From: Spiroplasma platyhelix PALS-1
GTDB taxonomy: Bacteria; Bacillota_I; Bacilli_A; Mycoplasmatales; VBWQ01
Assembly (NCBI RefSeq): GCF_021496725.1
Contig: NZ_CP051215.1
Span: forward strand, 124,001-188,000
Reading direction: 5' to 3'
DNA length: 64,000 bases
Shown here: positions 1 through 64,000 of the stretch, piece after piece
Layout of the letters: every line of letters starts with the position of its first letter
Numbering within the stretch: the first letter of the stretch is position 1
The notes under the pieces: model-generated
The model's input: only the letters and a program-made list of their open reading frames with translations
The model's database searches: none
Told to the model about the DNA's origin: nothing
Program-made: the position numbers and the translations under genes

Positions 1-289
1 TGCTATCAAGATTTTATCTGAATTAAGTATCAACCCAACTACAAAAATTGCTGAATTAACAGAAAAACAAATTAGTGCCATTAGTGCAGAAATTGAAAAA
101 AATTACAAAACTGAAGGAGAATTACGAAGAGAAGTTTCTTTAAACATCAAACGTTTAATGGAAATTGGTTGCTATCGTGGGATTAGACATAGAAAAGGTT
201 TACCAGTAAATGGTCAATCAACTAAAACTAACGCTAGAACTCGTAAAGGTCCAAGAAAAACTGTAGCTAATAAGAAGAAAGCGGCATAA
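1..289 (+). CDS. rpsM: Ribosomal protein uS13, C-terminal part
   Basis: The 3' end of the 30S head protein S13, which contacts the tRNA P site and the 50S subunit. The reading frame is open from the window edge (first full codon at base 2) to TAA at 287-289. The typical S13 C-terminal segment is visible: [19 protein letters not shown], then the basic tail with NARTRKGPR. The start lies outside the window. It is the first gene here of an uninterrupted operon with rpsK, rpoA and rplQ, the standard bacterial alpha operon order. Confidence 0.97.
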
Positions 290-303
290 AGGAGAAAATT
301 AAT

Positions 304-696
304 ATGATTAATAAATCAACTACAAAAAAGAAAATTAAAGTTAATCCTAATTTTCTTAAAGCAAAAGCTTACATTAAAGCAAGCTTCAACAACACAATTA
401 TAACTATTACTGATGTTAACGGGAATGTTATTGCTTGATCTAGTGCTGGAGCTGTTGGCTTTAAAGGAACAAGAAAATCAACTCCTCATGCAGCCCAAAA
501 AGCAACTGAAGCTGCAGGGAAAACAGCCATGGAACATGGAGTTAAAATTTTATCAATTTATGTTAACGGGACAGGACCAGGAAGAGAACCAGCAATTCGT
601 AGTTTACAAGCATTAAATTTTGAATTACATGAATTAAGTGATGTAACACCATTACCACATAATGGTTGTCGCCCACCTAAGAAGCCAAGAAAATAG
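304..696 (+). CDS. rpsK: Ribosomal protein uS11
   Basis: S11 forms part of the 30S platform near the E site and the Shine-Dalgarno helix. The 130-residue product has the family features [13 protein letters not shown], then AAQKATEAA, and ends in the conserved [10 protein letters not shown]. One UGA codon, at about base 434, falls exactly where S11 has a tryptophan, direct support for code 4. The ATG at 304 is preceded by an AAAGGAGA ribosome binding site at 288-295. It is 14 nt downstream of rpsM and abuts rpoA. Confidence 0.98.
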
Positions 697-705
697 GTGA
701 ATGGA

Positions 706-1761
706 ATGAATCAATTTTTAAGACCAAAATTTCTTTTAAATCAAGAAGATCCAAATGAAAATTATATGGAATTTAATGTTAGTCAATTAGAACGTGGCTT
801 TGCTACAACTTTAGGTAATGCTTTAAGAAGAACACTATTATCTTCTATCCCTGGTGTTGCAATTTATGGAGTAAGAATTCAAGGTGTGAACCATGAATTC
901 AGTACAATTAAAGGTGTTGTTGAAAATGTTTCAGAAATTATCTTAAATATTAAAGATATTGTTCTAACATCTAACAACATTGCTGCAGATAGCAAAATTG
1001 AAAACTTAACTTTAAATGTTAAGGGTGAAGCTGCCGTAACAGCAGGAGACATTGTTTGTCCAACTGGTGTTGAAGTTGTGAATAAAGATTTAGTTATTTT
1101 TCACACAACTAATCGTAATTTAGGTTTAGAAGTAGAATTTTTTGTTAAGAAATCTCGTGGTTACGCAAGTTTTGAAGAAAACAAAAAATTAGTTGGAAAC
1201 AGTATGGGAATTATGGCAGTTGATGCAAACTTCTCACCTGTAACTAAAGTAACTTACAAAGTAGAACCAATTACAAAAACTATTAAAGGCGTAGATTATG
1301 AAAAATTATTGCTAGCTATCCAAACAAATGGTGCAATTAGTCCTGCTAGTGCCATTTCAATGGCAGCAAAAATCTTTTTTGGCCATTTAGAATTATTTAT
1401 TAATTTAAGTGATGAAGTAAGAAACTTTGAAGTAATTGCTACATCTGACAATAAAGAAAATGATAATTTAAATCTAGTTCTAGAAGACTTAGACTTATCT
1501 GCTCGTTCATACAACTGTTTGAAACGTGAAGGATGTAAGACTTTAGGTGACTTCTATCACAAAAAACTAGTTGAATTGAAAGACATGGAAAATTTAGGAG
1601 ATAAATCATTAGAAGATATTATCACTTCTGTTCTAACAGTTTTTCAAATCGACAAAGATGCGATTGATCGTATTATTAAGAGTTTTAAAAAGAACTTTGA
1701 TAAATGAAAAGAAAAATCATTAGAAAATATTGTTGATGAATATAAAGATGAAGGGAAATAA
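706..1761 (+). CDS. rpoA: RNA polymerase alpha subunit
   Basis: Alpha forms the dimer on which beta and beta' assemble. The N-terminal domain (about residues 1-240) shows ERGFATTLGNALRRTLLSS. The C-terminal domain with helix-hairpin-helix (about 265-325) shows LDLSARSYNCLKREG and is followed by a short acidic/basic tail. A UGA-Trp codon near the end (1705) must be read through to reach TAA at 1759. I prefer ATG 706 because AGGTGA at 695-700 sits 5 nt upstream; an in-frame GTG at 697 would overlap that site and add three residues. 351 residues, slightly longer than usual at the C-terminus. Confidence 0.97.
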
Positions 1762-1773
1762 GGGAGGCAAATA

Positions 1774-2139
1774 ATGTCATATATTAACGATAACGGGTTT
1801 ACAACTAGTAAACAGTATGGCCAATTACGTGATTTATCTAGCCAATTGATCTTACATGGTAAACTAGTTGTTACTGAAAATACTGGTAAGAAGTTGCAAA
1901 CTTTTATTGAACCATTAGTAACACTAGCAAAACGTGGTGACCTTCATTCAAGAAGAATGGCAATTGCAAAATTACGCAAAATCACTACAAAAGAAAGTGA
2001 TAAAGATGTTGTGATTCAAACACTATTCACAACAATCGCTCAAAGATATCAAGATCGTAATGGTGGTTACACTAAATTAATTAAGATCAACCCAAGAGCT
2101 GGAGACAACGCTAAAATGGTGATCATCACATTCGTATAG
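1774..2139 (+). CDS. rplQ: Ribosomal protein bL17
   Basis: L17 binds 23S rRNA near the peptide exit tunnel. The 121-residue product shows the L17 core: LRDLSSQLILHGKLVVTE, then LVTLAKRGDLHSRRMA, and ends RAGDNAKMVIITFV, a typical length and ending. A strong GGGAGG site lies at 1762-1768. It is the last gene of the alpha operon; an intrinsic terminator follows at once. In many Firmicutes and mollicutes the ECF transporter genes come next; here about 4.8 kb of accessory genes intervene. Confidence 0.97.
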   Translation: MSYINDNGFTTSKQYGQLRDLSSQLILHGKLVVTENTGKKLQTFIEPLVTLAKRGDLHSRRMAIAKLRKITTKESDKDVVIQTLFTTIAQRYQDRNGGYTKLIKINPRAGDNAKMVIITFV

Positions 2140-2150
2140 AATGATGATTT

Positions 2151-2182
2151 AAAAAAAGATGCTGAAAAGGCATCTTTTTTTT
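2151..2182 (+). terminator. Rho-independent terminator after rplQ
   Basis: An A-run and GATGC pair with GCATC and a T8 run across a 7-nt loop. It closes the ribosomal protein operon. Confidence 0.9.
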
Positions 2183-2194
2183 GTAATGTCAGTA

Positions 2195-2222
2195 TGACAA
2201 TAACTATATTCATGTTTATAAT
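2195..2222 (+). promoter_or_regulatory. Promoter of the secreted protein gene at 2256
   Basis: TGACAA at 2195-2200 and TATAAT at 2217-2222 with a 16-nt spacer. The spacer and flanks closely resemble the promoter at 2874-2901 upstream of the paralog at 2933, so the similarity goes beyond the two hexamers. Confidence 0.7.
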
Positions 2223-2255
2223 CAATTATATATCAGAAAAAAAGGAGAGGTTTAA

Positions 2256-2795
2256 ATGAAAAAAGGATTAATTTTACTAACAAGTTTAGTACTAACAGGA
2301 ACTGCAGTAGCTCCAGTATTACAGCAAAATAACACACAAGAAATAGTAACTCCTTTGTTCCTAGTAAGGGACAATGTTGATTTAACATTACCAGAAAATG
2401 AAGATTCAAAAACTGTTGAATTAAAAAATTTAAAAAGAGGCTTAAATGAAATTTTTTTAGTTGATGAAGTTGTGGGTGTTAGTGAATCAGCAGCAACAAT
2501 AAAATATGCTAATAATAATCAACAAGAACTTATTTGATCAAATGATGAAGATGTAAATATTCTGTTAGAAGGAATTTTAGAACATAACGGATTTATCACT
2601 AAAGCAGAATTAAATATTTCACTTATCGATAATAAAGCAAATAATGTTGTTATTTCTTGAACGCAAGATGATAGTGAGGAAATTTTATCTGCTGTCATTG
2701 GAGAATTAGATTGAGAAATAATGGGTGTTAATCCAGCTGATTTTTTCACTAATGATATTGAATTTAAATATTATTTATGAATGAAGTTAAAGTAG
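2256..2795 (+). CDS. Small secreted protein, island family member 1
   Basis: No known function. 179 residues once three UGA-Trp codons are read. The N-terminus is a signal peptide (MKKGLILLTSLVLTGTAVAP) without a lipobox cysteine, so the product is probably released or loosely attached. The mature part is acidic and ends in a beta-rich segment with ELDWEIMGV and TNDIEFKYYL. These match RFDWRGIDM and TKDVKLEFEL in the reverse-strand gene at 6274, and RINWLQINM and TESVKLTYQL in the gene at 2933, so I call the three paralogs. Ribosome binding site AAGGAGAGG at 2242-2250. It is a single-gene transcription unit with its own promoter and terminator. Confidence 0.85.
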
Positions 2796-2823
2796 AATTA
2801 AATAGTTAAAGAAAACTTTACTT

Positions 2824-2850
2824 AAAAAGATGCTGATTAGCATCTTTTTT
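2824..2850 (+). terminator. Rho-independent terminator
   Basis: AAAAAGATGCT pairs with AGCATCTTTTTT around a GATT loop, 28 nt after the stop at 2795. Confidence 0.88.
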
Positions 2851-2873
2851 ATCTTTTTAAAAGTTTAGTGATA

Positions 2874-2901
2874 TGACAATAAAAATATTCATATTTATAA
2901 T
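2874..2901 (+). promoter_or_regulatory. Promoter of the gene at 2933
   Basis: TGACAA at 2874-2879 and TATAAT at 2896-2901, 16-nt spacer. It shares the bases between the two hexamers (TATTCAT then TTTATAATCA) with the promoter at 2195-2222. Confidence 0.7.
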
Positions 2902-2932
2902 CATTATATTATAAAGAAGGAAGGGATTATTC

Positions 2933-3439
2933 ATGAATAAAGAACAAAATCAATCTCATAGTAATCTTAATAAAGATGTTACAAAATCATTAAATGAAAT
3001 TTTTGAATTTGTTGACACAATTGACTTAACAAATTTAGCAGCAGAAGATATTGAAGTTGATCTACCTAATTTTTATCAAGGATTGATGGAACTTAGAGCA
3101 CAAGCAAGAAAAGCAGAAACAAAAAATCTTCACATCTACCTAACTAATCCAGAAGGTGAAACATTTGGTGGTAGAGCCGCTTTTCCATCTGACTGATTAG
3201 TGATTGCCTTTTTAATAGAAAAGCAAAGTTTAAAAATTAATCGAATAACATTTAAAGCGACAGCAAAAGCTCCATATCTTAACACAATTTTGGTTTATTA
3301 TAATCATCCAGAACTTTTTCCACCCAATTATCAATTAGTTGATGAAATTGGTAGAATTAATTGACTTCAGATTAACATGAAATTATGAGAGTCATATTGA
3401 ACTGAAAGCGTTAAATTAACTTATCAACTAAAAATTTAG
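2933..3439 (+). CDS. Leaderless paralog of the island's secreted proteins
   Basis: No known function. 168 residues. It starts MNKEQNQSHSNLNKDV with no hydrophobic stretch, so it should be cytosolic, unlike its relatives at 2256 and 6274. From about residue 30 it lines up with both: an IDLT segment, then LHIYLTNPEGETF (compare LMILTAPDGTV in the 6274 product), then APYLNTILVYY, RINWLQINM and a final VKLTYQL. The same region ends all three proteins. Ribosome binding site GAAGGAAGGG directly upstream. The gene has its own promoter and a strong terminator. A role as immunity partner, chaperone or regulator of the secreted forms is possible but untested. Confidence 0.82.
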
Positions 3440-3450
3440 TTACTAGTATT

Positions 3451-3496
3451 AAGAATAAAAAAAATACTTTTTAAAAAAAGTATTTTTTTTATTCTT
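3451..3496. terminator. Long inverted-repeat terminator
   Basis: A stem of about 20 bp, almost all A and T (AAGAATA run against TATTCTT), with A and T runs on both sides. It can stop transcription in both directions. It follows the gene at 2933. Confidence 0.8.
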
Positions 3497-3549
3497 TGAT
3501 ATATAGACAAATAATTTAAAAGTGATATATTAAGTTCTTAGTTAAATTT

Positions 3550-3577
3550 ATATTAATAATATTATTAATATTATAAT
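3550..3577 (+). promoter_or_regulatory. 22-bp palindrome abutting the -10 box of the Pip-type gene
   Basis: Bases 3550-3571 form a perfect A/T-only palindrome. TATAAT at 3572-3577 follows without a gap, so the palindrome covers the spacer and -35 region, where a dimeric repressor would bind. No repressor gene is adjacent. Low complexity makes chance more likely than it would be in mixed sequence. Confidence 0.45.
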
Positions 3578-3597
3578 AATATATGAAAGAGGATATT

Positions 3598-6204
3598 ATG
3601 AAGCGATATAATGGCTATGTTGATAGTGTGAAGGCAGAATTTGCAGAAAGAGTTTTTAGCAGTAGAAAAAGAGTAATTAAATTTATTGCTATTTGCTTTG
3701 TTCCTTTTTTATATGCTTTTATTTGTATCTGAGCATTTTGAGATCCAATTCCTAAGATTGGTGAAGCACCCATGGCTATTGTTAGCAATGATGCACCAAT
3801 TAATTTTATTGTTGGCAAAACATCAGATGGGAAATTAGCTGCTGGTGAGGCCTATAGTTATATTGAAGGTGGTCAGCCAGTTGTTATTGATGATAGCACT
3901 GATTGAGGTGCTATTGCTGATGGTACCGAATTTATCACAACAGCAGGAACAAAAATTGTTAAGTCTGCATCATTTATTCATAATAAAATGTCATTAGTTG
4001 ACAACTTAGTGGATGCCTGAAAGTCAGGCAGTGTTGACAATATTTCTTATGATCAAAATAAAGATAAATTTACTATTAAAGTTAATGAGACTATGTCGCT
4101 AACAAATTTGACTTATTTAAATGGTGCAGCAGCAAAAGAAATTGCTGAGCCTAAGTCAGATGGTTCTTGAGATGTTAAGAATGAAAGAAAATATTGAGCT
4201 CAAATTCAAATGCCAACAAAACTATCCAGTGATGTTCTAGGTTATTTTGATGCTAGTTTACAAAGAGCTTTTAAGTTACCAGTAGATGAGAATCAAGCGA
4301 AGGATCCAAGTGACTTCCTTACTGATTTGCAAAAAAATAGTATGCATTTTTGATCAACTTACAAGCATAATTTCTTATTTGGTCAATTCATGTATATTTT
4401 TGATGAATTTAAAAGTAGTTTATTAGTTGACTTAGGGCCACAAGTTATCAGTCAAATGATTTCTTTAATCATTCAAAACTCTCTAAATAACATCAAAAGT
4501 CAACTTGTCTTTACTGCTCCAGAGAATGCTGCTAAGACACTACCTATAGCGGGTGACCATGGTTCATCAGAGTTTCATAGTGTTTACTTTAAAGTTACGC
4601 AAGGAACAGAATATGTTATTCGTAATAAAGAAATGATTGATGCAATTAAAGCTGATACTGATTTTTCTAGTTGAACTATGCCAGAAAAGAGTATTGAAGG
4701 GACAACAGGAACAGATATCAGTCAACCTTGAGGAACAGATGGGTTTTTAAGCGTTCTTTCTGATAATTGGAATCAATTGATGCAAAGTCAAAATGGTGAT
4801 CTCATTGCTGGTAGTTTAGCAACGACACTAACTAAAAAAATTAATAGTCAGTTAATTGAAAAGAACTTAGGAAGTCTAACAATTGATAGTGATGGAATTA
4901 AAAAGTTATTTTCAACAGCAGGAAATATTGCTGGATTATTAGAGCAAGATGGTACTATCATTCCAAATGATAGTAATGCTAACTTTCCAATTAAAGCTAC
5001 TGGACCAATTGCTAGTCAAGTAACTGATTATAAAAGTTTAATCACTGTTGCTTCAGGTCCACTTCATACACAGTTTAATTTAATTAGTATTTTATCTGCT
5101 AATAGTAAAACGAGTACAAGTGCTTATGTCTTGCCTTTTGGAGATTTAGCAAAACCACAAAAAGGAACATTTAACTATAATTTACGTCATGATGTTAATG
5201 CTATTATGTATCTGGTTCTTGGTAGAGATGTTGCTGAAAATCAAACTCAAACATTAATTGCGCCTAGTTTATTTGCATTAGATGGATTATTGCCTAACTT
5301 AGATGACTTTATCAAAACGACTATTGTTGGGAGTCAATTTAATCCTTATGGGATTGGATTAGGACAGTTCTTCTTATGTATTGGATTATGAGTTGGTACT
5401 TTAATGCAAACATTTGTTTATGATCGAGCTAAGCGAGTTAAGAAAGCTAAGCCATGAGCATGATACTTATCAAAAACAACTTTAATGCTTGTTACAGCAT
5501 GAATCCAAACAACAATTTTGATGATTACTGTTTACGCTTTAGGTTGATCAGTTATGGGTTCAGCATTTGGGTTGATGTATTTATGAATGATGTTTACTGC
5601 AACTGTTTTTGTTGTCATTCAGCAAGCTTTATGGTTTAGTGTTCAAGATGAAACAGTTGGTAAGTTTTTAATAATTCTTTTATTAATTATCAACTTATCT
5701 TCTGGATGAGGAACTTTTCCAACATTTATGCAAGCAGGAATCTTTGATGTTTTAAGTTATATTGCACCATACACTTATTCAATGCATGGTCAAGGGGTCA
5801 TTATTTATAGTATTGCCATTAATGGTGCTAATTTAGCTGATACTTTATATATCTTGCAACAATTAGGAATTTTGATAATTTGAACTGTTGGTTTCTTAAT
5901 TATTGGGTTACTAGCTTCAATTTTAAGAAATCGCGAAATATATTATGGAACTTGTAAGAGTAAGAAACTCGCGAAGATTTTGATGGAAGAAAAATTAACT
6001 AAATATGTTGATCCAAAAACAAATAAAGCAATTTGAAAAAAACTGCCAAAAGAAGAGATGCCAAAAGTTCGCAAAAAAGTAATAAAACGTTTTCCAGAAG
6101 AAGGTCAGTATCAGTGGTACAAAGATTGAAAGGCAAAAAATAATCCTGATAAGCCAGTCACAGCTTCTGAGAGTGATGATGAAATTATGCGTCGAAATAA
6201 TTAA
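3598..6204 (+). CDS. YhgE/Pip-type ABC-2-like membrane protein
   Basis: 868 residues with many UGA-Trp codons. The family includes phage infection protein Pip, YhgE and the EsaA-type subunits; members are polytopic with a large extracellular domain between the first and later membrane helices. Seen here: an N-terminal helix (about 27-45) running into AFWDPIPKIGEAPMAIVSND, the family signature. About 550 extracellular residues follow, then five or six helices (about 595-780) and a basic cytoplasmic tail of about 80 residues. Start ATG 3598 with GAAAGAGG upstream. Export or surface function is inferred. It stands alone between terminators, flanked by genes for small secreted proteins, which may be its cargo. 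Confidence 0.82.
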
Positions 6205-6213
6205 TTGCAGTTT

Positions 6214-6250
6214 AAAAAAAGTTCATTCTCTTTAAGAATGAACTTTTTTA
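6214..6250. terminator. Terminator between convergent genes
   Basis: AAAAAAAGTTCATTCT pairs with AGAATGAACTTTTTT. A and T runs on both sides let it serve both the Pip-type gene and the reverse-strand gene at 6274. Confidence 0.88.
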
Positions 6251-6273
6251 TCTTAGTATTAAAATTGCAGGAA

Positions 6274-6786
6274 TTAGAAATTTAATTCGAACTCAAGTTT
6301 TACATCTTTAGTTCAGAATGGTGCCATGTCGATTCCTCGTCAATCAAATCGGTTGATTACTCTAGAACTATTTTTTACTTCGTCTTTTTCTACATAACTA
6401 TATTGTGCCATAAGGTAATTTGCATATGGAGTTCCACCTGAAACTTCAAGTTTTATTTCAGTGAAATGTACTTGATCATATCCTAATATTCCACGTAAAC
6501 CACTGTTGTCAAAACTTGATTCACTTTCAATTACTGTTCCATCTGGAGCTGTTAAAATCATAAGACTAGTTTGTAGTGATTTTCCAACACTATCATTTAA
6601 TAGTTGTGTTAAATTAGGTGTATCTGCTTTAACATTACCTCATCATGGCATTGTTAGATCAAGAACATCAAGTGATTTAGTCTGTTCTTGAATTGCAGCA
6701 TCTTGTGTCTTAGTTTGACTTAGTAATGGAGTTACTGCAGTTCCTGTTATTAGTAAACTTGTTAGTAAAAATAATCCTTTTTTCAT
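6274..6786 (-). CDS. Small secreted protein, island family member 2
   Basis: No known function. 170 residues, reverse strand. The signal peptide MKKGLFLLTSLLITGTAVTP is nearly identical to that of the 2256 product (MKKGLILLTSLVLTGTAVAP) and has no lipobox cysteine. The mature part begins with a Gln/Thr-rich stretch, then DLTMPWW. It ends with RFDWRGIDM and TKDVKLEFELNF, the C-terminal pattern shared with 2256 and 2933. Start at 6786, with an AAAGGGGGA site on the reverse strand at about 6791-6800. Convergent with the Pip-type gene and divergent from ecfA1. Confidence 0.85.
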
Positions 6787-6899
6787 AATAATCCCCCTTT
6801 AAAAATTATTCTTTGAAATTATATCTCTTAGAAAAAAATTAGCAAGACCACTAAAGTATGAAAATAATTTATTTTTAGTTTATTTATATAAAATATAAA

Positions 6900-6927
6900 T
6901 TGATATTTGTAAAATTATTGGTATAAT
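6900..6927 (+). promoter_or_regulatory. Promoter of the ecf-truA operon
   Basis: TTGATA at 6900-6905 and TATAAT at 6922-6927 with a 16-nt spacer, 33 nt before the GTG start of ecfA1. Confidence 0.65.
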
Positions 6928-6940
6928 ATTATAAAAAAAG

Positions 6941-6980
6941 TGAACAAAGGTGAGCAAAAGTGAACAAAGGTGAAAAAAAT
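6941..6980 (+). repeat. Imperfect 10-bp tandem repeat containing ribosome binding sites
   Basis: Four successive decamers begin TGA and follow the pattern TGAACAAAGG. Each junction makes a GTG, at 6940, 6950, 6960 and 6970, and AAAGGTGA occurs at 6946-6953 and 6966-6973. The repeat sets the start of ecfA1: only GTG 6960 has an AAAGGTGA at a good distance (6 nt) and leads into the gene frame. Confidence 0.6.
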
Positions 6981-7835
6981 ATAATAAAAGCTGATAAAGA
7001 AAAAAATATTTCTTTAAGCTTAAAACACATCACTTATCGCTACAAACCAGAATATCCAGATGCTGTTCATAATGTTTCAGTAGATATTAATCATGGTGAA
7101 TATGTAACGATTATTGGTCATAATGGTTCAGGCAAATCGACACTTTCAAAAATTATAATCGGTGTTCTTCATAAACAAAAAGGAGATATTAAAGTATTTG
7201 GTCATTTAGTAACTAATAAAAATATTAAAACTTTAAGAAAATATTTAGGGATTGTTTTTCAAAATCCTGACAACCAATTTATTGGTTCAACTGTTCGTGA
7301 TGATATTGCCTTTGGCTTAGAGAATCATTTAATTCCACCAAAAGAAATGCCAGAAATTATTTCAAAAGCAGCAAAATCTGTTGGGATGGAAAAGTATTTA
7401 GATCATGAACCTTTATGACTATCAGGTGGACAAAAGCAAAGAGTTGCGATTGCATCAGTCTTGGCTTTAGAACCAGATATTATTATCTTTGATGAAGCAA
7501 CTAGTATGCTAGATCCGAAAGGAAAAAGAGAAGTTAAAGAAATCATTTTAAAATTAAAAGCAGATCGTAATAAAACTATTATTTCAATTACTCATGACAT
7601 GGATGAAATTCTTCATGCTGACAAGGTTATGGTGATGAATAAAGGTAAGTTAGTTCGCTTTGATACTCCAGAAAATATTTTAAAAGATTGAGAATATCTA
7701 CAAAGTATTCATTTAGATATTCCTTTTGTGCTAAAAGTAGCCTTAGGATTAAAAAGTCATGGAGTTAAGGTGAAACAAACTTTAAGTGAAGAGGAGTTAG
7801 TGAAAAATTTATGCCAATTAGATTCAAAGAAGTAA
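6960..7835 (+). CDS. ecfA1: ECF transporter ATPase EcfA1
   Basis: One of the two ATPases of the energy-coupling factor module that powers vitamin uptake through exchangeable S components. 291 residues: Walker [10 protein letters not shown] (about residue 55), Q-loop FQNPDNQ, signature [12 protein letters not shown], Walker [13 protein letters not shown] and H-loop SITHD. The UGA before LSGGQ is Trp. GTG start at 6960. The last 25 nt overlap the start of ecfA2, implying translational coupling. No S-component gene lies in this operon, so the module is probably shared (group II type). Confidence 0.95.
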
Positions 7836-8686
7836 GTTATATCTATTCACCAAAAACTCCCTATCAGTATCAAGCTTTAGATAAGGTTTCTGTTGAGATT
7901 TCTGATCATAAAATTATTGCAATTATTGGTGAAACAGGAAGTGGAAAGTCAACTTTAATTCAACATATCAATGGGTTACTAATTCCAATGAATGGTGAAG
8001 TTGCAATTAATGATTTTGTCATTAAAGCTAATAAGAAGAAAATTCGTGATATCAAGCAAATTCGTAAGCAAATCGGATTGGTTTTTCAGTTTCCTGAGTA
8101 TCAATTATTTGAAGAAACAATTGAAAAAGATATCATGTTTGGTCCAGTTAACTTTGGTGCAACAAAAGAAGCAGCAAAGAAGCTTGCTAGTAAATATATT
8201 AATGTTGTTGGGATGGATGATAGTTACTTGCCACGGTCACCATTTGATTTATCTGGTGGTCAAAAAAGACGGGTTGCTATTGCAGGAATTTTAGCCTTAC
8301 AAGGTCATACTTTAATTTTAGATGAACCAACTGCCGGTCTTGATCCAGATGGAGAGAAAGAATTACTAAAGTTATTTTATAATCTCAACAAAGAAGAAAA
8401 TAAAACAATTATCTTGGTTACTCACAACATGAATCATGTTCTTGAAGTAGCAGATGAAGTGATTGTCTTGCACAACACTAAAATTCTTACTAAAGCAGAT
8501 CCAATTACTATTTTTAAAAATCAAGATTTGATTGCTGAAACAGGGATTGAACCTCCTAAAGTTTATAGTTTTATTTATAAACTCCAACAAGCTGGGTTTG
8601 ATACAAGTAGTCTTACTGCAAGAAGCACAAAGGAACTAATTGAGCAACTAGCAGCAATTTTAAAGGAAAAGAAAAATGAAAGTTAG
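7811..8686 (+). CDS. ecfA2: ECF transporter ATPase EcfA2
   Basis: Partner ATPase of EcfA1. 291 residues: Walker A GETGSGKST at about 42, Q-loop FQFPEYQLFE (the Q-F-P-E-x-Q-L form typical of EcfA2), signature LSGGQKRRVAIAG, Walker B LILDEPTAGLDPDG and H-loop VTHNM. It starts inside ecfA1 and ends 11 nt inside ecfT, so all three are translationally linked. Confidence 0.95.
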   Translation: MPIRFKEVSYIYSPKTPYQYQALDKVSVEISDHKIIAIIGETGSGKSTLIQHINGLLIPMNGEVAINDFVIKANKKKIRDIKQIRKQIGLVFQFPEYQLFEETIEKDIMFGPVNFGATKEAAKKLASKYINVVGMDDSYLPRSPFDLSGGQKRRVAIAGILALQGHTLILDEPTAGLDPDGEKELLKLFYNLNKEENKTIILVTHNMNHVLEVADEVIVLHNTKILTKADPITIFKNQDLIAETGIEPPKVYSFIYKLQQAGFDTSSLTARSTKELIEQLAAILKEKKNES

Positions 8687-9524
8687 TTTTGGCCGATATC
8701 TACCATTAAATTCAATTATTCATAAAGTTGATCCAAGAATTAAGTTAGTAGTCTTAATTTCTCTAATTGTTTCAATTTTCTTCAATACTGGGTTCACAGG
8801 ATATTGTATTATCGGAGCTGTTATTCTTTTAGTATTTTTTAGTGCTCGTCTACCTTATACTTTATTAATTCGCTTACTAATTCCAATGTCTTTTATTATT
8901 GTTATCTTATTTATTTTGAATTGTTTCATCATTAAAGGAAATTCTGAGAATATTGGTGTGATTTGAAATTGACAGTTTTTAACTTTATCTTATCGAGGGA
9001 TTTTTAGTAGTGTCTACATTGGTCTGAGAATTTATTTGATGATCATCACAACAACAATTCTTACAACAACAACGCAACCATTAGACTTAACTCTAGCATT
9101 AGAAGATTTGATGATGCCATTGAAGTTGATTAGATTCCCTGTTCACATCATCTCAATGATTATCTCAATTGCTTTACGTTCAATCCCAACTTTATTTGAT
9201 GAAGCTGGAAGAATTTTAAAAGCACAAGCATCAAGGGGAGTAGATTTAAAAAATGGTCACTTTAAAGAAAAAGTTAAAGCTTTAGTTTCTTTGATTATTC
9301 CTTTATTAGTTTCTGCTTTTCAAAAGGCTGAGGATTTAGCTTATGCGATGGATTCAAGAGGATACGATCCGCAAGGAAAGAGAACAAGATTTCGTCAGTA
9401 TCATATTGATTTTAAAGATGTGCTTTTCTTTGTTCTTGGAGTTGGACTTTTAGCTTTCATCATCACTTATAAATATCATCCAGACTTTATGCCAAGAATT
9501 CCAATTGATCGTTTTGTTATGTAA
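8676..9524 (+). CDS. ecfT: ECF transporter membrane subunit EcfT
   Basis: The membrane scaffold joining the two ATPases to the S component. 282 residues with two UGA-Trp codons near 8965. Membrane helices fill residues 25-120 and the C-terminal 30. The two coupling-helix motifs that contact the ATPases are present: ASRGVDL and DSRGYDP (A/S-x-x-R-G pattern). It overlaps ecfA2 by 11 nt and truA starts 3 nt after it, the conserved Firmicute order. Confidence 0.94.
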
Positions 9525-9527
9525 GAT

Positions 9528-10310
9528 ATGAAAAACAATTTAAATAGTAGTAGTGTTAAGATGAAAAAACCAACAACTTATTGTGTCAGAGTTGCATATG
9601 ATGGAAGTCATTTTTCAGGATGAGCAAAGCAAATCGGATTAAGAACTGTTGAAGGAGAAATTAATAAAATTTTAAGAGCAATTTTTCAAGTTGAGATTGC
9701 AATTAATGGGGCTAGTAGAACAGATAGTGGTGTTCATGGCTACGATCAAGTTTTTACTTTTGCTTTGCCTTTTTGAATGGAACCTAATAATTTAAAAGTA
9801 ATTTTAGAGCAACATTTCACTCGTGACATCAAAATTAAGAATGTTACAGTAGTTGCAAATAAATATGATATTCGTAAGCATGTTAGATATAAAGAGTATC
9901 GCTACTACATCAACACAGGCGCTCATAATCCTTTTAAAATTAACTATCAGTTGCAGTATTGTAAAAAAATTTCCTTAAAAAAATTAAGAAAAGCTTTAAA
10001 ATTATTTACTGGACGCAATTATTTTTATAATTTTAGTGGCCTTGCAAAAGGAGATGCTAAAAACCCTTATCGGAGAATTGACAAGATTAGAGTCTGACAA
10101 AGAAAAGGCCAGCTAACAATTGTGGTTAAGGCTAAAGGATTTGTGCGTTATCAAATTCGCTATATCATTGGAGCAGCACTTGATTATTCGCAAGATAAAG
10201 TAACGTTAGATGAAATCAAACAATACTTATCAGCAAAAGAAAAAGAAAAGTATCCTTATCCTAAAGCTTCTGCTTCAGGATTGTATCTTTATAAAATAGT
10301 TTTGAATTAA
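9528..10310 (+). CDS. truA: tRNA pseudouridine synthase A
   Basis: Makes pseudouridine at positions 38-40 of the tRNA anticodon arm. 260 residues. The catalytic aspartate lies in ASRTDSGVHG (family GRTDxGVHA), near residue 65. The second conserved block, RYKEYRYYI, and the C-terminal FVRYQIRYIIG are present. ATG 9528 is 3 nt after the ecfT stop; ATG 9561 (MKKPTTYC) is an alternative start that would fit family length as well. Last gene of the operon. Confidence 0.93.
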
Positions 10311-10339
10311 AAAGTCCTCAATTAATTGAGGACTTTTTA
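10311..10339. terminator. Terminator between truA and the PAP2-like gene
   Basis: AAAGTCCTCAATT pairs with AATTGAGGACTTT, with A and T flanks, so it can serve both convergent genes. Confidence 0.9.
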
Positions 10340-10340
10340 A

Positions 10341-11471
10341 TTATTTAATTTTCTTAGCAAATATTTTGTTGACACTGAAATGAATCACTAAAATCATTAG
10401 TGTAGAGAAAACAAATGTGAAGGCAGTATCAGAGATTCAATGGAATCTTTCAACAACTAATGAAAAGTTCATAGATAGAACATGAGCTAGTCAGAAGATG
10501 AATAAGACTTTAATTTTTCAATTAACTTTATCATTATTCTTATTTTTTAAAAATAGTAGAATTCCTGTTGCAGTACAATAAGTTGCATTGACATGGCCGC
10601 TAGGGAAAGCATATTCTCAAGGTAACTTGAATCTTGGCATGTAGGCATTTGAATCTACTAAATTAAGACTTGGTTTTCATCAAGGATATTGTAACTCTCA
10701 AGGAATATTGCTAGCATGATCAGCACCATACCCATATTGGAAACCAGAATTTTTATAGGCTTCTAATAAGTCAGGGCGAGTACTAATTAAGTCACCAAAG
10801 ATGGCATTGTAGTAGTAAGTTCGACTTGTTGTTCCTTTTAAAACAACAATCACAACATAAGTAATAATCACATAACTTAGACCTTTGACTGCTTTCAATC
10901 AAAATTGTTCTACAAGAATTCTTTGTTTCTTAACTAAATGGTAACGAACATAGTAAAATCCTAAAACCAAGAGCATAGTTTGAAGTGTGAAAGCAATAAT
11001 TGCTCCGGTCAGTTGATATTTAATATCATCAAGTAAAGTTCTATCAATTCCTTTACCAAAGCCATAATCAGTATTTGGTATTAAAATAATATTAATCAGA
11101 TTAAAGCCAACTCAACCGATAAAAATAATAATATAATATGTGTCAACAACTCAATAATTTTTTTTAAAGCCTTGTTTTTTTTGATTGATTTTTGTTAGGA
11201 ATAAAGTTTCTAAGATGATTGCTATGTAAACAAGAATAATGACAACCAGTTCTGTGTTACCTAATTGTTCATAAAAGCGAGTTCAATATTTTCCAAATTC
11301 AGATTGTAAACCTTTAGCAAGTTCTTCTGAGATTTTATAATCAACACTATATCAACCTGTAGCAATTACTACACCAGCACTAACTAAAACAATAATTAGC
11401 AGTGGAATAAAAAAGAAAAAGAAGCTTGAATTTTTTTTCACAAAGAAATTAATTTTATTGTTATTCTTCAT
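10341..11471 (-). CDS. PAP2-like membrane phosphatase, partly degenerate motif
   Basis: 376 residues, reverse strand. The N-terminal half has several membrane helices and the C-terminal half a PAP2-type lipid phosphatase region. Motif 2 (FPSGHVNAT) and the H-x3-D of motif 3 (FHWISD) are clear. Motif 1 is altered: LKGTTSRTYY keeps the lysine and first arginine, but Tyr stands where the canonical Arg-Pro pair should be, and the motif 3 arginine is shifted. Lipid phosphatase activity is therefore plausible rather than certain. Start at 11471 with AAGGGA upstream. Convergent with truA. Confidence 0.75.
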
Positions 11472-11590
11472 TTAGTTTCCCTTAAATGTAAATTATTTAT
11501 AGGTTTAAGTTTACCATGTAAGAAAATAAAAATTAAAAAAAATATCAATAAACTATTAAAAAATAGGTTTAGATATTTATTTTTTTCATG

Positions 11591-11596
11591 TATAAT
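11591..11596 (+). promoter_or_regulatory. -10 box for tRNA-His
   Basis: TATAAT 20 nt upstream of the mature tRNA. The only -35 candidate at the right spacing is the weak TTTAGA at 11568-11573. Confidence 0.5.
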
Positions 11597-11615
11597 ATTG
11601 TAGGTTTGAATAAAT

Positions 11616-11693
11616 GGCGGTTGTGGCGTAGTGGTCTATCGCATCGGTTTGTGGAACCGACATTCGTGGGTTCAAATCCCATCAGCCGCCCCA
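11616..11693 (+). tRNA. tRNA-His (GTG)
   Basis: Full cloverleaf with anticodon GTG and encoded CCA. The histidine identity pair G-1:C73 is present (G at 11616 opposite the C just before CCA), followed by a seven-pair acceptor stem. Confidence 0.95.
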
Positions 11694-11709
11694 TTAATTT
11701 TAAATTATT

Positions 11710-11741
11710 AAGATTTTATCAATATTGATAAAATCTTTTTT
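11710..11741. terminator. Terminator between tRNA-His and the reverse gene at 11740
   Basis: AAGATTTTATC pairs with GATAAAATCTT around AATATT, with a T run. Probably bidirectional. Confidence 0.85.
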
Positions 11742-12246
11742 ATTTTTCTTCTTTTTCTCAAGGGAGTTTTTGATAATTAATTGTATATCACATAATTTGG
11801 CGATGGATAGTTATTAAAGCAACATGGTAGCAGCTAATAATTAAAATTTTTCATCAGTCATTTTTTAAAGTTTGAAAGTAATCCAAACTTGTGTGGTAGG
11901 CAATAGCTTCAGCAAACATATAGCAAGCAGCAAGTCCGAAAAAAGTTAGTCAAAGAAAACCAAATAAAATTAAAAGATAACGATAAAGTTTTGGTTCGTA
12001 ACCTTTGTTGTCAGTTTTAATTTGATAGACTGTTTCATAGATGCTATTGCTGATGCTAAAAGCATACAAAATACCTAAAAAAATAAAATTTACAAGCAAA
12101 GTTAGAAGAATATTAATTAATTTTGCTTCTGTTGTTTTTATTAAAACACTGCCTAGAATAATGTAAATTATCATAATAATTAAATTAGCAATTGTTAGAG
12201 TAAAAAATATTTTTTTCCCTCAATATTTAATAATATTTTGTTTCAT
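11740..12246 (-). CDS. Four-helix membrane protein of unknown function
   Basis: Not recognised. 168 residues, reverse strand. It starts MKQNIIKYWGKKIFF and has about four hydrophobic segments (residues 15-37, 45-68, 93-115 and 128-145), then a charged end, LPWEKEEK. The AGGTGA site on the reverse strand at 12252-12257 supports start 12246. It stands alone between tRNA-His and the Xre-type gene, divergent from the latter. Confidence 0.75.
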
Positions 12247-12375
12247 CTATTTCTCACCTATTCTATTTTAATATATTTTATACACATATTAGATAATAAT
12301 TAGTGCTTTTTTCTTTTTCCCTCAATAATAAATATGATATTTTTTAAGATTAATTTTTAGAAAGGGGCTTAAGAA

Positions 12376-12732
12376 GTGTCCATTGAAAGTGAAATTAGAA
12401 AAAAACGTTTAAGATTAGGATGAACCCAAGTTCATTTAGGTGAAGTTGTTGGCGTCAGGCAGGCAACAATTAGTCGAATTGAAAGTAATGCAAAAAAGAC
12501 ATCCTGAGGCTTATTACAAAAAATTTTAATTGCTTTAAATGTTGATATTAATGATGTTAATACAATTACTAATAATTTTATTTTAAAAGAAAGTGATTTT
12601 GATTTATTTTTGAAATTATTATTAGCTAATTCAGAATTAAAAACTAATATATTATACAATCCAATTCATTGTGCTCGAGTAATTATTGATGCTTATAATA
12701 AAGGATATTTAAATTTTAGTAATAAAAGATAA
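12376..12732 (+). CDS. Xre-family helix-turn-helix regulator
   Basis: 118 residues. Residues 4-60 form a Cro/CI-type HTH domain: IRKKRLRLGWTQVHLGEVVG, then RQATISRIESN (recognition helix) and LLQKILIALNVD. The C-terminal half is helical and hydrophobic without a recognised ligand domain. GTG start at 12376, with AAAGGGG at 12361-12367, 8 nt upstream; two UGA-Trp codons. The lipoprotein and nucleoside-transport genes begin 85 nt downstream behind their own promoter, making them possible but unproven targets. Confidence 0.85.
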
Positions 12733-12755
12733 GTGATTTAATAAAACAAAAACCC

Positions 12756-12783
12756 TTGTTAAAGTTGATTTTTTAAATATAAT
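12756..12783 (+). promoter_or_regulatory. Promoter of the first BMP lipoprotein gene
   Basis: TTGTTA at 12756-12761 and TATAAT at 12778-12783, 16-nt spacer, 34 nt before the ATG. Confidence 0.6.
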
Positions 12784-12817
12784 ATAGTTATTAGTAGTGA
12801 TGGGTGAGGTAGTAGAG

Positions 12818-14163
12818 ATGAGAAAAATCTTTAAACTATTAAGCACTAGTTTAGTTTTATTAAATAGTTCAATTGTTTTAGTTGGTTGTCGACCAACAAC
12901 TCTGGGCGAAATATGAATTATTACTGAGGGAGGAGACTTATTTGATAAAGCATTTAATCAACAAGTTCTTGAAGGTAGTCAAGATTTTGTTGAAACTTTT
13001 AATGCTAACCGTGAAGTAATTAGTAACATTCCAGGTTTTGAGCAATGAAAAGATCAACCTGCTCGAATTAAATGAATTATTTCTAAAGATGGAGAATTAG
13101 CAACCCTACAAAATAATTATAATATTGCTAGTTATGCTGGAGCTAAAACAATTATTTGTGCGGGGTATCGTCATATTCCAGCATTAACTCCTGAAATTCA
13201 AAAAATTTATGCTGATTTAGGAGTAAGATTTATTTTGATTGATTCATTAATTAAAAATCCTATTAATCTAGCAGGGATAACTTATGCTGCAGAAAAATCT
13301 AGTTATCTAGCAGCTTTAGCAGGTGCTATTTGGTTAGTTGCTAATCATGAAAAATATCAAAGTAATGGATTAAAGATGTCAACTTTTGGTGCTATACCAA
13401 CTGATGTTGTTGTTGAAAATATGATAGGTTACTATTGAGGCGTTTATTATTTTAATTTAAAAAAACTGATGATAGCAATATCTTAACAATGATTAACCAA
13501 ATTAGATCAGCACAAGGTTTAGCAGATATGAATTCATCAGAATTAGCAAATTATAATATTACTTTTGATAAATTAGAAAATAGTTTTACTGGTGGTTTTG
13601 AATCAGGAACTCCAAACGCAAAAGCAATTACTTCACAATTAATTAATGATAGAAAAACTGATATTGTTTTTCCAGTTGCAGGAGCACAAACTACTGATTT
13701 GATTTCAGCAATTGTTAATTCACCTTCTAATAAAGCAGCAAAAATTATTGGTGTTGATGTTGATCAGAGTGAACAGTATGATTATGCAAAGGAATATTTT
13801 TTAACTTCTGCAAAAAAAGGAATTCGTGAATCAGTAGACTGAATGTTGTGAAATTCTTTTAACTTGAAAAATGATGAAGGTACTATTTCTGATTATCCTG
13901 ATAGTGAAAAATATTTTAACAGTGAGATTCCGCCATTGGCAGATAAAAAATATATCGGTATTTTTGATAATTTATCAATTCAACCAATTTATCAAAAACT
14001 AATTGAACTTGATGATACATATTGAAATTTAGCAGATAAAGTGATGGAGATGTTTAAAAAACTTTCAGATGATTTAGCAAATAACACTAACTCAAAAAAA
14101 TGAGATAATGCTTGACAAACAGTTATTGATGTCAACATTCCAGATTATCGTCCAGATTTTTAA
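12818..14163 (+). pseudogene. BMP-family lipoprotein gene with a -1 frameshift in an A7 run
   Basis: A substrate-binding lipoprotein of the PnrA/BMP nucleoside-receptor family, relative of the intact gene at 14343. The first frame (12818-13486) has a lipoprotein signal peptide with Cys24 (VLVGC) and ends early at TAA 13484. The second frame (to TAA at 14161-14163) continues the family sequence: PVAGAQTTDLISAI and KIIGVDVDQ match PVAGPQTSDTLSAI and KVIGVDTDQ in the intact copy. The frames join if the A7 run at 13459-13465 had eight As. Possible causes are a true loss, phase variation or slippage in the homopolymer, or a base-calling error. Confidence 0.85.
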
Positions 14164-14221
14164 TTAAAATACTTGCATCAAAAAAAGTTTTATAATACAA
14201 TTCACCAGATAGGAGTTATCA

Positions 14222-14314
14222 ATGAGATATCATATACTGGGATTAAAAAAAATATATTTTTATTACAAAAGAGAAAGTTTTTTATTTTCTCTTTTTTTAT
14301 ATTTGTTAAAATAA
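14222..14314 (+). CDS. Possible 30-residue leader peptide
   Basis: A short frame in the 180-bp gap between the two BMP lipoprotein genes. ATG 14222 has an AGGAG site at 14211-14215 (6-nt spacing), and a TATAAT lies at 14191-14196. The product starts MRYHILGLKKIYFYYKR and ends hydrophobic. Its 3' half overlaps the terminator-like hairpin at 14267-14298, as in a leader/attenuator arrangement. No homology is visible and the AT-rich composition favours chance frames, so this is tentative. Confidence 0.25.
   Translation: MRYHILGLKKIYFYYKRESFLFSLFLYLLK
14267..14298 (+). terminator. Terminator or attenuator before the second BMP gene
   Basis: AAAAGAGAAA pairs perfectly with TTTCTCTTTT across a 9-nt loop, followed by Ts. 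It lies 45 nt upstream of ATG 14343, so it ends upstream transcripts or attenuates the downstream operon. Confidence 0.7.
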
Positions 14315-14342
14315 ATTAAATGATGAAAGAGGACAAAAATAA

Positions 14343-15668
14343 ATGAGAAAAACAATTAAGATAATGGTAGCATTACTATTTGCTTCAACAACTTCAGGTT
14401 CAATAGTTGCTTGTACAAATCCTTTTTCTGACTCCAATATTTTTCGAATTACGATTGTTACAGATGGACATACTATTACTGATCATTCTTTTAATGAATC
14501 GTCTTATCAAGGTGCTTTAAAATTCAAATCGAGTTTTGAAGCATGAGTTGCTGATGCAAGTAGCACTGCTCCTGATGAATTAAGAAATAAAAAAGTTGTC
14601 ATCACACCAATTCAACCAGCAACAACAGATTTAAATACTTTACTTTCAAGTTATGGTCAGGCTGTTGTGATGGATAGTAAAGTAACAATTGCTTCTGGTT
14701 CAATTCAAAGTAGTGCTTTGGTTGCTGCCCAAAATGGGTTTTTAAAAGATCGTATGCGTTACATTTATGTTGACGGCGATACTCCTAATAAAGATGTTTC
14801 TTATCAAAATAAAAATCTCGCAGGATTACTTTATAAAGCTGAACAAGCAGGTCTAATGGCTGCTCTAGCAGCAGAGTCTTGATTGATTGCGCATGCGCAA
14901 GAATATGGCGGTTATGGTAACTTAAAAATGTCAACTTATGGAGGACTTAATATTCCAGCGGTAACTAATTATATGTATGGATTTTATTGAGGAATTCAAT
15001 TGCTAAATAATAGTGAAGATTCTAGTCCAATTATTTCAGAGATTAAATCATGAATTAAAGATTTGAATCCTGATTTTGATGATAGTCAGCCAGTACCAAA
15101 AATTGGTTTTGTTGAACTTCCTAATCAGTTTACTAATAATTTTGATCAAGCTTCTTCTGAATCTAAATCGGTAAATAGTTTACTTGTTGAAAATGGCGCA
15201 AACATCATCTTCCCTGTTGCTGGGCCTCAAACATCTGATACGCTATCAGCAATTCAATCTAAAAGAAAAAATTATAAAGTGATTGGTGTTGATACTGATC
15301 AAGCTTTACAGTACACTGAATCAGCTGATTATTTTCTAACGTCAGCTTTAAAAGATATCTCTAATTCAGTTGACTATATGTTATGAAGAGCCATTAATTA
15401 TGATGAAACACCTGCTCATGGCGAATTGCCAGTAGGTGAACAAGATAAAGTTTTTAAAGAAGATGCACTAAATCGTGGATTTGAAGAAAAATTTATTGGA
15501 ATTGCTGACAATAAAGCGATTAGTCCGATATATAATAAAGTTATAAGTAGTCCAGAGTTAACAAAAGCAGGAGGTTTTATTGAAAAAGTTTCAGAAGGCT
15601 GACAAAAAGTTTTAGATCATAATGGTGATTATTGAATTTATGGTAAGACAATCAATCCTTTTGAATAA
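14343..15668 (+). CDS. BMP-family nucleoside-binding lipoprotein
   Basis: Extracytoplasmic substrate-binding lipoprotein for the adjacent ABC transporter. 441 residues. The signal peptide ends at Cys24 (SIVAC), the lipid attachment site. Family blocks: TDGHTITDHSFNESSYQGAL (binding-domain start), AAQNGFLKD, then PVAGPQTSDTLSAI, VIGVDTDQ and SVDYMLWRAI. BMP/PnrA proteins bind purine and other nucleosides, which agrees with the transporter and deoD downstream. Start supported by GAAAGAGGA before it. The name bmpA/nupN could be used but is not assigned. Confidence 0.9.
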
Positions 15669-15701
15669 TAGTAAGAAAACTTAGGAAGGTATATTGAAAT
15701 A

Positions 15702-17345
15702 ATGGCAGAGAAGACTATTAAATATGCAGTGGAGATGAAAGGGATTACAAAAATCTTTTTAGATACCATTATTGCTAATAATAATATTTCTTTAAAAGTT
15801 AAAAAAGGTGAGATTCATGCGTTGGTTGGCGAAAATGGCGCAGGTAAATCAACATTGATGTCAATTTTATTTGGTTTGTATCAGCCAACAAAAGGGTTAA
15901 TTAAAATTAATGATAAGCAAGTTGTGATTTCTAATTCAATTAAAGCAACAGAATTAGGAATTGGGATGGTGCATCAACATTTTAAGTTAGTTGACAACTT
16001 TACAATGACAGAAAATATTATCTTAGGTAGCGAATCAGTTGTAGGTTGACAGTGATTAGATTTTAAAAAAGCTAAGAAGCGTATTGTTGAACTTTCAAAA
16101 AAATATAAGCTCAATATTGATCCTAATTTAAAGGTTGAAAATTCTAGTGTTGGCATGCAACAAAGAGTAGAAATCTTAAAAGTTTTATATCGTGGTGCAG
16201 ATATCATAGTGCTAGATGAACCAACAGCAGTGCTAACACCACAAGAGATAACTAGTTTATTAGAAATTGTTAAAGAATTAAAAAATTCAGGAAAGACAAT
16301 TATCTTTATTAGTCACAAATTAGGTGAAGTAAAGGCAATTGCTGATACAGTCACAGTAATTAGAAATGGTAAGGTAGTTGAGAGTTTTCTTGCATCAGAA
16401 AAGACTAAAAGTGAAATTGCTGCTTTAATGGTAGGACGAGAGTTAGTTGCAGTTAAGAATCAAAGTAATATTGAATTAGGTCCAACCCTATTAAAAATTG
16501 AAAACTTACATGTTAAGAAAATGAATAGTGGTGCTAGTGCAACTAAATTTAAATCTTTATTTAAGAAAAAGAAATCTCGTAATCATGAGCAAATTTTAGG
16601 ATTAGAAAAATTTAATTTAGAAATTAAAGCAGGTGAGATTGTTGCGATTGCTGGTGTTGAGGGTAATGGTCAAAGTGAATTAATTTATAGTTTGACTGGT
16701 TTGATGAAAGTGACGAAAGGAAAGGTTTTTTTAAACAGTCAAAATGTAACTAATTTTAGTGCTCGTAAGTTGTATCATCATGGCTTAAGTCATATCCCAG
16801 AAGATCGACATAAGTATGGTCTGGTTTTAGATTATACTGTGATTGATAATATGGTCTTACAAAATGTTGATCAGTATCCCTTTTCTAAATTTAGTTTATT
16901 AAGAAAGAAAGCAATTCAGAATTATGCGCAAAAAATTATCAGCAGCTATGATGTTCGTGGTAGTGATAGTGGGTTTGCGTTAGCAAGAGGTCTATCAGGT
17001 GGGAATCAACAAAAAGCTGTTGTTGGACGAGAGTTAAATCGTAAGCATCAACTTTTAATTGTGGCTCAACCAACAAGAGGATTAGATATTGGTGCGATTG
17101 AATACATTCATCAAAAACTTTTAGAAGAAAAAGAAAAAGGCAATGCTGTGTTGCTGATTTCTTATGAATTATTTGAAGTGATGACTCTAGCTGATCGTAT
17201 TGTTGTGCTGCATTCTGGCAAAGTTACTGGTGATGTTAGTGCAAAGAATATTAAAAAAGAAACACTAGGTTTGATGATGGCTGGTCAAAAATGAAGTAAC
17301 ATCAGTCCAAAATCTACTGGAACTAAAAAAGCAGAAAGGAAATAG
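15702..17345 (+). CDS. nupA: Nucleoside ABC transporter ATPase (double domain)
   Basis: 547 residues with two ABC domains, as in the NupA/YufO group and sugar-type importers. Domain 1: Walker A GENGAGKST at about 48, signature region SSVGMQQRVEILK and Walker B IIVLDEPTAVLTPQE. Domain 2 has a degenerate Walker A (GVEGNGQSE), a full signature LSGGNQQKAVVGREL and a Walker B-like LIVAQPTRGLD. Such asymmetry is normal for this group. An insertion rich in Lys and Ser (about 275-300) links the domains. It is 33 nt after the lipoprotein gene and 5 nt before the permease gene, so one operon. Confidence 0.93.
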
Positions 17346-17350
17346 CAAAG

Positions 17351-19114
17351 ATGACAAAGTTTCAACAAAAAAGATGATTCTGGACTCGTCGTAGTCGGCT
17401 TTTTCTTGGTTCAAAAGAACTACAAGGTAGTGTCAGCAAATTTAAAGGTTCAGTTTTTGCAGTTATCTTAGGATTAATTATTGGGTCTATTGTTATTGCA
17501 GCAACAGGAAACAGTGCATTTACTTATTTTCATTATTTATTGTTCTTTGCTTTTAGTAGTTATGGTTACAACAATTGAGATAACACTTTAGTTTGATGAG
17601 CAATTTATATTGTTGCTGGTCTTGCCTTGGTGATGTCTTTTAAAACAGGAATGTTTAATATCGGAGTTGCTGGACAAATGTTAGCTGCTGGTTCAGTGGT
17701 GATTGCAATTGGGATTAGATACGATTTTTCTCAACCGATTGCGATTATTGTTGCTCTAATTGCAGGAGTGCTAGCAGCAGTATCAGTTGCTTTAGTGACA
17801 GCTTTACTAAAAGTTTGGTTTAATGTTCATGAAGTGGTGACCTCTATTTTATTAAATTGAACAATTTGATATCTAATTAAGTGATTATTCACAACAAGCA
17901 AAGATTTATATGATGATAGCAGAGGAGCAACTTTACAATTACATGATAGTATGAATTTTGCCATATCAGGTTACAAATTCATTTTGCCTTTAATTCTAGC
18001 TTTTGTTTTGGTGGTTGCTGTTTGATTCTTATTAAAAAAGACAACTTTAGGTTACAAAGTTAAGACAGTAGGATTAAATCCTTTTGCTGCTGATTATGCA
18101 GGGATTTCTCGTCGTCAGTATGGTCTTAGTTCATTTATTATCTCAGGAGCCCTAGCAGGAGTTATGGGAGTGATTTATTATATCGCAATGAATCCATCTT
18201 TAAGTTTTGCTACAGATGCTTTACCAAGTATTGGGTTTGATAGTATTTCAGTTGCCTTGGTTGGACAAATTAATCCGTTTGGAACAGTGGCTGCTGCCTT
18301 TTTATGAGGACTAATCAAAAGTGGTGGACCAATTGGTAGTGTCGGTCTAGGAATTCCAAATGCAGTGAGCGACATCATTTTTGGAGTGATTATTTATTCA
18401 GCTGCTTGTGCAATTTTACTTTCAAAGATTGCTCCAATTAAATTTTTAATTAGTTACTTTAATGTAGAATTTAATAAGAATAGAAGAAAAAAATTCCATC
18501 ACTATATCAGAAATATTTGAAAAGATTTTATGAAAACTTTTCAAATTAAAAAAGCCTATAATCACAAAATTAAAGCATGACAAAAAGTAAATAATAAAGA
18601 AAAAGTTGATGAAATAAAAAATAAAGAACGAATTACTTTAATTAATGATAAGAAAGATAATATTCAGGTCTGTAAGTCACAAATGCAGCAAGAGTGACAA
18701 AGTTTAAAAAACTTTTTCCATCAAGAATACGATAGGATTTGAACTTCAGGTCTTAAAGGAATTAATAATAAAGCAACGCAAGCAAAGAAGCAAGTGTATG
18801 CAGAAAATTTAAATCATTATATTAACACCAGAAGTACTTATGAAGAAACAGTGCACAGTTTAAGTCAAGATTTTAAAGATAAAGTTACTGTATTGAGTAG
18901 AGAAAATGCACCTGAGTTACACCAACGCATTAAAGGTTTGACTCATCTTTATAAGCAACAAGTTAAGATTGAAACAAGTAACTTCAATCAACAATTTTAT
19001 AAATTGATTGATGAAGAGCAAGAAAAGTTGATGGTGATTCAGAAACAACTAAATAAAGCCAAAACTGCCTATCATAAGAAAAGTAAGTCAGCAAAAAAGA
19101 AAGCAGGTAAGTAA
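17351..19114 (+). CDS. nupB: Nucleoside ABC permease with long C-terminal coiled-coil tail
   Basis: 587 residues. Residues 1-370 are a regular BPD_transp_2 permease of the NupB/YufP group, with about 8-10 helices, GMFNIGVAGQMLAAG and the cytoplasmic loop VGLNPFAADYAGI. After the last helix (ending about residue 370) come some 215 mostly charged residues rich in Lys, Gln and Glu, predicted helical or coiled-coil and ending KSAKKKAGK. Related permeases are usually about 350-370 residues, so this tail is extra. Base composition does not change, so it is not an obvious recent fusion. nupC follows after 2 nt. Confidence 0.9.
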
Positions 19115-19116
19115 AG

Positions 19117-20037
19117 ATGGATGCATTACGAATGATTTTAGAAAATTCTAGTTTGATTTTTGTTGTCTTGATTTTTGGTGCTTTGGCTGGTTTGATTTCT
19201 GAACGTTCAGGAGTAACTAACATTGGCATTGAAGGTATGATGACAATAGGTGCTTTAATTTTTGCTGTTTTTGCTAAGGGAGTGGGTGCTAGTTGAGGTA
19301 ACTGATCGCAAATTATTGCCTTACTATGTGCCGGGTTAGTAGGAGTACTCTTTGCTAGTTTACATGCTTTTGCAGCAGTAACTTTGAAAGCTGATCAAAT
19401 TATTTCTGGTGTTGCGATCAACATTCTAGCAGCAGCGATTGCTTTATTTGTTGTACAACTACCAGGGAATAATGGATTTATTGCTTTTAATACAATTTAT
19501 ACTCTTCCTAAAATTGGTTCTGGTGAGTTCTTCAACATCTACTTATTAATTGCTGTTGTAACGATAGTAATAATTGGATTGGCCTTAAAGTACACTAAAT
19601 GAGGTTTACGTCATATCGCAACAGGAGAAAATCCTAATGCTGCTGATGCTGCTGGGATTAATGTCATCAAAAGAAGATATGCAGCAGTGTTGCTTTCAGG
19701 ATTTCTAGCAGCAATGGCTGGGGCAGTATTTACGATGTACGCTAGTGGAACATTTCGAGCAGTAGTGAATGGGAATGGTTTTCTTGCGATTGCAATCTTA
19801 ATTTTTGGTCAGTGAAGAGTGCCTTTGATTACTATTGGTGCAGCACTATTTGCCATTGTTGAAACAACAGGAGCAAGAATTAGCTATCAAACAGGAGTTT
19901 CAAGTTGAGTGGTGACAAATAAAGAACTATTTAACACACTACCATTTGTTATATCACTATTAGTACTGGTCTTTACTTCAAAATGAAGCAAAGCACCAAA
20001 AGCTTTGGGTGTGCCATTTAATAAATCCAAACGTTAG
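19117..20037 (+). CDS. nupC: Nucleoside ABC permease, second subunit
   Basis: 306 residues, a polytopic BPD_transp_2 permease of the NupC/YufQ group, typical length. Motifs: LAGLISERSGVTNIGIEGMM near the N-terminus and the coupling loop TGENPNAADAAGINV at about 165-180. It pairs with the permease before it and the double ATPase. It closes the transporter operon; deoD follows 89 nt later. Confidence 0.93.
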
Positions 20038-20126
20038 CATTGCATTTGATAAATCACTTATATATCAAGTTATATAAGTGATATTATTTATATGTAGAAT
20101 AAATGATTAGAAATGGAGCAAACTAT

Positions 20127-20876
20127 ATGAATAGTGAAAATTTAATTCCTACTGCTCACATCAATGCTAAGAAAGAAGATATTGCTAAAGTTGTTCTGAT
20201 GTCTGGTGATCCTTTAAGAGCAAAGTATATTGCAGAAAATTATTTGCAAGAAGTTAGTCAAGTGAATAGTGTTCGTAATATGTTGATGTTTACTGGCAAG
20301 TATCAAGATCAAAAAATCACTATTGCTAGTAGTGGTATGGGGATAGCTTCAATGGGCATCTACTCATATGAGTTATTTAAGTTCTATGATGTTGATTGCA
20401 TCATCAGAATTGGTTCAGCTGGTTCTTATCAAAAAGAAGTTAAGATTTATGATCTTGTTAATGTTGAATCAGTTTATAGTGAATCAACATATGCTAAGTA
20501 TGCTACTAATTTTGATCAAAATATGATTAAGAGTTCTGAAAATATTTTTAATTTAATTAGCAAAGTAGCAACGGATGATAAAATTGATTTAAAGTCAGGA
20601 TTAATTCATTGCAGTGATGTCTTCTATCGTGCTAACAAAGATGAATGAAAGACTAATGAAAAAATTAAGTCATGTCTAGCAGTTGAAATGGAATCTTTTG
20701 CGCTTTTTAGTAATGCAAAATATCTAAAAAAAGATGCTGCTTGTTTGCTAACAATTTCTGATTCATTTATCACACAAGAAGCAATTGCTGCAGACTTAAG
20801 AGAAACAAGTTTTAATAAAATGATGCAGTTAGCATTAGATTCAGCAGTTGCGTATATGAAAGAAAGAAAAACATAA
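20127..20876 (+). CDS. deoD: Purine nucleoside phosphorylase, DeoD type
   Basis: Splits purine nucleosides with phosphate into base and ribose-1-phosphate. 249 residues: MSGDPLRAKYIAENYL (phosphate site), SSGMGIASMGIYSYEL, RIGSAGSY (phosphate binding), AVEMESFALF (ribose binding) and TISDSFI with the catalytic Asp. ATG 20127 has GGAGCA upstream and gives the family N-terminus; an in-frame ATG at 20103 lacks a site. Its place behind a nucleoside importer indicates salvage. The stop overlaps the tsaD start (TAATG). Confidence 0.93.
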
Positions 20877-21814
20877 TGACAATATTAGCAATAGAAACTA
20901 GTTGTGATGAAACTAGTGTCGCAATTATCAAAAACAATCAAATTTTAAGTAATGTGATTTCATCACAAATTAGTTTGCATCAAAAATATGGTGGTGTTGT
21001 ACCAGAACTAGCAGCAAGAGCACATAGCGAAAATATTAGTTATGTTCTGTCTTCTGCGATTAAAGATGCTAAAATTGATTTAGCAGAAGTTGATTACATT
21101 GCTTATACAAGTACTCCAGGGTTGGTTAGTTGTTTGCATGTTGGCAAAGTTGTTGCTGATACGATTGCAACTTATCTAAAGAAACCTTTGATTCCTTGTA
21201 ACCATTTATTTGGTCATATCTATGCTTCATTGATTGACAACCAATGAGAATTTCCCGTTCTAGGTTTATTAGTTAGTGGTGGACACACACAATTAGTTTA
21301 TTTAAAAGAACATCTTAAGTTTGAAATCTTAGGTCAAACTTTAGATGATGCTGTTGGAGAGTGTTACGATAAGGTTGGTAGAATGTTAGGTTTAGCTTAT
21401 CCAGGTGGTCCAGAAATTGATAAATTAGCTAAATCTGGCCAGAGTACCTATCAACTACCACTGCCAAAAAATGATAAGACATTAGACTTTAGTTTTAGTG
21501 GTTTGAAGTCTGCTGCAGCTAAGGTGATTCAGCAAGAAAAAGGGCAGTTAAATGTTGCTAACTTTAGTTGTTCTTTACAAAAGACAATTGTTCAGACTTT
21601 AATCAATAAGTTAACTTTAGCAATTGAACAGTATCAACCAAAAACAGTAGTGCTGGCAGGAGGAGTTAGTGCTAACAGTGAATTAAGAGCAAACTTTTTA
21701 AATTTAAAGCAAAAGTATCCAAATTTAAACTTTATTGTACCAAAGTTAGAATATTGTACAGATAATGCAGCAATGATTGGAATTTTATCAAGTTATCAAA
21801 TTAAAGCAAAATAG
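20876..21814 (+). CDS. tsaD: tRNA threonylcarbamoyladenosine transferase TsaD
   Basis: Transfers threonylcarbamoyl to A37 of tRNAs reading ANN codons. 313 residues. N-terminal ETSCDETSVAI, metal ligands in HLFGHIYASL, then GLLVSGGHTQLV, DFSFSGLKSA, GGVSANSELR and CTDNAAMIG: the full signature set. The start overlaps the deoD stop by one base. The partner gene tsaB is not in this window. Confidence 0.96.
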
Positions 21815-21824
21815 GGGGTTAAGC

Positions 21825-22409
21825 ATGATTCTTGGAATTATTGGTGAAGCAGGGGTTGGTAAGAGTACAGCTTCAAATTTTTTTGAACATCAGGGTGCAT
21901 ATGTTATTTCTGCTGATTTAGTTGTGAAATATATTTATCAGCAACCTGAAACTACAAAAAAAATTATTGCAAAAATGGGTGAACAGTTTTTAAATGATGA
22001 TGCTACTCTTAATCAGTTATCTTTAAGAAAATATGCTTTTGAAAATTATGAATTTTTAAAAAAATTAGAAGAAATTATTTGGCCAGAAATGATGAAAATT
22101 ATCATCACTGAAGTAGAAAGTCATAAGACAGAAAAATTGATTGTGATTGATTGTGCAGTTTTGTTTAATGCTAAGTTAGATTATCTTGTTGATAAAGTTT
22201 TATTAATTGAATCAGAAGAAAATTTAAAAATTAATCGTATTAAGTCTCGAGATGGTGTTTCAGATAATGAAGCAAAGACTTTATTAAACTTACAAAAAAA
22301 GCATTTAATTCTTGATCGTGCGATTGATTTTATTATCAAAAATAATGGATCAACAAAGGATTTTCTTGCTGATTTAAATAATTTAATGGCAAAATTAATT
22401 AGTGAATAA
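21825..22409 (+). CDS. coaE: Dephospho-CoA kinase
   Basis: Last step of coenzyme A synthesis: phosphorylates the 3'-OH of dephospho-CoA. 194 residues. P-loop GEAGVGKSTA at residues 6-15, the acceptor-site SADLVVKYIY (family DAD/SAD) and VIDCAVLF; lid region RIKSRDG. Slightly divergent but of correct length. ATG 21825 follows AGGGGGT. Confidence 0.88.
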   Translation: MILGIIGEAGVGKSTASNFFEHQGAYVISADLVVKYIYQQPETTKKIIAKMGEQFLNDDATLNQLSLRKYAFENYEFLKKLEEIIWPEMMKIIITEVESHKTEKLIVIDCAVLFNAKLDYLVDKVLLIESEENLKINRIKSRDGVSDNEAKTLLNLQKKHLILDRAIDFIIKNNGSTKDFLADLNNLMAKLISE

Positions 22410-22484
22410 GAAAAAAACTTAAAAATTACTTTAATAAATCATGTTTTTATAGTTATAATATTATTTGTCAAATTAATTAATAAT

Positions 22485-22578
22485 GGAGCGGTACTCAAGT
22501 TGGTCGAAGAGGCTTGTTTGCTAAACAAGTAGGACGTTGAAAGATGTCGCAAGAGTTCAAATCTCTTCCGCTCCGCCA
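22485..22578 (+). tRNA. tRNA-Ser (GCT)
   Basis: Class II tRNA with a long variable arm, anticodon GCT and encoded CCA. Acceptor GGAGCGG pairs with CCGCTCC, discriminator G73. A TATAAT at 22454-22459 is the likely -10 box. Confidence 0.96.
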
Positions 22579-22583
22579 TTTTT

Positions 22584-22610
22584 AAAACTTAGAATTTCTA
22601 AGTTTTTTTT
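22584..22610 (+). terminator. Terminator after tRNA-Ser
   Basis: AAAACTTAGAA pairs with TTTCTAAGTTTT, ending in a T run. Confidence 0.85.
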
Positions 22611-22690
22611 AATTTTTAATTAGAATTATTAGTATAATTTAATTATTGATGGTGAATAAATAGTTTTAAAGCCAATTAAAGGAGTATTAA

Positions 22691-24211
22691 ATGCGTAAAA
22701 GAGTGAATCTTTTGTTATCTTTTGTTTTGTATCTATTTTTAATTTGCTTGACAGTATTTTTATTCATCTATTACATTCGTTACTCTTGAGTGCTGTTACT
22801 AATTGTTGCGATTGTGACAATCCTAACAGTAATTATTATTTTTCTAACTAATCGTTTAATTGATGTTAAGTTATCCTGAATTATTGTTGTTGTTTGTTTA
22901 CCAGTTTTAGGAATTTTTCTTTACTGAGTTTTTGGTCGACCTTATCGTTATCGTAAGAAGCAAAAAGTACATTTAAATTTATTTAAATATTTTTACAAGC
23001 AAGAAGATTGAAATTTTACTAGAGAAGTCTTGAATAATGAAAATCCGAAATATAGTGCTGAAGATTTAGCAATTTTTAACTATACAACAAGAATTTCTTT
23101 TCGTCCAATTTACACCAATACTGATGTTCGTATTTTAGTTAATGGACCAGAAAATTACTATCAAATTATTGCTGATCTTAAAGAGGCTAAAAAATATATC
23201 TTTATGAATTACTATATTATCGGTGATGGAGAGCTGCTAGAAACAATTTTAAAAGTTCTAGAAAAAAAAGTTAAGGAAGGCGTAAAAGTTTATATCATTT
23301 ATGATCATGTTGGATCATATTTTCAGTTATCTCATGAAACAATTAGAAGAATTAAAAAAATGGGAATTAATTTTCAACGTTTCGCACCAATTAAACTACC
23401 AATCCTAACAGGAAGTTATAATTTCCGTAATCATCGTAAAGATGTCATCATAGATGGTCATATTGGCTACGCGGGTGGGATTAATTTATCAGATACTTAC
23501 ATTCATTTATCTGGCAGAGGCTTTTGACGTGATACGCAAGTTCGCTTAGTTGGGGATGCAGTTAAGTCATTAGAATTAATTTTTCGTCAAGACTGACATT
23601 TTATAACAGGAGTGATTCTTGATGTTTCATTTAATACTTCTAGTGTCAAGATAAAAAATGACATCATTGTTCAGTTAGTTGACGATGGACCGCTAACAAA
23701 AGAAGCAGTTCAAAAGGACTTATTTATTAGATACATTAGTATGGCAAAAAAACGAGTTTGAATTACAACTCCTTATTTATTTCCTACTGGAGATTTAATT
23801 ACTGCATTAAGAAATAGTGCTTATTCTGGAGTGGATGTTCGTTTGTGTCTTCCTGGGATTGTTGAGCACTATCTATTGTTAGATATGGGAAGAACTTATT
23901 ATGATGCTTTATTAGAAGCAGGAGTTAAGATTTATGAATATGCTCATGTTGTCAACCATTCAAAAATGGGAATTTTTGATGATAAATTTACGATTATTGG
24001 GTCAACAAATTTAGACTATCGTAGTCTCTATTCTGATCATCAAACTTTGGTTTCAATTTATGATGAAAAAACGAATGAAGTCCTAGCAAGTAAATTTAGC
24101 GAAGATTTTAAATACTCTAATTTAATTAAGAGCAACCCATTATTGCAACGCAATAAATTTTATCATTATGTCTTTTTATTCTTAATGAGAGTTTTAGCGC
24201 CATTATTTTAG
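22691..24211 (+). CDS. cls: Cardiolipin synthase
   Basis: Joins two phosphatidylglycerols into cardiolipin. 506 residues. Three N-terminal hydrophobic segments (about 5-30, 33-54 and 62-80) ending in the FGRPYRYRKK cap, then two phospholipase D domains. HKD motif 1: HRKDVIID in NHRKDVIIDGHIGYAGG. HKD motif 2: HSKMGIFD in NHSKMGIFDDKFTIIGSTN. Both have H-x-K-x4-D. ATG 22691 with AAAGGAG at 22678-22684. The next gene starts 22 nt downstream. Confidence 0.93.
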
Positions 24212-24233
24212 TATAATTAGTATAGGTGAGATT

Positions 24234-24881
24234 ATGAATTTAAATTTTAAAAAATTAAAAAAATTAATCAAAAAAGAAAAAAAAGCAGAAGATATTGATT
24301 TTTTTTATGTGCCTGATGATGGTGATGACAACAAAAATAAAAAAAACCATAAAGCTAAGAAAAGTCGTAATATTTTTCAGCATTTCCGTAGAAGAAACAC
24401 CTTACAAATTATTAAATATTTAGAATCTAAAAATATTTTTAATTGTTTTTTTTATACCGATGTTCATAATATTCCATTAATTTTAGAGCAAGGAATTAAA
24501 CCAACTGGACAAATCAAATTAGATCCGAAAGAAGAATACACTGTTTGAACATATCTAGAGCATGCTACTTATTTAGAATTAGAATTAGGAAATTCAACAA
24601 GACATTACTTTTGAAAGTGGTGCACAGATCAAAAAGTTGACTTGAATAATTTGGCGATTATTTCTGTTGATGTCAAAAAATTATTTCAAACAACAAAATT
24701 AGATTGAGAGTTGAATTTAGAAACTAATCGCATTCAAATTTATGAAAAAATTTCAAATGTTGCGATCGATTGAATTTTGATTAAGAATAAAAAGATGTTC
24801 AACTTAACTAAAATTCATGCTGAAAAGCAGAATTTAAAGTTGAAAGTATTTCAAGGCAATGCTGGACAAATTATTATCTAA
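24234..24881 (+). CDS. Unknown protein, possible ADP-ribosyltransferase-like fold
   Basis: Not firmly recognised. 215 residues. A strongly basic N-terminus (to about residue 60, Lys/Asn-rich) is followed by a globular part with FNCFFYTDVHNIPLILEQGI. This resembles the opening of DarT/DUF4433-type ADP-ribosyltransferases (tyrosine/histidine, N-I/L-P-x-I-L, then G-I/L). The other DarT blocks are not clear. The C-terminal part has AIISVDVKKLF and ISNVAIDWILI. It lies between cls and the GGDEF/EAL-like gene, with no DarG-like antitoxin beside it. Fold assignment is a hypothesis. Confidence 0.7.
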
Positions 24882-24895
24882 GAAAGGAGAAAGTC

Positions 24896-26689
24896 ATGAC
24901 TCTTAATTGAACAATTTTCTTATTTATAGCACTGGCCACTTTATTGTTACTTATGATTTTTTTCTTTGCAAGATTAAATAGTCGTAACAATCAATACTAC
25001 AACACGATTCATAGTGATTTGATGAATTTAGTGCCATTAAAAATTGATTTAGAAAATGAAATGATTACATTTTTTAGTCGCTTAGAAGTTTTAAATAATA
25101 AAAAGCGTACGTCAATTTTTGTTTTTAAATCAATGATTAATCGTAAAGCTAGGGTTGAATTAGAAATTTTGTTTCAAAACTTATTAGTTAACAAAGTTCC
25201 TTTTAGTCCAGTTAACTATTTAATTTATTTTCAATTGCATAATAAAATTATTATCTATGATTTGACATTAGATTATTATGATCAGGAGCATAAGGTTTTA
25301 TATGGTCAAATGCAAAGTAACACAAGATATAATCGTTTTGTGATTTCAGAGCATTTTGATGTTAATCCTGCACAACTAACTGTACCTAAGGCAGATTTTA
25401 TTGCAACAATTTTAAGTTTTTTTAAAGGTGTCAAATATAACCCTAAAGAAAAAAATCTTTATGAGTACATGATTTTAATTAAAATTAGAAATTATAATAA
25501 TTTAGAATCAATCTTAACAATTAACAATATTCAAAGTATGGAGTTGTTACTAACTTATTGTGCTAAGAATTTATTAGGTGCTACCAACACTTTAATTTGT
25601 AAGTATTATGATGGCGAGTTTTTAATTTATTCAAGACATAAGAAATTTAACTTATCAATATTTCAAAGACGCTTAAATAGTTACATTAAAAATAATTTAG
25701 TTGAAAAAAGTAGTTACTTACAAATTCAAACGCAAATTGTTGCTGTTTACTCTTTAATTAAGGGTAAGGAGTCTAATGTTTCAAATTTATACAATAAGAT
25801 TATCGATGTTAACTTATTGAATACTAGTGATAAGGATTTAAGAGAAATTAGATTACGAACATCAGAAAATCAAGGTAAAATTAATAATCATTATGAGTTA
25901 ATTCACTCACAAGAAATTAAAAAGCTTTTAGATATTACGATTGCTCCAGTTTATAAAACTGATAACGCTAAAGAACCAGATTGTTATTATGCTCGTTTGG
26001 GGTTAATTGATAACGCTTATTATGGAAACTACATTAATTTAATTCGTAATATTCAAGATGCAGGATTGTGATGAAAAGTTTATGAGCCATTGTTCTTACA
26101 AGTCTTACAAGATTTTGCGCAATTAAAAGTAAAGAAAAATTTGATTGTCCCTTTTTTATTAATGGAGTTAGAAAACAAAACAGTGCTAACACAAATTATT
26201 AACATCATTAAGAAACGTCAAAATTTATTTAAGGATGTTAGTTTAATTTTTGATTTCCAAGACAATTGTGTGACAAAAATTAATAATTGAGTTAAGTATG
26301 AAAATATTATTAGTACTCTACGTGAACATAATGTTAAAATTGCTTTTAGTCATGAATTAAGAAATATTAACAACTTTAAATTAATTAGTCATTTTAAACC
26401 TGATTTTGTGATCTTAACAGCTAACTTATTACAAAATGTTGCCTTTAGATTTAATCGCTATATCAAACTTATTATTTGTTTGAATTATTTAAGTATTTTA
26501 GGTTCAAAGAAGATTATTGCTTTAGGAGTTGATAGTGTTCCAGAGATTATTATGCTAAAATCATTAAATATTAAATACTTATCTGGTGACATTTTTGAAT
26601 CAGAAAATGTTGATAAAATAATTGATTCTTTAAATTATCCGAATTATTGAAGTTGAAAGAAGAGTCAGAATAAGAAAGGAAACAACTAA
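24896..26689 (+). CDS. Membrane protein with degenerate GGDEF-like and EAL-like domains
   Basis: 597 residues. One N-terminal helix (about 7-25). A middle region at about 185-290 looks like a GGDEF domain that has lost its signature: YYDGEFLIY at 237-245 where active enzymes have GGDEF. The C-terminal region (about 360-590) follows the EAL fold order: GLIDNAYYGNYINLIR, then LIFDFQDN, the strand-helix segment VKIAFSHELRNI, FKPDFVILT, and LGVDS at 543-547 (family EGVET). The metal-binding Glu residues are mostly missing, so the protein is probably a degenerate receptor or structural protein, not an active cyclase or phosphodiesterase. It starts 14 nt after its neighbour; proS begins 1 nt after its stop. 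Confidence 0.75.
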
Positions 26690-28141
26690 ATGGCCAAAGG
26701 CTTTAATAAAAATATTACTTTAAGAAGTGTTGATTTTGCTAAATGATATACCAATGTTATTACAGAAGCAGATCTTTGTGACTATGGTGATAGTAGTGGT
26801 TCACCAAAAGGAACAATTATTTTTCGTCCTTATGGTTACGCACTTTGAGAAAATTTTCAACAAGAATTGAATCAACAATTTAAAAAATTAGGTGTACAAA
26901 ATGTGATGTTTCCATTGTTAATTAATGAAAAAACTTTTGCTTTAGAAAAAGATCATATCCAAGGTTTTGCACCAGAATGTGCAATAGTTACTCAAGTTGG
27001 TGATAAAAAATTACAAGAAAATTTAATTATTCGTCCAACTTCAGAAGTTTTATTTTGTTCACATTTTCAAAAAATAGTTAGCAGTTACAAGCAACTGCCA
27101 TTACTTTATAATCAATGAGTTAGTGTCGTTCGTTGAGAAAAATCAACTAGACCATTTTTACGTAATACAGAATTTTTATGACAAGAAGGTCATACAGTTC
27201 ACGCTCAAGAGCAAGAAGCCCTTGACCTTGTGCTGACAATAATTAATTTGTATGCTAGTTTTGTTGAAAAGTTCTTAGCGATTAAAGTGATTTTAGGTAA
27301 GAAAACAGTTCATGAACGTTTTGCTGGTGCTTTAGAAACTTACACTATTGAAACAATGATGCAAGATGGACAAGCATTACAAGCAGGTACTAGTCACTAT
27401 TTTGGTCAAAAGTTTGCTGAAATTTTCAACATTAAATTTAGTAACCAACAAAACAAACAAGAATTTGCTTATCAAACTTCTTGAGGAACTTCAACTCGCT
27501 TAATTGGAGCATTAGTGATGGCACATAGTGATGATTTAGGGTTGGTGCTACCTGCTTTGATTGCCCCAACTAAAATGGTGATTTTAAATTTAATGCCAAA
27601 AGATCAGCAAGTTAGTCAAGCAGTTGATAAGTTAGCAAAAACTTTAGCACAAAAGTATTCAATTAGTGTTGATGCAAGTGATAAAAGTGCTAGTTACAAA
27701 AAATCTGAAGCAACAATCAAAGGTATACCCTTAATAATTGAAGTTGGTCAACAAGAGCTAACAAAGCAAGAAATTAAAGTAACAGCAAGACATAATCTAC
27801 AAGCAACTTTTATCAGTATCAAAGATGAACAGCAACTTTTAGCTAGTCTTGATCAGATTTTAGCAAGTTCTAATCACGAGTTACTGCAAACTTCAACAAA
27901 TAATTTTAATAGTAACTTAAAAGAAGTTACTGATTTTAAAGAGTATCAAACTTTGATTAAAAATCATAAAGGTTACATCATTGCTCCTTTTTGTGGTGAT
28001 TTTCAATGTGAAGCAGAAATCAAAAATCTTACTAGTACTACTTCACGTTGTATACCGCTAACACCATATAAACCTAATGCTAAATGTTTTAAGTGTCAAA
28101 AAGATAATTGTCCTTGAACTTATTTTGCCCGTTCTTATTAG
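26690..28141 (+). CDS. proS: Prolyl-tRNA synthetase, eukaryote/archaea-type
   Basis: Charges tRNA-Pro. 483 residues, the short ProS type without the bacterial editing insertion. Motif 2 is in [20 protein letters not shown], the HxxxH-like EGHTVH follows, and motif 3 is near TSWGTSTRLIGA. The C-terminal Zn-binding tail is present: CIPL, CFKC and ending YFARSY, as in this type. ATG directly follows the previous stop (TAAATG). The inverted-repeat terminator starts on its stop codon. Confidence 0.95.
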
Positions 28142-28167
28142 CACTAACAATTAGTGCTAAATTTTTT
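28138..28167 (+). terminator. Terminator overlapping the proS stop
   Basis: TTAGCACTAA and TTAGTGCTAA form a perfect 10-bp stem with a CAA loop, followed by ATTTTTT. Confidence 0.88.
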
Positions 28168-28237
28168 AAATTTTAAGTATTTAAAAAAAAGGAATTTTTC
28201 ATCATCTTATTTAATTAATTTATGAGGTGAGATTTTC

Positions 28238-28594
28238 ATGAAAGATTCTTTATCACTTGATGAAAAATTTATTAGCAATATCTTTCAAAAATACAGCAAA
28301 GCAAAAATCATTTTGCAAAATGAAGGAATTAAAGATGCTGATGCTTTGCAAGAAAAAGCAATTTCTTATGGCCAAGATTCAACTGAGCTTAGTCAATTAA
28401 TTGACTATCAACGTTATTTACAACTTATTGAAACAATCTTAGCTTTGATGCCCAAAGCAGAGTATACTTGTTTGATTAAGGAGTTCTTAGCAGAAGATGC
28501 TAAAGCTTGATGGAAAAAACATTATTCGCAAGATACTTATCAAAAATTAAAGCACAAAGCAATTACACGCTTTTTATATTTATTTTTAATTTAA
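28238..28594 (+). CDS. MG284/MPN403-like small protein
   Basis: 118 residues, mostly helical. It follows proS, as MG284 follows the prolyl-tRNA synthetase gene MG283 in Mycoplasma genitalium; this positional match supports the family call. The C-terminal AWWKKHYSQDTYQKLKHKA resembles the region-4-like HTH of phage ArpU/sigma-like proteins (W-x4-YS-x-S/D-TY). DNA binding is inferred. The ATG is preceded by GAGGTGAG. One UGA-Trp. Confidence 0.72.
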
Positions 28595-28613
28595 AATCTT
28601 ATCAGATCAGCAT

Positions 28614-28642
28614 TTTAGTTAGACTAGCTTTTATGTTATAAT
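28614..28642 (+). promoter_or_regulatory. Promoter of acpP-fur
   Basis: Extended -10, TGTTATAAT, with TATAAT at 28637-28642; weak -35 TTTAGT at 28614-28619, 17-nt spacer. Confidence 0.5.
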
Positions 28643-28702
28643 ATATCAGTAATCGTATGATAAAAGCAAAGCAAAAATGCTTTTAATTTAATGGAGAAAA
28701 AT

Positions 28703-28951
28703 ATGGATGTTTTAAAGACAATTCAAAAAATTATTAAAGACAATTATCCGCAAATTAAGCAAAATATTACTTTAGATACTGTTTTAGGAGATATTGATTA
28801 TTTAGATTCTTTAGAACTAGCAACAATTGCAGTTGAATTAGAAGATAAATATGAAATTAGATTTCCTGATGAAGATTTAGAAAATATTAAAACTAAAACT
28901 GTTAGAGAAATTGTGAAAGAAATCGAAGCTTTGATTGCAAAAAAGAAATAG
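28703..28951 (+). CDS. acpP: Acyl carrier protein
   Basis: Carries acyl groups on a 4'-phosphopantetheine arm. 82 residues. The modified serine is in YLDSLELATIAVELED (family DSL-E/D), followed by the acidic recognition helix and FPDEDLENIKT. ATG 28703 is chosen because GGAGAA lies at 28693-28698; the in-frame ATG at 28691 would overlap it. CoaE earlier in the window makes the CoA from which the arm comes. The Fur-family gene starts 10 nt later. Confidence 0.9.
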   Translation: MDVLKTIQKIIKDNYPQIKQNITLDTVLGDIDYLDSLELATIAVELEDKYEIRFPDEDLENIKTKTVREIVKEIEALIAKKK

Positions 28952-28961
28952 GAATTTTACT

Positions 28962-29426
28962 ATGGAAAAAAATCAAGTTAAGTATGATGATATTCTGCAA
29001 AAATTACAAGATAAAGATTATCGTTTAACTGATATTCGCAAGGCGATAATTAAAATTTTTACAACTGAAAAAGATATCAGTATTAACGATATTATTAGTA
29101 AATTAAAAAAGAACAATGATGTTGTCAACATCATGAGTGTTTACAATACCATTGACTTATTAATGAAAGAGCATATTATTCATGCTAATGTTTTTGAAGA
29201 CAAGCAAGTTTATTATGAGTTATCAGATAATGCAATTCATGTAATTTGTAATATTTGTCATAAAATTATTCACTTTGATGATGATGAGATAGCAAAGATT
29301 GGATTTTTAGATTTAGATAAGCTAACAACATTTTTAGAAACAAAGAAAAAATTTCTTTTTTCCCATTTTACCTTAGAAGTTCATGGAATTTGTGCTAATT
29401 GTCAAAAGCAAATGAAAAAAGTTTAA
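28962..29426 (+). CDS. Fur-family metal-responsive regulator
   Basis: 154 residues. The N-terminal winged helix includes YRLTDIRKAIIKIF and VNIMSVYNTIDLLMKEHII. The C-terminal metal/dimer domain has VICNICHKIIHFDDDEI and HGICANC, giving two CxxC pairs (structural zinc) and histidines for a regulatory site. Whether it senses iron, zinc, manganese or peroxide cannot be told. It is co-transcribed with acpP, an unusual partner. Confidence 0.88.
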   Translation: MEKNQVKYDDILQKLQDKDYRLTDIRKAIIKIFTTEKDISINDIISKLKKNNDVVNIMSVYNTIDLLMKEHIIHANVFEDKQVYYELSDNAIHVICNICHKIIHFDDDEIAKIGFLDLDKLTTFLETKKKFLFSHFTLEVHGICANCQKQMKKV

Positions 29427-29496
29427 ATTTGATTGTAATATTAATTATATTTCAGTAAAATTTAACAGTAATATTTTTAATATTCTCTTTTCATTA

Positions 29497-29570
29497 GGGG
29501 GTGTAGTTTAGTGGTAGAACTTCGGCCTTCAGATCCGAGTGTGTGGGTTCGATTCCTGCCACCCCCGCCA
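29497..29570 (+). tRNA. tRNA-Trp (TCA), reads UGA
   Basis: Acceptor GGGGGTG pairs with CACCCCC, discriminator G73 (a Trp determinant), encoded CCA. The anticodon loop CTTCAGA gives anticodon TCA, the tRNA that decodes UGA as tryptophan in mollicutes. Two oddities: the C31/U39 pair closing the loop is a mismatch, and position 37 is G, not the usual A. Confidence 0.82.
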
Positions 29571-29573
29571 TTT

Positions 29574-29600
29574 AAAAAATCACATTGCTGTGATTTTTTT
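29574..29600. terminator. Terminator after tRNA-Trp
   Basis: AAAAAATCACA pairs with TGTGATTTTTT around TTGC. It may also end the reverse-strand degV gene. Confidence 0.85.
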
Positions 29601-29619
29601 TATTGTTTGAATTGTAAGT

Positions 29620-30501
29620 TTATAAGTTAATCTTTTCATTGATATTAAAGCTAATAAAAGCAAAAGTATCTAATCCTGTATGAGCAGCTATGACATTTGA
29701 TAGCTTTGAATATTCAACATTGCTAAACTCATAATTTTCGATGTAAGATTTTGTTTCATTAAGTAAAGTTGGATTAGCAAACGCATCGACAACATATAAA
29801 GTAGTGTTGTTTTTATTTAATTTATGAAACTTTAGAATTTCGTTAAGAGCTTTGTTGACTGCTTTTTTTCAAGTTCTAGTAGTATCAAATTTATCGATTG
29901 TGCCATCAAAAGTAAGAATTGGTTTGATTTTTAGTAATTTAGATAGACCTGCTGCAGATTTAGTTATTCTGCCTCCTCGTGCTAGATAGGACATATCATT
30001 CGGAAGAATAAAAGCAATATAATTATCACGAATATTTCTTAAAGCACTTAAAATTGCATTGACATTATTTTCTTTAACTTCCGCCATTTTATATGCTTTT
30101 TTGACTAATAAATAATTAATGATTGAAACACCATTTGAATCAAAAACATAAACTTTATTTTTGAAGTTTGGTTCTTTAGCTAAGACTGAAGCAGTGCTAT
30201 ATTGTCCTGATAGTCCTTTTGATAGAGGAATGAAAATTAGTTTTTCAAATTTTTTTAACATTTCTTCTCAAATTTCAATAGTTCTTCCTAAAGGTGTTTG
30301 AGATGTTTTAGCAAGTTGTTTTTTAGTTGTTATTCGTTCAATGAATTCTTCTTGTTTAAATGTTCTAGGATCATCATCAAAGGTTTCATCGTCATTGAAA
30401 CTTATTAGTAATGGACAAAAGCCAATATCGGGCATTTCTTCAAAGTCTTTTACTGTTAAGCCTGATGAGGAATCAGTAACAATCCCAATTTTCTTTTTCA
30501 T
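29620..30501 (-). CDS. DegV-family fatty-acid-binding protein
   Basis: 293 residues, reverse strand. Opens with GIVTDSSSGLT, the DegV start with the fatty-acid-contacting TDSS. Then AKTSQTPLGR (family TSQPSP), FIPLSKGLSGQYSTA, VFDSNGVSI, and LSYLARGGRI-like MSYLARGGRITKS, then LKIKPILTF. DegV/FakB proteins present fatty acids to FakA kinase for phospholipid synthesis. Start 30501 is preceded on the reverse strand by GGAAGGG. It stands alone; fakA is not in this window. Confidence 0.9.
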
Positions 30502-30657
30502 ATTTTACCCTTCCTAAATTTTTATTTTTGAATAAAGGTTAGTAATAATTATAGCATATTCATTAGTAGCAATTTTTGTTTCTTGCAAGAAAATATTTAT
30601 TTGTTTTCAAAAATTAGTGATAAAATTATTTAAGAGTTAGAAACTGGAAGTGAAATA

Positions 30658-30912
30658 ATGAATCAAAATCTTATTTTTGCCTTTGAAATTATTCTATTTA
30701 TTGTTGCTACTGTGTTAGTTATTTTAGGATTACTACAAGGTAAAAAAAATCATAATGGTTTAGGCGCTTTGAGCGGTGGAAATCAAGAGTTATTTGCAAG
30801 CACTAAAGAAAGAGGATGAACACGTTTATTTTCAATTATTACTTTAGGATTAGGAATATCTTTATTTATTATTGCAATTATTATTAGAATTTTGATGAAC
30901 ACATTACTTTAG
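30658..30912 (+). CDS. secG: Protein translocase subunit SecG
   Basis: Small SecYEG subunit. 84 residues with two membrane helices (about 7-24 and 58-80). Between them is LQGKKNHNGLGALSGGNQEL, the SecG loop (family LQ-S/G-K-x-x-x-G-L-x-x-x-x-G-G). It lies upstream of rnr and smpB, the conserved secG-rnr-smpB order. Confidence 0.88.
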
Positions 30913-30950
30913 CAATGTGCTGCAGATAAAAAAACTAGTTGTGATGAATG

Positions 30951-30972
30951 CAAGCACTGATGTGCTTGTTTT
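30951..30972 (+). terminator. Hairpin between secG and rnr
   Basis: CAAGCAC pairs with GTGCTTG around TGAT, followed by TTTTAA. The T tract is short, so termination may be partial. Confidence 0.6.
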
Positions 30973-31070
30973 AACGCTTAATTTATATTTTGTATATTAA
31001 GTAGTTATTTTTATTATAATTATAGAATAGTTAGAGATATTTATAAAAGAGATTTGGAGTTAAAAATAAT

Positions 31071-33251
31071 ATGAAACAACAAATTCTTGATGTTTTAAAA
31101 AATGCTGTTAAACCAGTATCAATCGTTGAATTAACAAGTAAATTAAAAATTATTAATCACGCTCAGCAAGAAGAACTATTGTCTGATGTTGAAGAATTGA
31201 AAACTAGTGATATTATTTTAGAAAATGATCAGAAAGAGTTTTATCTTGAAAAGGGATACAACAAATTTTTAATTGGTGTCATCCAAGTTACTATGAAAGG
31301 CACAGGTTTTGTGAAGCCTTTGAATAGTAATGATAAAGAATATCGTGTTAGTCCAAATAACACTAATCATGCTTTGAATAATGATGAAGTTTTATTTAGT
31401 GCAATTTCTAATGATGAAGCAATTGTTAACATTGTTTTAAAACGTAATACAACAAGTTTAGTTGGAACAGTTGTTGTTGATCAAGTAACAAAGCAAAAAA
31501 CTTTAAGTGTTCAAAATAGTAAGTTGCAAAGATATCGTGTTCAGATTCTTAATGAAGATCAAGCAATTGAAAATAATATTGTTGTTGCAAAGATAAATAA
31601 TTTTCAAGAAAATAATTTTACTGTGACAATTGAAAAAATTTTAGGAAACTTAAATGATCCTGGAGTGGATATTTTATCTGTCATTTATGAAGTAGGAATT
31701 AAGCCACAATTTGATCCTGAAACTTTGATGGCTGCCAATGCAATTAGTCAAACTGTTTCAGAAGCAGAAAAAAAGAATCGGATTGATTTAAGAAATGAAG
31801 TTTTAGTTACAATCGATGGCAAGGATGCTAAGGATTTTGATGATGCGATTTGTGTTTATAAATTAAAAAATGGTAACTATCGTTTGATTGTAGCTATTGC
31901 AGATGTTAGCCATTATGTGCAAGCAAAAAGTCCTTTGGATGATGAAGCATTTATGCGTGGAACTTCAGTTTACTTAGCTGATCGTGTTATTCCAATGTTG
32001 CCAACACAATTATCAAATGGAATTTGTTCGTTAAATGAACAAGTTGAACGTTTATGTTTTGTTTGTGATATGGAAATTAATTCGAAAGGCTACACAGTAA
32101 GTAGCAAGATTTATGAAGGATTAATGAAATCAGTAAGAAGAATGAATTATGATGAAGTGAACGAAGCCTATCATGATAAGAAGCCTGAATTTGTTAGCAC
32201 TCATCCACAAGTATGAAGTATGTTGAAAGATGCAAAAGAGTTATATGAAATTTTAGCGCAATACAAAATTAATAATGGTGTGATTGATTTTGATATTGAT
32301 GAAGCAAAAGTGGTTGTTAGTGAACAAGGTGAAGTTACTGATATTAAATTAAGAACACGAGATATTTCAGAAAAATTAATTGAAAGTTTTATGATTCGTG
32401 CTAATGAAACAGTTGCTAGAACAATTAGTAAAAGAAATTTACCTTTTATTTATCGAGTTCATGAGTCACCAAGAAAAAAGAAATTGTCACAAATGACAAC
32501 TATTCTAAAATTGATGGGTTTGCAAGGTAACTATCATTGAGATAAGTTACATTCAAAAGACTTACAAATTTTATTAAACTCATTGAAAGATCTACCAAAT
32601 TTTCAGGTTCTTTCAACTTTACTATTAAGAAGTATGGAAAAAGCACGATATAGCAACGCTAATATCGGCCATTTTGGATTAGCAAGTACTTGTTACACTC
32701 ACTTTACTTCTCCAATTCGTCGTTATCCTGATTTAATAGTTCATCGTTTATTAAGACAATATTTAGTTGATAGGGACATCAATCCAAAAGTTATTGCAAG
32801 AAATCAAAACTTTACTGCCTTAGCGTCTGAACAATCAAGTAATATGGAAGTAAAGGCAATGGAATGTGAACGAATTGTTGAGCAAATGAAAAAAGCTGAA
32901 TATATGACTAAATTTGTGAACCAAAAGTTTACAGGAATTATCTCTGGCATCACTGGGTTTGGAGTTTTTGTTGAGTTACCAAACACAATTGAAGGATTAA
33001 TTAAATTATCTGATATGCAAGATGACTTTTATATTTTTAATGAAAAAGCAATGATTCTATTTGGTGAAAGAAAGCGTAAACAATATCGTTTAGGTCAAAC
33101 AGTAGACATTCTTGTGAAGAATGCTAATAAAGCAAGTCGAACAATTGACTTTGTTTTTGCTGACATGAAGCAAGAAAGTAACAAAGATTTAAGAATAAAA
33201 GAGCATGGCAAAAAAATGAAATTCTATTATAGTAAGAGAAGTAGAAAATAA
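31071..33251 (+). CDS. rnr: Ribonuclease R
   Basis: 3'-5' exoribonuclease that degrades structured RNA and works with tmRNA on nonstop mRNAs. 726 residues: winged-helix start, cold-shock domains (about 80-230), RNB catalytic domain with [12 protein letters not shown] (metal-binding Asp cluster), [40 protein letters not shown] and a C-terminal S1 domain ([17 protein letters not shown]), then a basic tail. smpB and ssrA lie downstream. Confidence 0.96.
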
Positions 33252-33270
33252 AACATAGCAAGGATTTATG

Positions 33271-33891
33271 ATGAATCTAACAAAAGAAACAAATTTTAGA
33301 ATGATAGAACAAGATTTACTTGAAATTCCTTGTTACTTTTATGGTTATTTTAAGTCACCAGGGCTAGCAACTTATCCAGAACTACTTTGAGTGAATGATG
33401 ATTATAATTTAATCAAGACTAAAGACTTAGACGATGAAAATTGTTTGCGTATTGCTAATAATTTATTTTTATTGGGTCAAAAGTTTGATTTATTTCAACA
33501 GTTTGATTATTTTATCATGATGCCTTTAAAATCAACTTCTATTAGTAGTTTAGAAAAAATAATTTTAAAGTTAATTGGTATTATTGAAAGTAATTTAGCA
33601 ATTAAAATAAAATTAATTAATGATTTATTTTTGGTTGAGAACTATCGTAAGTTTTGAGAAAATCGTTTGAATTTAAATGAAAGAAAAAATGAAATTTCAA
33701 ATAAAATCATTCTTAAGCCAAACTATCAACATTTTTTTGATAGCAAAAATATCATCATCATTGATGATGTTGTTTCAACAGGAACTTCAATTGCTAAGAT
33801 AGCAGCAACTTTAAAAGACTCTAATACTAACCTCAATGTTACATCAATAGCTTATGGATCAGTCTATCAATGAGAAAAAATTTATACTTAA
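33271..33891 (+). CDS. ComF-like phosphoribosyltransferase-fold protein
   Basis: 206 residues. The C-terminal part has the PRTase PRPP-binding motif IIIIDDVVSTGTSIAKIA (about 160-177). ComF proteins usually have an N-terminal zinc finger; no paired cysteines are seen here, and the 120-residue N-terminal part is divergent. ATG 33271 lies 6 nt after AAGGA; ATG 33268 is too close to it. It sits between rnr and smpB. Whether it takes part in DNA uptake is unknown. Confidence 0.75.
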
Positions 33892-33914
33892 ATGTTTTTT
33901 AAATCGTAATATAG

Positions 33915-33930
33915 CATAATATATATTATG
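33915..33930. promoter_or_regulatory. 16-bp palindrome upstream of smpB
   Basis: CATAATATATATTATG is a perfect palindrome; a second copy of the TATTATG half-site lies at about 33940-33946. It is 32 nt from the smpB start and overlaps the probable promoter region. AT-rich, so chance is possible. Confidence 0.35.
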
Positions 33931-33961
33931 ATATTAGTATATTATGATTACTGGAGTTTTT

Positions 33962-34399
33962 ATGAAGATTATTGCCAAGAACCGAAAAGCATACTTTAAT
34001 TATGAAATTTTAGAGCGATATGAAGCAGGGATTGTACTGACTGGTTCAGAAATTAAATCAATTAGAAGTGGTAATGTTAGCATTCAAGATAGTTATATTA
34101 GCTTTGAGAAAAATGAAGCTTATATCATTAATATGAATATTAACAATTATCAATTTAGTACTTCTTATCAAGTTGATGCTTTAAGAAAACGAAAATTACT
34201 ATTAAATCGTCGAGAAATTTTAAAGTTGCAGCAAGAAAAAAAAACAAAAGGATTAATTATTATTCCTTTGAGTTTGTATCTAACTTTAAAAGGTAAGGCT
34301 AAATTAGAAATAGCACTAGCAAGACCAAAAAAACTTCATGATAAACGAGAAGCAATTAAAAGTCGTGATTTAAAGCGTCAGATTAAAGAAAATTATTAA
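33962..34399 (+). CDS. smpB: SsrA-binding protein SmpB
   Basis: Partner of tmRNA in trans-translation. 145 residues. Signatures: IAKNRKAYFNYEILERYEAG, GIVLTGSEIKSIRSG, PLSLYLTLKGKAKLEIALARPKKLHDKRE, and a basic C-terminal helix. ATG 33962 with GGAG at 33953-33956; an upstream in-frame ATG at 33944 is less likely. Its RNA partner ssrA is about 2.1 kb downstream. Confidence 0.96.
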   Translation: MKIIAKNRKAYFNYEILERYEAGIVLTGSEIKSIRSGNVSIQDSYISFEKNEAYIINMNINNYQFSTSYQVDALRKRKLLLNRREILKLQQEKKTKGLIIIPLSLYLTLKGKAKLEIALARPKKLHDKREAIKSRDLKRQIKENY

Positions 34400-34410
34400 G
34401 TAAAGCAAAT

Positions 34411-34439
34411 AAAAAAGAGATTATTTAAATCTCTTTTTT
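34411..34439. terminator. Terminator between smpB and the reverse hydrolase gene
   Basis: AAAAAAGAGATT pairs with AATCTCTTTTTT around ATTTA. It overlaps the hydrolase stop and can act both ways. Confidence 0.88.
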
Positions 34440-35391
34440 AGTCTTTTTTAGGTTCGTTTGTTTTGATTGCTTGATTGTAGAAGATTAGGATATCTTGATA
34501 GACATCTGTTTTGATTGGTTCGTTTAGAATTTCATGGCGAGCATGAGGATAGAGTTTGAAGCTGACATTAGTGTAGTGTTTTTTAAATAGTTTGTAAACT
34601 TTTTTGACACCTTTGCCAAAGTTGCCAACTGGATCATCTTCGCCAGAAATAAAGAAGATAGGCAGGTCTTTTGGTCCTTTTTTGATGTTTTTTTTGCTGT
34701 TGATGAACATCAAACCAGTGAACATATCTTTAAAAGCGCTAGTTGAGAAGACTTGTCCACTTAACGGATCTTCTTTGAATGCTTTTTGTACTTTTTTATC
34801 AGTACTAATTCATTCAACGCCTGTTGCGCCTTCTTTATTAAAGCGTTTGTTGAATCTGGCATATGAAAGATTGTAAACCATTTGGTCTTTTTCTTTTGAA
34901 CCAAGTTTTTTTTGATGGTGTTTGGCAATCATTTGTGATATTTTTAACACCATTTTAGTATGATACATTGTGCCACAAATCACCGCTGCGCTAATATTTG
35001 TTCCATATTTAATGATGTATTCTCGTTCCATAAATGAGCCCATTGAATGGCCAAACATGACTATTGGTAGATTTGGATACATTTTTTTAATTAAAAGTGT
35101 TACTTCATATAAATCATCAACTATTGTTTCTCAACCATTTTCTTCAGCAAAAAACCCTAAGTCTTCTTTATTTTGAGCAGTCTTGCCATGCCCACGATGA
35201 TCATCGCTAATAACAATATAATCATTTTTTACTAAATATTTAGCAAAGTCATCATATCTTTTTGAATGCTCGGCACTACCATGAACTAATTGTAGAATAC
35301 CTTTAACATTTTCTAACTTATCTGGTTTTCATTCGTACATATGTAATTTAGTACCATCGCGTAAAGTTTGATCTCATTCTTTTAGAGCCAT
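34438..35391 (-). CDS. Alpha/beta hydrolase (lysophospholipase/monoacylglycerol lipase type)
   Basis: 317 residues, reverse strand. The fold markers are in order: VHGSAEHSKRYDDFAKYL, SDDHRGHGKT, the nucleophile elbow GHSMGS (Ser at about 119), acidic residue near ISGEDDPVGNFG and catalytic His in YPHARHEILNE. The pattern HG-x-x-EH and D-H/L-RGHG matches the YtpA/PldB/MGLL group, so a lipid ester or lysophospholipid substrate is likely. Start at 35391. It separates smpB from ssrA. Confidence 0.88.
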
Positions 35392-35455
35392 TTATATTTT
35401 TCCTTTTATTAATTTATCTTGAATTACTTGTATGATATTAATTATAATCTAAATT

Positions 35456-36097
35456 TTATTTATTAATTAGTTTGTTATAATCAGTTATTTGAAGTTCTAG
35501 CATATATCATTCTCTTCCTAAATTAATATGTTTTTTACAAGGTGTGTAAAAGCCTGGTTTCATCGCTTGATAGTTAACTAAAAATTCTTTTTGTTGCTTA
35601 ACAAATTTAACATTTTCTTCTAATCAATTATCAACAGAGGTAGGTAATTGAGGAACAATTGAGAAATCTCATTCTTCATCATAAAGAGTAGCAAAATCTT
35701 TTTCATAATTATTTTGTTCTGCTCTTCTTTTAAGCATTTTTGTAATATCACGCTTGTGTATTTCTCGACATTTTACACATTCAATAAATGTATCTCTAAT
35801 TTCATAAATTCTTTTTAGTGCATCATTTTTTAAGTTAATTACTGTTAAATATTGTTCGTTTTTTGAATCTTCTTTTGCTCTTGCTGTAGAATAATAGTGA
35901 TTTTCAATGCGATCAGCATTGAAGTTTTGACTATTTTCATAGTTTTGACTATTATTAGAATTTTCTAATTGTGATTTTTTAATTGTACTTTTTTGTTTTG
36001 TTTGATTATTTTTATTGTCTCCTAAATCAACATTGTCGTTTTTTCCAATTTTTGAATCATTTACCCCTAATTTATTGTCGGTATTTTTACTAAACAT
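35456..36097 (-). CDS. Unknown soluble protein with disordered N-terminus
   Basis: Not recognised. 213 residues, reverse strand, no signal peptide or membrane helix. Residues 1-65 are low-complexity, rich in Asn, Lys, Asp and Ser. The rest is helical and charged, with CVKC (about 117-120) and a later CKKH (about 189), which could form a zinc site. It ends YMLELQITDYNKLINK. Start 36097 has AGGGGTG on the reverse strand just upstream. Confidence 0.72.
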
Positions 36098-36256
36098 TTT
36101 TCTTCACCCCTTTTTTTATATTTGTAAACAAATATTGTTTAATTTTAATTATAAATTATTTTTTTGACAACAAAATAAATCAAATAGAATTTTTGGTAAA
36201 ATAAATAAATAGTAGTAAAATTAATATTATTAAAGTTTTTTACAGAGGGGTTAGAA

Positions 36257-36436
36257 ATGAAAAACAAACAATGATTTTTATTAATTGGGTTAAAATTTGC
36301 TTCAGTAGTTTTACATACTATTACTTTAGGAATTCCAAAATTATTATCCAAGATTGATAGCAAAGTTAAGAATTTGGCATTAGAATTAACTAATCAAGAA
36401 GAATTAGTTGCAGAAGAAATTGAAAAATTTGAGTAA
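36257..36436 (+). CDS. Small membrane-associated protein, 59 residues
   Basis: Not recognised. ATG 36257 follows a good GAGGGG site at 36245-36250. The N-terminal half (about 5-30) is hydrophobic enough for one membrane helix, preceded by KNKQ. The C-terminal half is acidic and helical (NQEELVAEEIEKFE). One UGA-Trp at codon 6. Immediately upstream of the tmRNA promoter. Confidence 0.65.
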
Positions 36437-36456
36437 GTAGTTTTTTTACTGAAAGA

Positions 36457-36485
36457 TTGATAAAAATAGCTAAAAATAGTATAAT
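36457..36485 (+). promoter_or_regulatory. Promoter of ssrA
   Basis: TTGATA at 36457-36462 and TATAAT at 36480-36485, 17-nt spacer, 7 nt before the mature tmRNA end. Confidence 0.8.
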
Positions 36486-36492
36486 ATTAAGT

Positions 36493-36919
36493 GGGGATGT
36501 TTAGGTTTCGACAGGAGTTAATGGCAAGTGATTGCAGTGGTCTGGTAGACCATAAGACTACGAGGTAGAAATAACCGGAAACAAAAACAAATCTGTAGTA
36601 CCTGCAGACATTAAAGAAAAGTTAAGTTCATTTAGCTTTGGTTTAAACAAATCAGCTAACTTAGCTACTTTAACTGCTTAAAATCAATTTAAATTGAGAA
36701 CTACCGTTAATTAAATAACTGTTTATTGTTATTAATTAACGTATTACAAATAAACTAGAAAAAGCGATGTTAATAAGCTTTTTTGAAACTCTAATTAACT
36801 AGTTAATATTAAATTTGTGGAATTAATTAATATTAGCGAAAAAAGTAATTCTACTAAACTGTAGATATTATTTGTTGGTTACCTTTTGGACACGGGTTCA
36901 ATTCCCGTCATCTCCACCA
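36493..36919 (+). ncRNA. ssrA: Transfer-messenger RNA
   Basis: Rescues stalled ribosomes with SmpB. The tRNA-like ends are clear: 5' GGGGATG pairs with 3' CATCTCC followed by A and CCA, and the T arm is GGTTCAATTCC. The tag frame probably runs from GCA at 36604 to TAA at 36679, 25 codons: ADIKEKLSSFSFG, then LNKSANLATLTA. The usual ALAA-like end is absent, as in other mollicutes, where Lon takes the place of ClpXP. The resume codon is inferred from the frame. Confidence 0.95.
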
Positions 36920-36927
36920 TTTTTATT

Positions 36928-36951
36928 AGCACTATATTTGTGCTTTTTTTA
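36928..36951 (+). terminator. Terminator after tmRNA
   Basis: AGCAC pairs with GTGCT around TATATTT, followed by seven Ts. Confidence 0.75.
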
Positions 36952-36960
36952 TTTGTTGTC

Positions 36961-36989
36961 TTGTCTTTTTAAAATATAGTTGATATGAT
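36961..36989 (+). promoter_or_regulatory. Promoter upstream of the tRNA array
   Basis: TTGTCT at 36961-36966 and TATGAT at 36984-36989, 17-nt spacer, 36 nt before tRNA-Cys. Confidence 0.45.
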
Positions 36990-37024
36990 AAAAAAGTGTT
37001 AAATAAGGGTTAATAAAAATATTT

Positions 37025-37100
37025 GGAGCTGTAGCCAAGTTGGTAAGGCACGAGTCTGCAAAACTCTCATTCGTCGGTTCAAGTCCGTCCAGCTCCTCCA
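37025..37100 (+). tRNA. tRNA-Cys (GCA)
   Basis: Acceptor GGAGCTG pairs with CAGCTCC, discriminator U73 as expected for Cys, anticodon GCA, encoded CCA. Confidence 0.95.
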
Positions 37101-37206
37101 TTTATTAATGTTAGTAAATGTTACTATTTATTAAAATTTAACTTGTAAAATTTTTTTTTAGAAAGTATAATTGTTAAGGTCTGTTATTAAGGATTAATAA
37201 ATTTGT

Positions 37207-37281
37207 GCGCCTATAGCTTAATGGATAGAGCATCTGACTACGGATCAGAAGGTGTGGGTTCAACTCCTGCTAGGCGCGCCA
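37207..37281 (+). tRNA. tRNA-Arg (ACG)
   Basis: Acceptor GCGCCTA pairs with TAGGCGC, anticodon ACG (A34 read as inosine), encoded CCA. First of the run that follows the Bacillus order Arg-Pro-Ala-Met-Ile-Ser-fMet-Asp-Phe. Confidence 0.95.
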
Positions 37282-37286
37282 GCCTT

Positions 37287-37363
37287 CGGGAAGTGGCTTA
37301 GCTTGGCAAAGCGCTCGGTTTGGGACCGAGAGATCGCAGGTTCAAATCCTGTCTTCCCGACCA
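37287..37363 (+). tRNA. tRNA-Pro (TGG)
   Basis: Acceptor CGGGAAG pairs with CTTCCCG, discriminator A73, anticodon TGG, encoded CCA. Only 5 nt after tRNA-Arg. Confidence 0.95.
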
Positions 37364-37378
37364 TTTATCAATTTTAAT

Positions 37379-37454
37379 GGGTTCGTAGCTCAGCTGGGAG
37401 AGCGCCTGCCTTGCACGCAGGAGGTCGTCGGTTCGATCCCGATCGGATCCACCA
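37379..37454 (+). tRNA. tRNA-Ala (TGC)
   Basis: Anticodon TGC in loop TTGCACG, encoded CCA. The acceptor GGGTTCG/CGGATCC contains two G-T pairs. Confidence 0.95.
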
Positions 37455-37475
37455 TTAAATTTAAAAACTATCTTT

Positions 37476-37553
37476 GGCGGGGTAGTTCAGTTGGTTTAGA
37501 ACATTCGGTTCATACCCGAAAGGTCATGGGTTCAAGTCCCGTCTCCGCTACCA
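37476..37553 (+). tRNA. tRNA-Met, elongator (CAT)
   Basis: Anticodon CAT, encoded CCA, acceptor GGCGGGG/CTCCGCT. Assigned as elongator by its place in the Bacillus-like order (after Ala, before Ile2) and an anticodon stem (TTCGG/CCGAA) lacking the three G-C pairs of initiators. Confidence 0.8.
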
Positions 37554-37561
37554 TATTGTTT

Positions 37562-37640
37562 GGACCCTTAGCTTAGCTTGGTTTAAAGTCCCCGGCTCAT
37601 AACCGGGTGATCATTGGTTCAAATCCAATAGGGTCCACCA
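37562..37640 (+). tRNA. tRNA-Ile2 (CAT, lysidine)
   Basis: Acceptor GGACCCT pairs with AGGGTCC, anticodon CAT, encoded CCA. Three CAT tRNAs lie in this array; this one occupies the Ile(AUA) position of the conserved order. Identity requires conversion of C34 to lysidine by TilS, which is not in this window. Confidence 0.72.
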
Positions 37641-37652
37641 TCAAATTTATAT

Positions 37653-37745
37653 GGGAACTTACCCAAGTCCGGTTGAAGGGACCAGTCTTGAAAACTGGGA
37701 GGCGTTGTGAGACGCGCGGGGGTTCAAATCCCTCAGTTCCCGCCA
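37653..37745 (+). tRNA. tRNA-Ser (TGA)
   Basis: Class II tRNA with a long variable arm, anticodon TGA, acceptor GGGAACT pairs with AGTTCCC, discriminator G73, encoded CCA. Confidence 0.95.
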
Positions 37746-37761
37746 TTAAAATTTAATATAT

Positions 37762-37836
37762 TTCGGAGTGGGGAAATGGTATCCCGTCGGGCTCATAACC
37801 CGAAGATTGTTAGTTCGAATCTGGCCTCCGAAACCA
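37762..37836 (+). tRNA. tRNA-fMet, initiator (CAT)
   Basis: Anticodon CAT with the three G-C pairs at the base of the anticodon stem (CGGG/CCCG) that mark initiators. The acceptor reads TTCGGAG/CTCCGAA, so position 1-72 is T-A, a weak pair rather than the typical C-A mismatch. Its place between Ser(TGA) and Asp matches fMet in the Bacillus order. Confidence 0.8.
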
Positions 37837-37838
37837 TT

Positions 37839-37914
37839 GGTCTCGTAGTGGAATGGCTAACACGCCCGCCTGTCACGCGGGAGATCGCGGGTTCGAACCC
37901 CGTCGGGACCGCCA
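37839..37914 (+). tRNA. tRNA-Asp (GTC)
   Basis: Acceptor GGTCTCG pairs with CGGGACC, discriminator G73, anticodon GTC, encoded CCA. Two bases after tRNA-fMet. Last of the contiguous array. Confidence 0.95.
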
Positions 37915-37933
37915 TTAAATTGTTAATTAAAGT

Positions 37934-37971
37934 AAAAAGCTAACTAATTTTAAAAATTAGTTAGCTTTTTT
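37934..37971. terminator. Terminator of the tRNA array
   Basis: AAAAAGCTAACTAATTTT pairs with AAAATTAGTTAGCTTTTT, a long stem with T run. Confidence 0.9.
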
Positions 37972-38054
37972 GTTAGAAAAAATAGTTTATTTGGTCAAAT
38001 CAGGTTCAAATATAATATAATTTTAGTAACAAGGATAGTTGATGGGAGTTTTTT

Positions 38055-38621
38055 ATGTTTTTTAAAAAAATCAGACATAGTAGTAACAATGATGCAATAA
38101 TGTTGTTGAAGTATGCTTTGTTAGGCCTGCTGTTGCTTCTAACACCAATAACATTATTTTTAACTGGGTTTGCTTGATATGGTAGTCTTCAGTTTTATAA
38201 AATTGGGAATCTTGAACTGCTTGAATTAGATCTTTATCTAAAAAATGGTCTGATTTTTGGTAGCGTTGGCTTGATTAGTTTTTTATTTTATTTCTTAATT
38301 TTTTTAGTGATTGATGCTTCTTTGAAACGTGTTGAATATAAGTGAAAGAAAGTTATTTTGTTGTTAGCAATTGCTGTGGCAACACTTTTCTTTTTATTGT
38401 TTGAAATTTTTTCAGCAATTTTTATTGAATATTTATATAGTTGACAGATGTCACTAGTTCTCACTTTTTGACCTTTAATTTATATCTTGATTCTTGTTCT
38501 TTTATTAGTAAATTATTTTGAGTTTTACAATGATTGAAAAATGCAAAGTGTCAATAAGAAAGCAGATGGTTCAAGATCAGAGATTGATGTTTTTCAAGAC
38601 CGTACTGAGATTATTTCTTAA
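38055..38621 (+). CDS. Four-helix membrane protein of unknown function
   Basis: Not recognised. 188 residues with about four membrane helices (roughly 18-42, 68-92, 104-125 and 135-155), a basic N-terminus (MFFKKIRHSSNN) and a charged C-terminal tail (KADGSRSEIDVFQDR). Five UGA-Trp codons. GGGAG at 38044-38048 supports ATG 38055. Its 3' end overlaps the convergent acetyltransferase gene by 11 nt. With that gene it splits tRNA-Asp from tRNA-Phe. Confidence 0.75.
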
Positions 38622-39162
38622 GATTTGCTAAATAATTTCTTTTTGTGATGGCAAATAATTTACAATCATGGATATCTGTACCTTTGATGAAATTATCATG
38701 TAATATACCTTCAAATTCCATATTGCAACTAAGCATTACTTTTTCTGAAGCAATGTTGTCTACAACACAAATTCCCTCAATTCTAATCGTATCTAAATTA
38801 TTGAAAGCATAGTCAATTAGCATTGATAGAGCTTCTTTAGTGTAGCCTTTTGTTCAATAGTTTTGATTCAAAGCATAGCCAATTGTTAGACATTTAGTGA
38901 TTGAATTGTAAGTAATAAAACCACAAGTACCAATAATTTTAGGATTATCTTTTAGCTGAATTCCTCACATTAGTTCATCTGATTTATTTATTTGACTAAC
39001 AAAATTAATGCTATCTTCAATTGTTTGATGAGGCTCTCAAAAAACATATTTTGCTACTGCTTCGTTGTTGGCGTATTCAAAAATACTTTCAGCATCATTT
39101 AAAGTAAGAGCACGAAGAATAAGTCTTGAACTTGTTAGCGTTGGGATTTCTTTATCAGTCAT
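38611..39162 (-). CDS. GNAT acetyltransferase, RimJ/RimL type
   Basis: 183 residues, reverse strand. Starts TSSRLILRALTLNDAESIF, the usual RimJ/RimL opening (T-x-R-L-x-L-R). Then GTCGFITYN, IGYALNQNYWTKGYTKEAL (the acetyl-CoA motif A, family W-x-x-G-Y/x-x-x-E-A) and VVDNIASEKVMLSCNMEFEG. Substrate may be a ribosomal protein N-terminus or a small amine; not resolvable from sequence. AGGTGA on the reverse strand upstream of 39162. Confidence 0.88.
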
Positions 39163-39246
39163 AATTTTCACCTTTTAAAATAGAATATAATCTCTTAAAT
39201 TATATCTTGTTATTTTATTATTTTATGATATTATTTTAAAGTTAGC

Positions 39247-39322
39247 GGTCGGGTAGCTCAGTTGGTAGAGCATATGATTGAAGCTCATAGTGTCGGCGGT
39301 TCGATTCCGCCCTTGACCACCA
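39247..39322 (+). tRNA. tRNA-Phe (GAA)
   Basis: Acceptor GGTCGGG/CTTGACC with G-T pairs, discriminator A73, anticodon GAA, encoded CCA. It would directly follow tRNA-Asp in the Bacillus-like order; here 1.3 kb separates them. Confidence 0.95.
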
Positions 39323-39339
39323 TTAATAAAAATTATTTT

Positions 39340-39361
39340 AGGCAATAAATGCCTTTTTTTA
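39340..39361 (+). terminator. Terminator after tRNA-Phe
   Basis: AGGCA pairs with TGCCT around ATAAA, then seven Ts. Confidence 0.75.
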
Positions 39362-39417
39362 TTTTATAAATATGTTATAAATAATATAGTTTATTTATAT
39401 AGTTGAAGAGGTAGTGA

Positions 39418-40632
39418 ATGACTAGTGAGTTGATTTTAAAAAATGCTCGAATTGTTAGCACTAACAAAATTATTGATTTTGGTTGATTAGTAATTCAAGG
39501 CAAAAAAATCACAAAGATTCAATCCGGTGATTTTCATGATGTAAATTATGGAAATAATAAAAATATCACAATTATTGATTGTTTAAATAAAACAATTATC
39601 CCAGGATTTATTGATATCCATGTGCATGGGGGCTATGGATACAGTTTTATTGATGAAAAAAATGAATTAAAAGATTCGCTTAATAATTTTGCTCAAGTAG
39701 TAGTTCAAGAAGGAGTAACAAAGTTTTGTTGTGCTACTGTTACTTCAAAAAAACCAGTTCTTGATCAATTCTTTACACAATTAGGTTCTTACATGCAAGA
39801 AAAGCAACCAGAAAAACAAGCGCAAGTTTTAGGGGCTTATTTAGAAGGACCTTTTATTAGTCTAGAATATAAAGGAGCACATGATCCTAATTTATTAGTA
39901 GCACCTAATATTGAATGAATTAAGCAATGAAAGCAATTAAGTAACAACAGCTTAAAATTTGTTGCGTTTGCCTTAGAATGTGATCAAGAATTTAATTCTG
40001 AAACTAATAACTTCACAACACTTTTAATCAAGAATGATATCATACCTAGTTTAGCTCATAGTGCAGCAACTTTTAAGCAAGTCAAACAAGCGCAAAAATA
40101 TGGATTAAATCATGTAACGCATCTTTATAATGGTATGAGTGGATTCAATCATCGTTTTCCTGGCTGTGTTCCAACAATCCTAGATACTAAAGATATGCAA
40201 GCAGAATTAATCTGTGATGGAGTTCATGTTGACCTTGATATTATAAAATTAACTTATAAAATTAAAGGTGCAGAAAATATCATCATGGTTAGCGATGCTA
40301 TTAGTGCTAAGGGATGTAGTGATGGTGAGTATCATTTAGGTTCATTAGCAATTGTTAAAAAAGGTAGCGTTGCAACTTTAAAAGATAATCATCTAGCAAT
40401 ATCTGGTAGTGTTGCAACAATGATTGAAGGATTTAAGAATTTATTAAAGATAACTAATAATAATTGACAGGATTGTATCAAAATGGCATCTTATAATAGT
40501 GCAAAGCAATTAAAGCTTGATGACATAATAGGTGATATTCAAGAAAATAAATTAGCAGACTTATTAGTTTTAAATCAAGATAATGATGTTGACTTAACAA
40601 TTTGTGAAGGTCAAATTGCTTTTAAAAAATAA
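39418..40632 (+). CDS. nagA: N-acetylglucosamine-6-phosphate deacetylase
   Basis: Removes acetate from GlcNAc-6-P. 404 residues. Metal-binding start PGFIDIHVHGGYG, EGPFISLEYKGAH (family EGPF), NHVTHLYNGMSGFNHRFPG (family THLFN-AM-x-x-x-x-H-R-x-P-G), ICDGVHVD and the catalytic Asp in MVSDAISAKG. GAAGAGGT lies upstream of ATG 39418. nagB starts 18 nt after it: together they turn amino sugar into fructose-6-phosphate for glycolysis. Confidence 0.94.
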
Positions 40633-40650
40633 TTGAGATATGGTGAAATA

Positions 40651-41388
40651 ATGCATTTAATTGTGACAAAAGATTCAGATGAAATTGCAAATTTATTAAG
40701 TAAAATTGTGATTGGTTTAGTTAATCAAAAGTCTAATGCTGTTTTAGGATTAGCAACTGGCTCAAGTCCAATAGCAACATATAAACTACTAATTGAAGAT
40801 CATCAAACAAATAAAACAGATTGATCAAATGTTAGCACTTTTAACTTGGACGAGTATGTTGGTTTACAGCAAGAAAATCATAATAGCTATCATTACTTTA
40901 TGGAAGAGCAATTATTTAAGCACCTTAACATTAAAAAAGCAAATATTCATATTCCTAATGGACTGGGTGATGTCAAACAAAATGCTACTGAGTATGAAAA
41001 ATTAATTAGTGAACATCAACAAATTGATTTTCAAATTTTAGGAATTGGCAGTAATGGTCATATTGGGTTTAATGAACCTGGTTCAGATGTCAAATCTGTA
41101 ACAAGAGTAGTAGAATTAAGTAAAGAAACAATTCAAGCAAATAAAAGATTTTTTGCTAGTAGCCAAGATACTGTTCCAACACAGGCAATCACAATGGGTA
41201 TTGCAACAATTTTAAAAGCAAAAAACATTGTTTTGATTGCTACTGGCAAAAATAAAGCAGAAGCAGTGAAGGCTTTGGTGCAAGGAAAGGTTTCTGAAAA
41301 ATGACCTTGTAGCTACTTACAAAATCATCCTAGTGTTCTGATTCTAGCAGATCAAGCAGCAGCATCACTATTAGAACAAAAAAGTTAA
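40651..41388 (+). CDS. nagB: Glucosamine-6-phosphate deaminase
   Basis: Converts GlcN-6-P to fructose-6-P and ammonia. 245 residues. LGLATGSSPIATYKLL (phosphate binding), FNLDEYVGL (with the catalytic Asp), IGSNGHIGFNEPGS and TMGIATILKAKNI. ATG 40651 with TGGTGAAA upstream; an in-frame TTG at 40633 is unlikely. Co-transcribed with nagA. Confidence 0.95.
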
Positions 41389-41405
41389 TTTAAGGAGCAA
41401 TAATT

Positions 41406-41714
41406 ATGGAAAATGAAATAAAAGAAGATAGTTTGAAAGAAGAAATTCTTAAAGAAAATATTGCTATTAAAAGCAAAAAAGAATTTTGTAAAAAGTGTGT
41501 CGAAGAAATTTTGCCTGATCAAGATTCAGTTCAAGTTAACAATATTTTAATTAAAGGGAATTATCATAAAGATTGTTACATTCAAAATAAGAAAAATATT
41601 AAGTGATTAATTATTGCTTCTTATTTGATTCCTTTAGGAATATTTTTAATTATTACTGGCTTATTTTTGGGGATATTTTTTGGTATTATCATCCCAAAAA
41701 TAAATAAATGATAA
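41406..41714 (+). CDS. Small membrane protein with a CxxC/HxxC metal motif
   Basis: Not recognised. 102 residues. The N-terminal half is charged, with CKKC (residues 28-31) and HKDC (about 54-57), spaced like a single zinc ribbon or half LIM site. The C-terminal 35 residues form one or two hydrophobic helices (WLIIASYLIPLGIFLI and a Gly/Ile-rich stretch), ending PKINKW. A likely membrane-anchored cytosolic zinc finger. It lies 17 nt after nagB and 16 nt before tpiA, so it is probably co-transcribed with both. Confidence 0.75.
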
Positions 41715-41730
41715 AAGGAGAAAAAGTAAA

Positions 41731-42480
41731 ATGCGTAAAAAAATTATTATCGGAAATTGAAAAATGTATAAAACTATGAAAGAAGCAGAAGAGTTTCTAA
41801 CTGAATTCAATGAACAAACTACTGGTTGAAGTTTTGATTGTGATTATGGTGTTGCAGCTAGTTTTACTAATTTGCATGTTTTAAAAGCAAAGAAAGCAAG
41901 TGATTTTATTATCGCTGCACAAAATTGTCATGATCAAGCACAAGGTGCTTTCACAGGTGAAGTTGCTACTAATATGTTAGAAGAGTTAGATGTTAGTTAT
42001 GTTATTATTGGACATTCAGAAAGAAGAGAATACTTTAATGAGACTAACGAAAGCATCAATCGAAAATTAAACTGAATTTTTAGTAGTTCAAAATTACTAC
42101 CAATTTTATGTTGTGGAGAAACTTTAGCACAATATGAAAAGCAAGAAACAAAGAAAGTAATTGAAGAACAAATTAAGGCTGCTTTAAAAGATTTAAAGCA
42201 AGAGGATATTAGTAAATTAGTTATTGCTTACGAACCAATTTGAGCAATTGGTACTGGTAAAACTGCAACTGATGTAGAAGCTCAATCTGTTTGTTCAGAG
42301 ATTAGAAATATTGTTGCGAACTTATATAGTAAAGATATTGCTGATCAAGTTAGAATCCAATATGGTGGTTCAGTTAAGCCTGAAAACATTAAAACATTTT
42401 TAGCACAACCTGATATTGATGGAGCTTTAGTAGGTAGTGCTTCATTGAAAGTAGCAGATTTTATTAATTTATTAAATTAA
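41731..42480 (+). CDS. tpiA: Triosephosphate isomerase
   Basis: Interconverts DHAP and glyceraldehyde-3-P. 249 residues. GNWKMYKT with the catalytic Lys, GHSERREYF with catalytic His, [14 protein letters not shown] with catalytic Glu and the mobile loop, and [10 protein letters not shown]; all catalytic residues are present. AAAAGGAGAAA upstream of ATG 41731. Confidence 0.97.
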
Positions 42481-42515
42481 TTATTTGTTTGATTTAATAG
42501 TAAGGAGCAAATAAA

Positions 42516-43874
42516 ATGAATCCAGTTGAACCTGAATCCATCAGTAATTGATGGCAGAATTTAAAATTAAAAAAACAAAATTTTCAATTTGCTAAGACAA
42601 AATTTATCTCTGATAAATCAGAAGCAAAAGTTAAGATTGTGCACTTATTGAATGATAAGATTGAACCTGTTAGCCAAATACCAAATTTTGGGTTGATTGT
42701 TTTAAATCAAACGATTTTAAACAGTCATGATAAAACAAGTATTGCTGAGCAAGGATTTATTAGTAGTGATTTCTTTAAAGCTAAAATCATTGATGTTGAT
42801 AGTACAACTGTTAAGGGTGTTTATTTTCATTTAGTCAAAGTTATTTCTGGCATCATCACTATTAGTGAAGATTATGAGTTAACATTAACTACTGATGAAT
42901 ATTTTTGTCAGCAATTATTTGATAATAAATTAGCAGTTAAATTATTTAATTTATTTTTACATCATAATTTTGCTATTTCAGAAGATGTAATTAAAAAGAT
43001 TAGCGTTAGAATTGATGATGATATCTTTACTTTAAAATTTAATAAGAAATTAAATATCAGTAAAGAGATGATTTTTCAAACGCGAGATGCAATTAATCAA
43101 TGCCTAGAAAATAAGCGATTGAACTATCAAAAATATCCTTTTTTAAAAGATGAGTTAACTAAGTTAGAAAAGGAACGTCTAACAAAACTTGAATTGATTG
43201 AAGTTAAAAATTTTACAACACAAAAAAATAATTTTACTGTTGATTTTTTAGTCGGAAAAGAAAAGATTAGTGATTTCTTTATCAATAGCAAAAAAGAGTT
43301 ATTTGCTGGCATAAAAATGATTAACCAAAAAATAAAAGTAATTAGTAGTGATAAAATTTCTGAATTTTATCCTGAGTTGATTGTTGACACTTATGAAAAA
43401 TTAGAACAATTAAATCATGATTATCTAAAATTAAAAGATGATTTCACTAATTTTCAAAATAAAAATCCTGAGTTGATGAAGAACTTTATCAATGATTCAA
43501 TTGAAACTCAGTATTCAGAAAAAATTGGAGACTATCAATTTATTCATATTAATTTTAATAATCTGTTGTTAGATCAAGATTTACTAGCATCAAAGGCAGC
43601 AGAAAAAATTCAAACAGCTGATGATCAAATTTTATTTTTATCTAATAATAATCTTGCTAATTCGATGGTTATTTTAAAAATTAGTCAGAATTTAATTAGC
43701 GAGATTAATATCACACCATTAGTAAATCAATTTTCTAATGTCTCTTTTAAAGCAATTAATTACAATCAAGAACAAGATGGTGTTTTTATTGAAGCAGATA
43801 ACTATCAAGTAATTAACGATTTTATCAGAAACATCATCAACTTCTTTAAAATTAGTAACAATCAAACAATTTAA
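42516..43874 (+). CDS. Orphan AlaRS-like protein (editing and C-Ala regions only)
   Basis: No assigned function. 452 residues. It resembles the second half of alanyl-tRNA synthetase without the aminoacylation domain. About residues 58-80 read LIVLNQTILNSHDKTSIAEQ, comparable to the AlaRS block VLDQTPFYAESGGQ. YFHLVKVISGIITISEDYEL follows the AlaRS H-x-G-x-V-x-x-G-x-I-x-x-G-D pattern. The HHNF region at about 150 occupies the place of the HSATHLL block. A coiled coil (about 190-320) leads to a C-terminal part with some DHHA1-like order. The four Zn ligands (HxxxH and CxxxH) are missing, so editing activity is doubtful. Between tpiA and gpmI, with AAGGAGC upstream. Confidence 0.68.
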
Positions 43875-43925
43875 AATTAAGCAAAAGTAAATTTTTGCTA
43901 GAATCTGTGAGGTTTATATAAAATT

Positions 43926-45458
43926 ATGAAAAAACAACCAATTTTACTAGCAATTTTAGATGGTTTTGGGATTGCTAAAGAAAGTAGCACTAACGCAATT
44001 TCACAAGCAAAAAAACCTAATTTGGATTATTTTTTAGCAAATTATCCACACATGCAATTAGATGCATCAGGACTAGCAGTAGGTCTTCCAGAAGGACAAA
44101 TGGGTAACTCAGAAGTAGGTCACTTACATATTGGTGCAGGAAGAACAATTTATCAATCGCTAACATTAGTCAACAAAGCGATTGATGATAAGAGTTTTTT
44201 TAGTAACCAAGTAATCAAAGCAGCAATTGCAAATGCAAAAGAAAAAAATAGTAAACTACATATAATTGGTTTATTAAGTGATGGAGGAGTTCACTCTCAT
44301 ATCAATCACATTTTTGCTTTATTAGAATATTGTGCGCAAGAAAAATTTAGTAATGTATATGTTCATGCAATTTTAGATGGTAGAGATACTAAAAGTAATG
44401 TTGCAAAGATTTATCTACAACAATTAATTGACAAGATGGCATCTTTAAAAGTAGGAGCACTTGCCACAATTTCAGGAAGATATTATGCAATGGATCGTGA
44501 TCAACGTTGAGAGCGCTTACAGTTAGCATATGATGCCATGGTGTTTCATAAAGGAGCAAGTTTTACTGAACCTTTAGTTTATATTGATCAAGAGTATCAA
44601 TTAGATCATAGTGATGAATTTGTGATGCCAGCATACAATCAAAACTTGGAAAATAGTAAAATTAGCGATGATGACAGTATCATTTTTGCTAACTTTAGAC
44701 CAGATAGAGCAATTCAATTAGCTAGTGCACTAACTAATTCAAACTATCCATTTTGAAAAGATAATAGTGCTGAACCACTAAAAAATATCTATTTTATTTC
44801 AATGATGACTTATGCAGATAGTGTTAAGGCAAATGGTGTTATTTTTCCACCAGTTAAGATAACTAATGGGTTGGGTGAGTGATTAAGCAAAAATAATCTA
44901 ACACAATTAAGAATTACTGAAACAGAAAAATATGCTCATGTTACTTACTTTTTTGATGGAGGAGTAGATGTTGAGTATCCTTTAGAAACAAGAATTTTAA
45001 TTCCTTCACCAAAAGTAAAAACATATGATTTAATGCCAGAAATGAGTGCTGAGTTGATTACTCAACGTTTAGAAAAAGAAATTAAATCAGATAAATATGA
45101 TGTGATTATCTTAAATTTTGCTAATTCAGACATGGTTGGTCATACTGGTAACTTAAAAGCAGCGATTGCTGCAATTGAAACAATTGATTGATGTTTAGGA
45201 AATATCTATCAAAATTTAAAGCAAGTTGATGGAACTTTAATCATTACTGCTGATCATGGTAATGCTGAAGTTATGGTTGATGAACAAGGTGAGATTAATA
45301 AAAAGCATACTTCTCAACCAGTACCATTAATAATTTGTAAAAAAGGTTTGCAATTAAAAGAGCATGGCAGTCTAGCAAATGTTGCTCCAACAATTCTTGA
45401 TCTTTTAAAAATTAAAAAGCCAGAAGAAATGAAAGAGGAATCTTTATTGAAAAATTAA
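43926..45458 (+). CDS. gpmI: Phosphoglycerate mutase, cofactor-independent
   Basis: Interconverts 3- and 2-phosphoglycerate using two Mn ions. 510 residues, the normal length. LDGFG near the N-terminus, catalytic serine in [54 protein letters not shown] and ITADHGNAE: all metal-binding blocks are intact. Between the AlaRS-like gene and eno. Confidence 0.97.
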
Positions 45459-45585
45459 GGTTTTTCAAGAATTTTAGTTAATTTTTGTTGTGAAAAAAAT
45501 TTTTTTAAATTATTATTTACTTGTATAAAAATACTTTGTATGATTTGAAAAGAATCAACTAATATGAAAGAGGTTAAAAAATATT

Positions 45586-46896
<1,311 letters not shown>

Positions 46897-46927
46897 AAAA
46901 CAGCTAAATTAAAATGGGGATTTAAAT

Positions 46928-47983
46928 ATGAGTGAAACTAATAAAAAAAGAAAGATTGCAATTTTAACTTCTGGAGGAGATGCTCCAGGAATGAATAATG
47001 TTATTAGCGCTGTCTACAAAACAATTAAAGCAATAAACTCTGAAAAGCAAGCAAATAAAAGTCTGAGTCCAGAAGAAAAACGACCGTTAGAATTGATGTT
47101 AGTTAAAAATGGTTACAAAGGAATTTTAGAAAAAGAAATTTATGAGGTTGATGACCGTTGAAAAGAGTTAATTACTATCAGTACTAAAATTGGTGGAACA
47201 ATTATTGGAACAGCACGTTTTAAAAGTTTTGAAGAAGAAGAAACAAGAAAAAAAGCAAAAAAAATCTTAGATGAGTTTGGGATTGAAGCTTTGATTGCTG
47301 TTGGGGGTAATGGGACATTTGCTGGGTTACAAAAGTTAAGTGAACTAGGCGTTAAATGTGTTGGGATTCCAGGAACAATTGATAATGATATTGTTTCAAG
47401 TGATGTTACAATTGGATTTGATACTGCGCTCAACACAATTGTTGACGCAATTGATCGTATTCGTGAAACATCAGACTCTCATTCTCGTATTTCAATTATT
47501 GAAACAATGGGTCGTCATTGTGGAGACTTAGCAATTCAAGCTGCTGTCAACTGTGATTTAGTTGCTACTCCTGATAACCCAAAGATTCAAGAGCATGAAT
47601 TAATCAATATCATCAAAGATTTACATACTAAACAAAATTTACGTTCAATTGTTGTTCTAACAACAGAACATTTATATGATGTGAAAAAGTTAGCAAAAAA
47701 TATTGAACAAGAATTGAAAGTTGAAACAAGAGCAACAGTTCTTGGTCAAGTTCAACGTGGTGGTTCACCAAGTGCTTTTGATCGTTATCTTGCAACTATG
47801 ATGGGAATTTTTGCAGTTGAACAACTTGAAAAAAAAGGCAACTCAAGTTCAATCATTGGATTGAATGGTAACAAATTATCAGCAATGCCAATTCAAGTTG
47901 CTTTAAGTATGCCAAAAGCAGATCACTTTAATGCAATTAGTAAGATTTTACGTTTATCTGGAATTTTTTATAAAAGAAAATAG
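46928..47983 (+). CDS. pfkA: 6-phosphofructokinase with Asn in the GGDGS motif
   Basis: Phosphorylates fructose-6-P. 351 residues, some 30 longer than the usual 320. TSGGDAPGMNNVI (ATP site), IIGTARFKSF, PGTIDNDIVSSD with the catalytic Asp, and MGRHCGDLA are intact. Two oddities: the Mg/ATP-binding motif normally GGDGS reads GGNGTF (Asn at residue 128, the place of E. coli Asp103), and an insertion rich in Lys/Glu/Ser of about 18 residues follows residue 32. The terminator at 48003 ends the eno-pfkA unit. Confidence 0.92.
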
Positions 47984-48002
47984 CATCATTTAAATACTAC
48001 TT

Positions 48003-48039
48003 AAAAAGTACTGGATAACTAATTATTCAGTACTTTTTT
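48003..48039 (+). terminator. Terminator after pfkA
   Basis: AAAAAGTACTG pairs with CAGTACTTTTT, with an inner ATAA/TTAT pairing in the loop. Confidence 0.85.
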
Positions 48040-48111
48040 GCTTTTTATTTAGATTTAAAGATGTTAAAATGATTTTAATAAAGTATTGAATTATAAAAAA
48101 GAGGATAGATT

Positions 48112-50052
48112 ATGGAAGTTAAAATTTTAAATCAACAAAATCAAGAGCAAATTGTCAAGTTTAGTGACAAGATTTCAGGGTACGATTTATTAAATCAATA
48201 TGCAAAAGAACAAAATAAAAATGATATCGTAGCATTTTCTGTTGACAATCAAGTTAGAGATTTATTTTCTCATGTTAGCAATGATGCAACAGTTAAATTT
48301 ATTTACAAGCAAGATCAAGAAGGTTGAAAAGTTTTAAATTATAGCTGTGCCTTAGTTTTGGCTTATGTTGTGAAGAAGTTGTATCCAAAAGCAACAATTG
48401 CTGTGGCACAAAATACTGATACTGGGTTCTACTTAGATTTTGATTATCAAAAGCAATTGAAACAAGAAGATTTATTAAAAATAAGTACTGAGATGAGTAA
48501 GGTACTGCAAACAAAATTAGCAATTACTCATAGCTGTCAACAACTACCAGAAGTATTGGATTTATATAAAAATAATCCTTTTGCCCAACAATATGCTGAA
48601 TTGACTCACATCAATGGTCGTAAAGCATCTTATTTAGTTGACAACAAAACTAAAGTGATTGCATCAGGAGTAGCAATTAGTACTAGTTCACCAATTAAGT
48701 ATTTTCAACTAACAAGTGTTACTGGAGCTTATTGATTAGGTGATGATAAGAATAAACAATTACAAAGAATTAGTGGTATTTGTGACTGGGAAAAAGAAGG
48801 GCTAGTAGCAAAAATCGCTGAGATTGAAAAAAGAAAAAGTTACGATCATCGTGTTCTTGGTAAGAAGTTAAATATCTTTATGTTCAATGATGAAGTAGGT
48901 AAGGGTCTACCAATTTTTTTACCTAATGGTATGACAATTAAGAAAACTTTACAAGCTTATTTAAGAGAACAAGAATTTAAATGAGACTATCAAGAAGTAA
49001 GCACACCAGTGCTTGGTTCAGTTGAATTATATAAAAAGAGTGGTCACTGAGACCACTATCAAGAAAATATGTTTGCACCAATTGTCAACGATAACGAACA
49101 ATTAGTACTTCGACCAATGACTTGTCCACATCATTGTATGATTTATCAATCAGTGCCACGTTCTTATCGTGACTTACCAATTCGTTTAAGTGAACATGCT
49201 TTATTGTATCGCTATGAAACAAGTGGAGCACTGACAGGATTAGAACGAGTTCGTTCAATGGAACTAAGTGACTCTCATATCTTTGTTCGTCTTGATCAAA
49301 TTAAAGAAGAATTTAAGCGTTGCTACCATTTGATAACTGAAGTTTTAGAAACTTTAAACATCAAAATATCTTATTTCTCTCTATCTTTAAGAGATCCAGA
49401 AGATAAAGAAAAATATTATAATGATGATCAAATGTGAGATCATGCTGAGAATGAATTAAGAGAAGTACTAAATGAATTAAAGATTGACTATCAAGAGATG
49501 ATTGGTGAAGCTGCATTTTATGGGCCAAAATTTGATATTCAAATCAAAACACCTTTAGGTCATGAAGTAACAATTTCAACAATTCAATTCGACTTTTTAC
49601 TACCAAAAAGATTTGAACTAACATATATCGACAATAAGAACCGCGAAATGAGTCCTGTCATCATTCATCGAGGGTTGATTGGTACTTATGAACGTTTTAT
49701 TGCAACTTTATTAGAGCAAACTCAAGGAGTTTTTCCTTTATGACTTGCTTTTCAACAAGTAGCTATTCTACCAATTAATGATAGTGAAGTAATTAGTCAG
49801 TATACTGAAGAAATTCATAATGCTTTAAAAGCAAAAAATATTCGTAGTGAGATAGTGAAAGAAGATACTTTAGGAAAAAGAATTAGATTAGTTCATGAGA
49901 ATAAAATTCCTTATGTTCTGATTATTGGAGCAAAAGAGCAACAAGCTAAGAATCTAACTTATCATACTTATAAAGAACAAAAAGATAACAAAACCTTAAG
50001 TAAAGAAGAATTTATTAAGTTATTAGAAAAAGAAATTATTGCAAAAAAATAA
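48112..50052 (+). CDS. thrS: Threonyl-tRNA synthetase with inactivated editing site
   Basis: Charges tRNA-Thr. 646 residues: N-terminal TGS domain, N2 editing domain (about 65-230), class II catalytic core and anticodon domain. The three catalytic Zn ligands are present: Cys in RPMTCPHH, His in ELSDSHIF and His in [10 protein letters not shown]. The editing site is not: the HxxxH ligands are Tyr77 and Leu81 (NYSCALVL) and the CxxxH ligands are Ala184 and Ala188 (IASGVAIST), judged by register to VTGAYWLGD. Mischarged Ser-tRNA-Thr would not be cleared. GAGGATAG precedes ATG 48112; no T-box is visible. Confidence 0.95.
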
Positions 50053-50056
50053 AAAT

Positions 50057-50091
50057 AAAAAATGCTGTTACATTTAAGAACAGCATTTTTT
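50057..50091. terminator. Terminator between thrS and the reverse gene at 50090
   Basis: AAAAAATGCTGTT pairs with AACAGCATTTTTT. It serves both convergent genes. Confidence 0.88.
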
Positions 50092-50446
50092 ATTGTTGAT
50101 AGCTACTTGAACTTCCAGATGAAGTTGAACTACTTGAAGAAGAACTTGCAGAACTGCTTGTAGAACAGTTTACTTTTTCAGCTTGTAGGCCACTTAATTT
50201 TTCAGCAATTGAAGTTTCGCCTTTAGATCATCAGTAAATAGTGTAAATTAATCCGATAATGCAAACATAACTAAAATATTGTAGTAAACTAAACATTCCA
50301 TACATAAACTTTTGTTTCTTACCTTTTCCTACTTGCATTCCAACGATAAGTTCACCAAGTGAGTTAACATCAAAGATCCATAAAATAGCATTGATAATAA
50401 ACAAAAGAGTATTGATTAAGCTTTTAACAAAACGTCTAAGTTTCAT
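50090..50446 (-). CDS. Two-helix membrane protein, tandem copy A, with Ser-rich tail
   Basis: Not recognised. 118 residues, reverse strand. Starts MKLRRFVKSLINTLLF; two hydrophobic segments (about 10-27 and 48-71) flank GELIVGMQVGKGKKQ. After KGETSIAEKLSGLQ comes a tail of about 25 residues that is nearly all Ser and Thr, ending SSSSYQQ. The first 90 residues closely match the neighbouring gene at 50567, which lacks that tail. Start 50446 has AAAGGGGAAA upstream. Confidence 0.8.
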
Positions 50447-50566
50447 TAGTTTTCCCCTTTCTTAGTTTTATTATTGCCTTTATTATACTATTTTCAAAAT
50501 GTAAATTAAGAAATATAATAAAGCATGGTAATAAAAAAATCGTTTAATTACTTGCGTAACTAAGTA

Positions 50567-50848
50567 TTATTTGCCACCAGACATGTGTAGTCCACTTATT
50601 TTTTCAGCAATTGAAGTTTCGCCTTTGTATCATCATCAAATAGTGATGATTAATCCAACAATAGTAGCATAAGTAATGTATTGTAGGAAACTACATAATC
50701 CATAAATAAGCTTTTCTTTTCTTGTCTTACCAACTTGAATCCCAGTAGCCATTTCTCCAAGAGAATTCATATTGAAGATTCATAAGATAGCATTGATAAT
50801 AAATAAAAAGTTATTAATTAAACTTTTAAGAAAACGTTTAAGTTTCAT
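50567..50848 (-). CDS. Two-helix membrane protein, tandem copy B
   Basis: Not recognised. 93 residues, reverse strand. MKLKRFLKSLINNFLF, INAILWIFNMNSLGE, IQVGKTRKEK and KGETSIAEKISGLH match copy A at 50090. The upstream regions are also alike (AAAGGGG site and a TATAAT-like box), so the duplication included the promoter. The protein ends HMSGGK instead of the Ser-rich tail. Start 50848. Confidence 0.8.
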
Positions 50849-51033
50849 TAGTTTGCCCCTTTCTTAATTATTACTGCTTTATTATACTATTTTAAAAAAG
50901 GAAATTAATAAATATAATAAAAGCAGTCTAATGGAAAATATTGATGCTGTTGGAAAATAAATGGTATATAATTTTATTTGTAAGTTTTAATAGTATTTAA
51001 TTATTAAGCAAATGAAATCAAAAAGGAGTAAAA

Positions 51034-52470
51034 ATGACAAAAGATAATATTATCAAAAATATGAAACGAACAAAAATAATTACAACGATTGGGCCTTCAA
51101 CAAATTCTGCTGAAGCAATTGAAACTTTGTTCGCAAATGGTATGACAACAGTTCGTTTGAACTTTTCTCATGGTGATCATCAAGAGCAAGGAAATAGAAT
51201 TGTTTGAACAAAACAAGTAGTAAAAAAACTTGGTAAGCCAATCTCAGTTATGTTGGATACTAAAGGTCCAGAAATTCGTGTTGGTAAGATGCTTGATGAC
51301 AAGCAACAAATTGCTAAAGGTAGTATGGTGACAATTTATACAACAGAAGCAGATTATACAAATAAAGTATGTGGTTCAACTGAAATGACAGTGTCATATG
51401 ATATGTCAAAAGATTTAAAAAAAGGTGATGTTGTTTTAGTTGATGATGGGAAATTACATTTAGATGTTATCTCAGTTAGTCCAGGTGTTGTTCAAACTAA
51501 TGCATTTAATCATCATTTATTAAAAACAAATAAAAGAGTTAATTTACCAGGAGTAGATTTCTCTTTACCTTTTTTATCAGAAAAAGATGTCAAGGATATC
51601 ACTTTTGGTGTTGAGCAAGGAATTGACTATATTGCTGCTTCATTTGTGAACACAGCAGCTAACGTTAAACAAATTCGTGATTTATTAAAATCACTTAATG
51701 GTGAAAATATTCAAATCATTGCCAAAATTGAATCACAAATTGGAATTAACAACATTGATGAGATTATTGAAGCTTCAGATGGAATTATGGTTGCTCGTGG
51801 CGATTTAGGATTAGAAATTCCTTATTATGATGTTCCATACTGAGAAAAAATTATGATTAGAAAATGTCGTAAGGCAGGGAAACTTGTTATTGTGGCAACA
51901 CAAATGTTAGAGTCAATGACAGATAATCCTGCGCCAACAAGAGCAGAAGTAACTGATGTATACTTTGCTACTGAGTTAGGAGCAGATGCAACAATGCTAT
52001 CAGGAGAATCAGCAAATGGAACTTATCCTTTCATTGCTACTGATGTGATGGCAACAATTAATCGTCGTGCTGAGATGGAATTTTATTCAAAATTATATTA
52101 TGAAAAGCAATTTGAAGATGCTATTCAATCAGCATCAGCTTCAAGAGCAGAAATTGTTAAGAAGTTAGCAGAAAAATGTAAGTCTGGTGAATATGAATAT
52201 GCTGTTGTTCTTTCAAAAACAGGAGAACTACTAAGAGCACTTTCAAAGTTTCGTCCTAACACAGTTGTAATTGGAATTTCAGCTGATGAACAATTGTATA
52301 CAATGTTTGGATGTTATCATTCAATTTTTATGAATAAAGTTGACAACTATGATAAATTTATTAATTCAGATGAAGAAATTATTAATGTTGCAAAAGCTTG
52401 AGGAGCAAAAATTAATAGTAAAATTCTTTTCATGCGTAGTGAAGAAATTAGAGAGATTACTATTAAATAA
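51034..52470 (+). CDS. pyk: Pyruvate kinase
   Basis: Makes ATP and pyruvate from phosphoenolpyruvate. 478 residues. TKIITTIGPSTNSAEAI, VRLNFSHGDH, MLDTKGPEIRVG, the catalytic region IIAKIESQIGINN, MVARGDLGLEIP, ATQMLESM and LSGESANGTYP are all present, with a short C-terminal domain. AAAAGGAG lies upstream of ATG 51034. A single-gene unit. Confidence 0.97.
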
Positions 52471-52568
52471 ATATATAAAGAATAAATTTTTTTCATATAT
52501 CAAAGTTAAAAAATGTATTTGTATCAGAATAAGATAAAATATTAAAAATTTTATAAGGGAGAAATATT

Positions 52569-53600
52569 ATGAAAAAAGTTTTTTTAGTAATCGCAGGTTT
52601 GGGACTAACAAGTTCAGCTATACTAACAAATGTTAAGTTGGGTGATGAAAAAACTGTTCATAGTGCGCTATCTTATAATGAATTATATATTTTAGGAGAT
52701 AGTTTATCAGATACAGGCTCGTTAGTTGGTGCTGCTAGTGAAATATTAAAAGAATTTCAAATTCAAGATTAAGATTTTTTATTAGAAGAACCATTCTATC
52801 AGAGTAGATCATTTTCTAATGGTCCAGTAGCAGCAGAAATATTAGCAAAAAAGTTAGATTTAAATTTAAAGCCTGCTTGAGATTTTAATTTTTTAGATCA
52901 AAAAGAATTTAAACAAGTTGGTAATAATTATGCTGCAGGAGGTGCACAAACATCAGAAACTTCTAGAGCAGAAGGTTTGCTACTAAATAATTTTACGATT
53001 AAAAAGCAAGTTGATGCATTAGTAAATCAACATACAATTCAAGAAAATGATTTAACTTTTTTTGAAATTGGCAGCAATGATTTGATTCAAGGATTAGATT
53101 TATTGCTAGATTATAAAGAAGTTGTAACAAATGCAATTGCTAATCAAAAACAAGCATTAGAAACTTTAATTGAACATGGAAGTAAACATATTTTACTGAT
53201 GAACACACCAGATTTAGGGAATGTTCCTAATTTTAAAAATACTGGTCAAAAACAACAAGCTTCAGAATTGAGTAAGCAGTATAATAATTTATGATTAGAT
53301 ATGGTCAGCAATTTACAAGCAAAATATCCTCATTATTTTAAGGTTTTTGATCTCTATCAGACCTTTCCTAAATTATTAGCAAATTTTGCTAGTAATGGGG
53401 GCAATATTGATGAAGGTGCTGTTAGTTATGAACTTAATCCTGATATTATTATAGAAGGTAAGATTACACCAAAGTGAGAAGGATCAGCTTCACCATCAAC
53501 AATTGATCAGTATTTTTTCTTTGATTTTGTTCATCCAACTGCATCAATTCATGCGACAGTAGGAGAAATGTTGTATCAAACAGTAAATAGTGCATGATAG
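52569..53600 (+). pseudogene. Secreted SGNH/GDSL hydrolase gene with one in-frame TAA
   Basis: Signal peptide MKKVFLVIAGLGLTSSAIL, then the GDSL block YILGDSLSDTGS (nucleophile Ser about residue 46). Codon 68 is TAA (52770-52772). The same frame then stays open to TAG at 53598-53600 and carries the rest of the family: NNYAAGGAQ (block II), FEIGSNDL (block III) and FDFVHPT with the Asp/His pair (block V). So one nonsense change, perhaps CAA to TAA, splits an otherwise intact gene of 343 codons. Similar proteins act as phospholipases, esterases or thermolabile haemolysins. There is no frameshift. Confidence 0.88.
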
Positions 53601-53628
53601 TTTTATGATAAGAAAATTCAATAAATTC

Positions 53629-53656
53629 TTGCATTTTTAGAAAAACTTGCTATAAT
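53629..53656 (+). promoter_or_regulatory. Promoter of infC-rpmI-rplT
   Basis: TTGCAT at 53629-53634 and TATAAT at 53651-53656, 16-nt spacer, about 150 nt before infC. Confidence 0.75.
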
Positions 53657-53662
53657 TTTCTA

Positions 53663-53809
53663 TAGCATAAAGAAAGTAGTATTCACTCACCTGATAACTA
53701 TGCTGTTATAGGTTAAAAGCTTTAAAAGTTATTTTTTAATAACAAAAAAGGATTTAATGGTGAGTGTGCTTTATGCACACTTTTATTTTATAAATTTACT
53801 GGAGGTTGT
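53663..53809 (+). promoter_or_regulatory. L20-type leader with attenuator upstream of infC
   Basis: The leader can fold in two ways. A hairpin GTGTGC (53764-53769) with GCACAC (53775-53780), followed by TTTTATTTTA, is a terminator. CACTCACC (53684-53691) is perfectly complementary to GGTGAGTG (53759-53766), which includes the first bases of the terminator stem, so it forms a competing antiterminator. A further TATAGCAT/ATGCTGTTATA pairing lies at 53661-53710. Firmicute infC-rpmI-rplT operons are controlled by L20 binding to such a leader; the function here is inferred from position and fold. Confidence 0.72.
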
Positions 53810-54358
53810 ATGGTAAATAAAAAGCAAGATGAGTTCTGAAACGAAAAAATTCCTTTTCAAGAATTTTTAGTGATTGATCAAGAGGGTAAAAATTTAGGGG
53901 TTATGAAAAAAGATGATGCTTTAGCAAAAGCATATAGTTTGAATCTTGATTTGTTATGTATCTCACCAAATGCTAAACCTGCTGTTTGTAAGATAGTTAA
54001 TTATGATCACTATCGTTTCCAACAAGAGCAGAAAGATAAACAACAAAGAAAGTCACAACGCGCTAGTGTTGTTAAGGAGAAAGAAGTTCGCTTAACAGTT
54101 AACATTGGTATGCATGACTTAAAAGTAAAAGCAAAAAAAGCAAGAGAGTTCTTATTGAAAGGTGATAAAGTCAAAGTATCACTAAAATACAAAGGTAGAG
54201 AAATTCAGTATCGTGAACTTGGGTTTGAAAAGATTCGAGCATTTTATGACGAAGTAAGTGATATCGCACTTTGTGATAAGGATTTAAGTAATTTAGAAAA
54301 AACTAAATTTGATGGTAATTTTTTAAATATTTATTTGACATTAAAAACTAAAGACTAA
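53810..54358 (+). CDS. infC: Translation initiation factor IF-3
   Basis: Prevents 50S joining and proofreads initiator tRNA. 182 residues. N-domain: VIDQEGKNLGVMKKDDALAK and LDLLCISPNAKPAVCKI with YDHYRFQQEQKDK. C-domain: KEVRLTVNIGMHDLKVKAKK and GDKVKVSLKYKGREI. Unlike many infC genes that use AUU, an ATG is present (53810), 4 nt after GGAGG. First gene of the classic operon with rpmI and rplT. Confidence 0.96.
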
Positions 54359-54373
54359 ATAGTGGAGGAAAAA

Positions 54374-54562
54374 ATGCCAAAAATGAAAACTAAAAAAGCT
54401 TTGAAAAAAAGAATCAAAGTTACTGCGTCAGGAAAATGAATGCGTGGTAGTGCTTATGTTTCGCATTTAGCACCAAGAAAAACAACAAAACAAAAGCGTC
54501 AATCAAGAGGATGAACAACAGTTTCTAAATCTGATTACAAGCGTTTAAAAGATTTAATTTAA
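54374..54562 (+). CDS. rpmI: Ribosomal protein bL35
   Basis: 62 residues. MPKMKTKKALKKRIKVTASG is the L35 signature; the rest is basic, with two UGA-Trp codons. GTGGAGG upstream. Between infC and rplT. Confidence 0.96.
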
Positions 54563-54576
54563 AAGGAGAATAGAAG

Positions 54577-54927
54577 ATGGCAAGAGTTAAAGGTGGTTAC
54601 ACAACTAATCATCGTCGTAAGAAAGTTTTAAAGCAAGCAAAAGGTTACTATGGTTCAAAGAGTACTTTATATCGTACAGCTAATGAACAAGTAATGAATT
54701 CTTTAGCATATGCTTATCGTGATCGTAAGAATCGTAAACGTGATTTTCGTAAATTATGAATCACAAGAATTAATGCTGCTGTTAGAGCAGAAGGGTTATC
54801 ATATTCAACTTTCATTTCTGGTTTGAAAAAAGCTGGGATTGAATTAAATCGTAAGACACTATCAGAGTTAGCAATTAATAATCCTGACGAGTTTAAAAAA
54901 CTTGTTGATAAAGCGAAAGCAGTTTAA
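54577..54927 (+). CDS. rplT: Ribosomal protein bL20
   Basis: 116 residues. [20 protein letters not shown] and [15 protein letters not shown], then [20 protein letters not shown]. Binds 23S rRNA early in assembly and, in Firmicutes, represses its own operon through the leader found here upstream of infC. AAAAGGAG upstream. Confidence 0.97.
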
Positions 54928-54935
54928 GAAAATTG

Positions 54936-54971
54936 AAAAAAAGTCTTATTTTATAAAATAAGACTTTTTTT
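54936..54971 (+). terminator. Terminator of the infC operon
   Basis: AAAAAAAGTCTTATTTT pairs with AAAATAAGACTTTTTTT, a long perfect stem. Confidence 0.92.
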
Positions 54972-55037
54972 ATTTTAAATTTTTTGATTTAATTTAGAAA
55001 GCGATAAAATATATAATAAGAATAAGGTGTAGAAAAT

Positions 55038-55880
55038 ATGAATTTATTTAGTGGATTTACAGATAGTGATTTAAAAGAAGTTGTTAGCCCTTTATTTGGT
55101 GTCAATTATTGAATAGGACTTAGTATTTCAGTGTGTCTAATTGCAAGTTTATTTATTTTTAAAGGTTTTTATGCTCAAGTTAGTAGGTATAATGTTTTTC
55201 GTTACTCTTTAGGTAGCTTGCAGTTGATTCTTTATTTTTTATATTTTTATTTTCATGAGATGAATGGTGATATAAATTGAAAAGATTATATGCCATTTCA
55301 CTTATGTTCACTTTTAGATTTAGTTAGTATTTTTTTATTAATTTGTCCTTCAGATAAATTATTTAGTTTGACTTTTCCTTTAGTTGGACCGGTTGTTTTG
55401 CCATTTCTTTTTCCTGACAAGCATGTTTATGGACCTGATAACTTCTTTTACTATCACTATTATCTAAATCACTTAATTATTTTCTTTGGCTTCTTTTATT
55501 TATATACTTATGGTCATGTAAAGTTTAATTCTTTATACTTGAGACAAATATGTACTTTTATGACGGGGTTTGCTTTATTTGTCTTCGTTTTCAATATTAC
55601 ATTTGGTACTAATTATTTATTTATTGGTTCAGCAGGATTTACTTTCACTGATAAGTATTGACTTTTAAGTACTGGACATTGAAATCCTGTCTTTCGTTTT
55701 ATTTTTATGTGGTCAGTTGGAATGATGTTTATTTTAATATTTAATTTTTTGATTAAAAAATATTTTCCGCCTTTTTATTTCAACAGTGGTAGTGAGGTTA
55801 ACAAGTATTATGACAATAAATTATCATTATTTAGTAAAATTAAGAATAGATTAAAAAAAACTAATAAGTTAGGAGCATAA
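55038..55880 (+). CDS. YwaF/TMEM164-type membrane protein
   Basis: 280 residues with about seven membrane helices. The family mark is MPFHLCSLLDLVSIFLLI (family P-L/F-H-L-C), followed by FPLVGPVVLPFLFPD and the His-rich FYYHYYLNHLIIFF. Related Bacillus YwaF proteins have no settled function; an acyltransferase role is known for the human relative TMEM164. Last 50 residues basic. dUTPase starts 2 nt after its stop. Confidence 0.8.
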
Positions 55881-55882
55881 CT

Positions 55883-56386
55883 ATGTTGAATAAAGAACAA
55901 TTGCAAACAATTATTAAACTACAAGCAGAATTAGATTTAAAAATTGTTCAAACAAAAATGATTGAAGAAAGTCAAGATGTACTGACAGCAAAATTTTTAG
56001 CTTTACTTGTGGAGATTGGTGAATTTGCTAACGAACAACGTTGTTTCAAATATTGAAGTTCAAAGCCTGCATCATCAAAAGCAGTATTGTTAGAAGAATA
56101 TATTGATGGACTTCATTTTATTATCAGCATTGCAAACAATTTAAAATTAAATCTTAGTGATTTAAAAATTGTTGAACAAAAGTATGACAATTTAAATTTA
56201 GCTTTTTTAGATTTATTTTCTGAAACTTTAGCATTAGCAAAAGAAAAAAATCTAAGTATCATCAATCAATGATTTAATATTTACTATACAATCGCCAAAT
56301 TGTGTGATTTTAGTGGGGATGATATTTTTAATGGTTACTTAGACAAGAATAAAATTAACCATTTGCGTCAAGAGCAAAATTATTAG
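55883..56386 (+). CDS. Dimeric dUTPase
   Basis: Hydrolyses dUTP to dUMP and pyrophosphate, keeping uracil out of DNA. 167 residues, all-helical MazG-like fold. Metal-binding helices: ALLVEIGEFANEQRCFKYW (E-x-x-E motif) and VLLEEYIDGLHFIISIA (E-x-x-D). This dimeric form replaces the trimeric dUTPase in many mollicutes and Gram-positives. The stop lies 12 nt before the protease gene. Confidence 0.88.
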
Positions 56387-56398
56387 TTGGAGGACTAA

Positions 56399-57139
56399 AT
56401 GGAAGTTAGAACAATTTTTTATGATGAAAAAAAATGAGAGTATATTGTTGAATATAAGCAACAAAAAAATCTTTATCTGAAATTAAAAGGTAATAAAATT
56501 TTTGTTAGTGCTCCTTTTTTTGTTAAGTCAGAAATGATTGAAAATTTTGTTCGTGAAAATTTAGCAAAGTTAGCTGCTAAGATTCAAGAGCATGATTTGC
56601 AGCATGAGTTAAAAATTGAACGTATTGCTTTCCTTGGTGAACCTTTTATTTATTTTTTAGATAAGAAACTAACAATGATTATTAAGTATCAAAAGCAAAC
56701 TAAGTTTTTTATTAGTGATGATGGTTTTTTTGTTTACACACCGCTAGCAGTAAATAATGAGAATGAACAACTTTTACTCTTAAAAAAAATTAACGCATTT
56801 TTAAAAAAAGTAGCGCACCCAATTTTTTTAGAACGATTAACTCACTGACAAACAATTATGAATTTAAAAGTTTCGACCTTAGAAATAAGATTGATGAAAA
56901 GTAAGTGAGGAGTTTGTTTTCCTAATTTACAGAAGATAACTTTAAATTCAAAATTAATCCATTTTAGTTATCAAGTGATTGATTATGTTGTCATTCATGA
57001 GTTAGCGCATTTAATTTATCCTAATCATAGTAGGGATTTTTGAAATTTAGTATCATTGTATTGTCCAGAATATAAAAGTTGTAAGAATATTTTAAAATAT
57101 AGTAGTGTTAGCGTAGGTAGTAGTAATGAAAAAGATTAG
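56399..57139 (+). CDS. YgjP-type zinc metalloprotease (M48-related)
   Basis: 246 residues. Zinc motif HELAHLIYPNHSRDFW (HExxH, with a third ligand His further on) at about 200-215. SKWGVCFPNLQKITLN precedes it, matching the WGSC pattern of the YgjP/DUF45 family. The N-terminal 140 residues are beta-rich without a recognised domain. Cytosolic. The end overlaps the next gene by 14 nt, so they are translationally linked. Confidence 0.88.
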
Positions 57140-57893
57140 TTCTTTAAGTAACCCAATAATTCAATATCTGAGAACTCTAGCAAAAAGTAAGAATCGCTAT
57201 CAGAATCAACAATTTTTAGTTGAAGGTAAATATCTTGTTGAAGAAGCTTTAAAGCATAGAGCAGTAGCAACAATTTTTCTTGATGAGAGTGAAACTGGTA
57301 GTTACCAATTTTTATTAGATCAAAAGGTTGAGATTTTTTTAGTAACAAAAGCGATTATTAAAAAAATTAGTCAAACAGTTACACCACAACCAGTTGTAGC
57401 TTTATGTAATTTTCAAAAGTATCAAGTGAAAAATAAAGATAACATTATTGTGCTAGATAACATTCAAGATCCTAGTAATTTAGGAGCAATTTTAAGAAGT
57501 TGTTGTGCCTTTGGTGTTGAAAAGATTTTTCTTTCAGAAAATAGTGTTGATTTTTATAATCACAAAGTGGTTAGTGCTAGTAAAGGAGCGATATTTAATA
57601 TTGCTTTTGAATATTGTGATTTAATTACTTTGATGACTAAATTAAAAGCAGAGGATTATTATTTTTATGGAACTTTCTTACATGAAGCAAAGCAACCAAC
57701 AAAGTTAAATCAAATTAAATTTCATAAAAAGAATGGTTTTTTGTTTGGCAACGAAGGACAAGGTATTAGTTCTGAATTAAGAATATTAGTTGATGAAAAT
57801 TTTATTATTGAAACAACTAATAAAGTAGAATCACTAAATTTAGCAACAAGTGTTGCTCTAACAATTTATTCCTTATTTATTGATGTTAAATAG
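57126..57893 (+). CDS. TrmH/SpoU-family rRNA 2'-O-methyltransferase
   Basis: 255 residues. N-terminal RNA-binding domain (SLSNPIIQYLRTLAKSKNRYQ, family I-x-x-L-x-x-L). C-terminal SPOUT fold: VLDNIQDPSNLGAILRSC (motif 1), LFGNEGQGIS (motif 2) and VESLNLATSVALTIY (motif 3), forming the SAM-binding knot. It acts probably on 23S rRNA (RlmB/YsgA group); the exact nucleotide cannot be given. Just upstream of pheST, a common Firmicute arrangement. Confidence 0.9.
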   Translation: MKKISSLSNPIIQYLRTLAKSKNRYQNQQFLVEGKYLVEEALKHRAVATIFLDESETGSYQFLLDQKVEIFLVTKAIIKKISQTVTPQPVVALCNFQKYQVKNKDNIIVLDNIQDPSNLGAILRSCCAFGVEKIFLSENSVDFYNHKVVSASKGAIFNIAFEYCDLITLMTKLKAEDYYFYGTFLHEAKQPTKLNQIKFHKKNGFLFGNEGQGISSELRILVDENFIIETTNKVESLNLATSVALTIYSLFIDVK

Positions 57894-57939
57894 TAATATT
57901 GTATTACAATATGATTATTAAAATGATTGGTGGCAAATA

Positions 57940-59007
57940 ATGAAAGATATTAATAAAATTAAAGAGCATTTAAAGAAAATTTCAACAGATGCAAAAGCAG
58001 ATGTTAAGAAAAATTCTGAAGTTAATTTTTTGCATTTTTTAAAGTCAAAGTATTTAGGAAAAAAATCTGCATTTAGTGATGTTCTAAAATCATTAACTAA
58101 TTTTGATGATAATCAAAAATCTGAACTTGGTAAATTAGTAAATAATTTTAAAATGGAAATTATGGAGTTAATTAATGAAAAAATTGTTAAGCTTGAACAA
58201 GAAAAATTAGAAAAGGAATTAAAAGAAAATAAGATTGATGTGACGCTACCAGGGATTGGTTTACAAGTTGGTTATCGTAATCCATTATTTTTGGTGATTG
58301 ATGAGATTACAACAATTTTTAAAAATTTAGGCTATCAAGTAATTAGCGGTACTGAAGTTGACAATGAAGAATATAATTTTAATCGTTTGAATTTACCTGA
58401 AAATCATCCAGCAAGAGCGATGCAAGATACATTTTATTTAAATGATACTCGTAAAGGTAAGAATCGTATGTTGTTGAGAACACATTGTACAAACATGACA
58501 GCAAGAATCCTATCATTAGTAAATAAAGATATGAAAGAACCTTTAGCATATATCAGTTTAGGAAATGTTTATCGTAAAGATGATGATGATGCAACGCATA
58601 GTCATCAGTTTATGCAAATGGATGCTTTTTTAGCAGGTCATGGTGTGACTTTTGCTAATTTGAAGTGAACATTAGAATATTTCTGTCAGAAATTATTTAA
58701 AGCAGATAGTAAGATTCGTTTGCGTCCAAGTTTCTTCCCTTTTACTGAACCTTCTGCTGAAGTTGATGTTAGTTGTCCAATTTGTGGTGGTCGAGGTTGT
58801 GCTTTATGTAAGCATACTGGTTGAATTGAAATTTTAGGAGCAGGGATGATTCATCCTAATGTTTTTCATGCTTGTGGCATTAAAGATCCTAATATTACTG
58901 GTTTTGCTTTTGGTGTTGGAATTGAAAGAATTGCCATGATTAAATATAGTATCGATGATATCAGATTATTTTATAGTAACGATTTACGTTTTTTAAAACA
59001 ATTTTAG
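57940..59007 (+). CDS. pheS: Phenylalanyl-tRNA synthetase alpha subunit
   Basis: Catalytic subunit. 355 residues. N-terminal coiled coil (1-100), then [35 protein letters not shown] (motif 2 region), RRFD-type [25 protein letters not shown], a Cys cluster [25 protein letters not shown] and [12 protein letters not shown] (motif 3). Length and blocks are normal. pheT follows 21 nt later. Confidence 0.95.
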
Positions 59008-59028
59008 AATTGGAGAAAAAAGAAGATT

Positions 59029-61458
59029 ATGGTAGTTTCAAAGAGAATACTTAATCAATGAATAGATGTTAGAAAAATTAAAGATCAAGAAATTGCTAAA
59101 GCATTAAACAGTTTAGGATTCGAGGTTGATAAGGTAGTTAATTTAACTACTACTAACACTAATTTAATTGTTGGTGAGATTTTAAAAATTGAAGAACATC
59201 CAAAAAGTAAGAAATTAAATCTTTGTTATGTCAACATTGGAAGAAAGATTGTCAAAATTATTTGTGGCGCAAGTAATGTTCGAGTAGGAATTAAAGTGGT
59301 TGTAGCTCAGGTTGGTAGTAAGTTAGCAAATGATTTGGTGATTGATCACAGAGAAATTTTAGGTGTGATGTCTCATGGGATGATTTGTTCATTATCAGAA
59401 CTTGGCTTGAATCCTGAAGTGCTATCAGAAGAAGAATTAGCAGGAATTGTTTACTTGCCTGATGATGCTCCAGTTGGTAGTTTAAGTCCCTTACATTATT
59501 TAGAATTAGATGATTCAATTTTTGAAATTCAATTGACATTAAATCGTAGTGACTGTTTGGCTATGTATTATCTAGCTAAAGAATTAAGTCACTACTTTAA
59601 GTTGCCATTAAAAAAGATTGCTGTTAGCAATTTTAGCAACATTCAAACAAGCAAACAAAGTAAGCATGAATTCATTCATGCTTTAGGAACATTGAAAATT
59701 AATTTATTAAATCATGGTCAAATTGACGAAAGTTGAATTAAAAGAACTTTGCAACTAACAAATATCAAACCAAAATCATTCTTTGATAACTTAGTTAGCA
59801 TTGTGATGTTAGAGTTGGGTCAACCAGCTGTTGTTTTTGCAGCTGATAATTTAGAAGATTTTAAAATTACTTTAGCAAATAAAGATTATCTAACAAAAAG
59901 TTTTCAATTTTTTAAAAATGATATTGTGTTTAGTAATAAAGAACAATATTTTAGTAACTTAGCAGTTTCAACACTATCAGATTATTTTGTTGAGCCAAAA
60001 ACTAAAGCTTTAGTTTTTGCTTCATTAAATTTAGATGGTGATTTAGTACAAGATCAAATCAAACGTAATAGTTTCAATCCAAGTAATTTATTCTTACAAA
60101 GACTAAACAAACCAATTGTGCCAGTAAATTATTTACTTGTGTTACAAAGAATTTTATTCTTATTGCATCAATTTCATATCAAATTTGAAGTTGTTAGTTT
60201 TGTTAATGAGGTGAACTATCAATTAAAAGATAACTCACGCACAATTAACTATCAAATGATTAATAAACTTTTAGGAACAAATTTAAGTTTAGCTGAGATT
60301 GTTAGTGCTTTAAACACAATTGGTTGTAAGGTACTAAAAAAATCAAAACTATCAGGAATAATGAAGATTAAGATTCCGAGTTATCGAAATGATTTGAATA
60401 ATGTCAACGATTTTACTGAAGAAGTAGCAAGAGTTGTTGGATACAATAATTTGCCAAAAATTAAACCAAAATTTGTCATCAGAGCTGAACCATTAAGTAA
60501 CTTACAAATTCTTTTAGCCGATATGAAAAAATATCTATTGGATTATGGCTTTCATCAAGTGAAGACTTACAACTTAACTAATAAAGATACGCTAGCAGAC
60601 TTTAACTTTTTTGGTTACAAAAAACCAATTACTTTAATTGCTCCAATTAATTTAGCAAGAAAAGCAATGCGTTTTAGTTTGTTACCTAGTTTATTAGAAA
60701 TTTGTCGCTTGAATGCTAGTTTCAAGCAGGATAGTTTAAAAGTATTTACTGATGAAGTGATTTATAACAATGATCCAGAAGCAGTAGAACATGCTAATCA
60801 TCATTTAGCTTTTGTTGTCAACAATGATTTCTTTGATGTGCAAAATTATTTTAATCCTAATTCTGAAAAGTCTAATAATTATTTACTAATTAAAGGATTT
60901 TTAGCAGCTTGATTCACTAAGCAAGGGGGTAAGGAATTTAATGATGCCTTAACTTATCATAGTTTTGATCAAGAAACAATTCACCCTTATTTGAGTAGTA
61001 AAATAAAGTATAATAATATTCATTTTGCAACAATTGCAGCTTTACACCCAGAAATTGCTGAAAGAATTGCTTTAAGTAAGCAAGTATTTTTAGTAGAGAT
61101 TAATTTTACTGAATTAGTAGCTATTTTTGCTGAGTTGAAAGACAAGCAAGTAGTGAAATATAAAAGTTGATCAAAGTTTAATCCATTAAGTAGAGATTTA
61201 TCAATTATCATTAGTAGTAATGTTGAATATGAAGATGTTAAGAATGTGATTTGAGCAGCAAGAACTAAATACTTGCAAAACCTAACTTTAATTGATATTT
61301 ATTCAGATGAAGTTTTAAAGCATAAAAAGAAACATTCTTTAACTTTTAATTTAGAATTTAATAGTAAAAAAGAACAATTAGATGAAGATAGAGTTAGTCA
61401 AGAAATTAAAATGATTCAAAGCCTAATGCAACAAAGGTTTAATGCAGAGATTCGTTAG
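59029..61458 (+). CDS. pheT: Phenylalanyl-tRNA synthetase beta subunit, degenerate editing site
   Basis: 809 residues: EMAP-like tRNA-binding domain (about 45-155; HPKSKKLNLCYVNIG), B5 and core-like domains (SYRNDLNNVNDFTEEVAR, GYNNLP) and a C-terminal anticodon-binding domain (FNPLSRDLSIII). The B3/B4 editing domain is eroded. The segment normally GQPLHAFD reads GQPAVVFA (Val268 for the editing His), and the catalytic Glu of the T-x4-LE block is Ala331 (TKALVFASL). Tyr-tRNA-Phe clearance should be lost, as reported for mycoplasma PheRS. Confidence 0.93.
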
Positions 61459-61506
61459 TTTGAGTGTTAGTTCTTAGCTTATGTTCTTATTGAAGATGGT
61501 GTTGAA

Positions 61507-62922
61507 ATGAAAAAATACTGAAAGGACAATCTTAATTTTTACTCTAAAGGGTTACTATTTATTATCCCAATTTCGCTTCAAGCATTAGTTGAAACAGTGT
61601 TGGGTCTAATGAATACTTTTATTGTTGGCCAGTTTGGAAACGATGATGTGATTGCAGGGGTTGCATCATCAGTTAATGTCTACGATATGATTTGATATGT
61701 TTTCTTTGCGATTGTTGCGACAGGAAATATTTTTTTAGCGCAATATGAAGGTGCAAACATGAAAACAAAAATTAAAGAAACAACTAATGTTAAGTTGTTT
61801 TATGTTTTGTTGATTTCAGTTATTTGTTTGATAGTACTAGAAGTTTTTGCTAAGGATATTTCTATTTTGATTTTAGGAGCACATGGTGGAGAGCATTATG
61901 ATGAAGCAATTAAGGTGGCAACACAATATAGTCGACTAATTGCTTGAAATTATCCTTTATTAGGTTTTGCTTACATTATGTCCCTAACAATGAATGTTGC
62001 AGGAAATGTTAAGACTCCTTTGATTGTGGCTTCTATTTCTTTAGTTTTGAATACAGTTCTAGTTTGTACGCTTTCACTACCCTATCAAGGTTCTCCTAAC
62101 TTAGGGATTGAGGGACTAGCAATTAGTTTGATTACTTCAAGAGCAGTAGAATGTTTAATTTTTATTGGTTACTTAATTTATAAAAAACCAGAGTACGCGC
62201 CAAATTGAAATATCTTTAAAATTAGTAAAGAACTACATTGAAACTATTTTAAAGCTTTCATTCCAATGTTTATTAATCAATTATTTTTTGGCTTGTCTCT
62301 AATTATTCAAACGGTTATCTTTGCTTACTATGGTAGCACAACTGTTGTCGCAGCAACTAGTATCGTTTCAACCACAATGGCAATTTTCTATTCAACTTAT
62401 CGGGGTTATAACGCCTTAGTTTCTTACTATGTCGGTCAGAATTTAGGTAAGGGTAAGTTAGCTTTGGCAAAAGAGAACGCCAAGAAAATTTTACAATTGG
62501 TCTTTTTAATTTCAGTTGTGACAGCTTTAGTTATTTTAAGTTGTGCTTTCTGAGTACCAAGATTTTTATTTGTCAACTTAAGTGCTGAAGGATTGAGTCT
62601 AGCAATTTGATATTTAGCATTTAGTGCGATTGGTTATTTTTTCTTTAATATGATGCAACCAATTTTTAGTTTCTTATATGCAGGAGGTTACACTTTAATT
62701 GTTAGCATCACTGATTTGTGTTTAGTTTGAATTGTTGACATTTTTGTTACTTTTGCATTATTACAATGAACTCAAATGGATATTAAATATGTGATGATGA
62801 TTTCTTGTCTAACAAAATCAATTGATTTTGCTGTTAGTTATGTTTTATATCGTGTTGTTCCTTGAAATAAAAAAATTATTAGTAAGAGTGAAATAAAATT
62901 ACCAAAAGCAATTTTAGAATAA
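61507..62922 (+). CDS. MATE-family multidrug/Na+ antiporter
   Basis: 471 residues with 12 membrane helices in two repeats. Repeat 1 includes IPISLQALVETVLGLMNTFIVGQFG and AWNYPLLGFAYIMS; repeat 2 includes FIPMFINQLFFGLSLIIQTVIFA and SYYVGQNLGKGK. MATE proteins export organic cations or drugs with Na+ or H+; the substrate is unknown here. GAAGATGG upstream is a weak site before ATG 61507. A single-gene unit after pheT. Confidence 0.88.
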
Positions 62923-63042
62923 AATTAAATAATATAAAATTTATTTTTGATTCTATTGTTAATTATTTTTAGAGGTATATAATTTAATTTATATTCGTTT
63001 AATATTTTTAAAAATATTAAACTTTTGAGGGGGTATTAATTT

Positions 63043-63618
63043 ATGAAAAATTTATTAAGCGTTTTAGGAATTATTGCTATTGCTGGTAGCGCTCCAGCTG
63101 TATTGGTTAACAGTAATCAACAAAGTGAAAATTTTTCTCAACAGTATTATTGAAATGGTAGTCATAGTAATGAAGCACGTTCAGTAACAGCTTCACCTTC
63201 TGTAAATGGTGAAACAAATAGAAGCGTATTGACTTTAAATTTAGGAAGCCAAAAACCTAATTTTAGTTCTTTTTCTTTCAATGGTAATCATGATATTAAT
63301 TTAAGTTGGGGTGGCGACTCTTATGGTCCTTATAATGTCAATTTTGGTGGACTTGCATTTGGATCAAATAATAATGAAAAGGTTACTGAGGCTAACACTG
63401 ATGCCATAGATAAATATTCAACAATTGAAATTTTTAATGAAAGATATTCTTCTGGTTTAGCAAAACTTGATGCTACTATTTATTTTGGTTATACATGATA
63501 TTATGAATCTGGAAACTATTATTTTCAATTATTAGTAAATCAATTTGTTAATCCAATGAATTCTTTTTCTTCAGCAACTCTTGATATTAATTTAGGAGTA
63601 GGCGCAATTTTAAGTTAG
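63043..63618 (+). CDS. Secreted protein of unknown function
   Basis: Not recognised. 191 residues. Signal peptide MKNLLSVLGIIAIAGSAPAV with probable cleavage after APA or soon after; no lipobox Cys. The mature part is rich in Asn, Ser, Gly and aromatic residues (about 60-115) and beta-like to the end (LDATIYFGYTWYY, then VGAILS). It resembles the secreted island proteins at 2256 and 6274 in size and signal peptide, but not clearly in sequence. GAGGGGG directly upstream supports ATG 63043. Own terminator. Confidence 0.78.
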
Positions 63619-63644
63619 AAAATTGCAAATAACAATTTAAAATA

Positions 63645-63678
63645 AAAAAAATATCCTAATAAATTAGGATATTTTTTT
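63645..63678. terminator. Terminator between convergent genes at the right edge
   Basis: AAAAATATCCTAAT pairs with ATTAGGATATTTTT; serves both the secreted-protein gene and the reverse gene at 63677. Confidence 0.88.
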
Positions 63679-64000
63679 ATATTGTCAATTGATTTCAATT
63701 TTCTAAAGCATCAGGACTATAGTAGTCTTTAAGATCTTTAGCTACTAAATAATTTGCCAGTTGATAGATACTTTGTTTCACTAAAAAACTTACCCCACCA
63801 AAGCCACTATCAGGGTTTAGATAGTGGTTAAAATCATCGCTTCATAGTGAATCATTATGGTAGCTGGGCATGTAAACATTAGATCTTGCTTGAATGTCAC
63901 TTAATTGTTTTAAAAAACGAGGATCTTTAGTTTGATCTAAAAGATTAAAGATAACATCATTATTGTATTCTTTAATGAAAGACAAAATATCAGTGTTGGT
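63677..64000 (-). CDS. Unknown protein, C-terminal part
   Basis: Reverse-strand frame open from the window edge to TAA at 63677-63679; the start lies beyond the window. The last 107 residues are seen. They contain two UGA-Trp codons and FIKEYNNDVIFNLLDQT, LNPDSGFGGVSFLV and a final LENWNQLTI. It reads like the end of a soluble or surface protein; no family is recognised. Confidence 0.7.

Follow-up and report, generated by a model that had tools for sequence, protein, structure and literature searches.

The window analysed here is the whole stretch of 64,000 nucleotides, positions 124001-188000 of a 744,499-base contig. TGA is read as tryptophan in it, with six such codons within 24896-26689, and the named organisms closest to its host are Spiroplasma sp. 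A83_bin3_2, Spiroplasma sp. JKS002669 and S. ixodetis strain SHM. The host is therefore a mollicute and, judging from these relationships, belongs to the ixodetis-like Spiroplasma with small genomes. We refer to its Spiroplasma family as f1 and to a family of small-genome Bacilli (mostly ~0.7-2.1 Mb) as f16. The locus is centred on a gene for a 597-aa protein with the domain order TM-PAS-GGDEF-EAL, which is followed by proS. Its features are as follows.

22691..24211, + strand: protein of the phospholipase-D/cardiolipin-synthase type, probably encoded by the gene that opens the cluster
24234..24881, + strand: conserved protein of 215 aa with no Pfam family, 14 bp upstream of the next gene and probably in the same operon
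24896..26689, + strand: coding sequence (genetic code 4) for the 597-aa membrane-anchored degenerate PAS-GGDEF-EAL protein
24902..24973, + strand: N-terminal membrane helix, about residues 3-26 (AlphaFold2 model and sequence)
25028..25318, + strand: PAS-like domain, residues 45-141 (AlphaFold2 secondary structure; Foldseek matches to PAS-GGDEF-EAL proteins)
25388..25819, + strand: degenerate GGDEF-like domain, residues 165-308 (profile-profile comparison; fold)
25610..25621, + strand: DGEF at the GGDEF position, residues 239-242 (alignment to canonical GGDEF)
25889..26626, + strand: degenerate EAL-like domain, residues 332-577 (Pfam EAL; profile-profile comparison; fold)
26249..26263, + strand: FDFQD at the canonical E-x-T-E place, residues 452-456, invariant in Spiroplasma
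26522..26536, + strand: LGVDS at the EGVET place, residues 543-547 (alignment)
26675..26680, + strand: AAAGGA, likely ribosome-binding site of proS by its sequence, within the 3' end of the GGDEF-EAL gene
26690..28141, + strand: proS, prolyl-tRNA synthetase (ProRS), 483 aa, beginning right after the upstream stop codon

The first ~27 residues of the 597-aa protein form a hydrophobic helix, which spans residues 2-43 in the AlphaFold2 model. The C-terminal half was recognized directly by Pfam, with EAL (PF00563) scoring 37.2 bits against a curated cut-off of 31.3 over residues 389-567, while the S. ixodetis homologues reached only 20-21 bits. Together with the predicted fold, for which Foldseek returned many EAL structures, this places the region among EAL domains. 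The GGDEF domain (PF00990) gave no match to the single protein in either Pfam or NCBIfam. Since Pfam was blind to this region, we built a family profile from 39 members and compared it with profiles of the canonical domains. The GGDEF region matched canonical GGDEF at 95.3% (E 2e-8), where five column-shuffled control profiles reached 0.1-0.4%, and the EAL region matched canonical EAL at 97.1% (E 6e-11). A profile made of Spiroplasma sequences alone reached 1.4% with canonical GGDEF, i.e. the domain was not found, and hence the GGDEF assignment rests on the distant relatives and on structure. Despite the Pfam result on the single protein, the family profile and the predicted fold both place this region in the GGDEF fold.

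The AlphaFold2 model built with 38 homologues had a mean pLDDT of 72 and a pTM of 0.49, an earlier run with nine close homologues being weaker (pLDDT 63). Searched against the PDB with Foldseek, the model matched the PAS-GGDEF-EAL proteins DosP and PA0861 as well as LapD, MorA and PA0575 (E 1e-16 to 1e-13). The leading matches cover all three domains, and on this ground a PAS-like domain preceding the GGDEF-like one should be added to the predicted architecture, the model being of moderate confidence. Independently of the fold search, the sequence profile matched FimX (E 8e-5) and PA0575 (E 0.0014) in the PDB, whereas the single 597-aa sequence gave a marginal EAL match alone (BlrP1, E 0.21). 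The enzymes DosP and PA0861, the top Foldseek matches (E ~1e-16), share the domain order of the 597-aa protein. They differ from it in having kept the EAL catalytic residues, as the protein described here keeps no canonical motif.

Indeed, in the profile alignment YYDGEF (residues 237-242) falls on canonical RYGGDEF, and the form D-G-[E/Q]-F occurs in all nine Spiroplasma homologues, as DGEF in the 597-aa protein and DGQF in relatives. The GG(D/E)EF signature of an active diguanylate cyclase is thus missing. Alignment with canonical EAL domains placed PDCYYA at the EAL glutamate and IVPFLL at the asparagine region; ExTE is replaced by D-x-x-D (FDFQD), DDFG by SHEL, the lysine region by PDFVIL and EGVE by LGVD (ALGVDS, residues 542-547). 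Of the residues that an active EAL phosphodiesterase requires, namely the E of EAL, N and K together with ExTE, DDFG and EGVE, none is therefore retained. A scan of the 39 family members found no GGDEF-type motif and no EGVE in any of them, and a DDFG-like string in one. The original prediction, made from the letters alone, had proposed a membrane anchor, a domain with DGEF in place of GGDEF and a domain following EAL order with LGVDS for EGVET; all three stand, the matching to GGDEF and EAL profiles that it had suggested as a check came out positive for both domains when the family profile was used, and both folds are present in the predicted structure.

It had also suggested a ligand-binding or scaffolding role. 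Binding of c-di-GMP by degenerate EAL domains is governed by an ExLxR motif (PMC10333796). This motif is absent from the 597-aa protein, where PDCYYARLGL stands at the corresponding place, a stretch that relatives do not conserve. Because the ExLxR-type residues of LapD and FimX have been lost as well, ligand binding of the c-di-GMP type is disfavoured. From these sequence features, it is very unlikely that the protein makes, breaks or binds c-di-GMP in the usual mode, and a candidate role as scaffold or adaptor fits better than ligand binding.

The genomes of the carriers were then considered. In the host genome we found no GGDEF domain and no EAL protein other than the 597-aa protein, so the search for an active GGDEF protein elsewhere in the genome, which the original prediction had proposed as a check, detected none. 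GGDEF was likewise found in none of the nine Spiroplasma carriers (the host and its eight closest relatives), and PilZ in none of 37 genomes of carriers and relatives, host included, while control genomes in these searches gave the expected matches. Taking at least one GGDEF synthase per genome as the mark of a c-di-GMP system, none of the nine Spiroplasma carriers showed one. Within the order, 1 of 248 genomes exceeded the GGDEF cut-off. Among the distant f16 carriers, 4 of 21 had GGDEF proteins, and contact with c-di-GMP is therefore possible there. The claim that a degenerate pair persists in a mollicute with no detectable c-di-GMP machinery is borne out for the host by the searches for GGDEF, PilZ and EAL.

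Homologues were present in all nine f1 genomes searched, the other eight being 56-66% identical to the host copy. A 595-aa homologue from f16 led to a larger set, with the gene found in 58 of 395 Bacilli genomes; within f16, it was found in 92 of 96 genomes. The gene is thus not a one-off, and its family extends to distant Bacilli. In Spiroplasma the reading frame was full length in 9/9, and in f16 it was so for most of the 92 genomes matched. Between Spiroplasma pairs, dN/dS ranged from 0.03 to 0.29 for the GGDEF-EAL gene and from 0.08 to 0.24 for proS. The gene is under purifying selection like that on proS and is not decaying, in agreement with the idea that an inactive pair has been retained. 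As motif loss is common to both families, the gene has been kept long after its activity was lost.

The tight linkage to proS noted in the original prediction is real and old. In f16, proS lay directly downstream on the same strand (~-10 to +104 bp) in all 44 carriers from the search of 395 Bacilli genomes, and in f1 directly downstream within 12 bp in 9/9, while the outer neighbours varied far more than the pair itself. In a more distant family (f27), the homologue was not adjacent to proS, and several mollicute families have proS without the GGDEF-EAL gene; the two are therefore not obligate partners. The neighbour at 24234, highlighted along with proS, is a separate gene conserved in mollicutes; a gene of its type immediately precedes proS in f5 and f9, two other mollicute families (L171:6939-7520; L172:6484-7176), with no GGDEF-EAL gene there. 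The breadth across f1 and f16, the constant adjacency to proS, the proS-like constraint and the PAS-like domain all go beyond what had been predicted.

Several other aspects of the neighbourhood were considered. In a ProRS tree, which is unrooted and weak in its deep branches, each family formed its own clade and f1 was not nested in f16; a recent transfer of the gene pair from f16 to Spiroplasma thus finds no support in this tree. Control by a riboswitch or T-box was set aside, Rfam at its gathering threshold having returned nothing but tRNAs and tmRNA in the window and, in eight relative loci, nothing but tRNAs. The Rfam matches in the window are a tmRNA followed by a dense tRNA cluster (37025-37911 and 39247), within positions 36493-39319. 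Of note, the gene at 24234-24881 carries a motif pattern, YFYTD..NI..ILE.GI ... E.IP..AI, that recalls DarT-type ADP-ribosyltransferases, the sole trace in the PDB search being DarT1 (E 0.28). In f16, genes of clusters c2-c9 form a block that frequently, though not constantly, lies close to the pair (L062, L064, L065, L066, L068); by eye, cluster c2 of this block is a YitT-type membrane protein.

What, then, might the protein do? The proS adjacency across distantly related bacteria, together with selection, points to a job other than c-di-GMP signalling. In the reading that we consider probable, the gene product is a membrane-anchored PAS-GGDEF-EAL protein without enzymatic activity, which acts as a c-di-GMP-independent, CsrD-like adaptor and is expressed in an operon with proS. 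Two parts of this reading, the independence from c-di-GMP and the predicted operon, are each highly likely. The closest parallel is E. coli CsrD, which lacks the catalytic residues, apparently does not respond to c-di-GMP and is switched by EIIAGlc binding to its EAL domain (PMC5027483). Both proteins combine a membrane anchor with a catalytically dead GGDEF-EAL tandem, and the EAL domain of CsrD is a docking site (PMC5027483). CsrD, whose function lies in CsrB/C RNA decay with RNase E, differs in having HAMP and a periplasmic sensor, where the 597-aa protein has a PAS-like domain and linkage to proS; we therefore count the latter as working like CsrD, not as a member of its family, although it shows the anchor and dead tandem typical of that family. 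Similar in its N-terminal order is GdpP, a c-di-AMP phosphodiesterase of Firmicutes, with TM, PAS and degenerate GGDEF (PMC5508000), but its C-terminus is DHH/DHHA1 instead of EAL-like.

The protein would have taken on a new role when cyclic-di-GMP signalling was lost, or afterwards, and by analogy with CsrD it would act by contacting other proteins or RNA. Its PAS-like and GGDEF-like domains may respond to an internal signal or govern the dimer state, and the EAL-like domain may serve as a docking surface held at the membrane. One transcript with proS would make the protein level follow growth and translation. ProRS or its mRNA is a tentative candidate for the functional partner, and we hold this part of the proposal to be doubtful. 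The broader idea that mollicutes and related Bacilli with small genomes share an overlooked c-di-GMP-independent regulatory family of degenerate PAS-GGDEF-EAL proteins, whose proS-linked branch regulates ProRS physically or translationally and so relays signals from the membrane or from metabolism to tRNA charging, is in our view unlikely.

In a simpler account, the linkage is only positional: proS borrows its promoter from the upstream gene, whose product serves an unrelated process. We give this account an even chance. It draws on the start of proS at the upstream stop codon with the ribosome-binding site inside the upstream gene, on the DarT-like gene occupying that place in other mollicute families, and on the f27 protein lying away from proS. 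A purely positional link sits less easily with a pair that is unbroken in all 44 f16 loci, where most of the outer neighbours differ, and that recurs in f1. This account is compatible with a CsrD-like adaptor and opposes only ProRS as its partner.

Two further explanations concern the protein itself. A receptor for cyclic dinucleotides similar to LapD or FimX, in which a degenerate EAL or GGDEF domain senses c-di-GMP (or c-di-AMP) and relays the signal at the membrane, might be expected from the presence of LapD and FimX among the best fold and profile matches, and mollicutes do make c-di-AMP (PMC5508000). LapD and FimX share both folds with the 597-aa protein, but they keep the c-di-GMP-binding residues, including the ExLxR-type motif and other ligand contacts that are gone here, and they work in c-di-GMP-producing cells, whereas neither GGDEF nor PilZ was found in the host or the Spiroplasma carriers searched. 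We regard such a receptor as improbable. A functionless, decaying relic of a c-di-GMP system would account for the lost catalytic motifs and for the very far divergence of possible relatives in families f4, f7 and f11. It is contradicted by dN/dS values no worse than those of proS, on which we rejected it, and by the full-length frames, and is scarcely credible.

Degenerate GGDEF-EAL proteins are usually read as part of a c-di-GMP network. Strong selection on this gene in genomes with no detectable network therefore argues for a role there that is independent of c-di-GMP, and would make these genomes a clean system for asking what the GGDEF and EAL folds do besides enzymology. The same point touches gene U1 of Ca. 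Oceanoplasma callogorgiae, which is highly transcribed and whose product has a TM segment and matches EAL (PMC11535214), the EAL having been published as a hint of c-di-GMP use (PMC11535214). The U1 product, compared here by its description, shares with the 597-aa protein its mollicute origin, the TM segment and the match to EAL. As the mollicute EAL proteins that we examined are degenerate and have no GGDEF partners, the presence of EAL alone is insufficient to infer c-di-GMP signalling, and the published inference should be re-examined. For a gene shared by a large family of poorly known small-genome Bacilli, the present analysis supplies an annotation, maps the network of homologues and points to ProRS as an operon partner that can be tested. 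The family was not described in the open-access titles and abstracts searched on Spiroplasma combined with EAL or c-di-GMP, or on GGDEF combined with prolyl-tRNA synthetase, a scope outside which most subscription papers fall, so that priority is unproven.

Derived relatives of the 597-aa protein are also encoded by other mollicutes, next to mgtE or pcrA. In family f5, of the same order, a second, different family of such proteins (587-682 aa in the loci read) has several membrane helices followed by GGDEF-like and EAL regions, both degenerate. In 16/16 loci with neighbours inspected, their gene is directly followed by what is by eye an mgtE-like gene (loci L105-L124, e.g. L105:466-2226 for GGDEF-EAL and 2240-3670 for the mgtE-like magnesium transporter). 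Compared over 377 columns that take in both GGDEF and EAL, the f5 profile matched that of the proS-linked family at 97.2%. The f4 protein, with a single TM segment and encoded beside pcrA, matched the proS-linked family at 96.7% over nearly its full length and by this comparison appears clearly to be a distant relative. Matches were lower for a 568-aa f10 protein encoded between pcrA and proS (46%) and for a pcrA-adjacent single-TM protein of f7 (65% over 81 columns, merely suggestive); the corresponding f11 protein gave a non-significant 10% against the family profile, and homology is claimed for neither f7 nor f11. The proS-linked family may perhaps also inform on these unnamed membrane proteins beside pcrA. 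In f4, f7, f10 and f11, single-TM proteins of ~445-572 aa follow pcrA (L160:2569-4188; L159:3390-5093; L164, L176, L179-L190), and such a protein lies between pcrA and proS twice, at L159 and at L190, the latter from one f11 genome.

Follow-up and report, generated by a model that had tools for sequence, protein, structure and literature searches.

The closest described system is the phenylalanyl-tRNA synthetase (PheRS) of Mycoplasma mobile, reportedly found to be editing-deficient in work by Li et al. 2011 and by Yadavalli and Ibba 2013. Like the enzyme of this study, it is a mollicute PheRS, encoded by the reduced genome of a host-associated organism, and the B3/B4 editing site of its beta subunit has degenerated. 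However, its defect was established by biochemical and proteomic work, whereas here it is read from sequence only, and in the present case the whole clade shares the loss, which is accompanied by one in ThrRS, while the editing residues of LeuRS are kept. PMC10057733 reports that loss of LeuRS and PheRS editing in Mycoplasma was confirmed biochemically, with Tyr at Phe codons. PMC4014445 describes altered editing domains of LeuRS, PheRS and ThrRS in several Mycoplasma species, and a mollicute ProRS without a cis-editing domain. Editing loss of these three synthetases in mycoplasmas is already in print (PMC4014445, PMC7373986); in the open-licence PMC literature I found no paper specifically on PheRS editing loss in Spiroplasma.

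The window, by which I mean the whole 64-kb stretch of DNA that was analysed (GC content about 29%, from a genome of 744,499 bases), contains adjacent pheS and pheT genes. It is mollicute DNA in which UGA encodes Trp, as long frames including that of pheT are open only in code 4 and a tRNA with anticodon tca is found at 29497. ARAGORN labels this tRNA, at 29497-29570, as tRNA-SeC (tca), but given the use of UGA it is most likely tRNA-Trp(UCA). The features of the PheRS locus are as follows.

57940..59007, + strand: pheS, PheRS alpha subunit (TIGR00468, 323.7 bits; aligned to E. coli PheS)
59029..61458, + strand: pheT, PheRS beta subunit, 809 aa with five UGA=Trp codons (TIGR00472, 502.8 bits, cut-off 402.65)
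59614..60234, + strand: B3/B4 domain of PheT, residues 196-402 (AlphaFold2 pLDDT 85.8; Foldseek), with its fold apparently kept and its pocket residues lost
59794..59799, + strand: Val256 and Ser257 of PheT, aligned at Thermus Thr249/Asn250 (E. coli 253/254; roles of the positions from PMC3275996)
59830..59832, + strand: Val268 of PheT (GTT), at E. coli His265 / Thermus His261
59962..59964, + strand: Ala312 of PheT, at Thermus Gly315
59986..59988, + strand: Phe320 of PheT, at Thermus Glu323
60019..60021, + strand: Ala331 of PheT (GCT), at Glu334 of E. coli and Thermus (the position that reads the Tyr hydroxyl, PMC3275996)

PheT matches TIGR00472 over its full length (1-809 to 1-798 of the model), as a bacterial PheRS beta subunit does, and its Pfam domains follow each other in the order tRNA-binding, B3/B4, B5, core and FDX-ACB. 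It is not of the archaeal/eukaryotic type, as it scores 81.4 bits on TIGR00471 against a cut-off of 282.65. The subunit shares with its counterparts in E. coli and Thermus thermophilus the domain order, the B3/B4 fold and the Phe pocket of the alpha subunit, but differs from them in the editing pocket. I read it, with a probability of about 0.9, as the ordinary Spiroplasma PheRS beta subunit, the B3/B4 editing pocket of which would have been lost long ago. This is an instance of ordinary relaxed translation accuracy, resembling that of known mycoplasmas, and not a new system.

The original prediction placed an eroded B3/B4 editing site at 59806-60030, an interval that on translation with code 4 covers PheT codons 260-334, and this is borne out. 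All six pocket positions differ from Thermus, with V256, S257, V268, A312, F320 and A331 standing for Thr249, Asn250, His261, Gly315, Glu323 and Glu334 (the positions are those named for Thermus in PMC3275996, and I transferred their numbering to E. coli columns). PheT thus resembles an editing-deficient mollicute PheRS in its pocket, and lacks the His and Glu of an editing-proficient bacterial one. When 116 PheT rows are aligned with MAFFT (121 loci minus the five repeats L054, L056, L059, L092 and L094, with E. coli L121 as row EC), Val268 does take the place of the editing His, aligning with E. coli His265 (GQPMHAF vs. GQPAVVF), and Ala331 falls on Glu334; both E. coli letters were confirmed on pheT of NC_000913.3. 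The predicted loss of a 'catalytic Glu' was correct as to position, but the adjective is too strong, because, according to PMC3275996, Glu334 serves to recognise the Tyr hydroxyl, and the triad centred on the His is positional more than catalytic.

The loss of these residues is more than chance, since His and Glu are both present in 18 of 18 rows of the same class outside the order and in 30 of 30 named non-Spiroplasma loci, and absent from both named Spiroplasma loci (32 of 80 fetched loci were used in this comparison). The six positions do not carry equal weight. Four of them are conserved in 18/18 same-class rows, while the Thr249 and Glu323 columns are weak evidence, because Bacilli mostly show Ser in the first and Lys in the second, where E. 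coli has Gly. The alignment itself is also doubtful at columns like Glu323, since the B3/B4 region shares only 14-21% identity with Bacilli. This low identity, together with a Pfam B3_4 score of 24.6 bits, which is under the cut-off of 29.3, would be expected if the domain were misaligned or the sequence in error and the true His and Glu lay elsewhere in the domain. However, the GQP anchor is invariant in a nine-row alignment, eight other genomes of family f1 likewise lack both residues, and pheT has no frame break, which makes such an error extremely improbable.

The absence of the His alone proves nothing, because archaeal and eukaryotic PheRS carry Gly at this position and nevertheless edit, according to PMC3275996. 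The cytosolic PheRS of archaea and eukaryotes resembles the present enzyme in lacking the His at the bacterial position, but it edits with another residue set and the PheT of the window is of the bacterial type. The case for a putatively dead site rests jointly on the loss of Glu334 and of the other pocket residues, and Tyr-tRNA-Phe editing by this PheRS is very probably absent.

The residues that took the place of His and Glu are of one kind. Among the site-less rows of families f1, f2 and f31, the column of residue 265 holds I in 28, L in 9, V in 6 and M in 2 rows, and that of residue 334 holds V in 13, L in 11, I in 10, F in 9, A in 1 and M in 1, such that both are hydrophobic in 45/45 rows; the letters concerned make up 38% of the site-less PheT proteins. 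On a 27-row tree the two columns changed at least 7 and 9 times, respectively. An AlphaFold2 model of residues 196-402 reached a mean pLDDT of 85.8 and a pTM of 0.85, from an alignment in which 30/33 rows bear the site, which may bias the model toward the canonical fold. Foldseek matched this model best to bacterial PheRS beta chains, with TMq values of 0.74-0.81 among the first 27 rows, one of which (9a5b) is an integrative model.

With respect to selection, 13 pairs from lineages without the site gave dN/dS values of 0.11 to 0.53 for B3/B4, and the ratio of dN in B3/B4 to that in the rest of the protein had a median of 0.94 in these pairs, compared with 0.93 in 12 site-bearing ones. The 26 pairs were chosen and the medians taken by hand, with the site-bearing pair L050/L051, which shows no difference in B3/B4, outside the median. 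In the two pairs that include the window's own PheT, B3/B4 evolves somewhat faster than the rest (1.38 and 1.44). The length of the domain is 175-182 aa in 47/47 rows of f1, f2 and f31. I dropped the view of B3/B4 as a freely decaying relic, as its relative dN is close to that seen in lineages with the site and its length is near-constant; with the low dN/dS, this suggests a domain that is held. The fold thus appears to be kept, as modelled, and under purifying selection in the sampled pairs. A structural role, presumably as part of the heterotetramer, is most likely the simplest reason for its retention, and purifying selection could also reflect some remaining function of the site.

A stronger form of the latter idea is that the site was rebuilt, with other residues hydrolysing Tyr-tRNA-Phe or another mischarged product as in archaeal PheRS. 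The kept length and fold and a dN/dS well below 1 are what one would expect of such a site, and PMC3275996 gives a precedent in the archaeal and eukaryotic enzymes that edit without the His. Yet neither key column gained a new polar residue in any of the 45 site-less rows, and Glu334, the reader of the Tyr hydroxyl, is gone, and I regard a rebuilt site as highly unlikely. If, as I prefer, the pocket was simply lost, it would now probably be part of a hydrophobic core, unable to recognise or hydrolyse Tyr-tRNA-Phe. The Phe pocket of PheS is intact in the letters compared with E. coli PheS, with the Ala294-type residue (in GFAFG) and FPF both present, and Phe would still be selected there. Because this pocket is canonical, Phe-to-Tyr errors may be raised but would remain limited.

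Both His and Glu are absent from 9/9 PheT rows of f1, and, across f1, f2 and f31, which represent the order's Spiroplasma side, from 45 of 47 rows; genomes G488 (His/Glu) and G473 (Asn/Glu) are the exceptions. In families f3 and f4 most rows hold both residues, with scattered losses. All these counts refer to the sampled genomes, 158 from a larger order. In a tree calculated without the B3/B4 columns, for which 56 rows were picked by hand from the 116, the 27 site-less rows of f1, f31 and f2 form one clade (SH-aLRT 99, by a quick method), and the fewest state changes over the 56 rows is 4. Alignment and tree together show that the His and Glu positions turned hydrophobic in an ancestor that f1 and f31 share with most of f2. 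The loss of PheRS editing, as far as sequences can tell, is old and clade-wide and not private decay, and it can now be placed on the tree as an old event in a lineage that includes Spiroplasma, as opposed to a recent one.

Elsewhere in the order, the PheT proteins of family f33 (L076-L080) measure 644-678 aa and lack the C-terminal B8 (FDX-ACB) domain. A deletion of B3/B4 in this family was ruled out, as a domain shortened to 146-153 aa is present and B8 is what is absent. The match to TIGR00472 is weaker, partial or missing in the f4 genomes G430, G435, G438, G442, G444, G445, G466 and G475 (genera g206 and g209), in which PheRS may be highly divergent.

The PheT proteins of the two exceptional genomes, G488 (L038) and G473 (L039), both with the editing Glu, lie outside the clade of f1, f2 and f31. 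Trees in which all 29 rows of these three families were held together were rejected (p-AU 0.0044), as were those holding the 22 f2 rows together (p-AU 9.4e-5), both values being optimistic, since the grouping was chosen with the tree already in view. The PheT of G488 is nearest to that of non-mollicute Bacilli (482 bits and 37% with G253, among 296 class genomes searched) and far from those of 40 genomes drawn from the order (best E 7.8e-65). The ThrRS of G488 and G473 lacks the editing motif and groups with 16 other f2 rows. A gene replacement of PheT is the likely explanation, with retention of an ancestral copy as a possible alternative, and the replacement may have brought editing back.

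The original prediction regarded PheRS, together with ThrRS, a short ProRS and an AlaRS-like orphan, as signs of a broad loss of translational quality control in the window. The two further synthetases are the following.

48112..50052, + strand: thrS, 646 aa, with the editing motif HHKDCH changed to YLAVAA and no tRNA_SAD match
26690..28141, + strand: proS of family I (archaeal/eukaryotic type), 483 aa (TIGR00408, 486.1 bits, cut-off 437)

For ThrRS the predicted loss is confirmed, as E. coli H73, H77, K156, D180, C182 and H186 correspond to Y, L, A, V, A and A here, and the full motif was found in none of the f1, f2 and f31 ThrRS rows examined. However, the same genome keeps the editing residues of AlaRS (HHCH), ValRS (TRKD), IleRS (TTTTHD) and LeuRS (TSTD, with one Thr to Ser change), at the positions that matter for editing in these enzymes, as in ThrRS; repeats (L209, L212, L125 and L127 among others) and open reading frames below 380 aa were left out of these alignments. 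The losses in PheRS and ThrRS stand, but 'broad' does not, and the window as a sign of general quality-control loss was rejected, since four other editing synthetases keep their motifs. The loss is selective, with the proofreading residues for Thr and Phe gone and those for Ala, Val, Ile and Leu in place, and so offers a natural experiment on the kinds of translation error that cells can bear. The short ProRS does lack an editing insert, but this is a trait of its type (TIGR00408), in which the cis-editing domain is absent according to PMC4014445.

The clustering of lost sites in one window is accidental, because ValRS, the next editing synthetase, which starts at genome position 189456, about 1.5 kb to the right of the window end (188000), is intact. 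Of the trans-editing factors, neither DTD (PF02580) nor YbaK (PF04073) was matched in any of the nine f1 genomes (controls matched in 8/14 and 12/14, respectively); PMC4014445 states that homologues of YbaK, ProX and AlaX were not found in Mollicutes. Two editing sites gone in one lineage might alternatively be an adaptive loss, in which mistranslation at Phe and Thr codons was favoured in a host-associated lineage, an idea in print as the 'statistical proteome' (PMC4014445). However, a relaxed need for accuracy in a small host-associated genome explains the same facts equally well, and the present data do not separate the two; I consider adaptation unlikely. In another f1 genome, G428, contig C1 carries three copies of valS within 46 kb (1439164-1441634, 1466327-1468873 and 1482814-1485375), of which one is full-length, one has five stops other than TGA and one is split in two frames.

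According to PMC7373986, no Mycoplasma genome is known that has lost three or more of the LeuRS, PheRS and ThrRS editing activities. In two f33 genomes, G414 and G423, LeuRS measures 633 aa and its editing region is down to 10 residues, ThrRS lacks the motif, and PheT has neither residue, in a B3/B4 alignment that is uncertain for f33 (L399, L400, L403, L404, L078, L080). The f4 genome G496 shows EEND in LeuRS, NNFDK- in ThrRS and L/- in PheT (L416, L415, L120). These three genomes seem to have lost the LeuRS, ThrRS and PheRS sites together, several f33 and f4 genomes being less than 90% complete. The f31 genome G400 is site-less in PheT and ThrRS and has Asn at the column of LeuRS Asp345 (L407). 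If confirmed, the replacements and the three-site genomes bear on whether mistranslation has an upper limit. A combined reading, which I put forward tentatively and hold to be rather doubtful, would be that of a single loss in the ancestor of the order's Spiroplasma side, followed by selection of a hydrophobic-filled pseudo-editing domain for a non-editing task, reversible through PheT replacement in one or two later lineages (G488, G473), and with the triple-site loss in G414, G423 and G496 breaking the published limit of two.

The remaining element of the supposed broad loss is the orphan.

42516..43874, + strand: AlaX/AlaRS-editing-like orphan, 452 aa, with HxxxH and CGGTH gone (f2 homologues carry both)

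It is indeed a degenerate gene of the AlaX type, but it is separate from AlaRS, which keeps its HHCH residues. No Pfam or NCBIfam match was found for the orphan at 42516-43874. Relatives of it occur in 9/9 f1 genomes, with weaker matches in 7 of 149 others (16/158 in total). It reads NKLAVKLF for NHTAQHLL and has no CGGTH, and thus lacks HxxxH and CxxxH, which I take to be the metal/catalytic motifs of AlaX. Its f2 relative L260 has both NHTAQHLL and CGGTH, and scores 33.6 for tRNA_SAD (cut-off 24) and 97 for AlaXM (cut-off 300). The orphan is, by its sequence, a decayed relative of AlaX. Stand-alone AlaX/AlaRS-editing-like open reading frames of about 465 aa are present in some f2 (Spiroplasma-type) genomes (L259, L260, L264). 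HxxxH and CGGTH are retained in L259 and L260, while the f1 versions, including that of the window, are without them. Mollicutes are said to have no AlaX in PMC4014445, whereas AlaX-like open reading frames with intact motifs are observed here in f2.
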